Part shown: piece by piece, positions 1 through 64,000 of the stretch
Layout of the letters: each line of letters opens with the position of its first letter
How positions within the stretch are numbered: position 1 is the first letter of the stretch
From: Leptolyngbya sp. FACHB-321
GTDB taxonomy: Bacteria; Cyanobacteriota; Cyanobacteriia; Leptolyngbyales; Leptolyngbyaceae
Direction: 5' to 3'
DNA length: 64,000 nucleotides
NCBI RefSeq assembly: GCF_014695975.1
Contig: NZ_JACJPI010000042.1
Location: forward strand, 186,001 to 250,000
The notes under the pieces: generated by a model
Database searches by the model: none
Seen by the model: the letters and a program-made list of their open reading frames with translations, nothing else
What the model was told of the DNA's origin: nothing
Translations under genes and position numbers: made by a program

Positions 1-1
1 G

Positions 2-238
2 CTAGAACGTTACCAACAGACTAAACCAGCCTCTGCGATCGGAGCGCTCATGTTTGCTTGTGTCGGACGAGGCAATCGGCTGTATGACGAACCTAATTTT
101 GACTCCCAGCTTTTTAGCCGCTACTTACCAGATGTGCCCCTCAGTGGCTTCTTTTGCAGTGGTGAAATTGGTCCTGTTGGTGACAGTACGTTTCTGCATG
201 GGTTTACGTCTGTCTTCGGTATCGTACGCCAGCCATAA
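2..238 (+). CDS. FIST-domain protein, C-terminal end (partial)
   Basis: The reading frame is open from the window edge and ends at a TAA at 236-238, so only the last 78 residues are present. They carry the glycine-rich GALMFACVGRG and the GFFCSGEIGP segments typical of the end of a FIST C domain, a predicted small-ligand sensory domain often found near signalling proteins. An ATG at 50 lies inside the domain and is not the true start. The rest of the gene, including any N-terminal FIST domain, lies outside the window. The assignment rests on the short conserved tail only. Confidence 0.75.
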   Translation, partial: LERYQQTKPASAIGALMFACVGRGNRLYDEPNFDSQLFSRYLPDVPLSGFFCSGEIGPVGDSTFLHGFTSVFGIVRQP

Positions 239-315
239 GCGTAGCGTTTGAGTGTAAGTGCTAAGTCTGTATGAGCCTTCAGCAGTCAGCGATCAGCTAA
301 AGACTTCCATCAACT

Positions 316-1419
316 TTAGGACAACAATAGCGTGGTGTTGTTATCGATGCACTGCAGCTGACCGTTAGCGTCGATCGCGCTAAATCGCTCGAAGTAACGA
401 CGAGCGGATGCGGGAAACGTAGGGAAAGCAAACCTTGCATCACCATTGGCGAGATCTGCCCAAAAGGAGTGTAGATGGGGAGCCAATTCCGCTGCTTCTG
501 CCTGAGACAGCTTTAACGGGGGCTGCATCAAAAGTTGAAGCATGAACGGCTGGGATCGCTCGCCCATGAAGTCACGCGACGTTTGCTGTAACGTCTCCCA
601 ACCGGGTACTGATTCAACCCGTCCAGAGGCAATGTGCAGTAATCGCTGCCCACGATCGTCCGTTCGCAACTCCAGCACACGATAGGGATGCGGATAGCTC
701 ACTAGCGATCCCGTCGTGATGTCATAAACGCCCTCAGAGCAGGCAATATCCTGCACGTGCAAATGCCCTGTAAATACGAGCTGTACCTTTGCTTCTCGCA
801 GCATTTTTAACAATGTCGGCGCATTGTCTAACATATAGCGCTGCCCTATTGGGTTCCGCGACTGCCCCGGCAAATGCTCCACAACATTGTGGTGAATCAT
901 CACTAGAATCAAATCGTCCTGATGCTCTGCCAAAACGGTTTGCAGCCAGCTTAATTGTGCATCATCCAGGCAGCCAAGCTGTTTACCATGACGATCGAAC
1001 TGATTAGAATTCAACCCAATCAACCGTACTCCTGGCAGCAGTTGGCAGGTGTAATAAAGTTGCTCTGGATTGTCATAGCCGTACGAACGGTAGTAATGTG
1101 GAAAGTCCGCCAGCCCGATCGCGTTACCATCAGATTCCAACGTCGGTACATCATGATTACCAGGCACCACATACGCTGGGTAGGGCAGTTGTGCTAATCG
1201 TTCTGCCAGCCAGGTATGGTTTGCTGGTTCGCCATGCTGGGTCAAATCACCTGGCAGCAACAGGAAATCTAGCTTGAGAGTGCTTAGGCGATCGAGAATG
1301 CTTTCTAAAACAGGAATGCTCACTTCAACCAAGTGAAAGCGGCTGGGATGATTCCAAATGGTGTGGGGTAAAGCGATATGTAGATCGCTAATGACGGCGA
1401 AGCGAAAATTAAGACTCAT
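316..1419 (-). CDS. Calcineurin-like metallophosphoesterase
   Basis: This 367-residue protein has the full set of metal-binding motifs of the calcineurin-like phosphoesterase fold: D12-x-H14, GD at 57-58, GNHD at 87-90, HH at 176-177 and GHLH at 218-221. The arrangement resembles class III cyclic-nucleotide phosphodiesterases (CpdA/Icc type), so cAMP or another phosphodiester is a possible substrate, but the substrate cannot be read from sequence. The ATG at 1419 is preferred over an upstream TTG at 1449 because an AGGA motif sits 8 bases ahead of it. No signal peptide or membrane segment is visible, so it is probably cytoplasmic. It is transcribed divergently from trmB. Confidence 0.85.
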   Translation of the reverse strand: MSLNFRFAVISDLHIALPHTIWNHPSRFHLVEVSIPVLESILDRLSTLKLDFLLLPGDLTQHGEPANHTWLAERLAQLPYPAYVVPGNHDVPTLESDGNAIGLADFPHYYRSYGYDNPEQLYYTCQLLPGVRLIGLNSNQFDRHGKQLGCLDDAQLSWLQTVLAEHQDDLILVMIHHNVVEHLPGQSRNPIGQRYMLDNAPTLLKMLREAKVQLVFTGHLHVQDIACSEGVYDITTGSLVSYPHPYRVLELRTDDRGQRLLHIASGRVESVPGWETLQQTSRDFMGERSQPFMLQLLMQPPLKLSQAEAAELAPHLHSFWADLANGDARFAFPTFPASARRYFERFSAIDANGQLQCIDNNTTLLLS

Positions 1420-1449
1420 ACGATCGATCCTAAGCGATGTGCGAAGCAA

Positions 1450-1602
1450 TCAGCTAGAAGGGAAAGGCTAAAGGGGAAAGGCTAAAGTTAGAAAGCCATC
1501 ATCAGTGTTGACTAAAACGTATCCCCTTTCACCCTTCTACCCCTTCACCTTTTTACCCTCCACCCTTCATCCCTTATCCTTTCTCTAAGAGGCTCTTCTC
1601 AC
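1450..1602. repeat. Purine/pyrimidine-biased simple repeats between divergent genes
   Basis: The gap holds near-tandem purine-rich words (aaaggctaaagggg type, 1458-1490) and pyrimidine-rich words (cacccttctacccctt type, 1525-1575). The same vocabulary recurs at 26030-26107, 49880-49936 and 52555-52625, so this is a dispersed low-complexity family and not a local accident. Promoters for both flanking genes must overlap it. Confidence 0.6.
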
Positions 1603-2235
1603 TTGTCTATTGTCCGAGTGCGCGAACACGTTAATCCGCTTAGCAAAAAGTATCAAACTCCCATCAGCCCACCGGATTGGAGCCGTCTTTACCATGACCT
1701 CGATCGCCCACTTCACTTAGATATTGGTTGTGGCAAGGGTCGGTTCCTGCTGCAAATGGCACAAGTGCAGCCAGAGTGGAATTTCTTAGGGCTAGAAATT
1801 CGGGAGCCACTGGTAGAGCAAGCTAATGGCTGGAAAGCGGAGTTGGGCTTGACTAATTTGCACTATTTATTTTGCAACGCCAACAACTCCCTGCGACCGT
1901 TACTGAGGTCACTGCCTGTCGGACGGCTTCAGCAGGCGACCATCCAGTTTCCCGATCCGTGGTTTAAGCGCAAACACCAAAAGCGCCGCGTGGTACAGCC
2001 AGACTTAATTGAGGCGCTAGCAGAAGCACTTACGCCCGGTGGTAAGGTCTTTATCCAGTCTGATGTCGAAGAAGTCGCGGTGGAGATGCGCGATCGCTTC
2101 GCTGCCCATCCTGCCTTCGTTTGCGAACATTATGACTGGCTAGACTCCAATCCCCTCCCCATTCCCACTGAACGTGAAACGTCAACGATGGAACGGGGAG
2201 AAGCTGTGTATCGATCGCTGTTTGCCAAAAAATAA
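1603..2235 (+). CDS. trmB: tRNA (guanine-N7-)-methyltransferase
   Basis: TrmB makes m7G at position 46 of the tRNA variable loop, using S-adenosylmethionine. The 210-residue length is normal for the family. The SAM-binding motif DIGCGKGRFLL lies at residues 40-50, followed by the family-specific FPDPWFKRKHQKRR stretch near residues 122-136, which is diagnostic. Translation probably starts at a TTG at 1603, supported by AAGAGG ten bases upstream; no suitable ATG is nearby. The gene converges on the glycosyltransferase gene ending at 2277. Confidence 0.95.
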   Translation: MSIVRVREHVNPLSKKYQTPISPPDWSRLYHDLDRPLHLDIGCGKGRFLLQMAQVQPEWNFLGLEIREPLVEQANGWKAELGLTNLHYLFCNANNSLRPLLRSLPVGRLQQATIQFPDPWFKRKHQKRRVVQPDLIEALAEALTPGGKVFIQSDVEEVAVEMRDRFAAHPAFVCEHYDWLDSNPLPIPTERETSTMERGEAVYRSLFAKK

Positions 2236-2276
2236 GTTGAGTTCCCTACCCTTCCACGCTTCCACGCCTTCATTCC

Positions 2277-3812
2277 TTATACCCACGACGGTAGCCACAT
2301 CCGTTGTTGAAAGCCTTCGGTCGAGAGGGGTAACCCTAAATAAACGGGTAGCCAGAAGATAAATGCCAGCACGATCGCTACGATCGCCAGCACACCCATC
2401 GTGCGGAGATTTGACTTGCTGCTGTGGAGCCAGCGATCAACTAACCAGGCGATCGCCATCGAGGCAAACACTGACGCGCCCATGTAGTGATACAAAAACG
2501 TGCAGCGCGTGACCTTCACCCAGGGCAACAGATTGGCAGCGTAGTTGATGCCTAGAAAAAGCGCGAGCCAGAATTCAGTTGCGTTTAAAGGAGGTCGGCG
2601 GGTAGACGGCTGTCCTTCAACATACGACGGTTCTTCAAGCTGAGGCGGCGACAGCCAGTGGAGAAGCTGCTGCACCAGGACGATAAAGACAAGGACGATC
2701 GCCAGCGTCGATAGCCACCAAAGTATAGGGTTGCCAATCGCATGGACATCGTAAATTACGGTGTTGCCTGCTGGTACAGCCGGATCGGTGGACAACAGCG
2801 GACCACCCTGCGCCTCCACTTTGTAGTAATACGCTAACGGACGCAGCATCAAAATCCACGTATACCACTCAGCGCAGTAAGGATGCACTTGCGTACCACT
2901 GCCTACCCGCTCGTGGTAGTTCAGTATTTGCTTTTGCAAATCCAAAAAACCGACGGCTGTGTTGAATTTCAGATGAGGAATCCAGATCAGGTAATAGAAC
3001 GTGGCTGGCACACAGCCCAAATTCAACGCGATTTGCCACGGTGTTAACTGAGCCAACCGTTGTAACGGACTTTGTACTGTGCGATCGTTTTGCCTAGGTT
3101 CCGCCCCATCAGCCAAAAGCAAACCAGGCTGAATAGTGGGGAATCGAGCCTGAAGCCAACGGAGCAACCAGGCAGCCACCCACAGCCCGTAGGCACCAAA
3201 GAGAAACCATAGTCCATTCCACTTGATCGAGGCTGAAGCCCCAAAAAACACGCCAGAGGCAATTAAGTAGAGACTGCGCGGGGTCAATCGCACCTCTAAC
3301 GCTAGCAAAAGACACCACAAGCCCAGCAGCCCAAAGATGACCAGGTAAACGTTATTGAGTGCATAGCGTGATTCCACCAGAAACAAGCCATCTAATGCGG
3401 CAAATAGCCCAGCAAGGAAGGCATAGCTGCGGCGATGGCTCAACTGATACGCAATGCCTGCCACCACCAGCGGAATAAACGCACCCGTCAGCGCATTTAG
3501 CCAACGATAGCTCCATGTGCTGTAGGGCGCACCCGCAAGACTGTTGACGGTGTCACGCCCGATCGGCATCTGATTACCAAGCCAGATACCGATCGCAATT
3601 AAATACTTACTAAGCGGTGGATGCCCATCAAAAAACGGTGTTTGGGTCAGGTAGTTGTGGGCAAATTTGACATAATAAACTTCGTCAAAGACCAAACTGT
3701 TAAACCGCCCCAAGCCCCAAAAGCGTAGAGCAAGAGACAGCACCAGTAACCCCACCATACCTGGTGCAAACCAGGAGGCAGACCCGCCCGATGGTTTCTT
3801 TAACAAGGTCAT
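2277..3812 (-). CDS. Phospholipid carrier-dependent protein mannosyltransferase (PMT/GT39 family)
   Basis: This 511-residue polytopic membrane protein belongs to the dolichyl-phosphate-mannose-protein mannosyltransferase family. The first membrane helix (about 17-32) is followed by a loop with the catalytic Asp-Glu pair D43-E44 in the FDEVYY motif, and then by HPPLSKY at 64-70, both hallmarks of the GT-C fold. About ten further hydrophobic segments follow, with a soluble loop at about 290-345. In bacteria such enzymes transfer a sugar from a polyprenyl carrier to proteins or cell-wall glycans on the outer face of the cytoplasmic membrane. Acceptor and sugar cannot be inferred here. It stands alone, convergent with trmB. 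Confidence 0.88.
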   Translation of the reverse strand: MTLLKKPSGGSASWFAPGMVGLLVLSLALRFWGLGRFNSLVFDEVYYVKFAHNYLTQTPFFDGHPPLSKYLIAIGIWLGNQMPIGRDTVNSLAGAPYSTWSYRWLNALTGAFIPLVVAGIAYQLSHRRSYAFLAGLFAALDGLFLVESRYALNNVYLVIFGLLGLWCLLLALEVRLTPRSLYLIASGVFFGASASIKWNGLWFLFGAYGLWVAAWLLRWLQARFPTIQPGLLLADGAEPRQNDRTVQSPLQRLAQLTPWQIALNLGCVPATFYYLIWIPHLKFNTAVGFLDLQKQILNYHERVGSGTQVHPYCAEWYTWILMLRPLAYYYKVEAQGGPLLSTDPAVPAGNTVIYDVHAIGNPILWWLSTLAIVLVFIVLVQQLLHWLSPPQLEEPSYVEGQPSTRRPPLNATEFWLALFLGINYAANLLPWVKVTRCTFLYHYMGASVFASMAIAWLVDRWLHSSKSNLRTMGVLAIVAIVLAFIFWLPVYLGLPLSTEGFQQRMWLPSWV

Positions 3813-4021
3813 AACTCACGTTCAGTCTACTGTATGCGTTCCTACTTTCGCATGGGGACGCGCATCAGCCATAGCCCTTAAGTGGCAAAGTTGAGCTGTC
3901 ACCCCTCTTACCGCTTGCATCGATCGCAGCTCCTGTAGAATGAATCAGACTTGCTGGGTGAGCGATCGCTAAACCGGAACTGCCATAACCACACAATAGT
4001 TAGACACCATCGGTCATCGCC

Positions 4022-4180
4022 TTGAAATCACCACCGAGCATCGGTCGGCTCACCGAAAGCACAATCGAATTTAGAGCCGACATGGCAGAAATCAAGAAGA
4101 CGGTTAGAGAACAGTCTAAAACGAGCCAGCAACAGCCTAACAGGTGGCACCGCTGTCTCGGTGAAACTCTTTGCACTCCC
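4022..4180 (+). pseudogene. Possible remnant of a coiled-coil protein upstream of queC
   Basis: A frame through this region encodes a helical, charged stretch (GRLTESTIEFRADMAEIKKT, then VREQSKTSQQQ) resembling the heptad-rich middle of small cyanobacterial coiled-coil proteins that carry IxxLTExxxxF and TVREQSxTxQQQ segments. There is no proper start upstream and the frame runs on into the queC start region as non-protein-like sequence, so if it was once a gene it is now a fragment. The remainder of 3813-4193 contains a HIP1 site near 3962 and no other recognisable element. Confidence 0.3.
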
Positions 4181-4193
4181 TTTTTTCTAGCTT

Positions 4194-4898
4194 ATGAACC
4201 CTACAGCCGTTGTGTTACTTTCAGGCGGGCTTGACTCTGCAACGGTGGCAGCGCAGGCGATCGCCGATGGCAACACGGTGATTGCTTTATCCTTCAACTA
4301 CGGTCAGAGTCACGCTCGTGAACTCCTTGCTGCCAAGCAGATAGCCGCGCATCTAGGTATCCAAGACCATTTTATTATGGACGTTAACCTAGCGAAGTGG
4401 GGCGGTTCAGCACTGACTGATACAGCAGTAGCAATGCCCTTAAATGGCGTGCAGTCCAATGTTATTCCTGTTACCTATGTGCCGGGGCGCAATACTGTGT
4501 TTATTGCGATCGCGCTTTCGCTGGCAGAAGCCAAAAATGCCGTTGCTATCTATCTGGGCATCAACGCTGTAGATTACTCTGGTTATCCCGATTGCCGTCC
4601 CGACTATTTAGAGGCATATCAGCAGCTTGCAAGGCTCTCATCTAAAGCAGGACTCGAAGGCAACGCGCCTACCCTTGTTGCGCCGCTAGTAAACGATAGC
4701 AAGGCAGATATTGTGAGACGGGCTGTGCAACTGGGAGTGCCGATCGCCCAAACTTGGTCGTGCTATCAGGGGGATGCAGTACCATGCGGCTTGTGTGATT
4801 CGTGTCGCATTCGCGATCGTGCCCTTATCGAAGCAGGGTTCGCTGATCTAGCCACACTGATCGGTAAACAACTTTACAACGCCCGCTTTGAACCTTAG
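4194..4898 (+). CDS. queC: 7-cyano-7-deazaguanine synthase
   Basis: QueC converts 7-carboxy-7-deazaguanine to preQ0 with ATP and ammonia, a step in queuosine biosynthesis. The N-terminal PP-loop SGGLDS is at residues 10-15, the conserved YVPGRNT motif at 95-101, and the structural zinc is held by C190, C198, C201 and C204 in the C-terminal CxxxxxxxCxxCxxC cluster. All key residues are present and the 234-residue length fits the family. It is a single gene here; no other que genes are seen in the window. A palindrome at 4906-4934 separates it from the convergent protease gene. Confidence 0.96.
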
Positions 4899-4905
4899 CC
4901 TGACC

Positions 4906-4934
4906 GATCTCCGACTGTGAAGTAGCCGGAGATC
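4906..4934. terminator. Palindrome between convergent queC and protease genes
   Basis: GATCTCCG (4906-4913) pairs perfectly with CGGAGATC (4927-4934) across a 13-base loop. It lies eight bases after the queC stop and just before the protease stop, so it could serve both strands, but neither side has a T-tract. Confidence 0.45.
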
Positions 4935-4950
4935 TAGTGATAGCGATGCG

Positions 4951-6312
4951 CTACTCTTCCTCTTCTTCGTAACCAGTTTCTTCCTCTTCTTCCTCGTAAC
5001 TAGCTTCGCTGCCTTCCTCTTCCTCTTCCTCTTCCTCTTCTTCCTCGTAACTAGCTTCGCTGTCTTCCTCCTCCTCTTCTTCCTCCTCGTAACTAGCTTC
5101 GCTGTCCTCCTCCTCTTCTTCTTCCTCTTCCTCCTCGTAGCTGGCTTCGCTAACTTCCTCTTCTTCCCCTTCCTCTACGTCCTCCTCATAGCTGGCCTCG
5201 CTTTCGTCGTCCTCTTCAGACTCTTCTTCATAAACGTCTTCAGAATCCTCTTCTTCAGAGTCTTCGTACTCCTCTTCGTAATCGGCGTAGTAGAGCGCTT
5301 CCGCCTGGTCGTAGTCAAAAAGTGCAACGTACTGTCCATCGACATAGACCGACTGTTCGGTATATTCAACGGTGTAGTTATCGCTGTACTCTGCCAGGTT
5401 GCCAACGCCAGCAGTCTGGATAGCATGGGCGATCGCGGCAGTGGCGCTATCAAACAACGAAGCTTGTTCAGTTTGAATATCTTGGCTTAGATCAACATCA
5501 ACATCAGCAACATGGCGAATCGCCCACAGGTCGCCGTTTAAGTCGGGGTTGGTCATGTAGTCGTAGGGGATGTAGCAATAGCCACGATCGCCCCAGCCTT
5601 CGCCCCAGGAATTGCGAACAATAAAGACCTTATCGCTATCGGAATAACCAACGCAGAGCATTGCGTGTCCACCGTCGTGTTGCTCATTGTCCGGCTCAGG
5701 CATGGGCACTAAGCCTTTTGAACCAGCCTTTTGAAACGACGAGAAGAGATGTAGCCCAAAAGTAAAGGGATAGCCATCTGCCAAACATTGCCGCATTGCG
5801 TCGAGATCGATGTCCACCCGGTAGGCATCTTCAATCAAGAAGTTAGTAGCTTCGGTGTAGGCACTTTCATGGGGTGGTTCAAAAATGCGCTCTAGATCAA
5901 AAGGCCAGGTCGCTTCAGCACAGGTGCCATATTTCTTTAGCACCTTGATACAACTCCGGAGATAGGTGCCCTCATCCGCATCAATGGCACCATCTAACTC
6001 ACGGGCATTGTAGTAAATAAATAAACGGCTCACGTCATGTGCAGACCCTTTAATGCGCTTTGCCAGGTATTCGTAAGCGCCTGCCATAGCATTTGCGGTA
6101 CAGCTATTAGAGTTGCCCTGGTTCTCCACCGGAGTCATGTAGGGACGCAAATCGACGTTAGATGGTAAATCGTCCGTTGAGTGGCTAGATTTATAGGTTT
6201 TGTCTTTAGGATTTTTTTTATCGGGACGATAGGTGCCTAATTTGATCTGTCCACCATCAGGCGTTTTAACGATGCTTGTCTTACGGACATGACGAAAATG
6301 CTTGGTTGGCAT
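4951..6312 (-). CDS. Papain-like (C1A) cysteine protease with a repetitive glutamate-rich tail
   Basis: Residues 51-267 form a papain-fold peptidase: the oxyanion glutamine Q65 (VENQGNSNSC), nucleophile C71, histidine H216 (GGHAML) and asparagine N234 (RNSWGEGWG) are all in place, so it should be active. There is no signal peptide and no long inhibitory pro-region; the N-terminus (1-50) is basic and lysine-rich. After a linker (268-340) the last ~110 residues are almost entirely Glu/Asp, containing five copies of SEASYEE (from residues 371, 388, 404, 418, 435) separated by runs of 4-11 glutamates. The tail's charge could bind cations, polycations or a basic partner; this is inference. A GAGG motif 8 bases before the ATG supports the start. 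The gene stands alone, convergent with queC. Confidence 0.85.
   Translation of the reverse strand: MPTKHFRHVRKTSIVKTPDGGQIKLGTYRPDKKNPKDKTYKSSHSTDDLPSNVDLRPYMTPVENQGNSNSCTANAMAGAYEYLAKRIKGSAHDVSRLFIYYNARELDGAIDADEGTYLRSCIKVLKKYGTCAEATWPFDLERIFEPPHESAYTEATNFLIEDAYRVDIDLDAMRQCLADGYPFTFGLHLFSSFQKAGSKGLVPMPEPDNEQHDGGHAMLCVGYSDSDKVFIVRNSWGEGWGDRGYCYIPYDYMTNPDLNGDLWAIRHVADVDVDLSQDIQTEQASLFDSATAAIAHAIQTAGVGNLAEYSDNYTVEYTEQSVYVDGQYVALFDYDQAEALYYADYEEEYEDSEEEDSEDVYEEESEEDDESEASYEEDVEEGEEEEVSEASYEEEEEEEEEEDSEASYEEEEEEEEDSEASYEEEEEEEEEEEGSEASYEEEEEETGYEEEEE
4960..5270 (-). repeat. Low-complexity GAA/GAG tract with SEASYEE-coding units
   Basis: On the plus strand this is a CTT/CCT tract interrupted by units of the type cgtaactagcttcgct. 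It encodes the acidic tail of the protease. Unit spacing varies between copies, as expected for expansion and contraction by slipped-strand replication. Confidence 0.8.
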
Positions 6313-6485
6313 CGGGAAACCTCGAGGAGTGATAAAGCGGTGTGCTTATTACTACAGGTTTCCCAATGTCACAACTGGGCTAACGAAGTCGAAAGGCTAG
6401 AAAAAGAGACCGCGTCTCAGCGCAGAGATCGCCCTTAAGGAGCGTCTACAAGTAGGCTAGAGAAAGTAGCGATCGATCAATTCAC

Positions 6486-6659
6486 TTAAGGTGTGAGATG
6501 CGTATTAGTGTTGAAATAATAAATCGCTGCTACTAGCAGACCAGTTAGTACGACGCCGATGGTACTAAAGATTAGGGTAAATGACGCTTTCTTACCAGCA
6601 GTCTTTTCGGGTTGGTTTAATTGAGAAGACGATCGGGAGCCTTGATCAGTAGTTTTCAT
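6486..6659 (-). CDS. Small single-pass membrane protein (57 residues)
   Basis: A 57-codon frame starts with ATG at 6657-6659 with AGGA eight bases upstream and ends at TAA (6486-6488). The N-terminal 25 residues are polar and rich in Ser, Gln and Lys; residues 27-48 form one strong hydrophobic helix (FTLIFSTIGVVLTGLLVAAI), followed by a short polar C-terminus. The charge pattern (KKAS before the helix) predicts the N-terminus inside. I do not recognise the family. It lies alone between the protease and comM-like genes, all on the same strand but well separated. Confidence 0.6.
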   Translation of the reverse strand: MKTTDQGSRSSSQLNQPEKTAGKKASFTLIFSTIGVVLTGLLVAAIYYFNTNTHLTP

Positions 6660-6796
6660 ACAAGCAGTCCTAAAGAGGTTTATGCCCCATCTTTGTTCGA
6701 GAGTCTAAAGGCTGCATCTAACTTTCGGATTAATCGAGTCGATTGCTACCGTATCTTGTAAAAATAGCCACTAACCAACTGTGCTGCCAGCACAAT

Positions 6797-8323
6797 CTAC
6801 TGCATTCGATCGATAGTGCGATACTGAACAGCCTCAGCAACATGATGCGTTTGCAGGTTCTCGTCGCCTGTCAAATCGGCGATCGTTCGTGCCACTTTAA
6901 GGATGCGATCGCTTGCCCTGACTGACAAGCCTAATTTACGAATCGCGGCTTCTAGCAAGTTACGAGTTGGGTCATCCAATTGGCACCATTGCCTCAAGTG
7001 ACGGCTTTGCATTTCAGCATTACAGCGCAAGGTTGTGTCTTTGAAGCGAGTGGAGGCGTGAGCGCGGGCAACCTGGACACGATCGCGCACTGACGCGGAT
7101 TCCTCGCCTTTTGGCTGCTGGGTGATTTCCTCTGGCTTCAGGCGATTCACCGCTACTTGTAGATCAATGCGATCCATAAGCGGTCCCGATAGCCGTGCCC
7201 AGTATTGTTCTCTAGCTCTAGGCGTGCAAGTGCAAGGCTGTACCGTATCAGCGAAATAGCCACAGGGGCAGGGATTAGCACTGGCAACAAGCGTAAACTG
7301 AGCCGGAAAAGTGACCGATTGGCGTGTGCGAGAAATGCTGACATAGCCATCTTCTAAAGGCTGGCGCAAAAACTCTAAAACATCGCGCTTAAATTCTGTA
7401 AGTTCATCAAGAAACAAGACGCCTCGATGCGATAGAGAAATCTCGCCCGGTCTAGGAAAGCTACCGCCACCCACTAGCGAGGGTCCCGACGCAGAATGAT
7501 GGGGACTGCGAAACGGACGGGTTGCTACCAGCGAACCTTTGTTTTTGAGCAACCCAGCAACCGAGTGAATTTGGGTAACTTCAAGTGCTTCGTCAAAGGT
7601 CAGCGGTGGTAAGATGCCAGGGAGCCTGCGGGCAAGCATTGTCTTTCCACTTCCTGGCGGTCCCACGAACACAAGATTATGCCCACCTGCTGCGGCAATT
7701 TCGAGGGCACGTCGAGCGTGTGCCTGTCCTTTGACATCCTTGAGATCGGGTCCGCTAAGTTGAGCCTGTTCTAGCTCTTCCAGGCCATTGACTTGTGTTG
7801 GCACGTATTGCTCTGGCGCGCAGAGAAAGTTAGCAACATCAGATAAATGCTTGAAGCCGAAGACTGACAGACCTCTAACGACAGCGGCTTCACGAGCATT
7901 GTCGGCAGGTACGACTAAGCCTGAAATACCCAGACGTTTGGCAGCGGCAGCGATCGCCAACACACCTGCAACTGGGCGTAAGCTGCCATCCAGGGAGACT
8001 TCTCCTAAAAAAAGATAGTCATCTAGTAGATCAGTCTTCACTTGCTCTGATGCTGCCAACACGCCCACGCTGATTGGCAAGTCAAAGCTGGGACCTTCCT
8101 TCCGTAGGTCGGCTGGAGTCAAGTTGACAACAATTTTCCGCATAGGAAAGGCATAGCCTGCATTCTTCAGCGCGGCTCTGACTCGTTCTTTAGATTCCTG
8201 CACTTCCTGGCTGGGCAACCCAACAACAATAATGCCCGGTAAGCCGCCCGCAATATCAACTTCTACGCCAACTTTCACTGCGTCAATGCCAACCAGTGAT
8301 GCACTCCAGACTCTAGCAAGCAT
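6797..8323 (-). CDS. comM: YifB/ComM-type Mg-chelatase-like AAA+ ATPase
   Basis: ComM-family proteins are hexameric AAA+ helicases; in naturally competent bacteria ComM promotes branch migration of incoming DNA. The 508-residue protein has the N-terminal ribosomal-S5/Lon-like ChlI domain (residues ~1-160, with the GLPGIIVVGLPSQEVQESKER motif), a Walker A GPPGSGKTMLARR near residue 215, the Walker B LFLDELTEF and the C-terminal Mg-chelatase domain. The start at the ATG at 8323 matches the family's usual MLARVWS beginning and has an AGGA just upstream; an ATG ten codons earlier lacks a ribosome site. Many cyanobacteria are naturally transformable, which fits, but a role here is inferred. Confidence 0.92.
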   Translation of the reverse strand: MLARVWSASLVGIDAVKVGVEVDIAGGLPGIIVVGLPSQEVQESKERVRAALKNAGYAFPMRKIVVNLTPADLRKEGPSFDLPISVGVLAASEQVKTDLLDDYLFLGEVSLDGSLRPVAGVLAIAAAAKRLGISGLVVPADNAREAAVVRGLSVFGFKHLSDVANFLCAPEQYVPTQVNGLEELEQAQLSGPDLKDVKGQAHARRALEIAAAGGHNLVFVGPPGSGKTMLARRLPGILPPLTFDEALEVTQIHSVAGLLKNKGSLVATRPFRSPHHSASGPSLVGGGSFPRPGEISLSHRGVLFLDELTEFKRDVLEFLRQPLEDGYVSISRTRQSVTFPAQFTLVASANPCPCGYFADTVQPCTCTPRAREQYWARLSGPLMDRIDLQVAVNRLKPEEITQQPKGEESASVRDRVQVARAHASTRFKDTTLRCNAEMQSRHLRQWCQLDDPTRNLLEAAIRKLGLSVRASDRILKVARTIADLTGDENLQTHHVAEAVQYRTIDRMQ

Positions 8324-8509
8324 ACTTTCCTGCGATCGTTGCTTTGCCAGCATACCCAGAATGACTCATTCGGCAACACAGCGATCGCCTGCACAGTCAG
8401 AGCAACAGTCTTTCTCACGAAGAATGCAGGAAGATAGAAGTTTTGCGCCAGAGCCATCTCCAGATCGATCGGTGCCCCCTACTGCTTCACTCCTCTACCC
8501 TTCACCTTA

Positions 8510-9991
8510 CTAGGGTTTACTTACAGTTTTTACCGTCAAAACCTGAGGCGGAGTAGAATCGGGCGGATAGAGAAAGTCAAGCTGTACGAGGCGACGATCG
8601 CCCTTTGGCATACTCAGCGAAATCAACGGCTCACCCTCTTGTCCCCGCTGCATCGTCAGGTGAGTGTAGCGGGTTTGAGGCGCACCTTTATCATCCGTAT
8701 AGCGCACACGCACGGGACCACGAAAGAAAACGCGCTCTTCTGGGGGTGTAAAAAACAGCAACCCACCTTTGATTCGATCTTCCTTGACAGGCGTTTGAAG
8801 GGCTAATGTCACCGTTTGGGGTTGTCCAGTGGTGTTGTGAAGCGGCAACGTTAGGCTGTACTGAATACCGTAGTTGCCATGAGCCCGGTAGGCTGTATCG
8901 TCATAGCGAGCCACCAAGGGAGCACTTTGCACTTGCCCTGTGCCAAAGGTGCCCCGCTCAAGCATACTAAGCCCGTAAGAGAAAGCACGTCCCCGTTTTG
9001 GAATGCTGAGAGCATCAGACTTCGGGCTGTCTGTTAAGTTTGCCTTCCACTCAGACCCCATTGCTACGCCTGCCACGCGTCCATAAATGACGGTTGCATA
9101 ATCCTTCAAGCGGCTAATCGGCGTTGGCGGAATATCACGTGGTCCTGCCAATCCGCTGTTAAGCAGTAGGTTTTGCCATTCTTCAGACGAGGGGCTGCGC
9201 TCTGTTTTATCAGGATTCAGAGGCGCAAACATGGCTAGACTCGCCATGTAAATGGGTCCGCTGCTTCGTAGTCGCAATAGGGTTGAACGACCGTTGGAGG
9301 ATGGTGTGACGGTGCCCACTGGGATAGGCAGGTTCATAAGCATCCAGCTTTGGCGGGGCGGAATGACTGTGACAGCAGGCCAATTTCCCTGCCGCCGTCC
9401 GCGCAAGACATCGTTGACTGCACGACTACCGGGTCCTGCATACACTCGACCGATCGGATCATCCACGTAGGACGGTAGGTTGATAAACAGCGCATCTGGG
9501 CGGGTGAGGTAGCTTGCGCCTTGCAAAATATCAACTGTGACAGGCTCATAGGTTGGGTTATAGAGTAACACTCCCTGGAATAGGGTGCGCGTCTCGCTAG
9601 CATCTTTCGCTTTCGCGATATGGTGCGAAAAGATGTCAAACCGACCCTGGAAGGGAAAATTGAGATGAGCGGCGGGCACTGCTTTCCCGTCGGGTGGAAA
9701 GGTAGAGAGCAAAATCCCTTCAGTTTGCACCAGCTCTGGACTGTTACTATTGAAAACCGGCACGTTATCAAGCTGACCAGGTAAGGGGCGGAGTTCTTGC
9801 GGTGCAAAGACCTCTTGACGCTGCAATGGTTCTAGGGGTGGTAAGCGTTGCTCCTGCGATGGCACAATCTCTTGCGGGGGCGGCACCCTGGACGGTTGCG
9901 GCGCGGGGAAGCTTGGAGGTGATGGTAAGGGAACGGGAGCAGCGATCGTCTGCGCGAGAGTGAAGAACGAGAACAATGACAACATCAGCAA
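8510..9991 (-). CDS. DUF3370 family secreted protein
   Basis: This roughly 490-residue protein starts with a signal peptide ending near TIAAP, followed by a proline/glutamine-rich linker (about 18-70) and then a long beta-rich domain of the DUF3370 family, found mainly in cyanobacteria. Function is unknown; location in the periplasm or outer membrane is inferred from the signal and proline linker. The start is uncertain: TTG at 9991 and ATG at 9985 are both possible in frame, and a stop lies just upstream, so no longer form exists. It faces away from the MORN gene at 10397. Confidence 0.75.
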   Translation of the reverse strand: MLMLSLFSFFTLAQTIAAPVPLPSPPSFPAPQPSRVPPPQEIVPSQEQRLPPLEPLQRQEVFAPQELRPLPGQLDNVPVFNSNSPELVQTEGILLSTFPPDGKAVPAAHLNFPFQGRFDIFSHHIAKAKDASETRTLFQGVLLYNPTYEPVTVDILQGASYLTRPDALFINLPSYVDDPIGRVYAGPGSRAVNDVLRGRRQGNWPAVTVIPPRQSWMLMNLPIPVGTVTPSSNGRSTLLRLRSSGPIYMASLAMFAPLNPDKTERSPSSEEWQNLLLNSGLAGPRDIPPTPISRLKDYATVIYGRVAGVAMGSEWKANLTDSPKSDALSIPKRGRAFSYGLSMLERGTFGTGQVQSAPLVARYDDTAYRAHGNYGIQYSLTLPLHNTTGQPQTVTLALQTPVKEDRIKGGLLFFTPPEERVFFRGPVRVRYTDDKGAPQTRYTHLTMQRGQEGEPLISLSMPKGDRRLVQLDFLYPPDSTPPQVLTVKTVSKP

Positions 9992-10396
9992 ACCCGAAAG
10001 AATCCTACAACAAAGGCATTAACAGGCAGCAACGCAAAAAGGAGAGGAGTAAACCTTGTTCGCGGCGATCGCTGCCAGTTTTCACAACAGCACTTGAGCC
10101 AAACGTAAAGCCTGAGACAGACAAAGAGAGAAAAACAGATGGCATGAGCATGATAGCTGCTGCAACATCAAGCTTTTTATACCCACAACATCAACGAGGA
10201 CAAGTATAAATCCAGAGTTGGAGTCAACATCATTACCGATGCTTACACTAGCTAGAGACCATCATCAGGAGCTTTAACAGTTTCTCGTTAAGCGTTCATC
10301 CTGACAAGCGAACGTTTACCCTGAACAGAATACGTATCTTAGCTGATTCGATAGCGTAACCTGCTACATCAAGGCAACAATCTGCACTGCTTCATC
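9992..10396. other. 405-base intergenic region with one RNA-like hairpin
   Basis: This gap between divergent genes should carry promoters for the DUF3370 and MORN genes. The only clear structure is TAAGCGTTC (10289-10297) pairing with GAACGTTTA (10310-10318), nine pairs including one G-T that would be G-U in plus-strand RNA. It lies about 80 bases before the MORN start and could be a 5' leader hairpin. No open reading frame looks protein-like. Confidence 0.4.
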
Positions 10397-11152
10397 ATGG
10401 AGAGAATTTTGCTTAAACCGCTTTCATTCCGCTCTCTAGGGCTGATGTTATGGACTTCAATCAGTATCACCAGTGCTGGTTATGGCTATGAGGCCCTTTT
10501 CACCCCAGCGATCGCCCAAGCGTCTGACTCTGATGGCTACTGCAAGGGGCGAGGGAGCGAGGGCTTAATCAACGGTAAAGGCGTTTGTACCTTTCCAAGT
10601 GGCAATCGCTATGAGGGTGAACTCCGTGATAGCCAACGCCAGGGTAGAGGCACATTCATTTTTACCAATGGCACCCGTTGCGAGGGAAACTTTCAAGATA
10701 ATTTGTTGAATGGTAAAGGCATCTGCATCTTTCCCAGTGGTAGCCGCTATGAAGGCAACTTCCGCAATAATCAGCGTGAAGGTAGAGGGATTGTCACCTT
10801 AGCTGATGGCACTCGTTGCGAGGGTGAGTTTCGAAACAATTTGCTAAATGGTGCTGGTGCCTGCGCCTTTCCGGGTGGCAATCGGTATGAGGGTTTGTTT
10901 CAAGACAGTCGTCGGCAAGGCAGAGGTACGTTCACTTTTGCTAACGGCACCCGCTGCGAGGGCGATTTTCAGAATGAAGTGCTGAACGGGTTTGGCATTT
11001 GTACCTTTCCCAGTGGGAATCGGTATGAGGGAGAGTTTCGCAATGGCAGGCAAAACGGCAAAGGTACCTACATTTTTGCAGACGGCGTTCGCCTGGAAGG
11101 CGTTTGGAGAGACGGCAGCTATCTCAGCAATGCTAAAACGGGGCGATCGTAA
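10397..11152 (+). CDS. Secreted MORN-repeat protein
   Basis: After an N-terminal hydrophobic signal segment (about 15-41, cleavage likely after AIAQA) the protein is built entirely of MORN repeats, about eight copies in 200 residues. Two kinds alternate: one of the form GxGxCxFPSGNRYEGxF and one of the form GRGTFxFxNGTRCEGxF, giving regularly spaced cysteines. MORN repeats form an extended beta hairpin sheet used for protein or lipid contacts; in cyanobacteria they are common in exported proteins of unknown function. The alternation suggests that the unit duplicated was a pair of repeats. The cysteines may form disulfides in the periplasm (inference). Confidence 0.85.
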   Translation: MERILLKPLSFRSLGLMLWTSISITSAGYGYEALFTPAIAQASDSDGYCKGRGSEGLINGKGVCTFPSGNRYEGELRDSQRQGRGTFIFTNGTRCEGNFQDNLLNGKGICIFPSGSRYEGNFRNNQREGRGIVTLADGTRCEGEFRNNLLNGAGACAFPGGNRYEGLFQDSRRQGRGTFTFANGTRCEGDFQNEVLNGFGICTFPSGNRYEGEFRNGRQNGKGTYIFADGVRLEGVWRDGSYLSNAKTGRS

Positions 11153-11314
11153 AAACGAGAGTAACGATTACCGTTTGTCTTTTTCAGAAGTTTTTAGTTT
11201 TCTTAAGCGCAGTACTTAAATTATTGCTCTTTGTAAGGATTGCTGTCTCTCAGAACACATCATCCTTTAGGCTGAAGATTCGTTCTGAATTTTAAGCACT
11301 TAGGTCACAAGGAT

Positions 11315-11629
11315 ATGCCACAGCTTTCCTGGCACGATTATTTAATGGTCTTCTCCTTTTTCGCTGCGATCGCGGGTATTGGTCTTCTTTTTAGCAGTAG
11401 CCAAGCATCTGAGAGCGATTGGGAAATTACTGATCGGGTACTCATGTTAATGACGTTTACCTATTGGCTGGTTTATTGCGCTGCCGCTGGCTTACAGCGC
11501 TTTATTTTGCCCGAGTGGGAAATGTTGCTATGGAGCGTGAAATTGACAGGTGTCCTTTCCTATCTGCTTACGGCAGCGTGTGTCTTGAGCTTGCCGCTGC
11601 ATCGAGTCTCAGTGCGTCAGCCGGAGTAG
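11315..11629 (+). CDS. Small polytopic membrane protein, unknown function
   Basis: A 104-residue protein with three hydrophobic helices at about 9-29, 42-61 and 74-95. The loops are short and contain acidic residues (SESDWEITD between helices 1 and 2) and the C-terminus is basic. I do not recognise the family. It is followed 25 bases later by a long wobble-containing hairpin (11655-11733) that may end its transcript. Confidence 0.6.
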   Translation: MPQLSWHDYLMVFSFFAAIAGIGLLFSSSQASESDWEITDRVLMLMTFTYWLVYCAAAGLQRFILPEWEMLLWSVKLTGVLSYLLTAACVLSLPLHRVSVRQPE

Positions 11630-11654
11630 TGTCTCTTCTTATGTGAATCGGCAA

Positions 11655-11733
11655 AAACGTTGGTTGGATTGAGCCTCTGAAACCCAGTAGAGTAAGACGT
11701 TCAGTTTCACGCTGTTCGATCCAGCCGACGTTT
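11655..11733 (+). ncRNA. Long hairpin with G-U-only mismatches (structured RNA or 3' UTR element)
   Basis: AAACGTTGGTTGGATTGAGC (11655-11674) can pair with GTTCGATCCAGCCGACGTTT (11714-11733) at all 20 positions if G-U pairs are allowed; four of the 20 are G-U and none is a true mismatch on the plus strand. Inside it TGAAAC (11678-11683) pairs with GTTTCA (11704-11709) around a 20-base loop. On the minus strand the same four positions would be A-C mismatches, so the structure is specific to plus-strand RNA. No T-tract follows, so it is not a standard intrinsic terminator. Confidence 0.5.
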
Positions 11734-12081
11734 AGCAATTATATCTTCTACAAAAAGAATTGGTTTCAGTTGTCCTCTCATGCTTTTTGTAGCGGCATAA
11801 AACTAGGCATTCCCTATACTCTTCCTTGCTTCTAGCGCAGCATTATAATGGCGCGGTTAAGGCAACAGGTGAGAGTTGAATCATATGCCTTTTTAATCTT
11901 AGAAAACTGGCGCTAAAGGCTGGTTGTAAGCAACGGTTTGCTTGTGAAACTAACAACGAATCGTCCAACGACGTGTTGCCAAAAACAACCTATAGCAGTT
12001 GAAGAGAGAGTGAGGATAGATTCGGGTTCCTAGTTTTGCTTCTGGTAAGAGTTCTACTTAATCCTTTAGCCTTTTGCAATA
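11734..12081. other. Gene-free stretch between convergent genes
   Basis: About 350 bases follow the hairpin without any protein-like frame on either strand. A TATAAT-like word occurs near 11844 but I see no matching -35 element. No tRNA or repeat is visible. Confidence 0.3.
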
Positions 12082-12585
12082 TCAAGGCTCTTGTTCATTG
12101 AGTTCTGCCAGTAATTCGATCGTGCTTAAGCGGAACCCGCAGGACTGGAACAAGCGTCGTGCATCGTCGTTGGCGATCGCTGTATCAAGCCGAATCTGCT
12201 GGATCTTTTTGTGCCGAAACTCTTGTAGCGTGCGCTCGACTAGTTGCCGTCCGAATCCTAATTGACGGTAATCAGGCTCAACCCAGAGATCGTGAATGAA
12301 ACCAAACTCCTTGAGGCGATAGATCGGAATTTCCGTTTCGATCGTGGCAATTACGAAGGCAACGAGCTGTTCAACCTGATCTACAGAGGCTCTATGTGTG
12401 GCAACCAGGAAGACACTGCGATCGTTCGCTGTTTGTTTTGCTAACCAACGCTCATACCGCTGAGCAGGATTGGGCAAAAAGCCATACTTAGCAGAGTCCC
12501 ACGCTTCATGTAAGGCGCAAATCTTTGCCACCATCGGCAGTACGGCAGGCACATCAGCAAGCGTAGCGGGGCGGATTTGCATCAC
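12082..12585 (-). CDS. GNAT family N-acetyltransferase
   Basis: This 167-residue protein has the GNAT fold: motif A is DLWVEPDYRQLGFGRQLVE (about 105-123) with the QxxGxG acetyl-CoA pyrophosphate-binding signature, and motif B includes DTAIANDDARRLFQSCGFR near 138-156, the usual xxNxxAxxLYxxxGF equivalent. Substrate unknown. It starts six bases after the stop of the upstream DUF2103 gene in the same direction, so clpS, the DUF2103 gene and this gene probably form one operon. Confidence 0.85.
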   Translation of the reverse strand: MMQIRPATLADVPAVLPMVAKICALHEAWDSAKYGFLPNPAQRYERWLAKQTANDRSVFLVATHRASVDQVEQLVAFVIATIETEIPIYRLKEFGFIHDLWVEPDYRQLGFGRQLVERTLQEFRHKKIQQIRLDTAIANDDARRLFQSCGFRLSTIELLAELNEQEP

Positions 12586-12590
12586 AATGG

Positions 12591-12887
12591 CTAGCGGCGT
12601 TTGATGACAAAGGCGATTGCTGCTTCAAGTTGCTCCTGTGGCAAGAGCGTCAAAATAAAAACTTCTTGTACTGTTTTACCCTGACGTGCGATGACCTTGA
12701 AGCCCCCGCGAATGGGCACCGATATCTTTAGCACCAGCTTGGGGGCATGAGAACGTACAGGACCAATAACGCCAGGGGTAATAGTTTGAATGCCTGTTTG
12801 ACGGGTTAGCCGCTCTAAAACCGGAATCAGCCCAGGAATATGAGTGGAATGGTTGAGGACAAGTCTGCCGTCTGGGGAACTGCTCAT
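12591..12887 (-). CDS. DUF2103 family protein
   Basis: The 98-residue product matches the DUF2103 pattern (GRLVLNHSTHIPGLIPVLERL at the start, ending in a VIKRR-type basic tail). It is a small protein of unknown function known mostly from cyanobacteria and plastid-bearing lineages, sometimes annotated as metal-binding. The ATG at 12887 is chosen because homologous sequence begins there; a GTG or ATG about 28 codons upstream (12971/12968) would add a non-conserved extension lying right after clpS, and no good ribosome site distinguishes them. It lies between clpS and the GNAT gene. Confidence 0.7.
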   Translation of the reverse strand: MSSSPDGRLVLNHSTHIPGLIPVLERLTRQTGIQTITPGVIGPVRSHAPKLVLKISVPIRGGFKVIARQGKTVQEVFILTLLPQEQLEAAIAFVIKRR

Positions 12888-12981
12888 GAGAAGGGTGCGC
12901 TTTGAGATAGTTAAATGAAATCTTTTTGAACAACGCTCTGCCTCCCTACTCCTGGCAGCTACAGCCATCACAACTTGTTTC

Positions 12982-13308
12982 TTACGCCGCTTCTAGAGGA
13001 GCCATCGTCAATCCTTCCATACCAAGCTGCATATGGTAAAGCTCTGCCTGCTCCTGCGGTCCCACCCAGACGATCGCCTGTCCATCAAAGTGAATCTGGT
13101 TAGTCAGTTCCCAGGCGCGATCGACGGTCATACCGGGAATATGTTCTAACAAACTTTCAGAAACGTGCTGAAAGGTGTTGAAATCATCATTTAGTACAAT
13201 GATTTTGAAGTTTGGGTAATGCTGGCGAGTCGTCTGGCTAGACCGCGAAGGGGCTATAGTTGGCGCAGCGGTCATTACAGAGGAAACTAGCGGAAGTGTC
13301 GTCGCCAT
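12982..13308 (-). CDS. clpS: ClpS adaptor of the Clp protease
   Basis: ClpS binds the N-domain of ClpC/ClpA and delivers N-degron substrates to the ClpP protease. The 108-residue protein has an unstructured N-terminus (1-30) and the core YPNFKIIVLNDDFNTFQHV (about 31-49), with the conserved NDD for N-terminus recognition, then GMTVDRAWELTNQIHFDG and the C-terminal GLTMAPLEAA shared by the cyanobacterial ClpS1 type. It heads the probable operon with the DUF2103 and GNAT genes. Confidence 0.95.
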   Translation of the reverse strand: MATTLPLVSSVMTAAPTIAPSRSSQTTRQHYPNFKIIVLNDDFNTFQHVSESLLEHIPGMTVDRAWELTNQIHFDGQAIVWVGPQEQAELYHMQLGMEGLTMAPLEAA

Positions 13309-13461
13309 AGAGTAAGGGATTCCAAAAGCACTAGGGGAACAACGCCGCTAGCCTTTTGTGCTAACGACTTAGTTTTTAATCGTAGCTTACTGTTCTACTT
13401 CAAGTAGAAGGAATCGCTGGAGTTTGTTTGAAACGTGTCTGGCGGTTCAAACCGCGGCTAC

Positions 13462-13489
13462 ATAAATATCGTTAGATAAATATCGTTAG
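13462..13489. repeat. Two tandem copies of a 14-base unit
   Basis: ATAAATATCGTTAG occurs twice head to tail (13462-13475, 13476-13489), in the gap between the end of lnt and the clpS start. Too short and isolated for a function to be assigned. Confidence 0.6.
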
Positions 13490-13506
13490 TGTGTTGCAAA
13501 CATCGC

Positions 13507-15267
13507 TCAGCTTCTAAGTGAACGTCTTTGAAAGAGTACGGTGATCGCCCCCAGTACTAGCAAGGATGGTGTCAACCAGTCTCCCCAGCGAACATACAGA
13601 GTCTGTGTCTCACGACGAAAAATAGTGGCTGCATGAGTTTGGTAAGTGCGGGGTTGCGATCGCCACTCTATATGCCCGTGTGGATCAACAATGCTGGAGT
13701 AACCTGTGTTGGTCGCACGCACTGCCCAGCGATCGGTCTCAATGGCTCGCATAATGTCCTGCGCCTGGTGTTGCGCCATCAACACTTCACTGTACGGGTC
13801 GAGATTTGAGGCTGTGAGAATGAACTGTCCGCCTGCTGCTGCTTGTGTCCGAAACACTTCAGGAAATGCTGAATCGTAGCAAATGCTGGCGATCGCTCGT
13901 CCAAAGGGCGTATCAAACTGTTGATGGAAGGCTCCTGGCTGCCCATTTTCGGTAATGGGAGAAAGCAGGTTAATAATGCCACCAAGAGCGGCTTGAAAGG
14001 GAATGTATTCACCCAGTGGCACAAGCTTGATCTTGTCATAGCGGCTGGTTGTTGCGCCATTAGGAGTGATCGTCAGCAGACTGCGGGCAATGCCGCCCTT
14101 TTGTGCCGTAAAAGTGCCCAACCAAAGCACCGCACCCTTCTCTAAAACTGCCTGATAAAGCGGGCTGCGAAGCTTATTCGGCTCGTTCCACAAAAACGGC
14201 AATGCCCCCTCTGGTGTCAGCACTGCATCCACACCCTGAGCTGCAAGTGCTAGATAGCCGTTGGTGTAGCCTTCCATAGCACGGCGAATGCCGTCGCTCC
14301 CCAGTTTAATGCGCGTTGGCACATTGCCTTGAATAATCCCGACCTTGAGTGCTGTTGTATTGGACGGGGCGATCGGCTGTAGCCAAAGCACTGCACCAAG
14401 CAGATGAACAGCGATGAAAAGAATAGTGGCAGAGACTAGCAGTGCAATAGTTTTGAGTTTTGAGTTTTGAGTTTTGAGCTGTTGACTGCTGACTGCTGAC
14501 CGCTGACGACTGACCGCTAACTGTTGCCCATTCATCCACGCTTCTGCTAGCAGCCCATTGACCGCTACGATCGCCGCTGTTACCCCAGTCGCCCCAGAGA
14601 TTTGCCCAAAATGCAGCACCGCTAGATTCCCCGGACTTTGGGTATAGGCTAGCGCCGTCCAATCTAGTGGTCCCAGACTCCAGAGCCATTCCAACCCACA
14701 CCAGAGAGCGGTGCCAAGAAGAACGCGGCGGAGCGATCGCAGCAATGGCTCCAAATGATGCCAAGGGGTTGAGGCATGAACTGAGAGCAGTGCTGCATCG
14801 TCCTCACCCTTGCCTTTCACCCCGACACTTTCAAGGCGGTGCATCAGCCAAGCCCACAGTGCCACCAGCACAGCACCCCAAACAGTAATAAACCCCCAGC
14901 AAAAGAGAACGATCGCCACGCTGGCAAGCCAGGGTACGCCCAGCCAGGTCAGCGGATGTAGCCCCGTGATCCATGACAACGCCAAGCCGTGATAGCCCAC
15001 GCCCCAGACAAAACTAATGCCAAAGGAAAAAGAAAAAAGGAAAAAGGGGCGCTTGGATTCATTTTTTTCGCCTTGAGCCTTTGCCTTTGAGGGCGTAAAA
15101 AGTAGCACCCAAAGTGGAGCCAAGGCGACCCAAGCCAGCGGAAAAAAATTGAGCGGTGCAGGAGCGAACCCCATTAAAATGCCGCTGCTAAAGGCGATCG
15201 TTACAGGCAGCAGTGTGATGGGGCGAAAGGGGCGATCGTTCTGCAAAGAGTGCCACCGTTTAGTCAT
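13507..15267 (-). CDS. lnt: Apolipoprotein N-acyltransferase
   Basis: Lnt transfers the third acyl chain to the N-terminal cysteine of lipoproteins at the outer face of the cytoplasmic membrane. The 586-residue protein has N-terminal membrane helices, a nitrilase domain (about 307-550) with catalytic E353 (TPEGALPF), K412 (YDKIKLVPLGEYIP) and C463 (ICYDSAFPE), and a last helix near 565-582. It is somewhat longer than usual. Residues 249-273 are a translated dispersed DNA repeat (SRQRSAVSSQQLKTQNSKLK), placed in a loop before a membrane helix, so the fold should tolerate it. A Lys/Glu-rich insert near 60-72 is also unusual. Confidence 0.92.
   Translation of the reverse strand: MTKRWHSLQNDRPFRPITLLPVTIAFSSGILMGFAPAPLNFFPLAWVALAPLWVLLFTPSKAKAQGEKNESKRPFFLFSFSFGISFVWGVGYHGLALSWITGLHPLTWLGVPWLASVAIVLFCWGFITVWGAVLVALWAWLMHRLESVGVKGKGEDDAALLSVHASTPWHHLEPLLRSLRRVLLGTALWCGLEWLWSLGPLDWTALAYTQSPGNLAVLHFGQISGATGVTAAIVAVNGLLAEAWMNGQQLAVSRQRSAVSSQQLKTQNSKLKTIALLVSATILFIAVHLLGAVLWLQPIAPSNTTALKVGIIQGNVPTRIKLGSDGIRRAMEGYTNGYLALAAQGVDAVLTPEGALPFLWNEPNKLRSPLYQAVLEKGAVLWLGTFTAQKGGIARSLLTITPNGATTSRYDKIKLVPLGEYIPFQAALGGIINLLSPITENGQPGAFHQQFDTPFGRAIASICYDSAFPEVFRTQAAAGGQFILTASNLDPYSEVLMAQHQAQDIMRAIETDRWAVRATNTGYSSIVDPHGHIEWRSQPRTYQTHAATIFRRETQTLYVRWGDWLTPSLLVLGAITVLFQRRSLRS
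14449..14523. repeat. Dispersed short-sequence repeat inside lnt
   Basis: The plus strand reads repeated gttttga/gttttgagt units followed by ttgactgct/gactgctgac/cgctgac units. This is the vocabulary of a common cyanobacterial intergenic repeat; here it is 75 bases long, in frame, and adds 25 residues to Lnt. Confidence 0.75.
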
Positions 15268-15464
15268 AATTCAGCCAGTTTCATTTGCCGTAAACACACC
15301 CTACATCTGTACTGATGGAAGCGCAGCCAAGGCGGGTGAGCTAGCCCCTTAATATGGTCACTCCCTCAGCAAGCCGCCAATTTGATGCTTGATCTTATGC
15401 CATTAGACAATTCTTCAGGATTAATGCCCTAGAATAGGAAAGCTGTAAAAACAAATCCACTGCA

Positions 15465-15644
15465 ATGGCTGTTCCTAAGAAGAAAACCTCTAACTCCAAG
15501 CGCGACAAGCGTAAAGCAACCTGGAAGCGCAAGGCAACCCTGCAAGCGCAAAAGGCTCTCTCGATGGGCAAATCAATCCTGACTGGGCGTGCGGAAGGCT
15601 TTATCTACCCACAACCAGACGCTGAAGACGAAGAAGAGTCATAG
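15465..15644 (+). CDS. rpmF: Ribosomal protein L32
   Basis: A 59-codon gene encoding [20 protein letters not shown] and ending in an acidic DAEDEEES tail. The N-terminal AVPKKKxSxSKRDxRKA block is diagnostic of bacterial and cyanobacterial L32, a small protein of the large ribosomal subunit. Like cyanobacterial and plastid forms it lacks the zinc cysteines. The ATG at 15465 is the only sensible start. It is followed 26 bases later by the molybdoprotein gene on the same strand. Confidence 0.95.
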
Positions 15645-15670
15645 TACAACCGTCATTAATCTAATTCGCC

Positions 15671-16264
15671 ATGCTGGGAAAGTTTTTTCAAAAGCCCCCT
15701 CCAGAGCTACAAGACCGTGTGCCTCCTGGTCAGCATCTTGCTAAAGGCTTTCCAGTTTTGACGTACGGTGATACGCCAATTGTCGATCGTAGCAATTGGC
15801 AACTGCGCGTCTGGGGGCTTGCTACAGCAATCACCTTTAGCTGGGACGATATCATGGCGATGCCGCAAAGCAGCTTCACTGCTGACTTTCACTGTGTCAC
15901 CACCTGGTCAAAGCTAGATGTGCAGTGGTCAGGCGTAAAGGTTACTGACTTGATGCGCCAGATTGAACTTGATCCAAGAGCAGTGCACCTGATGGAGCAT
16001 TGCTATGGTGGCTATACGACCAACCTGGCGATCGACGACTTCCTGCGGGAGGAAAACTTCTTCGCGCACACGCTCTTTGGTGAGCCGCTCCCGGCAGAAC
16101 ACGGCGGACCCTTACGTCTAGTCGTGCCTCATCTCTATGCCTGGAAAAGCGCCAAATGGCTCAACGGGTTAGAATTTCTCGACCACGAAGCGCTAGGCTT
16201 CTGGGAACGGAACGGCTATCACCGTCGCGGCGAGCCCTTTGCCGAAGAGCGCTATAGCAATTAA
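15671..16264 (+). CDS. Sulfite-oxidase-like molybdopterin oxidoreductase
   Basis: The 197-residue protein is a compact Oxidored_molyb (sulfite oxidase/YedY/YuiH) domain. The molybdenum-ligating cysteine is C75 in DFHCVTTWS; the downstream HGGPLRLVVPHLYAWKSAKW block (about 144-163) is the conserved cofactor-binding region. It lacks a Tat signal and a heme or dimerisation domain, so it is a minimal cytoplasmic type. The substrate is unknown. It may share a transcript with rpmF. Confidence 0.88.
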   Translation: MLGKFFQKPPPELQDRVPPGQHLAKGFPVLTYGDTPIVDRSNWQLRVWGLATAITFSWDDIMAMPQSSFTADFHCVTTWSKLDVQWSGVKVTDLMRQIELDPRAVHLMEHCYGGYTTNLAIDDFLREENFFAHTLFGEPLPAEHGGPLRLVVPHLYAWKSAKWLNGLEFLDHEALGFWERNGYHRRGEPFAEERYSN

Positions 16265-16626
16265 CCATTCTTCGGCGCTTAGGCTTGTAATTTTAATTGA
16301 ATTAAATGCTTGTGTAGAGTGCTGATAGCCTGTGTCGCCCTTTAAAGAACGCAGGCTAAGAGAAAAGGGTGGTGTTATGCATCGCTTTTCAGAATCAATG
16401 CGCGATCGCTCTTGCCTGACAAGTCCGAACAAGGCTGAGCGCTGTTCTTATGCAAAATCGAAGCTAATCGCTTTAACGCAACCAAATTAAGCGCTTCTTT
16501 GCTTTTTCCAAATCATCTTGATAATTTGCTGATAGTGAACATTACCTCAATACTCACTACCAAGTTGGATGAAAAGCAATGTTTTAGCCGTTAACACCAA
16601 TTACTACAAACTAAAAGCTGGTTTTG
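16265..16626. other. 362-base gap between convergent genes
   Basis: No protein-like frame. TAGCCTG (16327-16333) can pair with CAGGCTA (about 16353-16359) over a 19-base loop, a weak hairpin. Nothing else recognised. Confidence 0.3.
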
Positions 16627-17754
16627 TTATCCTTGCACTGGTAGTCGCACCGTGAAGACGCTGCCTTTGCCAACTTCTGATTGCACATTAATTTGACCCT
16701 GGTGTGCCTCGACAATCTGGCGTGAGAGGTGAAGCCCTAAACCACTTCCCGAACGTCGATGGCTACCAGTAATAAAGCTTTCAAACAGCTTAGGCTGATC
16801 CGCGATCGGTATTCCAGGACCCGTATCTTTGATCTCTAAGACGACTGTATCCCCTTTTTGCTCCTCCATTGGTTGCCTGGTGAGCCGCACTACAACCGAG
16901 CCTGTATCCGTAAACTTAATGGCGTTGCCAAGCAGATTGGTAATCACCCGTCGTAGCTCAAGGCGATCGCCCAGAATCGTTCCCACAGGCTGAGTATGCT
17001 CAGGATCGACCTCAAGTAACAGCGCCAATTTTTTCTCGGCTGCGAGGGGCTGCAATTCAGCGATCACAGCTTGCACCAGTTCTAGTAGATCGACTGACGT
17101 AAAGTTTAGTGTTTTGCGACCCGCTTCGTAACGGTAAACCTCCAGCAGCAAGTTCACCATCGTCAGCAAATTTTGGTTGCTGCGAATCATCGTGCCAAGC
17201 GCCTCCCCCATTGTGGGCGGCACTTCACCCAACGCGCCCTCTTGAAACAGGTTCAACATGCGATCAGCAGCAACCAGTGGTGTCCGCAAATCATGCGTTA
17301 GGCGGGAGACAAAATCTTCACGTTGACGAGCAATTAAATCACGCTCGTCAACACTATGCTTCAGACGCAGCAACGATCGTACCCGCGCAACTAGCTCATC
17401 TAGCTCAATCGGTTTACGAATAAACTCATCGGCACCAATATCCAAGCCACGCGCAACGCTAGGCTGACCATGAGCCGTAATTAACAAAATAGGCAGAAAC
17501 GGAAGCGCTGTATTTTGGCGAATGCGTCGTGTCACCTCGTACCCGTCCATGCCTGGCATCATGACATCCAGCAGCAGCAAATCGGGTGGAGAGTTTTCAA
17601 TGTACGTAAGAGCCTCGCTGCCACTGTAAGCGATGTCAATATGGTAGCCCTGCTGCTGGAGGAGTGTTTGAGTTAAAAAGCAGTTATCAGGAATATCATC
17701 AACAACCAATATGCGATCGACTTTTGCGGGTCGCGTCATGAGTGATTGGCTCAT
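16627..17754 (-). CDS. Response regulator-histidine kinase hybrid
   Basis: From the ATG at 17754 the protein has 375 residues: an N-terminal receiver domain (12-130; acidic pair D19-D20, phospho-acceptor D63, conserved K114), a HisKA domain with phosphorylatable H154 in RLTHDLRTPL, and a HATPase_c domain with N box (NLLGNAIKF), G1 (DTGPGIP) and G2 (GSGLGLHLS). No membrane segments. The receiver-first order means it probably takes phosphate from an upstream kinase or controls its own kinase. Input and output partners are not adjacent. Longer starts up to 17865 are possible but the added residues look non-conserved. Confidence 0.88.
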   Translation of the reverse strand: MSQSLMTRPAKVDRILVVDDIPDNCFLTQTLLQQQGYHIDIAYSGSEALTYIENSPPDLLLLDVMMPGMDGYEVTRRIRQNTALPFLPILLITAHGQPSVARGLDIGADEFIRKPIELDELVARVRSLLRLKHSVDERDLIARQREDFVSRLTHDLRTPLVAADRMLNLFQEGALGEVPPTMGEALGTMIRSNQNLLTMVNLLLEVYRYEAGRKTLNFTSVDLLELVQAVIAELQPLAAEKKLALLLEVDPEHTQPVGTILGDRLELRRVITNLLGNAIKFTDTGSVVVRLTRQPMEEQKGDTVVLEIKDTGPGIPIADQPKLFESFITGSHRRSGSGLGLHLSRQIVEAHQGQINVQSEVGKGSVFTVRLPVQG

Positions 17755-17958
17755 ATTGCCTGCTCGGAGAGAGGAAATGGACACATCGGTTAAAGGCATT
17801 TTGCGGCAGTTGACATTGTAGCAGTCGGTAGGTACGCCTTTCATGCGGCTACATTGCTGTGTCACTTTATACGCTTAGAGCCGTTAACGCTTCACTCCTA
17901 AGAAGGATCTTCAAGGCATTGCTTCAATAACGACGAAGCAAAACAAATCAGTTAGGAC

Positions 17959-18215
17959 TTATGCAAAAGCTATTGTGAGAGACGGCTTTTTGAGTTGCTG
18001 ACAGCGGTCATCATCAAGTAAGTCATGTTTAAGTTGAGCCATTGTCTGCTTGGCTAAGTTGGCAAGAGCATGGAGCCAGACCCATATGAGGACGGCACAG
18101 CCAAAATGATTGCGTTGAATCCGTGCTTTGCGGCAGTAACATGCCTCTCAACCCCTCACTGGCTTGTCTTCGCGGTGCCGTTTCGAGCTTCTTACGGAAG
18201 CCACACGCTCTATGG
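17959..18215 (-). pseudogene. Remnant of a DDE transposase C-terminus
   Basis: Read on the minus strand, 18131 to 17959 encodes CYCRKARIQRNHFGCAVLIW followed by a helical stretch with QTMAQLKHDLL and ending in a TAA, the typical end of an IS701/IS4-like cyanobacterial transposase (…EKCxCRKxRxQRNH…). One codon before the conserved EACYC stretch is an in-frame TGA, and the preceding HRE part and the KLET part upstream of it are in different frames. The N-terminal catalytic region is absent. GGACTTATGCAAAAGC at 17955-17970 resembles an insertion-sequence end. This is a dead fragment. Confidence 0.65.
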
Positions 18216-18279
18216 TGTCGCCTTGGTCGCCCGTTGCTCCCAAGCGTTCGTGACAACAACATCTGTACCTATACTCTTG

Positions 18280-18482
18280 AGAGGACGGACTCGCTCAAAT
18301 GAGATCAGCGCCTTCCTAAATGCAGAAGGGGATGTACTCAAGCTAAGCAACAGTGTCTTCGAGCTTTAAGTCACGATTCTTCTTCCCAATGGTAAATCAC
18401 TGGTAGAGAGGAATCTGCGCTTAGAATTAGGGAGTGCCACAACTCAGGGTTCGCCCACTTTAGAAGGTACAAGTGCTGTTGC
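18280..18482. repeat. Decayed copy of the HAD-gltX boundary region
   Basis: 18280-18306 matches 19022-19048 (inside the HAD gene); 18307-18460 matches 19203-19356 (the HAD-gltX intergenic region and gltX leader) with about 16 differences, roughly 90% by eye; 18461-18481 matches about 19610-19631 (inside gltX). The three pieces are in the original order with the sequence between them missing. This is what remains of a tandem duplication of roughly 18482-19631 after internal deletions. Confidence 0.8.
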
Positions 18483-18484
18483 CT

Positions 18485-19153
18485 TCAAGCTGATTGATTT
18501 AGTGGCGACTCATGATAGTGCTGCACTAGCTCGGCGGGATCATCATAGATGGCGATCGCCCCTGCTAATTTTTCATCGCTAAAACCGCCTGTGCGGAAAG
18601 CAATGACACTAACCCCTGCTTTGCTTGCCGCTTCAATATCGTAGGGAGCATCACCCAGCATGATGACCCGGTCAGGAGCAAGCTGTGCCTTACTCAACGC
18701 TGCTTCGATAATGTCTGGCTGTGGTTTAGAGGCTTCAGCATCATTAGAAGTTGTGGCTTCATGCACCAAATCATCGATTTGAGCCACTTTCAGCAAAAGC
18801 TCTAACTCTTCTGAGGTTGCAGAACTGGCAACCATAAGATGCAATCCATGCTCCTTTAGCTTCTGCACCAGTTCGCGTGCACCTGGTGCTGGAGCAAGAT
18901 GAGAGCCAAACTTTGTCAGAATTAATTTTTTCCGGTGATCGGCGATCTGCTTTCCAGTCCCTTCTTTATCGTTCAGCTCTGGTGCAAAGCGGGGAATAAT
19001 TTGATCCCCACCCATACCAATGAGAGGACGGACTTGCTCAAATGAGATCTTGTAGTCATAAGCTGTAAAAGCCTCAACCCACGCCTGAGCATGAGCATCA
19101 TTACTCAGTACAAAAGTTCCGTCAATGTCTAGCAATACGCCATCAAGAATCAC
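18485..19153 (-). CDS. HAD-superfamily phosphatase (phosphoglycolate phosphatase/beta-phosphoglucomutase-like)
   Basis: The 222-residue protein has all four HAD motifs: DIDGT (nucleophile D9 and acid D11 in the numbering from the chosen start), the motif II serine in VASSAT, the lysine of ASKPQPD and the acidic GDAPYDIEAA. The helical cap between motifs I and II is of the C1 type used by phosphoglycolate phosphatase and beta-phosphoglucomutase. The substrate cannot be read. A GTG at 19153 is preferred because GAGGA sits seven bases ahead; the TTG at 19171 has no proper ribosome site. It is divergent from gltX, and its 3' end abuts the decayed duplication. Confidence 0.85.
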   Translation of the reverse strand: MILDGVLLDIDGTFVLSNDAHAQAWVEAFTAYDYKISFEQVRPLIGMGGDQIIPRFAPELNDKEGTGKQIADHRKKLILTKFGSHLAPAPGARELVQKLKEHGLHLMVASSATSEELELLLKVAQIDDLVHEATTSNDAEASKPQPDIIEAALSKAQLAPDRVIMLGDAPYDIEAASKAGVSVIAFRTGGFSDEKLAGAIAIYDDPAELVQHYHESPLNQSA

Positions 19154-19360
19154 ACGATCGTCCTCTAGCAATTCCTTGACGGTCGCATAAAGCGTATTAA
19201 AAAGCGTCTTCCTGAATGCAGAAGGGGATGTACTTTAGCTAAGCAACAGTGTCTTCAAGCTTTAAGTCGCGATCTTTCTTCCCAACGGTGGATCACTGAT
19301 AGAGAGGAATCTGCGTTTAGAATAGGGAGTGCCATAACTCAGGGTTCGCCCGCTTTTTCT

Positions 19361-20812
19361 ATGACTGTTCGCGTTCGCATTGCTCCCAGCCCGACTGGAA
19401 ATCTCCACATTGGTACAGCCCGTACAGCCGTCTTTAATTGGCTCTATGCCCGTCATACTGGCGGTACGTTTGTGCTGCGGATTGAGGATACTGACCAGGA
19501 ACGATCGCGCCCTGAATATACGCAAAATATTCTTGATGGCTTGACCTGGCTTGGTTTGACCTGGGACGAAGGACCGTTGTACCAGAGCAAACGCCTGGAT
19601 TTGTATCAGCAGAAGGTACAAGTGCTGTTGGACAAAGGCTTGGCATATCGTGCCTATGATACGCCAGAAGAACTAGATGCCATGCGAGAGGCGCAAAAAG
19701 CGAAAGGTGAAGCGCCTCGCTATGATAACCGTCATCGTAACCTGACTCAGGAGCAACGGGCTGCCTACGAAGCAGAAGGGCGATCGTCCGTTATTCGGTT
19801 CATTATTGAGGACGATCGCGAGATTGTTTGGAACGACCTTGTGCGCGGCACCGTTAGCTGGAAAGGTCGCGATTTGGGCGGCGATGTGGTGATTGCCCGT
19901 GCTGCGTCTGGTACTGATTTTGGTCAACCCCTCTACAACTTTGTTGTCGTTATCGATGACATTGACATGAACATCACCCATATCATTCGCGGCGAAGACC
20001 ATATCGGCAATACGCCGAAGCAAATTCTGCTCTATGAAGCGCTGGGAGCCGAACTTCCTACGTTTGGGCATACACCGTTGATCCTGAATGAGGCTGGGGC
20101 AAAACTTTCCAAACGCGATGGTGTCACGTCGATTTCAGACTTTCAGCGCATGGGTTACGTTCCAGAGGCATTGGTCAATTACATGACGCTGTTAGGCTGG
20201 TCGCCACCGGAAGGCGTCAATGAAATTTTCTCTTTAGAAACTGCTGCCCAACAGTTTGGGTTTGAACGGGTCAATAAAGCTGGTGCGAAGTTTGACTGGG
20301 ACAAGCTCAATTGGCTCAACAGTCAGTATTTGCATGAGATGCCCGCTGACAAACTTACTCCTTTGCTAATTCCTTACTGGCAGGCAGCGGGCTTTGAGGC
20401 TGACTGGAACGATCGCCCCTGGTTAGAACGCTTGACCGGGATGATTGGCGCAAGCTTGGCACGTTTGGATGAAGCGGTGCCGATGAGTGAATATCTTTTC
20501 ACTCCTACTGTAAATTTCACAGAGGAAGCAATCGCTCAACTACGGCAAGATGGTTCGACTACAGCCGTTGAAGCAGTTTCTGCCGCGATCACTAACTATT
20601 CACCTTTGACCGAAGCTACAATCCAGGACTTGCTTAAACAAGTTGTCAAAGAGCAGAATTTGAAAAAAGGCTTGGTGATGCGAACGCTCCGCGCTGCCCT
20701 CACAGGAGCCATGCATGGTCCTGACCTGGTGCAGTCCTGGCTGCTGCTACACCAGCGTGGGCTCGATCAATCTCGCCTTCAGCAAGCGCTAGAAGCAGCA
20801 CGATCGAAGTAG
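19361..20812 (+). CDS. gltX: Glutamyl-tRNA synthetase
   Basis: GltX charges tRNA-Glu; in cyanobacteria this also feeds tetrapyrrole synthesis through glutamyl-tRNA reductase, and usually charges tRNA-Gln as well for later amidation. The 483-residue protein has the class I signatures HIGT (16-19, in [14 protein letters not shown]) and KLSKRDG near 249-255, and the usual length. Its leader region (19172-19360) is also present as a degenerate copy at 18307-18460. hemL, another step of the same C5 pathway, is 11 kb away. Confidence 0.97.
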
Positions 20813-20997
20813 CTAATTGTTAGACGACGATTATTGGCAAGCAGCGGGCAACGATCAGGCAACTGTTAGTCAGTTAGTAGCCAGAATTAATTCAAAACTT
20901 CCTCACTCCTTACTCCTCCCATCTCATCGTGTCAGGAACTCTACCTACGTCTACACGTCGTTGTGAGTCCAACCGTCACCTTTCCTGGCTACCTTAC

Positions 20998-21513
20998 ATG
21001 AACTATCGAGGCTTACAGGCTAGCGCAAGACTACTCGCTCCGATCGCGCCCGTTTCGTTCCTGGTGACTGCCTTTCTATTGGCTAGCTACACCTCAATTA
21101 CACCTGTGCAAGCTCAATCGCCTCAAAACCTTAGTGTTATTACTATTGGTCAGCGCTTCTCGCCCAACCCGTTAGAGGTAAAGGGCGTTGCAGGGGGTGA
21201 TACGCCTGTTAAAGATGTGGTAAAGGTTGCTAAAACGCCAACAGGTGAATGTGTTGGAAATGCCAATGTCAAGCCAAATCATACGGTTGAACTGACCGAC
21301 TTTTTTGAGTCGTTGAGACTTGTTGTGCAAAGTGCAGATGACACCGCCCTTACCATTCAAGGTCCCGGTGGCATTTGGTGCAACGACGACTATCAAGGCA
21401 AAAATCCTGGTGTTACTGGCGAGTGGTTACCCGGCACATATAAAATCTGGGTCAGCTCCTATGCTAAGGGTCGTGCTCCTGCATACGTGCTTCGCATCAC
21501 TGAGAAACGTTAA
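20998..21513 (+). CDS. Secreted protein with a C-terminal beta-sandwich-like motif
   Basis: From the ATG at 20998 the 171-residue protein begins with a signal peptide ending in VQAQS. The mature part has two cysteines (GECVGN and IWCNDDY) and ends with the pattern TIQGPGGIWCNDDYQGKNPG, then a GEWLPGTYKIWVSSY block, which recurs in exported proteins of cyanobacteria. The cysteines may pair. No enzyme motif is visible. An upstream GTG at 20929 would add 23 residues ahead of the signal and is less likely. I do not recognise a named family. Confidence 0.65.
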   Translation: MNYRGLQASARLLAPIAPVSFLVTAFLLASYTSITPVQAQSPQNLSVITIGQRFSPNPLEVKGVAGGDTPVKDVVKVAKTPTGECVGNANVKPNHTVELTDFFESLRLVVQSADDTALTIQGPGGIWCNDDYQGKNPGVTGEWLPGTYKIWVSSYAKGRAPAYVLRITEKR

Positions 21514-21875
21514 CAGAGCAATATGTAGCAGTTAAGCGGTTCAACTGTAGGAGCAAAGAGCCTTTTGGTTCATAGAGTTTGCCGCGGCTAGTCAAGCATG
21601 ACAGAGCAAAAAACGCAGCGTCGAAAAAGAGCACTGGCAGAAGTCAGTTGCTCTGATCCTGCTAAATACGTTAAATTTAGTTAACAATTGTTCTCATACA
21701 TGATTGCTTGTTGATGCAAGTTTGCGATCGCTACTTGCAGAGCGAGCCTTTCGGTTTCTAGAAAAGGATATTCATTCGTAGTCGGTTGAATGAAATTAAT
21801 GAGATATCGCAGGTGCCTTCATCCTGATTGCACTGACACCAAACTGTTTTAACTGTATTAAGAGGGCGTTAGCGT
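21514..21875. other. Leader/promoter region of ftsH
   Basis: 362 bases without a protein-like frame. TTCATTC (about 21771-21777) and GAATGAA (about 21788-21794) form a small hairpin; a HIP1 octamer is at about 21724. No clear -35/-10 pair could be fixed by eye. Confidence 0.3.
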
Positions 21876-23762
21876 ATGAAATTCTCTTGGCGAACTGTCC
21901 TACTGTGGACTCTGCCAGCCGTAATCATTGGGTTTTTCTTGTGGCAGGGCTCTTCACTTAGCACGACTGCTAACGTGGGTAGCAATGCTGCCAGCACCCG
22001 GATGACCTATGGTCGTTTCCTAGAGTACCTGGATGCTCATCGCGTCACGAGCGTTGATTTTTATGAGAATGGTCGGACAGCGATCGTTGAAGCGGTTGAC
22101 CCTGAACTTGATAATCGTCTGCAACGCTTGCGCGTAGACCTTCCCGGAAACGCCCCTGAAGTAATCACTCGGCTTAGAACTGACAAGATTAGCTTTGATT
22201 CGCATCCCGCTCGTAACGACGGTGCAATCTGGGGGTTGCTGGGTAACTTGATCTTCCCAGTGCTGCTGTTAGGGGGGCTGTTTTTCCTGTTCCGCCGTTC
22301 TGGCAATGTGCCTGGTGGCCCTGGACAGGCAATGAGCTTTGGTAAATCCCGCGCTCGCTTCCAGATGGAAGCCAAAACAGGCGTGATGTTTGACGATGTG
22401 GCGGGCATTGAAGAAGCCAAAGAAGAACTCCAAGAAGTCGTCACCTTCCTAAAGAAGCCCGAACGCTTTACCGCTGTTGGGGCACGGATTCCTAAGGGCG
22501 TATTGCTGGTTGGCGCACCGGGTACAGGTAAAACCTTGTTGGCAAAGGCGATCGCGGGCGAAGCAGGCGTGCCCTTCTTCAGCATCTCTGGCTCTGAGTT
22601 TGTCGAAATGTTTGTGGGTGTGGGTGCGTCTCGCGTCCGTGACCTGTTCAAGAAAGCGAAAGAGAATGCCCCTTGTATCATCTTCATTGATGAAATTGAT
22701 GCGGTGGGACGGCAACGTGGAGCTGGTATCGGTGGTGGCAACGACGAGCGAGAACAAACGCTGAACCAGTTGCTGACCGAGATGGATGGCTTTGAAGGCA
22801 ACACCGGTATCATCATCATCGCTGCGACGAACCGTCCCGATGTGTTGGATTCCGCGCTGCTACGTCCGGGTCGCTTTGACCGTCAGGTGACAGTTGATGC
22901 GCCTGATATGAAGGGTCGCTTGGAAGTGCTTCAGGTACATGCTCGCAACAAGAAGCTGAGTCCAGAAGTGTCGCTAGAAGTAATTGCGCGTCGTACTCCC
23001 GGCTTCACTGGCGCTGATTTAGCAAACTTACTGAACGAAGCAGCGATTCTTACAGCACGTCGTCGGAAAGAAGCGATGACGATGCTAGAGGTAGATGATG
23101 CGGTCGATCGCGTAGTTGCCGGCATGGAAGGTACGCCTTTAGTGGACAGCAAGAGCAAGCGACTGATTGCGTATCACGAAATTGGTCATGCCATCATTGG
23201 CACGCTAATTAAGGATCATGACCCGGTGCAGAAGGTAACGCTGATCCCACGGGGTCAAGCGCAAGGTCTAACCTGGTTTACACCAGGAGAGGATCAAACG
23301 TTGATTTCACGATCGCAAATTCTGGCTCGCATTGCTGGTGCCTTGGGCGGTCGCGCGGCTGAAATCGTTATTTTCGGCGATGCTGAAGTAACCACTGGTG
23401 CTGGCAACGACATTCAGCAAGTTGCTAACATGGCGCGTCAAATGGTCACCCGCTTTGGGATGTCTGATTTGGGTCCACTCTCGCTGGAAAGCCAACAGGG
23501 TGAGGTCTTTTTGGGGCGGGATTGGATGACACGCTCAGAATATTCTGAGGAAATTGCGTCTCGTATTGATGCTCAAGTCCGCACTATTGTTGAGCATTGC
23601 TATGATGATGCCCGACGTATCATTCGTGAAAACCGCACTGTGATCGATCGCCTAGTTGATTTGCTGATTGAGAAAGAAACCATTGATGGAGACGAGTTTC
23701 GGCAAATCGTTTCTGAGTATACAAACATACCTGAAAAGGAACAGTATGCTGCTCGTATCTAA
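21876..23762 (+). CDS. ftsH: ATP-dependent zinc metalloprotease FtsH (FtsH2-type)
   Basis: FtsH is a membrane AAA+ protease; the cyanobacterial FtsH2/FtsH3 hexamer removes photodamaged D1 during photosystem II repair. The 628-residue protein has two N-terminal membrane helices (about 7-24 and 120-139), Walker A at 213-220 (here GAPGTGKT rather than the usual GPPGTGKT), Walker B IIFIDEID, the second region of homology near 318-335, and the zinc site HEIGH at 434-438 with D512 as third ligand. Its N-terminus (MKFSWRT…) and overall length are closest to Synechocystis Slr0228 (FtsH2) from memory. A strong terminator follows directly. Confidence 0.95.
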
Positions 23763-23788
23763 TCTCGAAACTCTCAGTAAGTAGTTGA

Positions 23789-23825
23789 GCGGGAGCGATT
23801 GAATAATCGCTCCCGCTTTTGTTTT
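23789..23825 (+). terminator. Intrinsic terminator of ftsH
   Basis: GCGGGAGCGATT (23789-23800) pairs perfectly with AATCGCTCCCGC (23805-23816) around a four-base loop, followed by TTTTGTTTTG. Twelve base pairs and a T-rich tail, 27 bases after the ftsH stop. Confidence 0.92.
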
Positions 23826-23882
23826 GTTGCTCTTTAACTAGCTGAATGCTTTTGTTAAAGTCTGCAAGTTAAAGTTAGGCTA

Positions 23883-24539
23883 TCACAACTGTTGTGACGG
23901 CAAACATTGAGTCGATCGCCTGTACTGGCTGAAGGGCGTTCGTACTACAAAGTCTTCGCGTCGTAAGATTTGGTTGTCAGCACCTAAGACACGCAACTCG
24001 CAAACACCAGTTGCGCCAGCTGAAAAGAGAGCAAAGACCCCGTTGTGGCTCACATCACGAATTGTTTTTCCGTTGTTAAAGGTCGCCTCAACTGCAACAA
24101 CCTGGGGCTTGAGCGCCCGACCATACAAGAGCGTATAGGGTTCATCGTTTTTAGCAGCAGTGTTCGTAGGGGGTTGAGCTGAAGCATGACTGATCCCATA
24201 CTCTACCAGTCGCGCTGATGGTGCCGACTCATTCTCTGCGCCATAGCTACCGCTACCGCTCACTTGCCATATCATTCCGTTTCGTTTAACAACCTTGTGC
24301 CCAAACACCTGCTGTGCACCATCGCTCGTGGGGCAAAAAGCGCTGTAAAGCACAATCACACCTTGAGACGATCGCTGCGTACTTAAAACCTTGAAGCGTT
24401 CTGCCTTTGGTTTTGCATTTGTAGGACAGCTTACTGCCTGCTCAACTACGCTTTTGGGCATGATCGTTAAGAAGGAGAGGGCATAGCCTGACGTTGTTAA
24501 CGCTACAAGCCCAAGGGCGCTAATAAGCAACCGTTTCAT
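23883..24539 (-). CDS. Secreted protein of unknown function
   Basis: A 218-residue protein with a classical N-terminal signal (KR then a hydrophobic run to about residue 28). The mature part contains four cysteines (in SCPTN, FCPTS, GVCELR, QCLPS), a serine/glycine-rich QVSGSGSYGAE segment and a beta-rich C-terminal half (VAVEATFNNGKTIRDVSHNG). I recognise no family. It is likely periplasmic. It converges with ftsH and is divergent from bciB. Confidence 0.6.
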   Translation of the reverse strand: MKRLLISALGLVALTTSGYALSFLTIMPKSVVEQAVSCPTNAKPKAERFKVLSTQRSSQGVIVLYSAFCPTSDGAQQVFGHKVVKRNGMIWQVSGSGSYGAENESAPSARLVEYGISHASAQPPTNTAAKNDEPYTLLYGRALKPQVVAVEATFNNGKTIRDVSHNGVFALFSAGATGVCELRVLGADNQILRREDFVVRTPFSQYRRSTQCLPSQQL

Positions 24540-24835
24540 CGTCTGTTATGAGTGATTAGAAGAGCGCAATTGCACAGCAGACGATCGCCCATCTTTGCAA
24601 GTGCTCGATCGCTGCAAAGGCTTTAGCTTAAAGTTTGCCCTTGATTAGAGGGGTGTTACCTCTCTCTGAAGGTAGTTTGTATTGCCCATAGAGTTGTTTA
24701 TGACAAGTCTTTTGTTGTCAGCCGTCTTGCGTTTGCAGCCGTAAAAAGGCAACGTTAAGTAACGGGCGTAACACTGTGTCAGACGGGTCAGCGTTGGGTT
24801 ATCGTGATCAATAGTGTTTCAACTTGCCTCACATC

Positions 24836-26029
24836 ATGACCGTAGCGCCCTCTCATAAAAAGGCGAAAGCTCTCAACCCTTCTAGTCGTCGCCCTGCCAA
24901 AGCGTTGTGCAGCGAATGCGGACTGTGTGACACCTATTACATTCACTATGTCAAAGAAGCGTGTGCCTTCCTACATCAGCAGATTGCTGAACTGGAAGCA
25001 GACATTCACGATCGCAGCCGTAATTTAGACAACCCTGATGAGTGGTACTTTGGGGTTAGTCAATCAATGATGGCAGCGCGCAAGACGGAGCCACTGCCGG
25101 GCGCACAGTGGACAGGCATTGTTAGCACGATCGCCATTGAAATGCTGACTCGTGGCATGGTTGAAGGCGTTGTTTGCGTGCAGAACACAGACGACGATCG
25201 CTTTCAGCCCAAACCTGTGCTAGCTCGCACACCAGATGAGATCTTGGCAGCAAAAGTAAATAAGCCGACGCTGTCGCCGAACCTATCAGTGCTAGAAGAA
25301 ATTGAACAGTCGGGCATGAAGCGGCTGTTGGTCATTGGTGTTGGTTGTCAGATTCAGGCGCTTCGGGCAGTAGAGAAACAGTTGGGCTTAGAAAAACTCT
25401 ACGTCCTGGGAACGCCCTGCGTGGATAACGTGACCCGCGCTGGCTTACAGAAATTTCTTGATACTACCAGCCGATCGCCCTCTACCGTCGTGCATTACGA
25501 ATTTATGCAAGACTTCCGCGTTCACTTCAAGCACGAAGACGGTTCTAGCGAAACGGTGCCCTTCTTTGGCTTAAAAACAAACCAGCTCAAAGATGTATTT
25601 GCGCCCTCGTGCATGAGCTGTTTTGACTACGTTAACTCCCTGGCTGATCTGGTAGTGGGTTACATGGGTGCACCCTTTGGCTGGCAGTGGATTGTGGTGC
25701 GCAACGATCGCGGTCAAGAAATGCTCGATCTCGTGCAGGATCAGATCGAAACTCAGCCTGTGATGTCGCAAGGCGATCGTCATAGTGCTGTGCAGCAAAG
25801 CATTCCTGCCTATGATAAGGGCGTAACTTTGCCGATGTGGGCAGCAAAGCTTATGGGTGTTGTCATTGAAAAGATTGGTCCTAAAGGGTTAGAGTACGCC
25901 CGTTTTTCGATCGACTCTCACTTCACCCGCAATTACCTCTACGTCAAGCGCCACTACCCCGAAAAGTTGGAGGCTCATGTGCCAGAGTATGCGAAGCGCA
26001 TTGTAGCGCAATACAAACTGCCAGAATAA
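24836..26029 (+). CDS. bciB: Ferredoxin-type 3,8-divinyl chlorophyllide reductase
   Basis: BciB reduces the C8 vinyl group of divinyl (proto)chlorophyllide using reduced ferredoxin, a late step of chlorophyll a synthesis. The 397-residue protein is a member of the F420-hydrogenase beta-subunit family with an N-terminal cysteine cluster (C25, C28, C31 in CSECGLCDTYY), the GVGCQIQALR and GTPCVDN motifs and SCMSCFDY near residue 260, together ligating iron-sulfur clusters and FAD. This matches Synechocystis Slr1923. The plant enzyme HCAR (hydroxymethyl chlorophyll reductase) is a close relative and cannot be fully excluded. ATG at 24836 is preferred to a TTG at 24824. Confidence 0.9.
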   Translation: MTVAPSHKKAKALNPSSRRPAKALCSECGLCDTYYIHYVKEACAFLHQQIAELEADIHDRSRNLDNPDEWYFGVSQSMMAARKTEPLPGAQWTGIVSTIAIEMLTRGMVEGVVCVQNTDDDRFQPKPVLARTPDEILAAKVNKPTLSPNLSVLEEIEQSGMKRLLVIGVGCQIQALRAVEKQLGLEKLYVLGTPCVDNVTRAGLQKFLDTTSRSPSTVVHYEFMQDFRVHFKHEDGSSETVPFFGLKTNQLKDVFAPSCMSCFDYVNSLADLVVGYMGAPFGWQWIVVRNDRGQEMLDLVQDQIETQPVMSQGDRHSAVQQSIPAYDKGVTLPMWAAKLMGVVIEKIGPKGLEYARFSIDSHFTRNYLYVKRHYPEKLEAHVPEYAKRIVAQYKLPE

Positions 26030-26107
26030 GGCTAAGGGATGAAGGCTAAAAGGGATGAGGGATGAAGGCTAAAAGAGACGTTTTTTTTATACTTTAGCCT
26101 TTAGCCC
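26030..26107. terminator. Repeat-derived hairpin between convergent bciB and the LysR gene
   Basis: Tandem aaggctaaaagggatgaggg-type words are followed by TTTTTTTT and then by the complementary TTTAGCCTTTAGCC. GGCTAAA pairs with TTTAGCC at several registers. With the T8 run inside the loop it could terminate in either direction; it is also one of the dispersed low-complexity repeats. Confidence 0.5.
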
Positions 26108-27058
26108 TTATCCTTCTGGTTTCCGCCCCTTGCTAAACACTCCCTGAAAAGCGGTGGCTTCAGCAACATTTTTGCCTTCATTCAACAGATAGTCGAAGAA
26201 GGTGCGAGCAATCACGGATAGCTGCTTACCAGAGGGATAAATGACATACCAATAGTGTTCGATCGGAAAGCCGTCTACATCCAGAATGGTTAACTGACTA
26301 TTAGGTCCTTCCAGCGCCAGCGTATGCAACGACAGTACCGAAATGCCCAGCCCACCAGCGATTGCCTGCTTAATTGCTTCGTTACTGCCCAAATCTAGTT
26401 TTACCTTAAGCTCTAAACCCTGCTCATCAAACCGCTTTTGCACCGCTTTGCGCGTTCCCGAACCAGGCTCCCGCATAATGAACGGTTCTTCTGCCAACCG
26501 TTTAAGGGGAATATTGCGCTCCTGCGCCAGGGGATGATGACGTTGAGCCAGCACTACCAAAGGGTTTTCGAGAAAGGGATGCACTTTTACATCAATGTCT
26601 TCAGGTAGCTGGCTCAGAATGTACAGATCATTGCGATTGTCTGCCAGACTTTCTAACACCCACGCATGGTTATTCACCGTTAATGAAACATCAATACCCG
26701 GATAGCGTTGACAAAAGGGTCCTAGCAAGCGGGGAATGACGTACTTTGCAGTCGTCACCACTGCCAACCGCAATGCGCCTTGTTTGAGCCCTTTGAGATC
26801 AGCGATCGCAATCTCAAACTGCAACAAGCGATCAAAGAGTTCTCGGCAAGTTGTGTACAGCTCCTTGCCAGCACTAGTGAGATAGAGCCGTTTGCCGACC
26901 TGCTCAAATAACGGCAAACCAACTGATTTTGACAGTTGTTTCACCTGCATCGACACGGTTGGTTGCGTCAGAAAGAGTTCTTCCGCAGCGCGAGTAAAGC
27001 TGTTGTGGCGCGCAACTGCCTCAAACACTTTCAACTGATGGAGCGTTGCATTCTTCAA
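26108..27058 (-). CDS. LysR-type regulator, CmpR/CbbR-like
   Basis: From a TTG at 27058 the protein has 316 residues. An N-terminal winged helix-turn-helix (ATLHQLKVFEAVARHNSFTR then AAEELFLTQPTVSMQVKQL) is followed by a periplasmic-binding-like effector domain. Segments such as VTTAKYVIPRLLGPFCQRYP and EPFIMREPGSGTRKAV are typical of the CmpR group, which activates inorganic-carbon uptake and high-light genes in response to 2-phosphoglycolate or RuBP. GAGGA seven bases before the TTG supports this start; a longer version (to 27190) would add 44 non-conserved residues. No carbon-uptake genes are adjacent, so its targets are elsewhere or unknown. Confidence 0.85.
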   Translation of the reverse strand: MKNATLHQLKVFEAVARHNSFTRAAEELFLTQPTVSMQVKQLSKSVGLPLFEQVGKRLYLTSAGKELYTTCRELFDRLLQFEIAIADLKGLKQGALRLAVVTTAKYVIPRLLGPFCQRYPGIDVSLTVNNHAWVLESLADNRNDLYILSQLPEDIDVKVHPFLENPLVVLAQRHHPLAQERNIPLKRLAEEPFIMREPGSGTRKAVQKRFDEQGLELKVKLDLGSNEAIKQAIAGGLGISVLSLHTLALEGPNSQLTILDVDGFPIEHYWYVIYPSGKQLSVIARTFFDYLLNEGKNVAEATAFQGVFSKGRKPEG

Positions 27059-27372
27059 GCAGGGTTCCTCAAGGCTCTTCCATAAACCAGAATCTATGAT
27101 TCTAGAGGAATAGTGTGATTTCTGTTTATGGATTTCAACAGTATCATCGTTGGTATGAGTCCAAACTCCCTTCTCACTAGCGTTGCACACGCTTCACTGT
27201 TAGCGACATCTCAGAGCATCCGTCTTGCCTGACTCACAAGCCGATAGGTCTGAAAAGCGATGGTGCTGTGCCACTGTGCAACGCTTCCCTTTTTGCCTTT
27301 GCGATCGCCTACCGTTGAGCCAATAGTTGAACGCACTATATCAAATTATACAAAGAGATTATCCCTTCATCA

Positions 27373-28137
27373 TCAATCAGGTTTGGCAGGGCAATAGTTA
27401 GATAAAAGTGGTAGCGATCGCACGGAGTGTTGCTCCTCTAAACAACGCCAAAACTGCAAAAGTTGTTCTCCCACTGCTTCTGGATAGAAGTAGTGAAAAA
27501 AGTGACGACCATCGGGACACTGCCAGAGTGCATCGTCTGACTTAAAGCACTCTAGCCATTCTTGCAGCGCTGGCGGATGGACGACCGGATCGGTCTTGCT
27601 GCCGCACACCATTAAGGGCATTGTGACGCCACCTCTTGGTAAGTGAGCCAGCCTAAACAGGGAATGTGGTGAAGGCGCCTCTTCTAAATCGCGCTCTAGA
27701 GACGTAACTAACGCTTTGATGCCATAGGGAAGTTGTTGCCCAAACAGACTACGAATAACGCACGCCAAAAGCTGCTGACGACTACATGCAATGAGTTGGC
27801 GCTGTACATAATAGTGCGCTTGCCATGTAATACCAGGCTGTGCCGCTACTGACAGGAGCGTCAGCGATTGTACTTGCTCTGGATACAGACGGGCATAAGT
27901 CAAACCTAAGACTCCACTCAGACCATGACCTGCTAGATGAACAGGATGCTGACGGCATTGCAGAAAGTCATGTAGTAACTCAACGGCTGTCTCCAGTGAG
28001 CTGGCTTCATCGTCCGCTTGGCTATACTCCCATCGTGCCACTGTAAGATGCTCTGACAGGTAACGTAAAAGCGGTTGATCAAAACGCTTCAAACTAGGGC
28101 TAGCGTTGAGCCAAAGGACGTCAAAGGAGAGGGACAT
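27373..28137 (-). CDS. Alpha/beta-hydrolase-fold protein lacking the nucleophile serine
   Basis: The 254-residue protein has the alpha/beta-hydrolase layout: the nucleophile elbow lies in VHLAGHGLSGVLGLTYARLY (66-85), a C-terminal acidic residue in CGSKTDPVVHP and a histidine in DGRHFFHYF. In the usual G-H-S-x-G-G elbow the serine position is G72, so the elbow reads G70-H71-G72-L73-S74-G75. It is therefore probably not a serine hydrolase unless S74 substitutes. Other residues look well conserved, which argues for a retained non-hydrolytic or altered role. It lies upstream of the LysR gene on the same strand, 314 bases away. Confidence 0.75.
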   Translation of the reverse strand: MSLSFDVLWLNASPSLKRFDQPLLRYLSEHLTVARWEYSQADDEASSLETAVELLHDFLQCRQHPVHLAGHGLSGVLGLTYARLYPEQVQSLTLLSVAAQPGITWQAHYYVQRQLIACSRQQLLACVIRSLFGQQLPYGIKALVTSLERDLEEAPSPHSLFRLAHLPRGGVTMPLMVCGSKTDPVVHPPALQEWLECFKSDDALWQCPDGRHFFHYFYPEAVGEQLLQFWRCLEEQHSVRSLPLLSNYCPAKPD

Positions 28138-28258
28138 GAAAACTCCAAGTGGTAAGGGGTAAGGAGTGAGGAAAGTTTTAAGTTCTGAGTTCGTTTTGCC
28201 AGTTGACAGCTAACAACTTCTTCCGGCTGCTAGCTTCAAACAGACAGCTGCCACAAAC

Positions 28259-28453
28259 TTATTGCATTAAAGTCTCAATAAGAAACTGGGCACATCCTAT
28301 CATGACTATTGCGACTATATAGCAATAGCAAGCTGCAAATAAGTGTAAATTTAGATGTTGAGTGAAACTCTCAGCCTTGAAGACCTGCTTTTCAGCGTTA
28401 AAGTAGCTTGGGACGATTCCTTCTAGAAGTAGGACGGCAAAAGCTATTGCCAT
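28259..28453 (-). CDS. Possible small membrane protein (64 residues)
   Basis: A 64-codon frame with two hydrophobic stretches (about 2-16 and 37-58). There is no ribosome-binding site ahead of the ATG, and base composition does not distinguish it from spacer. It may be chance. Confidence 0.25.
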   Translation of the reverse strand: MAIAFAVLLLEGIVPSYFNAEKQVFKAESFTQHLNLHLFAACYCYIVAIVMIGCAQFLIETLMQ

Positions 28454-28551
28454 TTAGTTTCAATAGCTTTGTGCTACAGTTGCCTCTGTGACAAGTGCTT
28501 GTCCAAGACTGTTATCCCCATCATTTAGCAGCTTTATGCTTCTCGCTTCCA

Positions 28552-28665
28552 ATGCTTAAGGACTGGTGGCGGCAAGTATTCAAGCTGTTTTTGTTCCTGA
28601 ACAAACATGATTGGGCTACGTATGGCACTGCTCCTTCAAGTAAGGCTGGCACTCGTGACAGTTAG
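28552..28665 (+). CDS. Possible small protein (37 residues)
   Basis: A short frame encodes MLKDWWRQVFKLFLFLNKHD then WATYGTAPSSKAGTRDS: an amphipathic aromatic helix with a polar tail. The composition looks protein-like and the frame is on the strand of the downstream gene, but no ribosome site is visible and I know no homologue. The rest of 28138-28897 holds a purine-rich stretch near 28150-28175 and nothing else recognisable. Confidence 0.35.
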   Translation: MLKDWWRQVFKLFLFLNKHDWATYGTAPSSKAGTRDS

Positions 28666-29038
28666 AGTCAGCTTTTTAGATGGCTTACCAGTAGCTACTA
28701 AGAGTATCCAGTAAGAAGATACGCTCTAGTTTTAGCGTGATTGTGTAGGGCAAGGCTGCGTCTATTTTTTAGACTTCCTTTAGTTGGAAGCGAAGTTGGC
28801 TGAAGGGTAAAATTACGGGTCACAAATCTTGGCGATCGTAGCAAAATAGGCTAGGGTTGCCTGAAAGCCCGGCTATAAGGCTGATTTCCGACGGAAGATG
28901 AGAACGCCTGCTTTCTACTTCAGTAAGCATCCTGGCATTAGTCACTATCTTGAAATAGTTGGTTTCTGCGCGGCATTTAGTCTTTCAAGCCCGCTGCCTA
29001 GGGCCTATATAGTGAGTTTACGGTTGGAGGAAAAAGTG

Positions 29039-30979
29039 GTGTTGCGTCATGTTTCTGTGTCGTTCTTGACGGTCATAGCCTTGCTACCTGGTTATGCCGT
29101 TGCTCATGCTGCTCCTGTGCCGCAACTATCGCCACCTACCGTCACTACTGTGCTGCCAGCCAATACTCCAGGCATAGTGCTAGTAAATGCTAAACCAACT
29201 GCATGGGCAGCGCTCGATCGCTTCAATCCCTTACCAGAATCGCTTCGCATTCCTTTCAGCGTGCCGTTTTTACCCGGCGCGATCAACTTTACTCAGGATA
29301 TTCAGCCCTGGCTTGGCGACCAAGTAGCAGTGGCGTTAGTGCCAACAGCAGGATCGATCGCAGGTACAGTCCTACAAACCCTGGACGCAAGTGCAGTGTT
29401 AGTGGCACCCATCAAAGATCGCGATCGCTTCGATCGTTTTCTCAGTAAGCTCAAAGCAACACGAGGCAACCCAGACATTGAGCGGGAATATAAAGGGGTC
29501 ACGCTGCTGCAATGGTCTGCATCGGCTGAGGAAACCTCCCCTGCTACAGAAGAACCAGATGCAACAACTCAACGTAGCATTCCGTGGCGTGGGTTTGTCC
29601 AGCCGACTCGTGCCTTGCTAGGGCAGCCCGTGAAGCAGCTAGTGGCGCAGCTAGAGACAATACCACCTGCTTCAGAACCAGAGGAGCCGTCAAGCTCAGA
29701 CGAGTCAACAGACCCGGACGAGACACCAAAACCAGATAAACCATCAGATTTTGATGCGTCAGAGTTGTTAAAGCCAAAAGGTATGGCGATCGCTTTACTA
29801 CCAGGCAATGTTGCTGTGGCTGTACAGGCGCAGACTCTAGAAGACTTGATTGATGCCCGTGCTGAAAAAGAACCACTGACGCAGAACCCTTTGTTTCGAC
29901 GCACGTTGCAACATCCTCATGCAGAACGATCGCTCCTGACTAGCTACGGCAATGTTGCAGCAATTAGTAAGTTTATCTTAGCGATCGTCAAAGCCTCGCC
30001 AGCATCAACGTTTGGCTTAGGCTTACCAACTCTGTATGAAAGCCAACTTTCTGCCCTGACGAAGCTTTATAGCACGGCTGATAGCCATATCTGGCTACAA
30101 CCAGAGGGCATTCACAGTCAGGTCAATATCTACTACACAACACCGCGACCCGATCTGGCAACACGGGCAACGTCCGATGCAAACCAAATGGTGACTCGTC
30201 TACCTGCTGCGACCTTCCTCTCTGCTAGCAGTCGCAACTTTAAGGAGCAGTGGCAAACCTCGCTCAAAGAGTCCCAGAAAGATCCAAATACTCAGCTTGC
30301 CCTGACAGGCTTTCGCGAATCACTGCGTGCTGTGGGGCTAGATCCTGAAAAAGACGTATTTCCTTGGATGGACGGTGAGTATGCGTTTTTCCTCTTTCCA
30401 GCCAGGGGTGGTCTTTTTAACTCCATTAACTCCAAGCTTGACTTGGGGGTGGGTTTGATAATTCAAACCAGCGATCGCGCTGCTGCGGAACTTGCCCTCA
30501 AAAAGCTGGATCAGTTTGTTAAAAAAGAGGCGAAGGGTGAAGTGGCAATTGTGCCCAAACGACTGAAAGGGCAGTCGATCGTTAGTTGGGAAGCCAAGGA
30601 TAGGGGCAAAACGCTGAGCTTTCTTTCACATGGCTGGGTTGATGCCAACACACTCGTCATTACAACAGGGGTGACACCAATGGCTGCACTCAACCCCAAA
30701 CCTTATTTGCCCCTGCACTTGAACCACACCTTTCAAACTGCCACCGCTAGTTTTCCTATCCCTAACGATGGCTACTTCTACGTCAATATGGGCGCAACGC
30801 TTTCTTTCCTTTACAACCTAATCTTGCCCCCTGTATCTACCAGTGATTCGCTGTTTGTACAGGAATTTCAACGGATAGCAGGCACCGTTCGCAGTGTTAG
30901 CACGTCAAACTCTGCAACTGCCGACGCACAACGATTGGACTCGCTTTGGGTACTGGCTCCAGTAAAGCAGCCGCAGTAG
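29039..30979 (+). CDS. DUF3352 family exported protein
   Basis: A large secreted protein of the DUF3352 family, common in cyanobacteria, function unknown. The start is taken at a GTG at 29039, eight bases after GGAGG, which puts a normal signal peptide at the N-terminus (LRHVSVSFLTVIALLPGYAVAHA); the longer frame from 28898 would precede it with 47 residues unlikely to be translated. The mature protein begins with the family's LPANTPGIVLVNAKPTAWAA block and continues with repeated alpha-beta units; residues roughly 205-240 are an acidic, Ser/Pro-rich linker. Probably periplasmic or surface-associated. It converges with hemL, with a large palindrome in between. Confidence 0.82.
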   Translation: MLRHVSVSFLTVIALLPGYAVAHAAPVPQLSPPTVTTVLPANTPGIVLVNAKPTAWAALDRFNPLPESLRIPFSVPFLPGAINFTQDIQPWLGDQVAVALVPTAGSIAGTVLQTLDASAVLVAPIKDRDRFDRFLSKLKATRGNPDIEREYKGVTLLQWSASAEETSPATEEPDATTQRSIPWRGFVQPTRALLGQPVKQLVAQLETIPPASEPEEPSSSDESTDPDETPKPDKPSDFDASELLKPKGMAIALLPGNVAVAVQAQTLEDLIDARAEKEPLTQNPLFRRTLQHPHAERSLLTSYGNVAAISKFILAIVKASPASTFGLGLPTLYESQLSALTKLYSTADSHIWLQPEGIHSQVNIYYTTPRPDLATRATSDANQMVTRLPAATFLSASSRNFKEQWQTSLKESQKDPNTQLALTGFRESLRAVGLDPEKDVFPWMDGEYAFFLFPARGGLFNSINSKLDLGVGLIIQTSDRAAAELALKKLDQFVKKEAKGEVAIVPKRLKGQSIVSWEAKDRGKTLSFLSHGWVDANTLVITTGVTPMAALNPKPYLPLHLNHTFQTATASFPIPNDGYFYVNMGATLSFLYNLILPPVSTSDSLFVQEFQRIAGTVRSVSTSNSATADAQRLDSLWVLAPVKQPQ

Positions 30980-31029
30980 AATGACTCGCTGTGACTGCAT
31001 TGCTACGGCTAGCTCAATGCATTTTCTTT

Positions 31030-31083
31030 GCCATAACTTTATGTGTGCGAGAGAAGGGCTATTCGCTCACATAAAGTTATGGC
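31030..31083. terminator. Large palindrome between convergent DUF3352 and hemL genes
   Basis: GCCATAACTTTATGTG (31030-31045) and CACATAAAGTTATGGC (31068-31083) are perfect complements over 16 bases; after one T-T mismatch GCGA (31047-31050) pairs with TCGC (31063-31066) around a 12-base loop. It ends 47 bases before the hemL stop and 50 after the other stop. No T-tract follows on either strand, so action as a bidirectional terminator or 3'-end stabiliser is inferred. Confidence 0.7.
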
Positions 31084-31130
31084 TTACCAGACGGTCGATC
31101 GACCCTTTCGTACTAATTGAAGCTAGAACT

Positions 31131-32429
31131 CTACAGGCTTGACAGTACAGTCCGAGCGGCTTCGAGGGTATGGTCAATATCCTCATCTGTATGAGCCAGC
31201 GAGGTAAAACCAGCCTCAAACTGCGAAGGAGCTAGATAAACGCCGTGCTCCAACATTCCGCGATGGAAACGGCTAAATTTGCTCAGGTCGGACAGTTTGG
31301 CATCCTCGTAGTTATGGACAGGTCCAGCAGTGAAGAAGAAACCAAACATACCGCTAATTTGTCCGCCACAGGAGGCGTGCCCAGTCTCTTTCGCAATTTG
31401 CAGCAGCCCGGTTGCAAGGCGCTTCGTGATGCGATCGAGTTGCTCGTAGGTGCCTGGTTGCCGCAGTAGCTCCAGCGTCTTAATACCCGCTGTCATCGCT
31501 AGAGGATTACCAGACAGGGTACCTGCCTGGTACATAGGACCGGCTGGAGCAACCATTGCCATAATGTCGCGTCGTCCGCCATACGCACCCACTGGCAAAC
31601 CACCGCCAATGATCTTACCGAGGGTTGTTAGGTCAGGAGTAATGCCAAACTTCTCTTGGGCACCACCATAGGCAATGCGGAAGCCAGTCATCACTTCATC
31701 AAAGACTAGCAGCGCGCCGTATTCACGGGTTAGTTCCTGTAGCCCTGGCAAGAAGCCTGCATCAGGTGGAATAAAACCCGCGTTACCAACGATCGGCTCC
31801 AAAATGACGCCAGCGATCGCATCAGGATTAGCTTCAAACAACGCTTTCACAGCTTCTAAATCGTTGAATGGAGCCGTCAGCGTATTGTCAGTTGTCGATT
31901 TTGGCACTCCTGGGGAATCAGGCAACCCTAGCGTTGCTACACCCGACCCAGCTTTCACTAGAAACATATCAGCGTGCCCGTGATAGCAGCCTTCAAATTT
32001 GATGATTTTTTCCCGCCCGGTGAAGGCACGCATCAGGCGCAGCACCGACATACACGCTTCTGTACCTGAATTGACGAAGCGCACCATTTCGATACTGGGC
32101 ACCGCATCAATAACCATTTCAGCCAGAACATTCTCCAGGCTAGAGGGTGCGCCAAAGCTAGTACCTTTTTCTAGCGCTTCATGTAGTGCTTTCAGTACGT
32201 CGGGATGAGCATGACCACAGATAGCAGGTCCCCAGGTGCCGATGTAGTCAATGTAGCGGTTGCCATCGACATCCCAGGCATAGGCTCCTTTAACATGGTC
32301 GAACACAATCGGCTGCCCGCCGACTGATTTGAATGCACGGACAGGCGAGCTAACGCCTCCTGGCATCAGCTTTTGAGCAGCGGCAAAAATTTCTTCTGAT
32401 TTGGTTGTATTCAAGCTTGTGGTAATCAA
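31131..32429 (-). CDS. hemL: Glutamate-1-semialdehyde 2,1-aminomutase
   Basis: HemL converts glutamate-1-semialdehyde to 5-aminolevulinate, the entry to haem, bilin and chlorophyll. This PLP-dependent class III aminotransferase-fold protein has 432 residues; PLP lysine K272 is in [18 protein letters not shown], and [14 protein letters not shown] (243-256) and [20 protein letters not shown] (120-139) are diagnostic. It belongs to the C5 pathway that starts from Glu-tRNA (gltX is 11 kb away). Single gene, divergent from the ChaB-like gene. Confidence 0.97.
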
Positions 32430-32558
32430 AGTTGTCTCCTTAACGTTCGGTAGGTTGAATAGCTTCGATCAAAGGAATTCAGCCTAAAGAGGGTGTGCAG
32501 TTTTTTGCAGCGTTTTACTATGTCATTATCCCATTTGCCATTGCAGGAGTTGATTGCT

Positions 32559-32750
32559 ATGTCTTACTTAAACAATCAAGATTTGCCTGTTAGTATTCGT
32601 ACCCGCCTCTCAGAAGCAGCACAAAACTTTTACCGAGTTGCGTTTAACTCAGCGATCCAATGGTATGGCGAAGAGTCAAAAGCACATCAGATTGCCTGGA
32701 GTGCGGTGAGAAACCAGATGTGTAGTCCCAACAGTGCTATCCTTCGCTAG
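32559..32750 (+). CDS. ChaB-like small protein
   Basis: From the ATG at 32559 (AGGAG about ten bases upstream) the 63-residue protein reads DLPVSIRTRLSEAAQNFYRV then AFNSAIQWYGEESKAHQIAW, matching the ChaB pattern DLPxxVRxxLPxxAQxxYxxAFNxAxxxY…AHxxAWxAV. ChaB is a small helical protein once linked to cation transport regulation in E. coli; cyanobacterial and phage versions are widespread and their role is unclear. A longer frame from 32493 would add 22 residues without support. Confidence 0.8.
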   Translation: MSYLNNQDLPVSIRTRLSEAAQNFYRVAFNSAIQWYGEESKAHQIAWSAVRNQMCSPNSAILR

Positions 32751-32779
32751 TCTAAAACGATCAGCGGTTTGCTTTAACC

Positions 32780-33685
32780 TTATCCTTGAGATGATTCTGC
32801 CTGCAAATCATTAATCAGTTGTGCAAGTTCCTCACTGGTGGCTCGGTAGACGTTACCGCAAAAGTCGCAGATTGCTTCGGCTCCATGATCGCGATCAATC
32901 ATATCTTGTAGCTCCGCCGTACTAAATAGTTTGAGCGCACGAAGGGCACGATCGAACGAACAGCGGCAATGAAACCGTACTAGCTGCACTTCTGGCAAAA
33001 TTTCTAGCCCCAAATCACCTAGCAGCAGCTCAAAAATATCGGGCAGTGTTTTGCCCTCTTGCAACAGTGGTGTAAAGCCAGATAGGGAGGAAAGGCGCGA
33101 CTCTAATAGCTCAACTAACGTTTCATCGCTGGCAGCTTTAGGTAAGACCTGAATCAGCAAGCCTCCTGCTGCCGTCACACCACTTGCTTCGACAAACACG
33201 CCCAAAACAAGCGCTGAAGGCGTTTGCTCAGAAGTGACGAGGTAATGCGTCAAGTCGTCGCCGATTTCACCTGAAACCAGTTCCACCGTGCTGGAGTAGG
33301 GGTAGCCATAGCCAACATCTCGAACCACATATACATAGCCATCTTGCCCAACTGCACCACCTACGTCTAGTTTGCCTTTAGCACTCGGCGGTAATTCGAT
33401 CGTGGGGTTATCCACATAGCCACGTACTGTCCCATCCAGTCCGGCATCAATCAAGATGCCACCCAGAGGACCATTGCCCCGTATGCGAATGTTGATCCTT
33501 GACTCAGCCCGCTTCATGCTGGATACGAGCAGTAGTCCGGCTGTCATTGTCCGACCCAACGCTGCTGTCGCAACATACGAAAGATTGTGCCGCTGTCTGG
33601 CTTCTTCGGTCAAGCGGGTTGTGATCACTCCCACAGCCCGGATGCCTCCCTCAGCTGCGGTAGCGCGAATTAGCTGATCAGCCAT
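32780..33685 (-). CDS. hslO: Redox-regulated chaperone Hsp33
   Basis: Hsp33 is a cytoplasmic holdase activated when its zinc-bound cysteines are oxidised. The 301-residue protein has the normal N-terminal domain and a C-terminal zinc centre with HCRC and, about 30 residues later, CDFCGN, the CxC…CxxC set. This fits a photosynthetic cell exposed to oxidants. Convergent with the ChaB-like gene. Confidence 0.95.
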   Translation of the reverse strand: MADQLIRATAAEGGIRAVGVITTRLTEEARQRHNLSYVATAALGRTMTAGLLLVSSMKRAESRINIRIRGNGPLGGILIDAGLDGTVRGYVDNPTIELPPSAKGKLDVGGAVGQDGYVYVVRDVGYGYPYSSTVELVSGEIGDDLTHYLVTSEQTPSALVLGVFVEASGVTAAGGLLIQVLPKAASDETLVELLESRLSSLSGFTPLLQEGKTLPDIFELLLGDLGLEILPEVQLVRFHCRCSFDRALRALKLFSTAELQDMIDRDHGAEAICDFCGNVYRATSEELAQLINDLQAESSQG

Positions 33686-33867
33686 GAAAATTCCTTACGT
33701 TTCTTAACCATCCTATCCTTCTATTCTAAAGTGTTGGAGAACAGTCAGAAGGACGGAAACAGGTTAAAGACGTTTCATTTAAGGGCTCGCTCCACCACTT
33801 TCCACTTTTGGCTTTTTGGCGTTTCTCCTACATTTGGCATACTGAAGGAGTTGTCTCTATCATTGTC

Positions 33868-34248
33868 ATGCTTGGCATCTTTCAGCAAAGTAGTCTCCGC
33901 ATTGAAATTGCTGCTTCAGAAGCAGATTTACGGCAGAGTTTAACTGACTCAGGTAAGCTGCAACAGTGGCTATCACCGCTGCGGCTTGAGCGGGGCTTAC
34001 CCGAACAATTACAGCCAGGGTTGACGTTTACTAGTTGGGCAGGTCCGATCGCCATTCAGCAGACTGTGGATCAAGTACAGCCAAACAGCCTGCGTCTACT
34101 CTTGAGCCAGGGTGTTGATGGTTTTCACGAATGGTACTGGGGTGATGGTTGGGTACAGTCTCGGTTAGAAGGTGTTTCGCTATTGCCCCTAAACTTGGCG
34201 CAGACGGCAAGCCTGCTGCAACTCCGACGGTTTCTTGCTAGCAAATAA
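33868..34248 (+). CDS. SRPBCC-like protein
   Basis: A 126-residue protein (from ATG at 33868) resembling the START/SRPBCC lipid-binding fold: SLRIEIAASEADLRQSLTDS, then KLQQWLSPLRLERGLPEQLQ and alternating beta strands, ending in a long amphipathic helix. Function unknown. The start is uncertain: AAGGAG at about 33845 lies too far from the ATG and would better suit an unusual codon a few residues earlier. It ends eight bases before the thioredoxin-like gene, so the two are probably co-transcribed. Confidence 0.6.
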   Translation: MLGIFQQSSLRIEIAASEADLRQSLTDSGKLQQWLSPLRLERGLPEQLQPGLTFTSWAGPIAIQQTVDQVQPNSLRLLLSQGVDGFHEWYWGDGWVQSRLEGVSLLPLNLAQTASLLQLRRFLASK

Positions 34249-34256
34249 ATTAACGA

Positions 34257-34772
34257 ATGAAAACACTTCACGCTTTGGTTCTAGCAGGCGCGTTAGTCAG
34301 TACAGGTTTGGCGCTTGCAGTCGGCATTGTACGCTCGGATGCAATCGCTCCTTCATTCTTCGGTTCTAAGGAAGGGACAACGATCGCTCAACCGACCGTC
34401 GCTCCAATCACAGTGGCTCAATCTGAATCTACAGCTGCTCCGGTTAGCACTCTTCCGCCTATCACTACAACGTCTAGTACTGCGGCGATCGCACTAGCAA
34501 AGCACCTCAAACGTGTAGGAGCAAAGATGTATGGAGCCTATTGGTGCCCTCACTGTCATGAGCAACTGCAATTGTTTGGGCAGAAAGCTGTCGCCCAGCT
34601 TCCTTATATCGAGTGCGTTAATGATGGGAAAAACTCACGCCCTAACCTTTGCGAAGCAGAAAAAATTGAGGGCTATCCTACTTGGAAAATTAGGGGCAAA
34701 ACCTACATGGGCACTCAATCGCTTGACGAGCTTGCAACGGCATCAGGCTATAAAGGCTCGCGCAGTTTCTAG
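34257..34772 (+). CDS. Membrane-anchored or secreted thioredoxin-like protein (LTO1/VKOR-type Trx domain)
   Basis: Residues 1-25 are a signal or anchor; 30-75 a Thr/Ser/Pro-rich linker; 80-171 a thioredoxin-like domain with the redox motif C97-P-H-C100 (GAYWCPHCHEQ) and two further cysteines C120 and C132. The domain resembles the C-terminal thioredoxin domain fused to VKOR in cyanobacteria and to plant LTO1, ending with GYPTWKIRGKTYMGTQSLDE. Here it stands alone without the VKOR membrane part. A role in disulfide formation in the lumen or periplasm, with a VKOR partner encoded elsewhere, is inferred. Confidence 0.8.
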   Translation: MKTLHALVLAGALVSTGLALAVGIVRSDAIAPSFFGSKEGTTIAQPTVAPITVAQSESTAAPVSTLPPITTTSSTAAIALAKHLKRVGAKMYGAYWCPHCHEQLQLFGQKAVAQLPYIECVNDGKNSRPNLCEAEKIEGYPTWKIRGKTYMGTQSLDELATASGYKGSRSF

Positions 34773-34813
34773 CTATCTGGTATGCAGTACTCTTCCGGGT
34801 TGCCCCTGCCCTG

Positions 34814-36127
34814 TTACGGCTCTGGGCTAGGGTTACCGCGTACACGTAAGCGAACTGATTCGCCATGAGAGTGTAGACCTTCTGCTATTGTCAGCGCATC
34901 GATCGCGCCCGCTACTTTTTGCAGCGCTGTCTGGGAGTACTGCACCAAGCTGGAGTGCTTTAAGAAGGTCTCCACACTGAGCGCCGAGGCATAGCGAGCA
35001 GAGCCAGACGTGGGCAAGGTATGGTTTGGACCAGCTAAATAATCGCCCACCGCTTCTGGCGTAGAGCAGCCAAGGAAAATTGCTCCAGCGTGGCGAATCT
35101 TGTCCAGTAAACCCCAGGGATCAGCAATTTCGAGTTCTAAATGTTCAGGAGCAAATTCGTTCGATAAGTCAGCCGCATCGTCCAATGACTCGACGACTAC
35201 GACCAAGCCATAGTGCGCGATCGCTTTCTCCGTCAGCAAACGACGGGGGTGATCCATCAACTGTCGTGCTACTTCGTCTACTACCTTGCGTGCTAACACA
35301 GAGTCATCAGTCAGCAAAATTGCGGCTGCCATCTGATCGTGCTCTGCTTGCGCCAGCATATCCGCAGCAACGTGGACGGGATTCGCTACTTTATCCGCAA
35401 TGATCAGCACTTCTGATGGACCTGCTAGCGAATCAATACCCACCGTGCCATAAACCAGTTTCTTTGCCAGCGTGACATAGATGTTGCCGGGTCCAGTAAT
35501 CACATCAACTTTAGGGATCGTTTCGGTGCCATAGGCAAGCGCTGCGATCGCCTGTGCCCCACCCACTCGATAAATCTCTTCAACCCCTGCTTCTTGAGCT
35601 GCTACTAGCACGGCTGGATGGATCGTTTTCCCCGCACCTGGAGGCGTCACCATGACAATACGGGGCACATTCGCGACTTTAGCAGGCACAGCATTCATTA
35701 GCACCGTGCTGGGATACGACGCTTGTCCACCAGGAACGTATAGCCCTGCACGATCAACTGGCGTGTAGCGTTTACCCAGCACAACCTCATCTTCAGCAAA
35801 CTGCACCCAGCTTTTTGGCACGCGCTGACGATGAAAGGCTTCAATTTGCCGACAGGCAAGGCGAATCGCATTCAGCAGTTCCTTCGATACTTGTTGGTAT
35901 GCAGCATCCAGTTCAGAACCGCTCACGCGCAACTCTTCCGGCTTAAGGGTAAGCCGATCAAATTCGGTGGTGTAGTGCAGGACGGCTCGGTCTCCCTGAC
36001 GCTTTACAGCCTGAAGCACTTCCCGTACCGTTGCTTCTTTATGGACAACCTGCTCATCGTGAGTACGATCGCAGATCCGTCGCAATTCAGTTCGCGCATC
36101 AGCCCGCTGAGTAATAATTCGCAGCAT
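34814..36127 (-). CDS. hisD: Histidinol dehydrogenase
   Basis: HisD performs the last two steps of histidine synthesis (histidinol to histidine, NAD-dependent, zinc enzyme). The 437-residue protein from ATG at 36127 has the family blocks DRAGLYVPGG, PAKVANVPRIVMVTPP, VDVITGPGNIYV, SLAGPSEVLIIAD, EHDQ and GPNHTLPTSGSARY. A longer frame to 36202 would add 25 residues without support. hisA is also in the window (55.7 kb) but unlinked, as is usual in cyanobacteria. Confidence 0.96.
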   Translation of the reverse strand: MLRIITQRADARTELRRICDRTHDEQVVHKEATVREVLQAVKRQGDRAVLHYTTEFDRLTLKPEELRVSGSELDAAYQQVSKELLNAIRLACRQIEAFHRQRVPKSWVQFAEDEVVLGKRYTPVDRAGLYVPGGQASYPSTVLMNAVPAKVANVPRIVMVTPPGAGKTIHPAVLVAAQEAGVEEIYRVGGAQAIAALAYGTETIPKVDVITGPGNIYVTLAKKLVYGTVGIDSLAGPSEVLIIADKVANPVHVAADMLAQAEHDQMAAAILLTDDSVLARKVVDEVARQLMDHPRRLLTEKAIAHYGLVVVVESLDDAADLSNEFAPEHLELEIADPWGLLDKIRHAGAIFLGCSTPEAVGDYLAGPNHTLPTSGSARYASALSVETFLKHSSLVQYSQTALQKVAGAIDALTIAEGLHSHGESVRLRVRGNPSPEP

Positions 36128-36347
36128 GGAGTAGGAATGCCAAGTCTTAGGAGTTGTCCCAGTGAAAACAGAGTCGCGGTGCCTCCTGGAAACCCTGAGC
36201 ACCAGAGATATCTGTAATCGCTACTCTAGCTTAACCTGGATTTTTTGGGGATCACGTTATCATTGGAAGGAGATGCTATAGTTATTTACCTGACGTATAG
36301 CGCGTCTGCTCAAATAATGTTCAATAGAAAGGTCTCCGGGATTTACT

Positions 36348-36650
36348 GTGGCTAATATTAAGTCTGCTATTAAGCGCGTTGATATCGCCGAACGCAATCG
36401 TCTACGCAACAAGAGCTATAAGTCCGCTGTAAAGACGTTAACAAAGAAATACCTTGCAGCAGTAAGTAGTTATGCGGCAAGCCCAAGTCCTGAGTTGGAG
36501 CAAGCTGTTAAGCTGACCCAGGCTGCTGCATATAGCAAAATTGATAAAGCCGTTAAGCGAGGCGCTTTGCACCCTAATACAGGTGCGCGGAAAAAGTCCC
36601 TAATTGCTCGTACGTTGAAAAAGCATGAAGCACCTAGATCAGCTTCCTGA
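36348..36650 (+). CDS. rpsT: Ribosomal protein S20
   Basis: The 100-residue protein starts [20 protein letters not shown] after a GTG initiator and ends with the family's [18 protein letters not shown]-like block (here [20 protein letters not shown]). It binds 16S rRNA in the small subunit. The next gene, tatD, follows after 80 bases, and then rpoB: the order rpsT-tatD-rpoB-rpoC1-rpoC2 is a conserved cyanobacterial arrangement to my knowledge. Confidence 0.97.
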
Positions 36651-36730
36651 AGACTAAGTTTAGTGCCATCCTACGGTTGCAGACTCAAGACTGCTCATCT
36701 TCTGACCGTTAGCCCTTAATCTTTGTTTTC

Positions 36731-37558
36731 ATGCAGTTGATTGATACTCATGTCCATATTAACTTTGATTCATTCCAGGCTGATCTGGACACAATCGCTG
36801 TAAGGTGGCGTGACTCTGGTATTACTCGTCTTGTTCACTCTTGTGTCTCTCCCGACGAGTTTCCAGTCATTAAATCTTTAGCGGATCGATTTCCAGAGCT
36901 TTTTTTTGCTGTGGGATTGCATCCTCTGGATGTTGAGACAAAGTGGACGGACACCTCTGCCAACGAGATTTTGACGCTAGCTCAGTCTGATACGCGAGTA
37001 GTGGCGATCGGTGAAACAGGCTTGGACTTTTTCAAGGCGAGCAATCGGGAGCAGCAGGAAGCAGCCTTTGAAGCGCAATTGCGAATTGCCCAGCAGCTTG
37101 ATCGTCCTGTGATTATTCATTGTCGTGAGGCTGCGGAGTCAATGGCAGCGATGCTCCGGACATTCTGGCAGCAACACGGTGCCGTTAAGGGGGTCATGCA
37201 CTGCTGGGGCGGCACTCCTGAGGAAACGCAGTGGTTTCTAGATCTAGGTTTATTTGTCAGTTTCAGTGGAACAGTGACGTTTCCTAAAGCAACGCAAATC
37301 CATGAGTCGGCTCAGATGGTTCCTAGCGATCGTCTGCTCATTGAAACGGATTGCCCCTTTCTGGCTCCAGTTCCAAAACGGGGTCAACGTAATGAGCCTG
37401 CCTATGTCCGGTTCGTGGCGGAACAGGTTGCCCGGTTACGGCAGATGCCTCTAAGCGATTTGGCGCTGCAAACAACTCAAAATGCTTGCCGATTGTTCAG
37501 CTTACCCATACCTGTTCCTTTGCTGCCTGCAACTGAATTGGATCTGTCTGCTGACTGA
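36731..37558 (+). CDS. tatD: TatD family metal-dependent hydrolase
   Basis: The 275-residue TIM-barrel amidohydrolase has the TatD metal motifs: DTHVHINFD (H7 and H9), ETGLDF near 97-102, IIHCREA near 134, MHCWGG and the final ETDCPFLAP. TatD proteins are 3'-5' DNA exonucleases or tRNA/D-aminoacyl hydrolases in different organisms; the exact activity here is unknown. It lies between rpsT and the rpo operon, which has its own promoter. Confidence 0.93.
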
Positions 37559-37863
37559 TGATGGGAACTGCTACCAGCACTGTTGACTGAGCCGCCGATT
37601 TTTGGTATTGGTTAATCCGCCAAATTAGCATTTCTACGTCATAATGAATGGAAGTATGGATATTCAGTTACTCAACGCCACGATCGATTACAGGGTGGCT
37701 GCTGCCTTTGTGCTTCAGGCACCTAATAGGACATAAAGACGCTTTCTCTCCTATTTTCATAGAGAGATGTGATGAAGCAGTACACGCTCTGAACCTGACA
37801 TTAATGCCTTGGAGATAGCCCTGAACTGTCAAACGTCTACTTAAACTGAATCATTTGTTTCTT

Positions 37864-37890
37864 GGGTTCTCGCTAGAACCCAGGCTTTTT
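37864..37890 (+). terminator. Terminator ahead of the rpoB promoter
   Basis: GGGTTCT (37864-37870) pairs with AGAACCC (37875-37881) over a four-base loop and is followed by AGGCTTTTTG. It ends the rpsT-tatD transcript just four bases before the -35 box of the rpoB promoter. Confidence 0.75.
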
Positions 37891-37893
37891 GTA

Positions 37894-37922
37894 TTGACAT
37901 TTTCGCACAGACCACATAAAAT
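37894..37922 (+). promoter_or_regulatory. Consensus-like promoter of rpoB
   Basis: TTGACA at 37894-37899 and TAAAAT at 37917-37922 are separated by exactly 17 bases; a perfect -35 and a five-of-six -10 for the principal sigma factor. The predicted start site (about 37929) is some 33 bases before the rpoB ATG. Confidence 0.82.
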
Positions 37923-37961
37923 CTGGGACTCGCGCTGGGCGTGACCCCTTCGAGGAGACGC

Positions 37962-40900
37962 ATGACTGAGCAGACATATACCCCACCCGCCTTTACACTA
38001 CCGGATCTAGTTGAGATTCAGCGGGCTAGCTTTCGCTGGTTTCTCGAAGAAGGGCTAATTGAAGAGCTGGATAGCTTTTCCCCCATTACTGACTATACGG
38101 GAAAGCTAGAGCTACACTTCTTGGGCAAAGATTACAAGCTCAAGCGACCAAAGTACGATGTAGACGAAGCTAAGCGGCGGGACAGTACCTATGCGGTGCA
38201 GATGTATGTACCCACTCGCTTGATCAATAAAGAAACGGGCGAAATCAAAGAGCAAGAAGTTTTTATCGGCGATTTGCCGCTGATGACCGATCGCGGCACG
38301 TTCATCATTAACGGAGCCGAGCGCGTGATCGTTAATCAGATCGTACGTAGCCCTGGTGTCTACTACAAATCCGAAACTGATAAAAACGGTCGCCGCACCT
38401 ACAATGCTAGCTTGATCCCCAACCGGGGCGCGTGGCTCAAGTTTGAAACTGATAAGAATGATTTGGTTTGGGTGCGGATTGACAAGACTCGCAAACTCTC
38501 GGCGCAGGTCTTGCTAAAAGCGCTGGGCTTAAGTGATGGCGAAATTTTTGATGCGCTACGCCACCCTGAGTACTTTCAGAAGACGATCGAAAAAGAAGGG
38601 CAATTCGGCGAAGAAGAAGCGCTGATGGAGTTGTATCGCAAGCTGCGTCCAGGTGAGCCACCAACCGTTTCTGGTGGTCAACAGTTGCTCGATTCTCGCT
38701 TCTTTGATCCCAAGCGCTATGACTTAGGCAAAGTTGGTCGCTACAAGCTAAACAAGAAGCTGCGGCTAAACGTGCCTGAGCCAACCCGCGTGTTGACAGC
38801 GCAGGATATTCTGGCTGCGATCGACTATCTGATCAACCTAGAATTCGACATTGGTAGCATTGATGATATTGACCATCTTGGCAATCGTCGCGTGCGATCA
38901 GTCGGTGAACTGCTTCAAAACCAGGTGCGTGTTGGACTCAACCGTTTGGAACGCATCATTCGAGAGCGCATGACTGTTTCGGATGCCGAATCTCTTACGC
39001 CAGCGTCTCTGGTTAATCCCAAGCCTCTGGTTGCTGCAATCAAAGAGTTCTTCGGGTCCTCTCAGCTCTCTCAGTTTATGGACCAAACGAATCCTCTGGC
39101 AGAGCTAACCCACAAGCGCCGTCTCAGTGCGTTAGGACCAGGTGGTCTCACTCGGGAACGGGCTGGCTTTGCGGTGCGGGATATTCACCCCTCTCACTAC
39201 GGTCGTATCTGCCCCATTGAAACGCCTGAAGGTCCGAATGCAGGATTGATTGGCTCTTTGGCAACCCATGCGCGGGTTAATGCTTACGGTTTTATTGAAA
39301 CGCCCTTCTACCCTGTAGAAGCAGGACGAGTCATTAAAGAACGTCCTCCTGTCTATATGACAGCAGATGAAGAAGACGATCTACGGGTCGCGGCAGGTGA
39401 TGTCACGATGGATGAAGCTGGAAACATCCTGGGTGAAACGGTGCCAGTGCGTTATCGGCAAGAGTTTACGACTACGACACGGGACGAGGTGGACTATGTA
39501 GCGGTTTCACCTGTGCAGATTATTTCTGTAGCAACATCGCTAATTCCCTTCCTGGAACATGACGATGCGAACCGAGCGTTGATGGGATCAAACATGCAAC
39601 GTCAAGCAGTGCCGTTACTGCGCCCAGAACGTCCGTTGGTCGGTACTGGTCTGGAAGCGCAGGCAGCGCGTGACTCTGGGATGGTTATCGTGAGCCGTAC
39701 GGACGGGGAGGTGACCTATGTCTCTGCCGATCGCTTACGGGTAACCAGTTCTGATGGAAGTGAAATTGAGTACCAACTGCAAAAGTACCAGCGTTCTAAC
39801 CAGGACACCTGTTTAAATCAGCGTCCGATTGTCTTCGTTGGTGACAAAGTAGTTACAGGTCAAGTGCTGGCTGATGGCTCTGCAACTGAAAAAGGTGAAC
39901 TGGCGCTTGGGCAGAACATCCTGGTCGCTTATATGCCCTGGGAAGGCTACAACTACGAGGATGCCATCCTCATTTGCGAACGTCTTGTTTCTAATGACAC
40001 CTATACCTCTATCCACATTGAGAAATTTGAGATTGAGGCGCGGCAGACCAAACTTGGACCAGAAGAAATCACTCGCGAAATTCCTAACGTGGGTGAAGAT
40101 TCTCTACGTCAGCTCGATGAGACGGGTATTATCCGTATTGGTGCTTGGGTAGAAGCTGGCGACATTTTAGTTGGTAAAGTAACCCCCAAAGGTGAGTCAG
40201 ACCAACCGCCTGAAGAAAAGCTGCTGCGTGCCATCTTTGGTGAAAAAGCGAGAGATGTACGTGACAACTCTTTGCGTGTGCCAAACGGTGAGAAAGGTCG
40301 GGTTGTTGACGTGCGCGTCTTTACTCGGGAGCAAGGAGACGAACTGCCGCCCGGAGCCAATATGGTCGTACGGGTCTATGTCGCCCAAAAGCGGAAGATT
40401 CAAGTCGGCGACAAGATGGCGGGTCGTCATGGCAATAAAGGCATTATTTCCCGCATTCTGCCGGTGGAAGATATGCCTTATTTGCCCGATGGTACACCGG
40501 TAGATATTGTGCTTAACCCTCTAGGTGTGCCTTCTCGGATGAACGTGGGGCAGGTTTACGAGTGCTTGTTGGGCTGGGCTGGTGAAAACCTGGATGTCCG
40601 GTTCAAAGTAGTACCCTTTGACGAAATGCACGGTGAAGAAAAGTCCCGTGAGACGGTTCACGGTAAGCTGACTGAGGCAAGTGAAATTCTGGCAAAGGAC
40701 TGGTTGTTTGATCCTGAAAATGCTGGCAAAACGCAAGTGTTTGATGGACGGACAGGTGAGGCGTTTGATCGCCCCATCACCGTTGGCAAGGCATATATGC
40801 TGAAGCTGGTTCACCTGGTGGACGACAAAATCCATGCTCGTTCAACAGGTCCTTACTCGCTTGTTACCCAGCAACCTCTGGGCGGTAAAGCGCAGCAAGG

Positions 40901-41261
40901 TGGACAGCGGTTTGGTGAAATGGAAGTTTGGGCACTGGAAGCGTTTGGTGCTGCCTACACCTTGCAAGAGCTGCTCACTGTCAAATCAGATGATATGCAG
41001 GGCCGGAACGAAGCGCTAAACGCGATCGTGAAGGGCAAGGCAATTCCCCGACCTGGCACGCCTGAATCGTTTAAGGTGCTGATGCGTGAGCTGCAATCGC
41101 TCTGCCTTGATGTAGCGGTGCATAAGCTAGATACCCGAGAAGATGGCACTAGCCGCGACAGTGAAGTTGACCTTATGGCGGATGTTAGCAGCCGCCGCGC
41201 ACCCTCCCGACCAACCTACGAATCTATTTCAAGAGATGAGATAGACGAGAGTGACGAATAG
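37962..41261 (+). CDS. rpoB: RNA polymerase beta subunit
   Basis: The 1099-residue beta subunit has the usual cyanobacterial length. The rifampicin-region block ([20 protein letters not shown], about 368-387, then [17 protein letters not shown]) and the catalytic [15 protein letters not shown] block near 817-831 are intact. The ATG at 37962 has GAGGAG six bases upstream; an in-frame GTG 21 bases earlier overlaps the ribosome site and is unlikely. First gene of the rpoB-rpoC1-rpoC2 operon. Confidence 0.98.
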
Positions 41262-41273
41262 CTAGGGAAAGAA

Positions 41274-41329
41274 GCTGAGGGAGAAGGGTTCAAAAAAGCT
41301 ATTTAGTTTTCTGTGCCCTTCCCCTTAGC
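41274..41329 (+). other. Long hairpin between rpoB and rpoC1
   Basis: GCTGAGGGAGAAGGG (41274-41288) pairs with CCCTTCCCCTTAGC (41316-41329): 14 pairs (one G-U) with a single bulged A. It lies 13 bases after the rpoB stop and 55 before rpoC1. The arms use the same words as the dispersed low-complexity repeats. No T-tract follows, so it should not stop transcription; RNA processing or partial attenuation is possible. Confidence 0.6.
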
Positions 41330-41384
41330 CACTTGGTCCTACCGTATAAGATTTTTGTCGCCACAGTAAAGAAGGAAAGACACG

Positions 41385-43259
41385 ATGCCAAAGCTAGAGC
41401 AGCGGTTTGACTATGTGAAGATTGGTCTGGCGTCGCCAGAGCGGATTCGCCAGTGGGGAGAGCGCACCTTACCAAATGGGCAGGTTGTAGGCGAAGTCAC
41501 AAAACCAGAAACAATTAACTATCGGACGCTCAAGCCCGAAATGGACGGGCTGTTCTGTGAGCGCATCTTTGGTCCCGCGAAGGATTGGGAGTGTCACTGC
41601 GGCAAGTACAAGCGCGTGCGCCATCGGGGTATTGTGTGCGAACGCTGTGGCGTAGAAGTGACCGAATCGCGTGTCCGTCGTCACCGCATGGGTTATATCA
41701 AGCTGGCAGCTCCGGTTGCTCATGTTTGGTATCTCAAGGGCATCCCCAGCTACATGGCAATCTTGTTAGATATGCCCCTACGGGATGTCGAGCAAATTGT
41801 TTACTTTAACGCGTATGTAGTGCTGTCTCCTGGTAATGCAGAGAACCTTACTTACAAGCAACTGCTGACGGAAGATCAGTGGATTGAGATTGAAGATGAA
41901 CTCTACAGTGAAGATTCTAAACTGTCGGGCATTGAGGTTGGTATTGGTGCGGAAGCACTGCAACGTCTACTGCAAGACATTGAGTTAGAAAAAGAAGCTG
42001 AGCAACTCCGCGAAGAGATTGCTACGTCTAAAGGGCAGAAACGAGCAAAGCTAATCAAGCGCCTGCGGGTCATTGATAACTTTATTGCAACTGGTTCACA
42101 GCCTGACTGGATGGTTCTATCAGTCATTCCTGTGATCCCGCCTGACTTGCGCCCTATGGTGCAGCTAGACGGTGGACGTTTTGCAACCTCTGACTTGAAT
42201 GACCTCTATCGCCGGGTTATCAACCGGAATAATCGTCTGGCGCGCTTGCAGGAAATTCTAGCGCCTGAAATCATTGTCCGTAATGAAAAACGGATGCTGC
42301 AAGAAGCCGTTGATGCCCTGATTGATAATGGTCGTCGTGGGCGTACGGTGGTTGGTGCCAATAACCGTCCACTCAAATCTCTATCCGACATTATTGAAGG
42401 GAAGCAAGGACGTTTCCGTCAAAACTTACTAGGTAAGCGAGTTGACTACTCTGGACGATCGGTCATTGTGGTCGGTCCCAAGCTGAAAATTCATCAGTGT
42501 GGGCTGCCAAGGGAAATGGCGATCGAGCTATTCCAACCGTTTGTGATTCATCGGTTGATTCGGCAAGGCTTGGTCAACAACATCAAAGCTGCGAAGAAGC
42601 TCATTCAGCGCAACGATCCAACAGTATGGGATGTTCTGGAAGAGGTGATTGACGGACATCCTGTGATGCTCAACCGGGCACCCACGCTGCACCGTTTAGG
42701 TATTCAGGCGTTTGAGCCGATTTTGGTAGACGGACGGGCGATTCAGCTTCATCCATTGGTTTGTCCAGCCTTTAACGCTGACTTTGATGGTGACCAAATG
42801 GCGGTACACGTACCGCTGTCGATCGAATCTCAGGCAGAAGCACGGCTATTAATGTTGGCATCCAACAATATCCTGTCGCCTGCTACGGGTCGCCCGATTA
42901 TCACTCCTAGCCAGGATATGGTGCTTGGTTGCTATTACTTGACAGCAGAGAACCCGGATGCTGATAGCAGTCGTGAGCGCTATTTCTCTAGCCTGGAGGA
43001 TGCCATCACGGCTTACGAGCAGCAGCAAGTAGACCTCCATGCTCATGTGTGGGTACGTTTTGACGGCGAAGTTGAGACGGATGAGCCAGACCATGACGTA
43101 GTAGAAGAGCTAACGTCGAGCGACGGAGTGGTTACCCGCATCTACAAGTTTCGGCGATCGCGGCATGATGCTGACGGCAAGCTGATTTCGCAATATATCC
43201 AGACGACTCCAGGACGGATTATCTACAACAAAGCCATCCAAGATGCGTTGGCGGTCTAG
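41385..43259 (+). CDS. rpoC1: RNA polymerase gamma subunit (N-terminal half of beta-prime)
   Basis: In cyanobacteria and plastids beta-prime is split in two. This 624-residue part holds the zinc ribbon ([20 protein letters not shown], about 67-86) and the absolutely conserved catalytic NADFDGDQ at 464-471, whose three aspartates bind the active-site magnesium. A ribosome site GAAGGAAAG precedes the ATG. Its partner rpoC2 follows after a 79-base gap containing a long hairpin. Confidence 0.98.
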
Positions 43260-43274
43260 GCAATCTTAGCTTCA

Positions 43275-43321
43275 GGCTTTTAGCGTTTTGTCTTTGAGAG
43301 TAAGACCAAACGTTAAAAGCC
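43275..43321 (+). other. Long hairpin between rpoC1 and rpoC2
   Basis: GGCTTTTAGCGTTT (43275-43288) pairs with AAACGTTAAAAGCC (43308-43321), one G-U, and after a single T-C mismatch GTCTT (43290-43294) pairs with AAGAC (43302-43306) around a seven-base loop: 19 of 20 positions paired. The next bases are AAAATTGAC, so there is no terminator tail. Confidence 0.75.
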
Positions 43322-43338
43322 AAAATTGACATTCATTC

Positions 43339-46300
43339 ATGGGACAAGCGGGACAACTCATGGTAGAGCAGCAACAGAACCAACCAGTTTTTCGTAACCG
43401 CGTGGTAGACAAAGGGCAGCTTCGGAAGTTGATCTCTTGGGCTTTTACTACCCACGGTTCAGCTCGCACAGCCCAGATGGCAGATCAGCTTAAAGAGCTG
43501 GGCTTCCGCTACGCGACTCGAGCAGGTGTTTCAATTAGTGTGGACGATCTGCAAATCCCCCCGACTAAGCGAAAATTGCTGGATGCCGCTGAAGAAACAA
43601 TCCGGGTGACGGAAGAACGTTATACGCGGGGCGAGATCACTGAAGTAGAGCGCTTCCAAAAAGTAATTGATACCTGGAACGGTGCAAGTGAAGAGTTAAA
43701 AGATGAGGTGGTACGCCACTTTAGAGCGAATAACCCCCTTAACTCGGTTTATATGATGGCCTTTTCTGGCGCACGGGGAAACATCTCGCAGGTGCGGCAG
43801 TTGGTTGGTATGCGAGGTTTGATGGCAGATCCGCAGGGCGAAATTATTGACTTGCCGATTAAGACTAACTTTCGTGAAGGGCTGACCGTTACTGAGTACA
43901 TCATCTCATCCTATGGTGCGCGCAAAGGGTTGGTAGATACGGCACTTCGTACTGCCGACTCTGGCTACCTCACCCGCCGTCTGGTCGATGTCTCTCAAGA
44001 TGTGATCATTCGGGAACTAGACTGCGGCACCCAACGCGGCATTCCGGTTCAAAGCATGATGGATGGCGATCGCGTCCTCATTCCGCTGAAAAATCGCTTG
44101 CTGGGTCGTGTTGCGGCTGAGCCAATGGTTGATCCCGAAACAGGTGAAGTCATTGTGGCTCGCAATCAGTCCATTACGGACGAAATGGCAGATCACATCG
44201 GCAGAGCAAAGCTACAAGAAGTAATTGTGCGATCGCCCCTTACCTGCGAAGCCACTCGATCTGTCTGTCAGCATTGCTATGGCTGGAGTCTGGCACACGC
44301 TCACATGGTTGATATTGGTGAAGCAGTAGGGATCATTGCTGCCCAATCCATTGGTGAACCTGGTACACAGCTCACGATGCGAACCTTTCACACAGGTGGT
44401 GTGTTCACAGGTGAAATGGCGCGTCAAGAAAAGGCACAGTTCGATGGCACTCTGAAATTCCCCAAGAAACTGCGTACCCGCCCGTATCGCACCCGCCATG
44501 GTGAAGATGCCTACACGGTCGAATCGGTGGAAGCGAGTTCTAAGTTGACTCTGGAAAACAAGGACGGACGGCAGCAAACCTTCTCTGTTCTACAGGGTGC
44601 AACGCTGCTGGTTAAAGATGGTCAAAAGGTCAAAGAAGGTCAAATCTTAGCAGAAGTGCCTTTGACGGGGCGCGCACGCAAAACGACTGAAAAAGCGGCG
44701 AAAGACGTTGCCTCTGACATGGCAGGCGAAGTCCAATTCGCTGATCTTGTACCTGAAGAGAAAAAAGACCGTCAGGGCAATACAACCCGCATTGCACAGC
44801 GGGGTGGTCTGGTCTGGATTCGATCGGGTGAGGTGTATAACTTACCGCCAGGTGCCGAGCCGACCGTCAAGAACGGCGATCGTATTGATGTCGAAAGTGT
44901 CATTGCCGAAACCAAGCTGGTCACCGAGCATGGCGGGGTCGTTCGCTTGCCCCAAGAAACAGAGGGTAAAGGCGGACGAGAAGTGGAAATCATCACCGCT
45001 TCCGTCTTCTTAGATGAAGCGAAAGTACGAGCAGAGAGCTATCAAGGGCGCGATCATTATCTGGTTGAAACTAACTACAACCAGCTCTTCTCGCTTAAAG
45101 CGACTCCAGGGACTAAAGTCACCAATAATCAGGTTGTCGCTGAACTGATTGATGATCACTACCGGACGCAGACAGGCGGCATCATCAAGTACTCAGGCGT
45201 TGAAGTTGCCAAACGTGGCAAAGCAAAGCAAGGGTACGAAGTCGTTAAAGGCGGTACCTTGTTGTGGATTCCTGAAGAAGCACACGAAGTCAACAAAGAC
45301 ATTTCGCTTCTGCTGGTCGAAGATGGTCAGTATGTCGAAGCGGGAACCGAAGTGGTGAAAGACATCTTTTGCCAAAGTAATGGTGTCATCGAAGTCACGC
45401 AGAAAAATGACATTTTGCGCGAAATCGTGATTAAACCAGGCGATCTACACATGATTGATAGTTTGGACGACATCATCACCAAAGAAAGCGTGCTGGTGAA
45501 TCCTGGTCAAACGGTCATGCCAGGATTGGTCTCTGAAGAATTACGCTATGCCGAGTACGTTGAAACGCCTGAAGGTCCAGCCATGTTGCTGCGTCCTGTG
45601 ACGGAATTTGCTGTGCCTGATGAGCCTTCTGTACCCAGCCAAGAATCGACGAACGAGGAATCGGGACGCGCTATTCGTCTGCGGGCAGTGCAGCGTTTAC
45701 CGTACAAAGATGGTGAGCGTGTCAAATCGGTTGAAGGTCTGGAACTCCTGAAGATTCAGCTTGTGCTGGAAATCGGTCAGGATGCTCCCCAGCTTGCGGC
45801 TGACATTGAATTGGTGCCAGATGAAACCGATGCAGACACCATGCGCCTCCAACTCGTGATTCTAGAGTCGCTGGTGATCCGTCGCGATATTGCCGCTGAT
45901 CCAACCCAGGGTCCCACAAGAACACGTGTGCTAGTTAAAGATGGCGACCAAATTGCCCCTGGCGCTGTGGTTGCTCGCACTGAAATTCTGTGTAAAGAAG
46001 CAGGGGAAGTGCAAGGGATTCGCGAGGCGGCTGAAGCTATTCGCCGGATTCTGGTTGTACGTCCTGCCGATATGGTGACAGTGCCAACGAAAGGCAAGCC
46101 CCCGACCGTCAAAGTAGGTGATCTCCTAGTGGCAGGTTCTGACTTGGCTCCAGGTGTTCCTCTACAAGAGTCGGGGCAGGTCGTTAGCGTTGGGGAGGCT
46201 GAGGTAACGCTGAGGTATGCTCGCCCTTACCGCGTTTCGCCGGGAGCCGTTCTGCACATTGACGATGGTGATCTGGTGCAACGGGGTGACAACCTGGTGA

Positions 46301-47370
46301 TTCTAGTGTTTGAGCGCACGAAGACAGGGGACATTATCCAGGGTTTGCCCCGGATTGAAGAACTGTTGGAAGCGCGGAAACCTAAAGAGGCGTGTGTGTT
46401 GGCAGCACGACCGGGGGTCGCACAGGTTGTATACGGTGATGACGACTCGGTGAAGGTGAAGGTGATTGAAAACGATGGTGTGATTGCCGAATACCTCATC
46501 GGTCCTGGACAAAACGTCATTGTTTCGGATGGGCAAGAAGTCCTTGCAGCCGAACCGCTTACCGATGGACCGGCTAACCCTCACGAAATTTTGGAAGTCT
46601 TCTTCAAATATCGTCGAGAAAGTGATGGTGTCCATGATGCGGCACTGGTGAGTTTGCAGATGGTGCAGACATTCCTGGTGAACGAGGTGCAGTCGGTGTA
46701 TCAATCTCAAGGGGTTGATATTTCAGACAAGCACATCGAGGTTGTGGTACGTCAGATGACCTCCAAAGCACGTGTGGACGACGGTGGTGACACGACTATG
46801 CTGCCCGGTGAGCTTGTAGAGCTTTACCAGGTAGAGCAGGTCAACGAAGCCATGGCGATAACAGGTGGTGCACCCGCAGAGTATACTCCGGTGCTGCTGG
46901 GCATCACGAAAGCCTCGCTAAATACCGACAGCTTTATCTCGGCAGCTAGCTTCCAGGAAACCACACGGGTGTTGACGGAAGCCGCGATCGAAGGTAAGTC
47001 TGACTGGCTGCGCGGCTTGAAGGAAAACGTGATCATTGGACGCTTGATTCCTGCGGGAACAGGGTTTAATGCGTACGAGGAGCAGGGTAGCCCTGATGTG
47101 GATCTCTCCTACGACGGCATCGGTGTCTTTGACGATGATGCTGATCTTAAGGATGTGGTGCTAGACGATCGCACCGCTCGTTCCTATGGGTTAGACAGTT
47201 TCGATGAGCGTCCTAGCTATACCTTCGACAACTTCGGTGTAGTTGGTGCGGCGGCTGAAGTCGAACCGTTGTCGCCCATTCTGGAAGATGACGATTTAAT
47301 CAGCGATGATGTTGACGATATAGACGTTGACGTTGACGTGGATGTCGATGTTGATCTTGACGACGAGTAA
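43339..47370 (+). CDS. rpoC2: RNA polymerase beta-prime subunit (C-terminal half)
   Basis: The 1343-residue subunit carries the trigger loop and bridge-helix region ([20 protein letters not shown], then [19 protein letters not shown], and [20 protein letters not shown] with FHTGG) and, between the trigger-loop halves, the large insertion (about 390-980) of repeated beta domains typical of cyanobacterial RpoC2 (SI3). The last 25 residues are almost only Asp and Val ([16 protein letters not shown]), a low-complexity acidic tail. The start may instead be the ATG at 43360. Confidence 0.97.
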
Positions 47371-47401
47371 CATCTAAGGGGTATAAAGCTCTGTTGATAG
47401 A

Positions 47402-47427
47402 GGGGTGCGGCAATCGCGCCCCTTTTT
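47402..47427 (+). terminator. Intrinsic terminator of the rpo operon
   Basis: GGGGTGCG (47402-47409) pairs with CGCGCCCC (47415-47422) with one G-U, over a five-base loop, followed by TTTTTC. It lies 32 bases after the rpoC2 stop. Confidence 0.92.
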
Positions 47428-47611
47428 CATTTAAATTGGTTTACAGCAATTTTTATTTATGTATGCCATACGAATTGTCTGGTTTGCCTTAATCCAGAGG
47501 CGTTACTTGTGTAGCACTCGTCTAAAGATCGCTGTAAGACTAATCAGCGCAAGACCAACTGGCTCAAAACCAACGGGCTTAAGACAGTATCACTAGGTGG
47601 AGTAAGGCTTG

Positions 47612-48652
47612 ATGATCAGTCCTGACGATGAGGTGGTAATCCTACTGCACGATGGTGTTTGTGGGACACAGGGCAAAACAGGCTTGACTCTCTTGCGTTA
47701 CAGCGAAGCCAACATTGTGGCAGTGATCGATCGTGCGACTGCTGGTGGCTCTTTACCTGAATTAACAGGCATTCCGCGATCGGTGCCCATTGTCGCTTCG
47801 ATAGAGGAGTCACTCACGTACAAACCGAATGTGCTGGTCATCGGTATCGCACTGCTGGGGGGCATTTTGCCTGAGGATTGGTATCAAGACATACGGCAAG
47901 CGATCATGGCTGGACTATCGATCGTCAATGGGTTGCATACACCCTTAAACCGTGATCCAGCACTTCAGGCGCTCCTTAAACCGGGACAATGGATCTGGGA
48001 CGTGCGGCAAGAACCACTTGGCTTAAGCGTGGGTACTGGGCAAGCTCGCGCACTCTCCTGTTTACGGATTCTGACGGTGGGCACTGATATGAGCGTCGGC
48101 AAAATGTCTACCAGTCTAGAACTCCATCGTGCTTCTCTACAACGAGGACTGCGATCGCACTTTCTTGCCTCTGGGCAGACGGGGATGATGATTGCTGGCA
48201 GCGGTATACCTCTGGATGCTATTCGGGTTGATTTTGCGGCGGGTGCGGTCGAACAACTGGTGATGAAGGCAGGCAGCGATCGCGACATTTTGCACATCGA
48301 AGGGCAGGGTTCTTTGCTGCATCCATCCTCTACGGCGACGCTTCCCTTGCTCCGAGGCAGCCAGCCTACTCATTTGATCTTGGTGCATCGAGCTGGACAG
48401 ACTCATATTCGCAATGCTCCCCATGTGCATATTCCACCCTTGCCTGAAGTCGTGCGGCTTTACGAAGCAGTGGCAGCGGCAGCAGGAGCATTTGCTTCAA
48501 CACGGGTAGCCGCGATCGCCCTCAACACAGCGCACTTATCTGATCAAGAGGCTCAACAGGCGATCGAGCGGGTACAGCACGAAACCAACTTACCCTGCAC
48601 TGACCCTGTACGTCTAGGCGCGAAACTACTATTAGATGCTGTTCTGACGTGA
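47612..48652 (+). CDS. DUF1611 family protein (DgcN-like)
   Basis: The 346-residue protein has an N-terminal Rossmann-like domain and a P-loop-like GTDMSVGKMSTSLEL near residues 155-169, the signature of DUF1611. Some members (DgcN) are reported as D-glutamate N-acetyltransferases or linked to Ala-Glu epimerases; whether this one acts on D-glutamate is unknown. The ATG at 47612 has GGAG nine bases upstream. Its stop codon overlaps the ATG of speD (TGATG at 48650-48654), so the two are translationally coupled. First gene of the six-gene polyamine/membrane cluster. Confidence 0.82.
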   Translation: MISPDDEVVILLHDGVCGTQGKTGLTLLRYSEANIVAVIDRATAGGSLPELTGIPRSVPIVASIEESLTYKPNVLVIGIALLGGILPEDWYQDIRQAIMAGLSIVNGLHTPLNRDPALQALLKPGQWIWDVRQEPLGLSVGTGQARALSCLRILTVGTDMSVGKMSTSLELHRASLQRGLRSHFLASGQTGMMIAGSGIPLDAIRVDFAAGAVEQLVMKAGSDRDILHIEGQGSLLHPSSTATLPLLRGSQPTHLILVHRAGQTHIRNAPHVHIPPLPEVVRLYEAVAAAAGAFASTRVAAIALNTAHLSDQEAQQAIERVQHETNLPCTDPVRLGAKLLLDAVLT

Positions 48653-49005
48653 TGCGATCGCACCATTTCTCGGCTATTTTGACAATAACAGACGCGATTG
48701 CCAGCAGCACCGCGCCTACGCTGTTGCAGTTGCTTCAAACTACTGTCCAGACTGCTGGCTTAACCGCTGTAGCAGAAGCAACGGCAACTTTTTTCCCTCA
48801 GGGCGTTTCGGTAGTGCTGCTGCTAGAAGAATCTCACGTTGCGCTCCATGTTTGGACTGAATACTGCAAAGCAACCGTCGATATTCACGTCTGCGATTAT
48901 CAGCAAGACAACTACGCCAAAGCACAAAAATTAGCGGTGTTATTAGCAAGCGCCCTCACAGATAGCGATCGTGCCCAATGGCATTACTTAGAAATAACGG
49001 ATTAG
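48652..49005 (+). CDS. speD: S-adenosylmethionine decarboxylase proenzyme (SpeD-like)
   Basis: The 117-residue protein is of the short bacterial AdoMetDC class. The pyruvoyl cleavage site is E60-S61 in LEESHVALHVWTEY, with H66 and C81 at +5 and +20 from the serine, exactly the spacing of S63, H68 and C83 in the Thermotoga enzyme. It should therefore self-process and make decarboxylated AdoMet, the aminopropyl donor. The N-terminal half is more divergent than in canonical SpeD. Start overlaps the previous stop by one base. The aminopropyl acceptor enzyme is probably the spermidine-synthase-like gene at 49937. Confidence 0.88.
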   Translation: MRSHHFSAILTITDAIASSTAPTLLQLLQTTVQTAGLTAVAEATATFFPQGVSVVLLLEESHVALHVWTEYCKATVDIHVCDYQQDNYAKAQKLAVLLASALTDSDRAQWHYLEITD

Positions 49006-49112
49006 AGACAGGCTAAAAGTAAAGTTTTGCGTGCTCAGAGCTGAGTTTTGGATGTAGCAATTTAATTTAGAGTTCAGGCTTTCAGGACAATACTCTCTTT
49101 AAGTAATATCTC

Positions 49113-49787
49113 ATGACAGCAGGGCTAACCGAAACCCAATTGCGGCAATTACGGGAAGGCAGTCGTCTGAAATATCATGGTGTTCAGTGGGAGATTCAAG
49201 ACTACAGCACCTATACAGATGACAATGGCTACAAAACAGAAGAATGGCTGCTCCGATCGAGCAGTGGCAAAGAGTATTACTTAATGCGCGAGATCGATCC
49301 GCAGCATGCCCAAGCACAAGTTCATTGGTATCTTGCCGAAGAGCTACGGTATCCTACGCTGATCGACCCACAAACGTCCCGCGATCGACTAACAACGATC
49401 GGTGGAGATATGCGATCACACGTCTCTCCTTACCCAGAACTGCAACTATTCAATCGCGTTTATGCCTTTGAATCTCAAACCGAGGGCGATTACGAATCGG
49501 ACGGAGAAACCCGCCATCGGATTACTTGGGACTACTGGGATGCCGCCCATCTCTGGAATTTGGCGCTAGAAGCCTGGAGCGATGGCACGTTAGTTGTCTA
49601 CTCCACCCGTGAAGTGCAGCCCAGCGACTTTACTGAAATGCAGTCAAGTAACCGTGCAGCGCTTGCCCCAGGACAAAGCTTTAGCTCTTCTCTGACCTCT
49701 GATAACCGTAAGGCACGCAGCCGCGAATTTGTGATTGCCTGGATCATCACGATCGTCGGCTTCCTTTTAATGATTTCTGGCATTTAA
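49113..49787 (+). CDS. DUF4178 domain protein with C-terminal membrane anchor
   Basis: A 224-residue protein whose main part matches the DUF4178 pattern (LREGSRLKYHGVQWEIQDYS, then WLLRSSSGKEYYLMRE, and an ITWDYWDAAH block near 143), a beta-rich domain of unknown function. The last 18 residues (AWIITIVGFLLMISGI) form one membrane helix, so the domain faces the cytoplasm with a tail anchor. DUF4178 genes are known to sit beside speD, DUF350 and spermidine-synthase-like genes in many bacteria, as they do here. Confidence 0.78.
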   Translation: MTAGLTETQLRQLREGSRLKYHGVQWEIQDYSTYTDDNGYKTEEWLLRSSSGKEYYLMREIDPQHAQAQVHWYLAEELRYPTLIDPQTSRDRLTTIGGDMRSHVSPYPELQLFNRVYAFESQTEGDYESDGETRHRITWDYWDAAHLWNLALEAWSDGTLVVYSTREVQPSDFTEMQSSNRAALAPGQSFSSSLTSDNRKARSREFVIAWIITIVGFLLMISGI

Positions 49788-49879
49788 CCATCGTGTTTAG
49801 GTGTTGAATTGATTCAGCGTTTAACCCTGAGCCTTTTAACCCCTTACTTCACTGCCTAGCAGCGGTGAGCTATGCACCT

Positions 49880-49936
49880 CACACTTTCCTCCTCACGCCT
49901 CACCCCTCTTTCCTCCCTTTTCCCTCACCGCTCCTA
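49880..49936 (+). repeat. Pyrimidine-rich low-complexity leader of the speE-like gene
   Basis: Repeated cctcac/cctccc/ccctcacc words fill the bases before the ATG at 49937. They belong to the dispersed family noted at 1450-1602 and 52555-52625. They displace any ribosome-binding site, so coupling or leaderless initiation would be needed. Confidence 0.55.
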
Positions 49937-51409
49937 ATGCCCACATCCCTCTTCATCGAACAGCACTCCAACGGTCTTGCCTTTTATATCAACGGCGACT
50001 TGCAGTTTGATACGGCAGATGAAGCCATTTATCACGAATATCTGGTGCTGCCAGCGATCACTCTTGCCGCTCAGCGCTTTCCGCAAACGCCCTTGCGTGT
50101 CTTAATCTGTGGTGGTGGTGATGGTTTAGCTGCACGGGATGCGCTACGGTTTTCGCAGGTTAGCGATGTGACGCTGGTGGACTACGACTCAGAGGTTTTG
50201 GCGTTCGGTCGCACAGTCTTTGTGCCCTACAACCAGGGTAGCTTGCTAGATGAGCCTAGTGCCGCATTGGGGGAAACCCGCCTGACAGTACATACTCAGG
50301 AAGCGTTTGAGTTTGTTTCTCGCTTGCCTGACGCTTGCTATCACGTGGTCATTTGCGACTTCACGTTTCCAACGCGAGCAGAAGACGCACAAATTTACAG
50401 CCGCGAATGGTTTCAGCAAGTAGAGCGCATACTTTGTCCAAACGGGGTCATGAGTACTAATGGCGTTTCGCCCGAACAACGCACATTGGGCTTTTGGTGT
50501 CTTTACCAAACATTATTAGCCGCTGGGCTACAGGCAAAACCCCTCCAGGTTGCTATTCCGTCGTTTCAAGCACATGGCTATGGCACTTGGGGTTTCTTGC
50601 TTGCGTCAGCAATGCCCATTACGCGATCGGAGGTCGAAGCGCTTTCCTTCCCTCCAGCTCTGAGCGCGTTACAGCCCCAGGATTGGATGGCTGCCTTTCA
50701 GCTTCCAACGACGATCGCCCAACATCGGCATACTGTCAACGTGCATACGCTGGCTTGTCCTCAGCTTTTTTATTACCTGCTCAATCCTCGGTTGCCATTA
50801 GAAACAACGGCGATCGCCCCCTCAGATGCAGAACTACAAACAACTGATTTTTTAGATCTTCAAGAAGCCGGAACAGGCTGCCTTGGTACGCGCGACTTGC
50901 TGCAATTAGACTCCATTGCTTCCGTCTGGCTAGAGGAGTTGTATCGATCGGACAACCTTCAAACGCCTCAAGCTCTCGATCAACTAATGCCTGTGCAGCA
51001 TCGCTACCACAGCGCTCAAATGACGAGTGAATGGATGGGCTATCTCAAAGCGCTCTTAGAAGAAGTAAACCTCAATCAACTGATTGCTAGTCTATTGGAA
51101 CGCGCTCAAGAATTACCCCCTCAACTCGTACGTGAACTCAAGCAATTAGCAGAAAAGATTCGTACAGGGCAACCGTTAACCTACGTTTCTGAGCATACGG
51201 CTGAAGTCATCACACTCCTTTCTGTAACGTTATTGATGGCAAACTTGACAAGTCCAGATGTTGTCTTTGCAAAAGGATATTCCAGTTCCTCAGGCGGTTC
51301 CAGCTATAGCGGCAATGGTAGCGAATCGGATCTTGGTATATTTGGCATGTGGACGATGATCATCGGTGGTTTCTGGCTTTGGAATTTGTATAGCAACCCC
51401 GATGATTAA
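49937..51409 (+). CDS. speE: Spermidine-synthase-like aminopropyltransferase with C-terminal membrane anchor
   Basis: The N-terminal 270 residues match spermidine synthase: YHEYLVLPA (32-40), the dcAdoMet-binding GGGDG (59-63), the acidic VDYDSEVL and CDFTFP near 148 at the catalytic-base position. Residues 270-430 are helical and unlike standard SpeE; the end has a hydrophobic stretch (VITLLSVTLLMANL), a Gly/Ser-rich loop and a second membrane helix (IFGMWTMIIGGFWLWNLY). At 490 residues it is about 200 longer than normal SpeE. The acceptor amine may not be putrescine. It fits downstream of SpeD in a shared pathway; the gene symbol is by similarity. The ATG at 49937 follows a translated-repeat-like stretch that should not be coding. 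Confidence 0.8.
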   Translation: MPTSLFIEQHSNGLAFYINGDLQFDTADEAIYHEYLVLPAITLAAQRFPQTPLRVLICGGGDGLAARDALRFSQVSDVTLVDYDSEVLAFGRTVFVPYNQGSLLDEPSAALGETRLTVHTQEAFEFVSRLPDACYHVVICDFTFPTRAEDAQIYSREWFQQVERILCPNGVMSTNGVSPEQRTLGFWCLYQTLLAAGLQAKPLQVAIPSFQAHGYGTWGFLLASAMPITRSEVEALSFPPALSALQPQDWMAAFQLPTTIAQHRHTVNVHTLACPQLFYYLLNPRLPLETTAIAPSDAELQTTDFLDLQEAGTGCLGTRDLLQLDSIASVWLEELYRSDNLQTPQALDQLMPVQHRYHSAQMTSEWMGYLKALLEEVNLNQLIASLLERAQELPPQLVRELKQLAEKIRTGQPLTYVSEHTAEVITLLSVTLLMANLTSPDVVFAKGYSSSSGGSSYSGNGSESDLGIFGMWTMIIGGFWLWNLYSNPDD

Positions 51410-51445
51410 TGTGCTTTTCCTTAGCTTTCTCCACCTTGCGTGACC

Positions 51446-52540
51446 ATGTTGACTAAACTGCTGGAATCAGTCAAACCATCCGGTCAGCTTACGATGCGTC
51501 TGCTGACACTAGACGATCGCACTCAATGGGATACGCTCATTCAAACATTACCCACTGGTTGCTTTATGCAGTCGTGGGCATGGGCAGACTTCAAAGTGTT
51601 AGAAGGCTATCAAGCCTTTCGTTATGGTCTTTTTGCCGAAAAAACATCTGCCGAGAACTCGTTAGCTGCAAAAAACTTAGCCGAGCAAGTCTTAGTGGGT
51701 GGCTGCTTTTTCTACTATTATCCGTGCGGATACACAGCCAATTTATTGTTCGCTCCTGGTGCTCCTTGCTTCATGCCAGGCTTTGAGCAGGAAGGGATGA
51801 CACTGCTCCTGGAACAAGCAAGCGTTTTGGCAGAAAAGCTAGGGGCGATCGCTCTCCGAATCGAGCCATTGTTAGCACAAAAGCCGACGTATCTCGATCG
51901 CTTTGTTCCCGCACCAGTCGAGCTTTTGCCATCAGAAACGCTGCTGATTGATCTCCAGCCTCAAACAGCGGCAATTCTAGCGGCAATGAAGCCGAAAGGA
52001 CGTTACAACATTCGTTTGAGCCAGCGCTATGGCGTGCAAACGCAATTTACAACAGATATGCAAGCGCTGCCGCTGTTCTACAATTTGTTTTGGGAAACCG
52101 TAAAACGGCAGCATTTCTTTGGTGAACCCTATCGCTTTTTCATCAACCTTTGCCAGACGCTCTTTGCCACTCAAATGGCAGAAATCGGCTTGGCAACCTG
52201 GCGCGGTGAAGTGTTAACAGCCGTTTTAGTCCTGTACTGGGGCGATCGGGCGACATACCTTTACGGTGGACGCAGCATTGATCATCCACACGTGATGGCA
52301 AGCTATGGGCTTCATTGGGCAGCCATGCAGCGTGCTAAAGCTAGAGGCTGCAAACACTACGATTTCTACGGTTATACCTGCAATCCAAACCATAACTATG
52401 CCAAGTTTTCGCAGTTCAAGCGCCAATTTGGTGGCACATCTGTAACCACGATCGGTGCTCACGATTATTTTTTCTACAATCAGCTAGCAGGTACATTGAT
52501 TGGGTTACTAAAGCGAGTGAAAAGAGAGGGTGAGGGATGA
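51446..52540 (+). CDS. FemAB-type aminoacyl/peptidyl transferase (GNAT fold)
   Basis: This protein (about 364 residues) resembles the FemABX/lipid II:glycine glycyltransferase group: FMQSWAWADFKVLEGYQAFR (about 38-57), GRYNIRLSQRYGVQ near 185, WETVKRQHFFGEPYRFF near 215 and a C-terminal HWAAMQRAKARGCKHYDFYG, then KFSQFKRQFGG block, the duplicated GNAT layout. Such enzymes move amino acids from aminoacyl-tRNA to cell-wall or other amines. In this cluster it could attach an amino acid to, or accept, a polyamine (inference). The start may be the ATG at 51446 or a later one; both leave the domains intact. Confidence 0.82.
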   Translation: MLTKLLESVKPSGQLTMRLLTLDDRTQWDTLIQTLPTGCFMQSWAWADFKVLEGYQAFRYGLFAEKTSAENSLAAKNLAEQVLVGGCFFYYYPCGYTANLLFAPGAPCFMPGFEQEGMTLLLEQASVLAEKLGAIALRIEPLLAQKPTYLDRFVPAPVELLPSETLLIDLQPQTAAILAAMKPKGRYNIRLSQRYGVQTQFTTDMQALPLFYNLFWETVKRQHFFGEPYRFFINLCQTLFATQMAEIGLATWRGEVLTAVLVLYWGDRATYLYGGRSIDHPHVMASYGLHWAAMQRAKARGCKHYDFYGYTCNPNHNYAKFSQFKRQFGGTSVTTIGAHDYFFYNQLAGTLIGLLKRVKREGEG

Positions 52541-52554
52541 AAGCTAAAAAAGAA

Positions 52555-52625
52555 AGTTTTAAGTTACTCCCTATTCTCCCTTCCCTACTCCCCATTCCCT
52601 ACTCCCCATTCCCTACTCCCTATTC
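52555..52625 (+). repeat. Tandem ccctactcccatt-type pyrimidine repeat
   Basis: About five imperfect copies of an 11-13 base unit (cccattccctactcc, ttccctactcc) followed by three copies of aacaacca. This is the clearest copy in the window of the dispersed cyanobacterial spacer repeats. Confidence 0.8.
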
Positions 52626-52657
52626 TTCGCTTCTAACAACCAACAACCAACAACTAT

Positions 52658-53524
52658 ATGAACCCTTTCTTTCTCGACGGCCTGACCCGCATTGGGTTTG
52701 TAATCACTGAGCTAGCGGTTGGCTTTGGTATTTTTTGGCTGGGACAGTTGGCGTATCAAAAGCTGTTCCGGCGCATGGATTTAAACCTGGAGTTGTTTGT
52801 GCGAGATAATCCGGCAGTGGCGATCGCGCTAGTCGGCTATAACTTCGGCATCATCCTAGCACTGGCGGGCGTATTGGACAAAGAAGGAGAAACATGGCTC
52901 GACCAGTTGCTTTACCTAGCAAGCTACGGTGCAGGAGTCATTTTACTGATGCTAGTGGGCGCATGGGTGGGCGATCGGCTCATTCTCCGCCGCTGTGACT
53001 GTGCCCGCGAAATAGTCGAGGAGCAAAACGTTGGTGCTGCCTCAGCCGAAGCGGGTGTACATATTGCCAACGGACTTGTTTTAAGCGCAGCACTTGGCGG
53101 GCAAAGTGGCACCTGGATTGTTGGGTTAGTTTGCTGGGCTGTGGGGTTAGGCGTCCTGGTGCTGGTGAGTGCCCTTTATCCTCGTGTGGTTCACTACAAC
53201 GTCTTTCGTGAAATCTGCAAACGCAATAATCCGGCAACTGGCGTGGCGCTGGCTGGCTTATTGATTGCTACTGGTAACGTTGTACGAGTTGCGTTTACAC
53301 CAGAGTTTCAAAATTGGACGGAGAGCTTTACCCAATATTTCATCGTGCTGGGCTTTTGCCTGCTTGCCCTAGCGTTGATCCGCTGGCTAGCTGACTTGGT
53401 TTTGGTGCCCGGTGTGAAAATTTCGGATGAAATTGTCAATCAGTCGATACCCAATCTCGGTGCAGGACTGATTGAAGCCTTTGCCTACATTGCAGGTTCC
53501 TTCCTGCTGACTTGGAGTGTGTGA
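52658..53524 (+). CDS. DUF350 family polytopic membrane protein
   Basis: The 288-residue protein has about eight hydrophobic helices in two homologous halves, each with an N-P-A motif: RDNPAVAIALVGYNFGIILA (about 49-68) and KRNNPATGVALAGLLIATGN (about 188-207). This internal duplication is typical of DUF350 (YjfL-like). Function unknown; genes of this family repeatedly occur with SpeD, DUF4178 and amide-ligase or spermidine-related enzymes. It is the last gene of the cluster that starts at 47612, and could be the membrane partner that uses or exports the product. Confidence 0.85.
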   Translation: MNPFFLDGLTRIGFVITELAVGFGIFWLGQLAYQKLFRRMDLNLELFVRDNPAVAIALVGYNFGIILALAGVLDKEGETWLDQLLYLASYGAGVILLMLVGAWVGDRLILRRCDCAREIVEEQNVGAASAEAGVHIANGLVLSAALGGQSGTWIVGLVCWAVGLGVLVLVSALYPRVVHYNVFREICKRNNPATGVALAGLLIATGNVVRVAFTPEFQNWTESFTQYFIVLGFCLLALALIRWLADLVLVPGVKISDEIVNQSIPNLGAGLIEAFAYIAGSFLLTWSV

Positions 53525-53845
53525 GTGCGCTCTGACAACAACCTGCCCTTACAAGCCGTAATTTTTCTGTAGAAAGTTCTTCTAGACTTTGCTGAAGCGT
53601 CACGCTGCTTGAAATTGGGATGAGGCGGTATAGCAAAAGGATGAAAGATGAATAGAAGCCCTTGTTCAAAGGAAGTTTCAAGGTGTATGTCTGTCCTAAC
53701 GCGCTCGTCGACTGCTATATCTAAGCCTTAGACTCTAAGTGCGAGACGGTTTAAACTGTCAGGTTTGCGATCGTGATGGTTGCCGTTACAATGCCACTAT
53801 TTGCGACCTTTAGCCCAGTACCCAATTGAATGAGGAGAAACGGAT
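53525..53845. other. 321-base gap after the cluster
   Basis: No protein-like frame and no convincing terminator. GAGGAG at 53832-53837 is the ribosome site of the next gene. One HIP1-like site near 53767. Nothing else recognised. Confidence 0.3.
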
Positions 53846-54145
53846 ATGCACAGCCAATATAATAACGAGATGCAAATTACCATTTACTATCTGAATGGAC
53901 AGGTAGAGTCGTTTAAGTTTTCGCAACTAGCCGATCCGGCAGCGCTGGAACAGGAATTGCAGCAAGAAATTCGACGGATTCTTGATAAAGAATGGTGGTT
54001 CTTTCATCTAGCCGATCAAACGGTGTGCGTGAGCCGCGCTAACGTGCTGAAAATTGAACTGAAGCCCTCGATCGCACAAATTCATGGTGAAGGAGTGTTT
54101 GCCAATGCTCAACGTGTCACTGCTCTTAGCCGCGCTCACGAGTAA
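53846..54145 (+). CDS. Small conserved-looking hypothetical protein
   Basis: A 99-residue protein beginning at an ATG eight bases after GAGGAG. It alternates beta strands and helices (MQITIYYLNGQVESFKFSQL, then an acidic helix with LEQELQQEIRRILDK, then WWFFHLADQTVCVSRANVLK), reminiscent of a small Ubiquitin- or SH3-like fold, but I recognise no family. Its good ribosome site and codon use support it as a real gene. It may be co-transcribed with the DUF362 gene 59 bases on. Confidence 0.6.
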   Translation: MHSQYNNEMQITIYYLNGQVESFKFSQLADPAALEQELQQEIRRILDKEWWFFHLADQTVCVSRANVLKIELKPSIAQIHGEGVFANAQRVTALSRAHE

Positions 54146-54204
54146 CGGTTTCTCATAGAACTCTCTGTAATTTCAAAGCCAACTTTACCCTTGCTAGAAC
54201 TTCT

Positions 54205-55173
54205 ATGGACGTGCAGCCATCGGTTAGCTTGATTCGCGCTCAGTCGTACGATCTCGCTCAACTGCGTCAGTCGCTCGAATCGTTACTAGAGCCGTTGGGT
54301 GGTATGGCAGCCTTTGTCAAACCAGGCGATCGCGTCCTGCTGAAGCCCAATTTGCTAACGGGGTCGCGTCCCAGCAAAGAGTGTGTCACGCGACCTGAAG
54401 TGGTTTACTGCGTTGCTCAGATGGTGCAGGCAGCAGGCGGCAAGCCTTTTTTGGGTGATGGTCCGGCTTTTGGCAGCGCGAAGGGAGTCGCAAAAGCGAA
54501 TGGTTATTTGCCGCTGATCGATGCACTGAACCTACCGATCGTAGAGTTTCACGGCAAGCGCTACGAAACGGTAAGCGCAGAGTTTAATCATTTGCTGCTT
54601 TCTAAGGAAGCGATCGATGCGGATGTTGTGATCAACCTGCCCAAGGTGAAGTCGCACGTCCAGCTAACCATGACGATGGGTGTGAAAAACCTGTTTGGCT
54701 GTGTTCCTGGCAAGATGAAAGCTTGGTGGCATATGGAAGCGGGCAAAGATTGCGATCGCTTTGGCACTATGCTGGTCGAAACAGCACGGGCGATTGCCCC
54801 TGACCTCACCATTCTGGATGGCATTCTTGGACATGAGGGTAACGGACCAAGCGGTGGCGAACCCCGTCGTCTGAATCTGCTCGCTGCCTCTAGCAATGTC
54901 TTTGCGCTGGATCGAGCGATCGTGGACATTCTCAATGTCGATCCTGCTTCTGTGCCGACTGTCGCAGCGTCGCAACGGTTGGGGCTATGTTCGACGGTAG
55001 AGGCGATTGACTTTCCCTTACTACAGCCGCAGGCACTCCACATCACAGACTGGAAACTGCCAGACGCTCTGATGCCGATCGACTTCGGGATGCCCCGCGT
55101 TATCAAATCAACCTTCCGTCATCTTTACATTCGCTGGATCAAAGAGCCGAGGCAAGTGTATGCCGGACGTTAA
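54205..55173 (+). CDS. DUF362 domain protein
   Basis: The 322-residue protein matches DUF362: KPGDRVLLKPNLL (about 39-51), GDGPAFGS, VINLPKVKSHVQLTMTMGVK then NLFGCVPG (about 143-171) and GHEGNGPSGGEPR (about 209-221). Many DUF362 proteins carry a C-terminal 2x[4Fe-4S] ferredoxin domain; this one ends without it, so it is the short type. A role in iron-sulfur or metal-linked reactions is sometimes proposed; none is established here. Its stop codon lies in the first copy of an 18-base tandem duplication. Confidence 0.82.
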   Translation: MDVQPSVSLIRAQSYDLAQLRQSLESLLEPLGGMAAFVKPGDRVLLKPNLLTGSRPSKECVTRPEVVYCVAQMVQAAGGKPFLGDGPAFGSAKGVAKANGYLPLIDALNLPIVEFHGKRYETVSAEFNHLLLSKEAIDADVVINLPKVKSHVQLTMTMGVKNLFGCVPGKMKAWWHMEAGKDCDRFGTMLVETARAIAPDLTILDGILGHEGNGPSGGEPRRLNLLAASSNVFALDRAIVDILNVDPASVPTVAASQRLGLCSTVEAIDFPLLQPQALHITDWKLPDALMPIDFGMPRVIKSTFRHLYIRWIKEPRQVYAGR

Positions 55174-55202
55174 GTAAGAAGAATACGTTAAGTAAGAAGA
55201 AC
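55167..55202. repeat. Tandem duplication of 18 bases across the DUF362 stop
   Basis: ACGTTAAGTAAGAAGAAT (55167-55184) is repeated as ACGTTAAGTAAGAAGAAC (55185-55202), one difference. The first copy contains the stop codon TAA, so the protein is unaffected. The remaining gap to 55494 shows no recognisable element apart from a HIP1-like site at about 55284. Confidence 0.85.
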
Positions 55203-55494
55203 AATAGGACATTCGCACTCAGGTTTGAAGGTTTACCTCTCAGCCTTTGCGCTTAACCTTGTGTCTACATTTGGCAACTGAGGCGATCGCTTTATGAGTG
55301 CGAAGGTCAAGATATAAATCGGATGATGAAGCGACTTGTAACTCTTGTATCGTCTTATGTGATCCCACAACTGCTTCCGGTTGGTTCGCTATTGTGAGCG
55401 TAGACAGGGCTAACCAGAAGATCATGCGCTCACTCAGCCAAATGGCATCAACTTCTGAACAATACCTTTCTAGTCCTAATTTGGAAAAAGTTGT

Positions 55495-55719
55495 ATGTCC
55501 CCATCCATGCTGCGTCAGCTTTGGTCCGTTGTGGAAACTAGCCAGTCTCAGCTGTTGCTCAATCTAGACGACAACAGCTTAGTGCAATGGTTGCTCAAGC
55601 AGCTTAAAACTCAGCGATCGCTCGACCACGACGAAGCCAACGCTTACACTCACTACATTCACTCTAAATTACCCCTCATCCGCGATTTGGCTGGCAGCCG
55701 AACGATGCTTCATCTTTAA
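55495..55719 (+). CDS. Small hypothetical protein
   Basis: A 74-residue all-helical protein (MLRQLWSVVETSQSQLLLNL, LVQWLLKQLKTQRSLDHDEA, YTHYIHSKLPLIRDLAGSR). GGAAAA lies about eight bases before the ATG. The pattern of conserved-looking Trp, Leu and Asp residues suggests a real cyanobacterial protein, but I do not recognise the family. It converges with hisA, 26 bases away. Confidence 0.55.
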   Translation: MSPSMLRQLWSVVETSQSQLLLNLDDNSLVQWLLKQLKTQRSLDHDEANAYTHYIHSKLPLIRDLAGSRTMLHL

Positions 55720-55745
55720 GAGCTTCTGTGGCTTCATCCATGCGT

Positions 55746-56519
55746 TTACGCTAGCGCTGACGTACCAAAGTCAGGTGGAACATCCTGCCAACGACCCTGC
55801 CCCACTGCTCGTAATGCCTCTTGTAGCACAATGTCCCCGGTGTAAAGGGCACGACCGACGATCGCCCCGCTTACACCCAACGGTTCTAGTGCCAGCAAGC
55901 TCAACAAATCGGTCACAGTGCTCATACCACCGGATGCAATCACTGGCACCGTCACGCCATCTGCCAGTTCTCTGAGCGCTGCCAAATTGGGTCCTTGCAG
56001 TGTGCCATCACGATGAATGTCAGTGTAAATAATAGCAGCAGTGCCCAAGTCTGCCATCTGTTGCGCCAACTCAGTTGCCAGCACTTCAGATGTTTCTAGC
56101 CAACCTCTGGTCGCTACGCGCCCATTACGCGCATCGATCCCTACTACGATCTGATCGGGAAACTCCTGGCACAGTTCACGCACAAGGTCGGGCTGCTCAA
56201 CTGCAACAGTGCCCAAAATCACTCGCTGCACGCCTAGCTTCAACAACGCTGCTGCATTGGCACGATCGCGCAAACCACCACCCACTTGAATCGGCACATC
56301 AACAGCCCGCACGATCGCCTCGATCGCTGCCACATTGACGGGATGCCCTGCTTTCGCCCCATCTAAATCGACAATGTGCAAGCGGGTTGCGCCCTGGTCT
56401 GCCCACTGCCGTGCCACAGCGACCGGATTTTCGTCAAATGTTTGCGCCTGCTCATAATCGCCCTGATACAGCCGCACACAGCGTCCTTCTAATAGGTCGA
56501 TCGCCGGAATAACCTCCAT
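55746..56519 (-). CDS. hisA: Phosphoribosylformimino-AICAR-P isomerase
   Basis: HisA catalyses the fourth step of histidine synthesis, an Amadori isomerisation on a TIM barrel. From ATG at 56519 the protein has 257 residues, starting [20 protein letters not shown] with catalytic D8, and has the second Asp in [14 protein letters not shown] (about 128-141) and the phosphate-binding VQVGGGLRD and VIASGGMS motifs. The longer frame to 56579 adds 20 residues without support. Confidence 0.96.
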
Positions 56520-56647
56520 CGTTGTAGCCTCATACCAATTAAACCAACCCACAGTAACGTATGACTCAGTGAAGATCAATGAACATCGCTTTAATTATTC
56601 TTGCTAAAGAAAAGGTTTGCGAATGAACTAGGCTAAAATCCGACAGG

Positions 56648-56830
56648 TTTCGCCGCCGATCGCCGTACAAACACTCCAGCCTTTTGTACTGGTTCAACCC
56701 TGTTACGGAGCGTTAGCACTGTCATTAAGAGCAGTAGTGGCACGCTGATCAATAGCTGGGTGCAATCAACCACGGCTGTTTCTAGCGGGTGTAGGGGGTA
56801 AAACCTTCTGGTGGCAAAGCCCCCTTTTTT
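56648..56830 (+). ncRNA. Candidate structured RNA ending in an intrinsic terminator
   Basis: Four successive hairpins are visible: GTACAAA (56665-56671) with TTTGTAC (56683-56689); AGCGT (56709-56713) with ACGCT (56742-56746), continued inside by CACTG with CAG/GTG around a bulge; AGC…GGT (56754-56761) with ACC…GCT (56769-56777); and GGGGGT (56794-56799) with GCCCCC (56819-56824) followed by TTTTTT (56825-56830). TAAAAT at about 56634 is a possible -10. No protein frame fits. It may be an independent small RNA or the regulatory leader of the gene at 56881, 50 bases after the terminator. Confidence 0.45.
56794..56830 (+). terminator. Terminator-like hairpin 50 bases before the split hydrolase gene
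   Basis: Six base pairs (five G-C and one G-U), a 19-base loop and a run of six T. It points along the plus strand, yet no plus-strand gene ends upstream within 1 kb (hisA is on the other strand), so it must end a non-coding transcript or work as an attenuator. Confidence 0.7.
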
Positions 56831-56880
56831 ACAAATAATTAGGGCTACCGATTAATTGGGTTTTGTAGTGAGGGTGCAGA

Positions 56881-58993
56881 ATGGATCTTTGGGTTGATGA
56901 GTTTAGTCAAGGGCAACTGATTGAAGGGAAGCCGCAGCCGTTGCCTGGTTTTTTTGTGCGTAGCACGGCACCCATTGATATGGAAGAAGACGAATGCAAA
57001 CCAGATGATCTTGTGCCAACCGTTAGTGATGTTGTTGAAAGTCTCTATCAAAACACGCGACAGAACGAAAGCTACACAGGGCTTGTCATTCAAATTCATG
57101 GTTACAACACAGGCATCGAAAAAATTACCCAAGGTGGGAAACAGGTTGAAGGTAGAGACTATGTGCGAGAAGGCTGGCAGAAGACCTGGGAGTATCTTAA
57201 TCAACAAGATCTAGCCATTTCTAGTAAGCTTAATAGTTTTGTTTATCTGGGCTATCGCTGGCCGTCAGAAAGTGTTCCTTCTAACCTTAAGAATGCTGGT
57301 AAAGCTTTACCTGTAATTTTGACCCTGCTATTCCGGGGTGGAGTAATCTTGGCTGCGCTCGGATTGCTCTTATCTCCTTATTTTTCCAACGTCGATCGTT
57401 GATTTCCTTGCTGCCATACTTATCATTCTGGGTGTTGGAACAGCAATGCTCGTTGGCACCTTATTTATCTTGCGTATTATTGTTTATTTCCGAGACTCCT
57501 ACCGCGCTACTAACTTTGGGGTCCCTGATTTAGTTGAATTTATTCGACAACTTGACTTGGGCTTGGTGAAGCGTCACATTAATGACTCACTTTTTGAAAC
57601 AGTGATACAAGAAGTGAGTGAACGCTTTAAACTGCCACTTGATGTGCTGTCAAAAGCAGTCAGAAAAACTTGGGAAGCGATCGAGACTGAACCGAAGTAT
57701 CTGAGCCAGTACCAGGATGACTTTTGTTCACTCTTACCAGCTCTGAAACAAGGTAGTCTATCAACAGTAGATGATGCCGTTTTTCTAGGCATCTATGACA
57801 GTTTAGTGCGTGCAAAGAAGCCAGCATATACCGCAGCAGAATTTCAAAGCGCAGCCAAATATTGGAATCGAGAAAAGCCACGTATCCGACTAACATTTAT
57901 TGGTCATAGTATGGGCGGCTTTGTCACTGCACAAGTGATCCGTATCCTTTCTGATGTGTTTGATCCAGCAGCTATCGGTGACAGCCAAAGCTTAGAAAAA
58001 CTGCCACCGTCTCATATTGGTCGCACTTTTTTATTAGGGCGTTTAATTCTGATTTCGCCCGATATTCCGCTCACAACCATTATTTCTGGTCGTACAAATT
58101 TTTTGCGTTCAGCCCTTCGGCGCTTTGAAGAAGCGTATCTTTTTAGCAGTGAAGGCGATCTGGCTTTACGCCTAGCTTCAACAACAGCTAACTATTTTTC
58201 GTTCCCCGCAAGCACCCGTTCTCATGGCTTTCGGTTAGGCAATGTAAGCGTGAATCTGCCTCAACAAAATGTCTACGGGATTGTTAACTTTAAACAGTTA
58301 ATTAGTGGAAAGGTTGACCACCTTTTGAATTATATTAGCGTGCAAACCTTGGAACAGAACACTCGGAGCTTACAGCGAGACCCGTCCCGAAAGCGAGATG
58401 ATAAGGTTAACGAAGAATCACTTGCTGCAACGAAACAAGATCCTGAATCAATCGCAGATTTGTTTACATATCTCGATTGCACCGAGTACCGAGATTTCAC
58501 TACCTACGAAAAACGTCATCAGAAAGAAATTAATGTTTTAATCTGCGAAGGGCAGCGATCGCCCCTTAAGTTCTTCAATTACGCCAAACTGCTCAAAGCC
58601 TATGTTGATTTCTCTAGCGATCCTGGGAAAGGTGTTGGAGTAGATGTTCACGGTGGCTATTTCTACGGTCGTTTAAGCAATTTACTGATCTATCGCTTGG
58701 CGTTCCTGGGCTTTCAAGGCTTGCTTGATTCACTAGTGTTTCAGCCGTTGACTGAGTGGCATAGCGACAGCGATGCTGCACAAGTTGATTGGCAGACAAA
58801 ATTGAAGCGAGCCGAAGCGCTCCCCAAGGCTGAACGCCGCGAAGAAGCATTGAAGTATTTTTCCTGGCTGTGCGAGCAGCGAAAGATTCAGGTCGCAGCA
58901 TCTCCAGAACGCTACTACGTTGATGTGCTTGGGTGCAATCGCGCTAAGGTGAGAGCCGGCATTCTGACGCGAGAGCAACATTCTGACTCGTAA
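56881..58993 (+). pseudogene. Alpha/beta-hydrolase (lipase-like) gene split by a one-base frameshift
   Basis: The first part (56881-57402, 173 codons) has the oxyanion strand GLVIQIHGYNTG and a first membrane helix, then runs into TGA at 57400-57402. The second (open from before 57389, annotated ATG 57446, ending 58993) continues the membrane helix pair (VDFLAAILIILGVGTAMLVG then TLFILRIIVYF) in another frame and has the nucleophile elbow IGHSMGGFVT and further hydrolase-like sequence. Joining the frames near 57381-57400 would give a single protein of about 700 residues. Either a real inactivating insertion, a sequencing error in TTTTT (57381-57385), or a programmed shift. Codon use in both halves is normal. 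Confidence 0.75.
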
Positions 58994-59016
58994 AACTGGC
59001 TTGTAGAAACTGGTGC

Positions 59017-59046
59017 AAGTTGAGCACCCGTACGAGTGCTCAACTT
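59017..59046. terminator. Perfect palindrome between convergent hydrolase and NADH dehydrogenase genes
   Basis: AAGTTGAGCAC (59017-59027) and GTGCTCAACTT (59036-59046) are perfect complements over 11 bases with an eight-base loop. It lies 24 bases after one stop and 101 before the other; no T-tract on either side. Confidence 0.65.
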
Positions 59047-59146
59047 ACAGTGGCTAAAAGTGCCTGCCCTAATAGCAGTAGACGAGACCTGCGATAATCG
59101 CTGATCTATCCGTTTAAACTTAATCAACCGTGACCCTACGCTTCAC

Positions 59147-60493
59147 CTACACTTTGACCGGTGCTTGACTACTTTGCACACCGTAAGCGTTATCTTCCTC
59201 CGGCATAAGTTCACCCGTAATAATACGAGCGCCACGCTTGCGAGTGAAGTAATTCCAGCCCCATTGCAGCATAACAATGAGTTTATTATCGAACTCAATC
59301 AAGAAGTAGATGTGGGCAAAAATCCACAGCAACCAGGCTAATACCCCATCGAACCGCACAAAGCCCAGGTCAGCTACTGCCTCGTTTTGACCAATAACAG
59401 CCAGGCTGCCAAAGTCTTTGTAGACAAAAGGTGTTACCGTGTTGCCCAGCCAGCGCTGCTTGAGTAATTTGGCAACATACTCACCTTCTTGCATAGCAAC
59501 GGGTGCGACACCCGGCAAGGGACGTTCGCCCTGGTGCGGAAAGTTTGCTAGATCGCCAATCACAAAAATATTGGGATGATTTGCCAGACTCAGATCAGGT
59601 TCAACCATGACCCGCCCCACGCGATCGAGTGCCGCACCCGCCCGATCGGCTAGCACTTGACCCATTGCAGATGCTTTGACCCCTGCTGCCCACAAGACGG
59701 TACGCGCCGGAATATATTCCTCCTGACCATCCCGCTTTACAGTAACAGTATTGTCCTGAATATTCGTCACAAGCACTTTCGTTTCTACCGTTACGCCCAG
59801 TTTCGTTAAGGACGCTTCTGCCTTCGCCGATAACTCTGGTGGATAAGGCGGCAAGACCCGATCCAAACCTTCTAGTAAAAGAACCTGTGCCTCGTTGGTA
59901 TCAATGTTGCGAAAATCACGTTTCAGCGTTTTGAAAGCAAGTTCGGCGATCGCGCCTGCTAGTTCCACTCCGGTCGGACCGCCGCCAACAACAACGAATG
60001 TTAACCAGGCGCGTCGCTGCTCTGGATCAGTCTCTTTCTCAGCTGCTTCAAATGCCACAAAGATCCGCCGCCGCATTTCTAACGCATCCTCGATGGTCTT
60101 CAATCCAGGAGCCGTCTGCTTCCACTGGTCATTGCCAAAATAGTGATGACTGACTCCTGTCGCTACAATTAGCGTGTCATAAGAGAGCGACTCGCCCTGT
60201 TGTAAAACGATTTGTTGCTGGTGCGGGTCCAGATCGATGACCTCATCCATCAGCACCTGAGTATTTTTGCTGTCGCTCAGGATGCCACGCAGAGGTGAAG
60301 AAATGTCTGCTGGAGAGAGCGTTCCCGTTGCAACCTGATAGAGTAGCGGCTGAAACAAATGAAAGTTGCGCTTGTCAATCAGCGTTACATCTGCCGCCGT
60401 GCGACCTAATGCCTTTGCCGCATACAGCCCACCAAAGCCACCCCCAATGACAACCACTCGATGTGCGGCTGGCTGTTCAGTCGGATCTACCAT
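59147..60493 (-). CDS. ndh: Type 2 NAD(P)H dehydrogenase
   Basis: A 448-residue single-subunit, non-proton-pumping NAD(P)H:quinone oxidoreductase. The FAD-binding VVIGGGFGGLYAAKALG is at the N-terminus (about 14-30), the NAD-binding FVVVGGGPTGVELAGAIAEL near 166-185, and the FAD C-terminal GDLANFPHQGERPLPGVAPV near 317. The C-terminal hydrophobic stretch (LLWIFAHIYFLIEFDNKLIV, about 386-405) is the membrane-binding part typical of cyanobacterial Ndb proteins. It can feed electrons to plastoquinone and adjust the NADH pool. Which Ndb type it is cannot be decided by eye. Confidence 0.93.
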   Translation of the reverse strand: MVDPTEQPAAHRVVVIGGGFGGLYAAKALGRTAADVTLIDKRNFHLFQPLLYQVATGTLSPADISSPLRGILSDSKNTQVLMDEVIDLDPHQQQIVLQQGESLSYDTLIVATGVSHHYFGNDQWKQTAPGLKTIEDALEMRRRIFVAFEAAEKETDPEQRRAWLTFVVVGGGPTGVELAGAIAELAFKTLKRDFRNIDTNEAQVLLLEGLDRVLPPYPPELSAKAEASLTKLGVTVETKVLVTNIQDNTVTVKRDGQEEYIPARTVLWAAGVKASAMGQVLADRAGAALDRVGRVMVEPDLSLANHPNIFVIGDLANFPHQGERPLPGVAPVAMQEGEYVAKLLKQRWLGNTVTPFVYKDFGSLAVIGQNEAVADLGFVRFDGVLAWLLWIFAHIYFLIEFDNKLIVMLQWGWNYFTRKRGARIITGELMPEEDNAYGVQSSQAPVKV

Positions 60494-60581
60494 GCTCTAT
60501 CGCTCCCTCGTTTACTGTGAAAGTAAGTCGCTTCTAATCTACTGTACGCCCTGCAAAAATGGTGAAGATGTCAACCTCTAA

Positions 60582-60932
60582 TTAAGCGGATTCTGTCGCC
60601 AAACTGTGCGAGTGGAAGGGCTTAGTTCGCTCTGCTCTTGCTTCTAAAAGTGCTTTATCCCTATTACCCTCTGGAAAGCTGGCGATTAGTGGCAACACTA
60701 CTGCCCAATCGATTTCTCGCAGCTTTTTAAGCGCGATCGAGAGCGCAAGGAGAGGAGAGCAGAGCGAGGCACCGCGCATCAAGGATAGGTTAGTGAAAGC
60801 GCCAATGAAGATAGTGCGTTTCAAGCATAGTTGAGCAAAAAACGCTTCGGCATTGATACTAACGGCAAAGCGATTGGCAGCAATCCCTATCTCGTTAAAA
60901 AGTTTTGGCAACAGCCACGCGTTTCGCTCCAC
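60582..60932 (-). CDS. Possible hypothetical protein
   Basis: A 116-codon frame starting with GTG at 60932. The C-terminal half (ALKKLREIDWAVVLPLIASF, then PEGNRDKALLEARAERTK) looks like a real helical protein; the N-terminal half does not. There is no clear ribosome site. It may be the remains of a larger gene. A terminator-like hairpin at 60973-60992 lies just upstream on the same strand. Confidence 0.3.
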   Translation of the reverse strand: MERNAWLLPKLFNEIGIAANRFAVSINAEAFFAQLCLKRTIFIGAFTNLSLMRGASLCSPLLALSIALKKLREIDWAVVLPLIASFPEGNRDKALLEARAERTKPFHSHSLATESA

Positions 60933-60960
60933 TGCATTTTCTCAAGTTTTAGTTTCTCGT

Positions 60961-60992
60961 TGCTAAAGTAAAAGCCTCTCCAAGGAGAGGCT
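60961..60992 (-). terminator. Terminator-like hairpin on the minus strand
   Basis: AGCCTCTCC (60973-60981) pairs with GGAGAGGCT (60984-60992), loop of two to four bases. Read on the minus strand it is followed by TTTACTTTAG. No minus-strand gene ends here, so it would stop an unidentified transcript arising in 61000-61440, or attenuate the frame at 60582-60932. Confidence 0.45.
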
Positions 60993-61445
60993 CAATTATG
61001 GTGATTTGACTCTAGGACATCATTATCTTCATTGATCAACCCTCTAAAAAACTGTATCCCACGATCGCTTGCTGAAGGCAAAAGCCTTGCCTATAAAATT
61101 CGTTGTACAAATTATATTGCTTTTCTAACATTGCTAATGTTGTGCCAGTGAGGGCAGGGCTGTCTCAAACAAGATGTTGGTAAGAACCCTTTATGAAGAT
61201 CTTTAACTATCTCCTGATGATGAGTTAGATCTTTGCAACGTCGGGAACATTAAAGCAGAAGCAGCTCTACAAATGATGCAGCAGCCTTTTGGGGTTATTG
61301 CTAACGACCTTTCTGCAAAAGTGATGCTGCATTTCTATCCCCCTGCTTGCCTTTCACATTCAGTGTTCGTTTTCCCACCCTGCATCGCTCTTTTGACTAT
61401 TTGCGTGACTGCTTCAGACCCCTTAGATTTTGCCGAGAAAAGACC
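60993..61445. other. Long leader/spacer before the V4R operon
   Basis: About 450 bases without a protein-like frame. AAGGC/GCCTT around a four-base loop near 61075-61090 is the only small hairpin. A promoter for the V4R operon is expected but I cannot fix one by eye. Confidence 0.3.
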
Positions 61446-62129
61446 ATGGTGATTGCAACGCCTCAAGAAAGCTCCATCAAATTGAGAAACCCCAAAAAGC
61501 ACAATCACTATGGGTTTCGAGACTTCTTCCAGTTCGACCAAGAGAAGGGCACGATCGTCGATTGGAACGGCAGCAGAAATATGCTGACAACCGAGGATTT
61601 CATCATCGGTTTAGTAGAGGGCTTAGAAGAGGAAGTGGGTGACGCCTCAGCTGCAACCATGTACACGATTGGTTGTGAGTGGGGGCAAAAAGACGCTTTC
61701 TTCTTTGAAAAGTGGTTTGAAAAAGAATTCGATCGCAACCTGCGCCAGACCAACCTCCTGTTTTTGCTTGAAACCTGGTGGTGGCCCTTTACCTCGCAAG
61801 GCTGGGGGCGTTGGGAAGTAGACATGGGCGATCGCAAGCAAGGCTTCATGTTTATCAACGTGTTTGACTCTGCCGTTGCACGCACGTTAGGCGATGTCGG
61901 TAAACCCGTCTGTTATCTCTATGCCGGACTGTTCGCTGGCTTTTTCACCGAGATGGTTAAAAAACAGTTGAGCTGCATTGAGATTCAGTGCTACTCCATG
62001 GGCGAAACTTACTGTAAGTTTCTCTTAGGCGGTCAAGATCGGATTGATGCTGCCTCCTTCTGGCTCAATGAAGGGGCAACTGCCAGAGATATTGAGAAGC
62101 GTTTACGGACAGGAGATCTGTTGCGATGA
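61446..62129 (+). CDS. V4R domain protein (Slr0144-like)
   Basis: From ATG at 61446 the protein has 227 residues: a variable N-terminus (1-60), a middle domain with EVGDASAATMYTIGCEWGQK, and a C-terminal V4R (4-vinyl reductase-like) domain with the conserved cysteines in LSCIEIQCYSMGETYCKFLL. V4R domains bind small hydrophobic ligands and occur in bacteriochlorophyll and signalling proteins. The gene order resembles Synechocystis slr0144-slr0147, an operon implicated in photosystem II assembly. Its stop overlaps the next start (ATGA at 62126-62129), so the two genes are translationally coupled. The longer frame to 61347 is unlikely. Confidence 0.82.
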   Translation: MVIATPQESSIKLRNPKKHNHYGFRDFFQFDQEKGTIVDWNGSRNMLTTEDFIIGLVEGLEEEVGDASAATMYTIGCEWGQKDAFFFEKWFEKEFDRNLRQTNLLFLLETWWWPFTSQGWGRWEVDMGDRKQGFMFINVFDSAVARTLGDVGKPVCYLYAGLFAGFFTEMVKKQLSCIEIQCYSMGETYCKFLLGGQDRIDAASFWLNEGATARDIEKRLRTGDLLR

Positions 62130-62437
62130 GTACCCTTACCCTACCCCAGACCAATGGTGCCAAGGCACGTCCTGACGTTGCATCGTGGCAGCGAGACTCT
62201 GTAAAAGCGTTCTTTACGAGTGTGAACTGGGACGATCATCCGCCTGCAATGCAGGAAATGAAACTGAGTTCTTCTGCAGACAGTAACGCTCCTCTAAGTC
62301 TAAAAATGAGCGTTTGTCAGTTTTTCGCCACAGTCAACTGGGCAGACACCGCGATCGCAGCACCTACTGTTGTCCAAGCGCCTTCGCCGCCTGCTAATGA
62401 TGAACTTACCCTGGATGACTTTTCTGGATTGTTCTAA
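62126..62437 (+). CDS. Small protein with two VNW-motif repeats (Slr0145-like position)
   Basis: A 103-residue protein with an internal duplication: DSVKAFFTSVNWDD (about 24-37) and MSVCQFFATVNWAD (about 61-74), joined by a Ser/Thr/Pro-rich linker, and a C-terminal LTLDDFSGLF. The repeat VxxFFxxVNWxD looks like a short interaction motif in an otherwise disordered protein. No known domain. Position in the operon between a V4R gene and a phycobilisome-like gene suggests it tethers or scaffolds those products (inference). Confidence 0.7.
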   Translation: MSTLTLPQTNGAKARPDVASWQRDSVKAFFTSVNWDDHPPAMQEMKLSSSADSNAPLSLKMSVCQFFATVNWADTAIAAPTVVQAPSPPANDELTLDDFSGLF

Positions 62438-62516
62438 AGGTTAGATTTTCAAGACTAAAAGCTCATCGCTCAATCAACTTATTCTTCATCCCTCGCCTTT
62501 TCTTCTCTAAAAGCAT

Positions 62517-63002
62517 ATGCACCCACAAATTGAAACGATCTTTGATGAAGCTGAACATCGTTACCTTAAATCTGAAGAGCTTGGGTTGATTAATCAGTAC
62601 GTGCATTCCCTCCCAGAGCGGATCGATGTGTATCGGGCGCTGCGTGATCGCGAACTCGAAATCATGCAGCAGGTCGCAGATCAGTTGGAAGCAGCACTGC
62701 CCAACGAAACGGTAGAGAATTTGGAGCGGAGTCTTAAAAATGCGTTGCTGTTGTTGCGCTACTCAGCAATGGGAATGTTGCTTAATGATGAGATGTTTGT
62801 GCAGGAACGCTTACTGAATTGGCTCACAAAAACAATCAGTATTTACAACACCCAAGCGATCGATACAGCACTCTTCCGGCTACTTAACCAACGCTTGACA
62901 CAAGCACTTAGCCCCAAGCAAATCAATCTAGTGGGTCCATATATCGCGAAAGTGCAGACGGCTATGCTGCAAGCACCAACACTTTCCAGTGCTGGACATT
63001 AG
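62517..63002 (+). CDS. Phycobilisome-like (globin-fold) protein without bilin cysteine
   Basis: The 161-residue protein follows the helical pattern of the phycobilisome-protein family (LRYSAMGMLLNDEMFVQERL then LNWLTKTISIYNT in the core-helix region, 77-110), preceded by an N-terminal helical pair for oligomerisation. It contains no cysteine at all, so it cannot carry a thioether-linked bilin. Such chromophore-free relatives are known in cyanobacteria; in Synechocystis slr0146 is at this position. A structural or assembly role around photosystem or phycobilisome is inferred. It follows the preceding gene by 79 bases. Confidence 0.72.
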   Translation: MHPQIETIFDEAEHRYLKSEELGLINQYVHSLPERIDVYRALRDRELEIMQQVADQLEAALPNETVENLERSLKNALLLLRYSAMGMLLNDEMFVQERLLNWLTKTISIYNTQAIDTALFRLLNQRLTQALSPKQINLVGPYIAKVQTAMLQAPTLSSAGH

Positions 63003-63086
63003 AACGAGTTCTGCCCCACTCCCTTTATTCTTTGCCCTCATCAACAGAGGCATTTCTAGTCCAATCTAAATCTCTGGTGTCGCTCT

Positions 63087-63746
63087 ATGATTTCTGTTGC
63101 TGACCTATTAACAAATAACCGCGTTCCCGGTGACTACTTTGCGATCGATGCCTATGTGAAGGGCGATTTAGAGCTGGGCTTGTTAGAAAACCGCCGTGGC
63201 GATCGCCTGCTAGCACTGCCCGAAACGCTGATTCAAGCGATCTATAGTGGACTGCAAAAAGAAACGGGTCAAGCCTCGCGATTGGTGCTTTTCAACTGCG
63301 GTCGCTGGTGGGGCAAAAACTTTTATACACGCTTTCGTGAAGAGCTAACGGACTACTACGGCACAGCTTTAGCAGATATGCCAATGCTGGAGTTTCTTAA
63401 CAGTTTGCAGTCTTGCTGGGTCGCTTATGGCTGGGGCAAAATTGAGTTAGATCAGTCCTACCAGCAGCGTGGCTTTTTGATCCTTAAAACATTGGGTTCG
63501 CCCTTTGCCCGTCAAGCACCTCAAGGCGAGTTGCCCGTCTGCTTCTTGGAGGCTGGTGTCTTGAGTTCGTTCTTTACCCAACTGACAGGTCGTGAGCTGC
63601 ACTGTATCCAAACTGAGTGTGAGTCAATGGGCGCACAACAGAATCAGTTTGTTTTGGGGCTAGCTAATCGCTTACAGCCCGCTGAAGTAATGGTCGAAAG
63701 CCGTCTAGAGCATGACGTGATTATGCAAAAACTCTGCACTAAGTAG
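63087..63746 (+). CDS. Second V4R domain protein (Slr0147-like)
   Basis: A 219-residue protein with the V4R architecture and one conserved cysteine pair (LHCIQTECESMGAQQNQFVL). It is paralogous to the protein at 61446 but has Gln in place of the third conserved cysteine (the YCKF of the first copy is NQF here), so the two are not interchangeable. An N-terminal segment FAIDAYVKGDLELGLLENRR fits the Slr0147 side of the pair. Last gene of the cluster in the window; further members (ferredoxin-like genes in Synechocystis) would lie beyond it if the order is conserved. Confidence 0.8.
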   Translation: MISVADLLTNNRVPGDYFAIDAYVKGDLELGLLENRRGDRLLALPETLIQAIYSGLQKETGQASRLVLFNCGRWWGKNFYTRFREELTDYYGTALADMPMLEFLNSLQSCWVAYGWGKIELDQSYQQRGFLILKTLGSPFARQAPQGELPVCFLEAGVLSSFFTQLTGRELHCIQTECESMGAQQNQFVLGLANRLQPAEVMVESRLEHDVIMQKLCTK

Positions 63747-64000
63747 GCAGGTTTTCGTTGTTGGTTTTTAGACAGGAGACAACACCGTAGCTATCATGAA
63801 TGAAATAGTGAGAGGTACTGTTTAAAGCAATAAGTAGGATGGTTAAATAAAGCACCATTGAGAGACCGGGTTTTGACTGCGCTCAACCCGCCGACACATA
63901 GGACTGAGAGCATTGAGACTTCGGCGTAGGCGCTCAGTTGACTGCGAAGTCGAAATGCATCTTATAAAACTACGCCTAGCTACTTAGCAAATACTAAGAG
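63747..64000. other. Spacer with small inverted repeats at the window end
   Basis: CGGGTT (63867-63872) pairs with AACCCG (63885-63890), and GACTTCG (63917-63923) with CGAAGTC (63945-63951). The words gactgcgctcaac and gcgaagtcgaaa are common parts of short dispersed repeats in cyanobacterial spacers. No gene start is recognised. Confidence 0.45.

Follow-up and report, generated by a model that had tools for sequence, protein, structure and literature searches.

A conserved SpeE–FemAB gene pair in Leptolyngbya sp. FACHB-321 and other bacteria, and a possible membrane pathway to aminopropylated and aminoacylated amines

The window, a stretch of 64,000 nucleotides from Leptolyngbya sp. FACHB-321, carries at 47609-53524 the six co-directional genes described in the initial annotation, and each of them matches its Pfam family (DUF1611, AdoMet_dc, DUF4178, Spermine_synth, FemAB and DUF350) above the curated cut-off (Table 1). 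The single start-stop overlap proposed earlier lies between DUF1611 and SpeD, which share 4 nt, and the duplication proposed for DUF350 corresponds to two matches inside one frame. The SpeE-like frame as listed begins at GTG 49865; relatives align from ATG 49937, which gives a protein of 490 aa. Terminator-like sites, sought by consensus scan alone, number 6 in the region, where shuffles give 7.1. The only SpeD match of the genome, and its only SpeE-like match at E<=1e-10, are the cluster proteins. SpeA and a deoxyhypusine-synthase-like protein are both encoded in the same genome, and general polyamine supply thus need not rely on the cluster.

Table 1. Features of the cluster and the matches that identify them
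Feature	Position	Strand	Evidence
Terminator-like stem, between upstream gene and cluster	47399..47425	+	12-pair stem, 7 G-C, then T-rich tail
DUF1611 (DgcN-like P-loop protein), TTG start	47609..48652	+	PF07755 257 bits, PF17396 95 bits
SpeD, pyruvoyl AdoMet decarboxylase homologue, GTG start	48649..49005	+	PF02675 60 bits
DUF4178, beta-rich domain and C-terminal membrane helix	49113..49787	+	PF13785 49 bits; AF2 model
SpeE-like aminopropyltransferase homologue, C-terminal helical extension, two predicted membrane helices	49937..51409	+	PF01564 77 bits
FemAB-family double-GNAT transferase with E229 and F326-K327	51440..52540	+	PF02388 98 bits
Duplicated DUF350 membrane protein	52658..53524	+	PF03994 140 bits, two stretches

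The cluster SpeD retains all the Ser, His and Cys residues required for processing and catalysis in class 1b AdoMet decarboxylases. These are S62, H67 and C82 when counted from the GTG start, or 61, 66 and 81 from the next Met, the numbering used in the initial annotation; S62 and H67 occur in 31/31 aligned rows and C82 in 30/31, the remaining row having a gap. Phe-48 is also present in 31/31 rows and position 69 is Trp in 23 and Tyr in 8, both being adenine-stacking positions that bear on AdoMet, rather than ornithine or arginine, as the probable substrate. S63, H68 and C83 of the Thermotoga maritima enzyme have the same 5- and 20-residue spacings as the Ser, His and Cys here, as given in the available part of PMC10407285. 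The protein scores 62.6 bits against the NCBIfam equivalog TIGR03330, under its cut-off of 75.65.

The SpeE-like protein is about 170-200 residues longer than six ordinary SpeE ORFs (283-324 aa), in agreement with the earlier estimate of about 200. Its AF2 model, in which the first strand of the catalytic domain spans residues 5-10, finds spermidine synthases as structural matches, led by 1uir at E 5.5e-19. The same model places helices at residues 419-438 and 466-486, as expected from the two C-terminal membrane helices claimed initially; the second is nevertheless not a general property, as only 31 of 59 rows have at least two hydrophobic segments beyond residue 380. Residues Q23, D28, E29, Y32, H33, the GGGDG motif with D62, and D141 are kept in 58/58 readable rows, and E34 in 57/58; the one unreadable row (L075, 157 aa, cut off by a contig edge) was treated as a gap in residue counts and omitted, together with the second Geomonas copy (L135), from the SpeE tree. 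In KlSpdS, as far as the accessible text of PMC10146546 describes it, one Asp captures the aminopropyl group of decarboxylated S-adenosylmethionine (dcSAM), another is catalytic, and the second Asp of the D-x-x-D-P motif anchors the far end of the diamine. The dcSAM-capturing and catalytic Asp residues are both kept in 58/58 readable rows, those of Pseudanabaena included. The diamine-anchoring Asp, which is present in 18/18 comparators (12/12 7TM-SpdSyn and 6/6 ordinary SpeE), is found in 0/58 cluster rows, where Tyr, Phe or Val mostly takes its place. The protein also falls well below the NCBIfam equivalog cut-offs for speE (76.6 against 249.55 bits) and for PRK03612 (195.5 against 472), its best match, which it reaches through the C-terminal half of that model (residues 263-514 of 522). 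The best reading of these residues is that the acceptor would be something other than a putrescine-like diamine, with a far end that is probably uncharged or hydrophobic and held at the membrane.

The neighbouring transferase belongs to the FemAB family (98.3 bits against a cut-off of 24), has lipid II:glycine glycyltransferase as its best PDB match (6snr, E 1.9e-30), and scores far under two FemAB-type NCBIfam equivalog cut-offs. Its F326-K327 motif is present in 59/59 SpeE-linked rows, and K327 also in 18/18 unlinked relatives. The counterparts are the catalytic Lys305 of FemX and Phe328-Lys329 of DhpH-C, as reported in the part of PMC12945691 at hand; the register of K327 on Lys305 is set by motif, since the FemX alignment ends at residue 300. 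An Arg common to three solved Fem proteins (FemX, FmhB and FemA) aligns with a Glu in the cluster enzyme. This position, 229, is Glu in 59/59 SpeE-linked rows while it is Lys or His in 18/18 unlinked relatives, and E229 may contact a cationic acceptor. In FemX the Arg presumably contacts a phosphate; no description of the FemX Lys36 and Arg211 contacts was found in the open-licence PMC papers searched. E229 maps to a single change on the tree. The FemAB Glu and the SpeE Asp loss each arose once, and the residue counts are therefore not independent replicates.

Of 194 genomes of the phylum, 8 encode a FemAB at E<=1e-20; they are exactly the 8 with a long SpeE, and the two genes adjoin in all of them. 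A search from FemAB alone retrieved 242 related loci, of which the best 80 were named; among the 62 ranked highest, 58 have a co-directional SpeE upstream, with representatives of Cyanobacteria, Herpetosiphon, Geomonas and Elusimicrobia among others, and this arrangement applies to 58/58 of the named loci that carry both genes. Having been built on aligned SpeE-linked FemABs, the search patterns favour this subfamily, but not loci with a SpeE neighbour. The gap between the genes is below 200 nt in 57/58 loci, the exception being L101, where the SpeE match falls partly in each of two overlapping frames; overlong ORF starts in the GC-rich loci L098, L101 and L089 account for two large negative gaps. 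L074 holds a FemAB of the same clade without SpeE on its contig. Some contigs, judged by their length, occur both among the named loci and in the G set (L061/L033, L070/L034, L081/L037 and L106/L038). Conserved co-occurrence, proposed initially as a check on the cluster, was thus borne out, and FemAB is a dedicated member of the set, as had been suggested.

Around the pair, where a neighbour was scored as absent if no profile matched at E<=1e-3 in the locus DNA examined, DUF4178 was matched in 43/58 loci and DUF350 in 34/58, a short DUF350 being present in Herpetosiphon and undetected by the profile. SpeD lies in the examined flank of 30/58 loci and outside it in 28/58, and is on the opposite strand in 13/58. 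The core is DUF4178–SpeE–FemAB–DUF350, often with SpeD. In the 62 best-ranked loci, the other genes up to 7.5 kb from FemAB were grouped by BLASTP at E<=1e-8 and 50% coverage, and none of the 25 largest groups occupied a constant place in more than 6/62 loci. The two largest (13 and 8 loci) had differing places among the six positions listed, and one family lies 1.1-1.5 kb after FemAB in four Herpetosiphon loci and in L106 and L107. The AF2 model of DUF4178 (pLDDT 88) ends in a helix at residues 198-222, consistent with the tail anchor proposed earlier. In the PDB, the sequence search gave two haemoglobin chains at E 0.1-0.2 for DUF350 and no relative for DUF4178.

A genome-wide check of 14 of the 28 SpeE-linked loci without a flanking SpeD found the gene in 5 and not in 9. 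PF02675 gave no SpeD in 8/8 Pseudanabaena genomes checked or in one Chroococcidiopsidaceae metagenome-assembled genome (MAG), all of which keep SpeE-FemAB, and the cluster's own SpeD profile gave chance-level matches only in these nine. PF01536, the class 2 AdoMet decarboxylase, had no match in them, nor did it match anywhere in the control. These nine genomes speak against a simple scheme in which SpeD feeds SpeE; dcSAM would have to come from elsewhere there, or another donor be used.

The cluster shares an AdoMet decarboxylase, a membrane-tied SpdSyn-like enzyme, DUF350 and DUF4178 with the SpeD/membrane-SpdSyn/DUF350 system, whose SpdSyn-like enzyme is not known to make spermidine. Gene clusters combining SpeD, a membrane-fused spermidine-synthase-like protein and DUF350 are reportedly described by Li et al. 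(2019, Biochem J 476:2579), and the available part of PMC11237479 describes operons of this type. In contrast with the known system, in which a 7TM part is N-terminal, the window's helices are C-terminal, its SpeE lacks the second Asp of D-x-x-D-P, and FemAB adjoins SpeE. The SpeE-FemAB set is a FemAB-bearing form of that system. The accessible text of PMC11237479 also describes DUF350 clusters with a glutathionylspermidine-synthetase-like ATP-grasp enzyme, which resemble the present set in that a polyamine/DUF350 operon includes an enzyme forming amides, although here the amide bond would come from FemAB; GSP_synth matches occur in 0/8 FemAB genomes and 11/194 overall (~0.45 expected among the 8), figures that speak neither for nor against FemAB having replaced the ATP-grasp enzyme. 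The likeness to the aminoacyl-tRNA-dependent FemABX transferases (FemX, FmhB, FemA) lies in the family match and the Phe-Lys catalytic motif, while Glu-229 in place of Arg and an aminopropyltransferase homologue as partner set the cluster enzyme apart. In the open-licence PMC papers searched, none was found that joins FemAB with a spermidine synthase, DUF350 together with DUF4178 or with AdoMet decarboxylase was met only in the PSP study, as far as its available text extends, and no closer description of the gene set was present among the matches listed.

We tentatively favour, as quite possible, a dedicated membrane-bound module that aminopropylates an acceptor other than putrescine and aminoacylates the same molecule. 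SpeD would decarboxylate S-adenosylmethionine, the anchored SpeE-like enzyme would move the aminopropyl group onto an acceptor unlike a putrescine-type diamine, and FemAB would use aminoacyl-tRNA to attach an amino acid to an amine group of that molecule; the two transfers could also take place in reverse order. DUF350 and DUF4178 may retain the product in the membrane, sense it there or move it. The linked, membrane-attached set with an acceptor that need not be putrescine, as first proposed, is supported by the co-occurrence and by the lost second Asp.

That the SpeE-like enzyme is instead independent of dcSAM, using another donor or SAM itself, from which it would transfer a methyl or aminocarboxypropyl group, with SpeD optional, is rather unlikely: SpeD is undetected in the nine genomes that keep the pair and the cluster SpeD scores under its equivalog cut-off, but SpeD flanks 30/58 loci with its processing residues kept, and the Asp that captures dcSAM in KlSpdS (in the part of PMC10146546 available) is universal in the readable rows, Pseudanabaena too. 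Ordinary synthesis of spermidine, or of a homologous polyamine, by an enzyme with an added membrane anchor would suit a genome that encodes SpeA and has its only SpeD and SpeE-like matches in the cluster. The loss of the diamine-anchoring Asp in 58/58 rows, scores far under the speE equivalog cut-offs, the FemAB gene next door and the separate deoxyhypusine-synthase-like protein that the genome encodes make this very unlikely.

It is unlikely, too, that FemAB is a cell-wall enzyme acting on peptidoglycan side chains, within an envelope-stress operon that has no shared product. A lipid II glycyltransferase is its nearest match among solved structures, and PspA-type envelope-stress operons carry polyamine genes, DUF350 and DUF4178 (PMC11237479, in the part available); however, the Arg of the three solved Fem proteins is replaced by a fixed Glu, FemAB tracks the long SpeE in 8/8 genomes, and none of the 25 largest other-neighbour groups is constant in more than 6/62 loci. 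The PspA/CesT dyad of one reported operon type is absent from the eight proteins encoded at 47609-55173. An extremely improbable alternative is a protein acceptor, DUF4178 being an EF-P/eIF5A-like barrel modified by both transferases. VIA-align of the DUF4178 model returned EF-P or EF-P-like proteins in 9 of the best 10 rows (the tenth is titled conserved hypothetical protein), with Z 5.1-5.8 over 58-65 residues, values below 8 that may mean a common arrangement. Foldseek retrieved nothing at E<=0.001 (best PsbP, E 0.018), and across 20 DUF4178 rows no Lys or Arg is among the polar or aromatic residues conserved in 95%.

If the membrane-bound module described above is correct, the constant FemAB partner suggests aminoacyl-transfer chemistry for one version of the SpeD/membrane-SpdSyn/DUF350 system, and bears on what AdoMet decarboxylase and DUF350 may do independently of polyamines. 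An altered, membrane-anchored SpeE beside a FemAB-type enzyme suggests an undescribed family of amino-acid-tagged amines at the membrane, and the product, if it exists, would represent a new type of cationic molecule in the membrane. A broader proposal is more doubtful: that the pair, present in six or seven bacterial phyla by record title, makes undescribed membrane metabolites, namely lipids or amines that are aminopropylated and tRNA-dependently aminoacylated, and that each enzyme acquired a lasting change in specificity as the pair came together. Two swappable residues, one in SpeE and one in FemAB, provide handles on specificity, and the operon is compact and could be expressed in E. coli deletion strains.

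DUF1611, counted initially as part of a six-gene set, was rejected as a core member. It was absent by phmmer from all 19 G-set regions except the window's own, and scores 248 bits against the NCBIfam DgcN equivalog, under the cut-off of 480. Outside the window it lies upstream of SpeD in only 5 of the 80 named loci (the best of 242), and is a clade-limited accessory gene.

The nearest described relative of the six-gene cluster is the system that combines SpeD, a membrane-fused SpdSyn-like protein and DUF350, and we take the cluster to be a novel form of it, distinguished by a C-terminal anchor, by loss of the second Asp of the SpeE D-x-x-D-P motif and by a FemAB partner. The initial annotation had described six co-directional genes with one start-stop overlap. 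Both points were borne out, the overlap being that of DUF1611 and SpeD (four bases). The remaining intergenic gaps measure, in order, 107, 149, 30 and 117 bases when the SpeE-like ORF, listed from GTG 49865, is taken to start at ATG 49937, where the alignment of its relatives begins. The gene ending at 47370 was judged by eye and is presumably rpoC2 (RNA polymerase subunit).

Features of the cluster region, in window coordinates
Feature	Position	Strand	Description
Six-gene cluster (DUF1611, SpeD, DUF4178, SpeE-like, FemAB, DUF350)	47609-53524	+	All six match named Pfam families above curated cut-offs
Terminator-like stem	47399-47425		5' of the cluster
N-x3-P-D-x3-A-K-G motif	51242-51277		Directly after the first SpeE membrane helix
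Band_7-like/DUF362 pair	53846-55173		Short protein matching Band_7 below threshold, then a DUF362 protein (Npun_F2552 family)

Long SpeE-like relatives were found in 8 of the 194 genomes of the phylum set, and FemAB searched alone (E<=1e-20) gave matches in the identical eight, adjoining SpeE in every case; conserved co-occurrence in related genomes, the check initially proposed, was borne out. The order DUF4178-SpeE-FemAB-DUF350 is displayed by six of the eight, including the window's genome. When the FemAB alignment was run against named genomes, 242 related loci emerged, and the best 80 were kept. Among these, a SpeE-like gene occurs in 58 of the 62 best-ranked loci (E<=6e-57), invariably 5' of FemAB on the same strand, and the same profile detects none in the other 18 (E 2e-54 and weaker). 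Three of the four best-ranked loci lacking SpeE lie <=1.3 kb from a contig start; in the fourth, L074 from an Acaryochloridaceae MAG, SpeE is absent from the contig and FemAB (8835-9899) is a member of the SpeE-linked clade, carrying Glu229. Going by record names, the pair occurs in Cyanobacteria, among others, as well as in Obscuribacterales, a Sericytochromatia MAG, Herpetosiphon, Geomonas, Elusimicrobia, Omnitrophica, Rokubacteria and Methylomirabilota. Profile searches of the DNA around the 58 SpeE-FemAB loci identified DUF4178 in 43, DUF350 in 34 and SpeD in 30. DUF1611, initially counted as a cluster member, is not a general one, as it lies 5' of SpeD in only 5 of the 80 kept loci, all close kin of the window. 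In G185, a genome of the window's family, a low-scoring SpeD was detected (E 1.2e-14), and searches for SpeE-like, DUF350, DUF4178 and FemAB proteins gave no match.

The AF2 model of the SpeE-like protein (490 aa, mean pLDDT 81.8) matches spermidine synthases across ~270-290 alignment columns, the best being 1uir, followed by Synechococcus 6qmm. Outside the matched part the model is helical; its last two helices (419-438 and 466-486), separated by a low-confidence stretch, agree with the two C-terminal membrane helices originally assigned. All 58 readable rows keep the GGGDG Asp, the first Asp of D-x-x-D-P (D141), Gln23 and the YHE Tyr and His; the YHE Glu is present in 57. The second Asp (position 144) is found in 0/58 linked proteins (Y 25, F 13, V 11, C 4, A 2 and S, H and L 1 each); it is kept in 12/12 7TM-fused relatives and 6/6 ordinary SpeE. 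For KlSpdS, a published account assigns the three Asp to dcSAM aminopropyl capture, putrescine deprotonation and anchoring of the diamine's far end (PMC10146546). A branch with SH-aLRT 96 separates the linked proteins from the others in the SpeE tree, where the Asp undergoes a single change. The N-x3-P-D-x3-A-K-G motif (residues 436-447) is near-invariant across phyla (N, P, D and K each 58/59, A 55, G 54). With a cytosolic catalytic domain, the motif would face the outside of the membrane. It is similar to a signal peptidase I site followed by a fixed Lys, which is unusual for such sites. At the Herpetosiphon locus L091 (7446-14234), an 834-aa SpeE with a long tail past its membrane helix is followed by FemAB, a 124-aa protein, a 74-aa DUF350, a 280-aa membrane protein and SpeD.

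The best solved relative of FemAB is 6snr, a lipid II:glycine glycyltransferase, followed by FemA and FemX. All 59 linked and all 18 unlinked rows carry the Phe-Lys pair F326-K327; by motif it corresponds to FemX Lys305 and DhpH-C Phe328-Lys329, and several members of that group use small molecules as substrates, according to one study (PMC12945691). Position 229 is Glu in 59/59 linked rows and at L074, L097, L100 and L104; the 18 unlinked rows have Lys (15) or His (3) instead. Printed alignments place Arg there in FemX, FmhB and FemA, and in FemX we take this Arg to contact the UDP phosphates. A branch with SH-aLRT 100 sets the 63 Glu rows apart in a quick tree, with a single change of state between Glu and Lys/His. 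A fixed acidic residue would fit a cationic acceptor, reading from this one event.

The processing residues of the AdoMet decarboxylase, initially noted in the window's protein, are kept in all readable rows among 31 SpeD sequences. The cluster's SpeD scores below the equivalog cut-off and is the sole SpeD match in its genome. That genome also encodes SpeA (764 bits) and a deoxyhypusine-synthase-like protein (233 bits), so general polyamine supply need not pass through the cluster; SpeY, a bacterial deoxyhypusine-synthase homologue, produces homospermidine (PMC10407285). A simple scheme in which SpeD feeds SpeE is countered by genomes holding the pair and no SpeD by PF02675, namely 8/8 Pseudanabaena genomes checked (L081-L083, L085-L088, L090), one of them 99% complete, and a Chroococcidiopsidaceae MAG (L075). 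The cluster's own SpeD profile gave chance-level matches in two of these nine (E 0.1 and 0.5) and none in the rest. Their SpeE retains the donor-side residues. In these genomes the SpeE-FemAB pair would either obtain dcSAM from another enzyme or use a different donor.

The membrane-SpdSyn fusion of Li et al. 2019 reportedly makes no spermidine. The PSP study, which cites that work, describes PspA/CesT operons with DUF350, DUF4178 and a 7TM-SpdSyn fusion, and suggests a possible role for these systems in monitoring polyamines or the aminopropylation of other substrates (PMC11237479). For the present cluster we infer which steps are catalysed and in what order, what is made, and how DUF350 and DUF4178 take part: the SpeE-like enzyme would transfer aminopropyl at the membrane to an acceptor other than putrescine, and FemAB would pair this with tRNA-dependent aminoacylation.

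The DUF4178 model (pLDDT 88), compared by VIA-align, gave EF-P or EF-P-like proteins in 9 of the 10 top rows at Z 5.1-5.8, below kinship level, the alignment covering approximately the first 65 EF-P residues (domain I). This predicted likeness is a weak lead, of interest because EF-P and eIF5A are targets of polyamine- or amino-acid-derived modifications; residues conserved in 95% of 20 DUF4178 rows include no Lys or Arg. The Band_7-like/DUF362 pair recurs at another FemAB-related locus, L057 (15973-17293).
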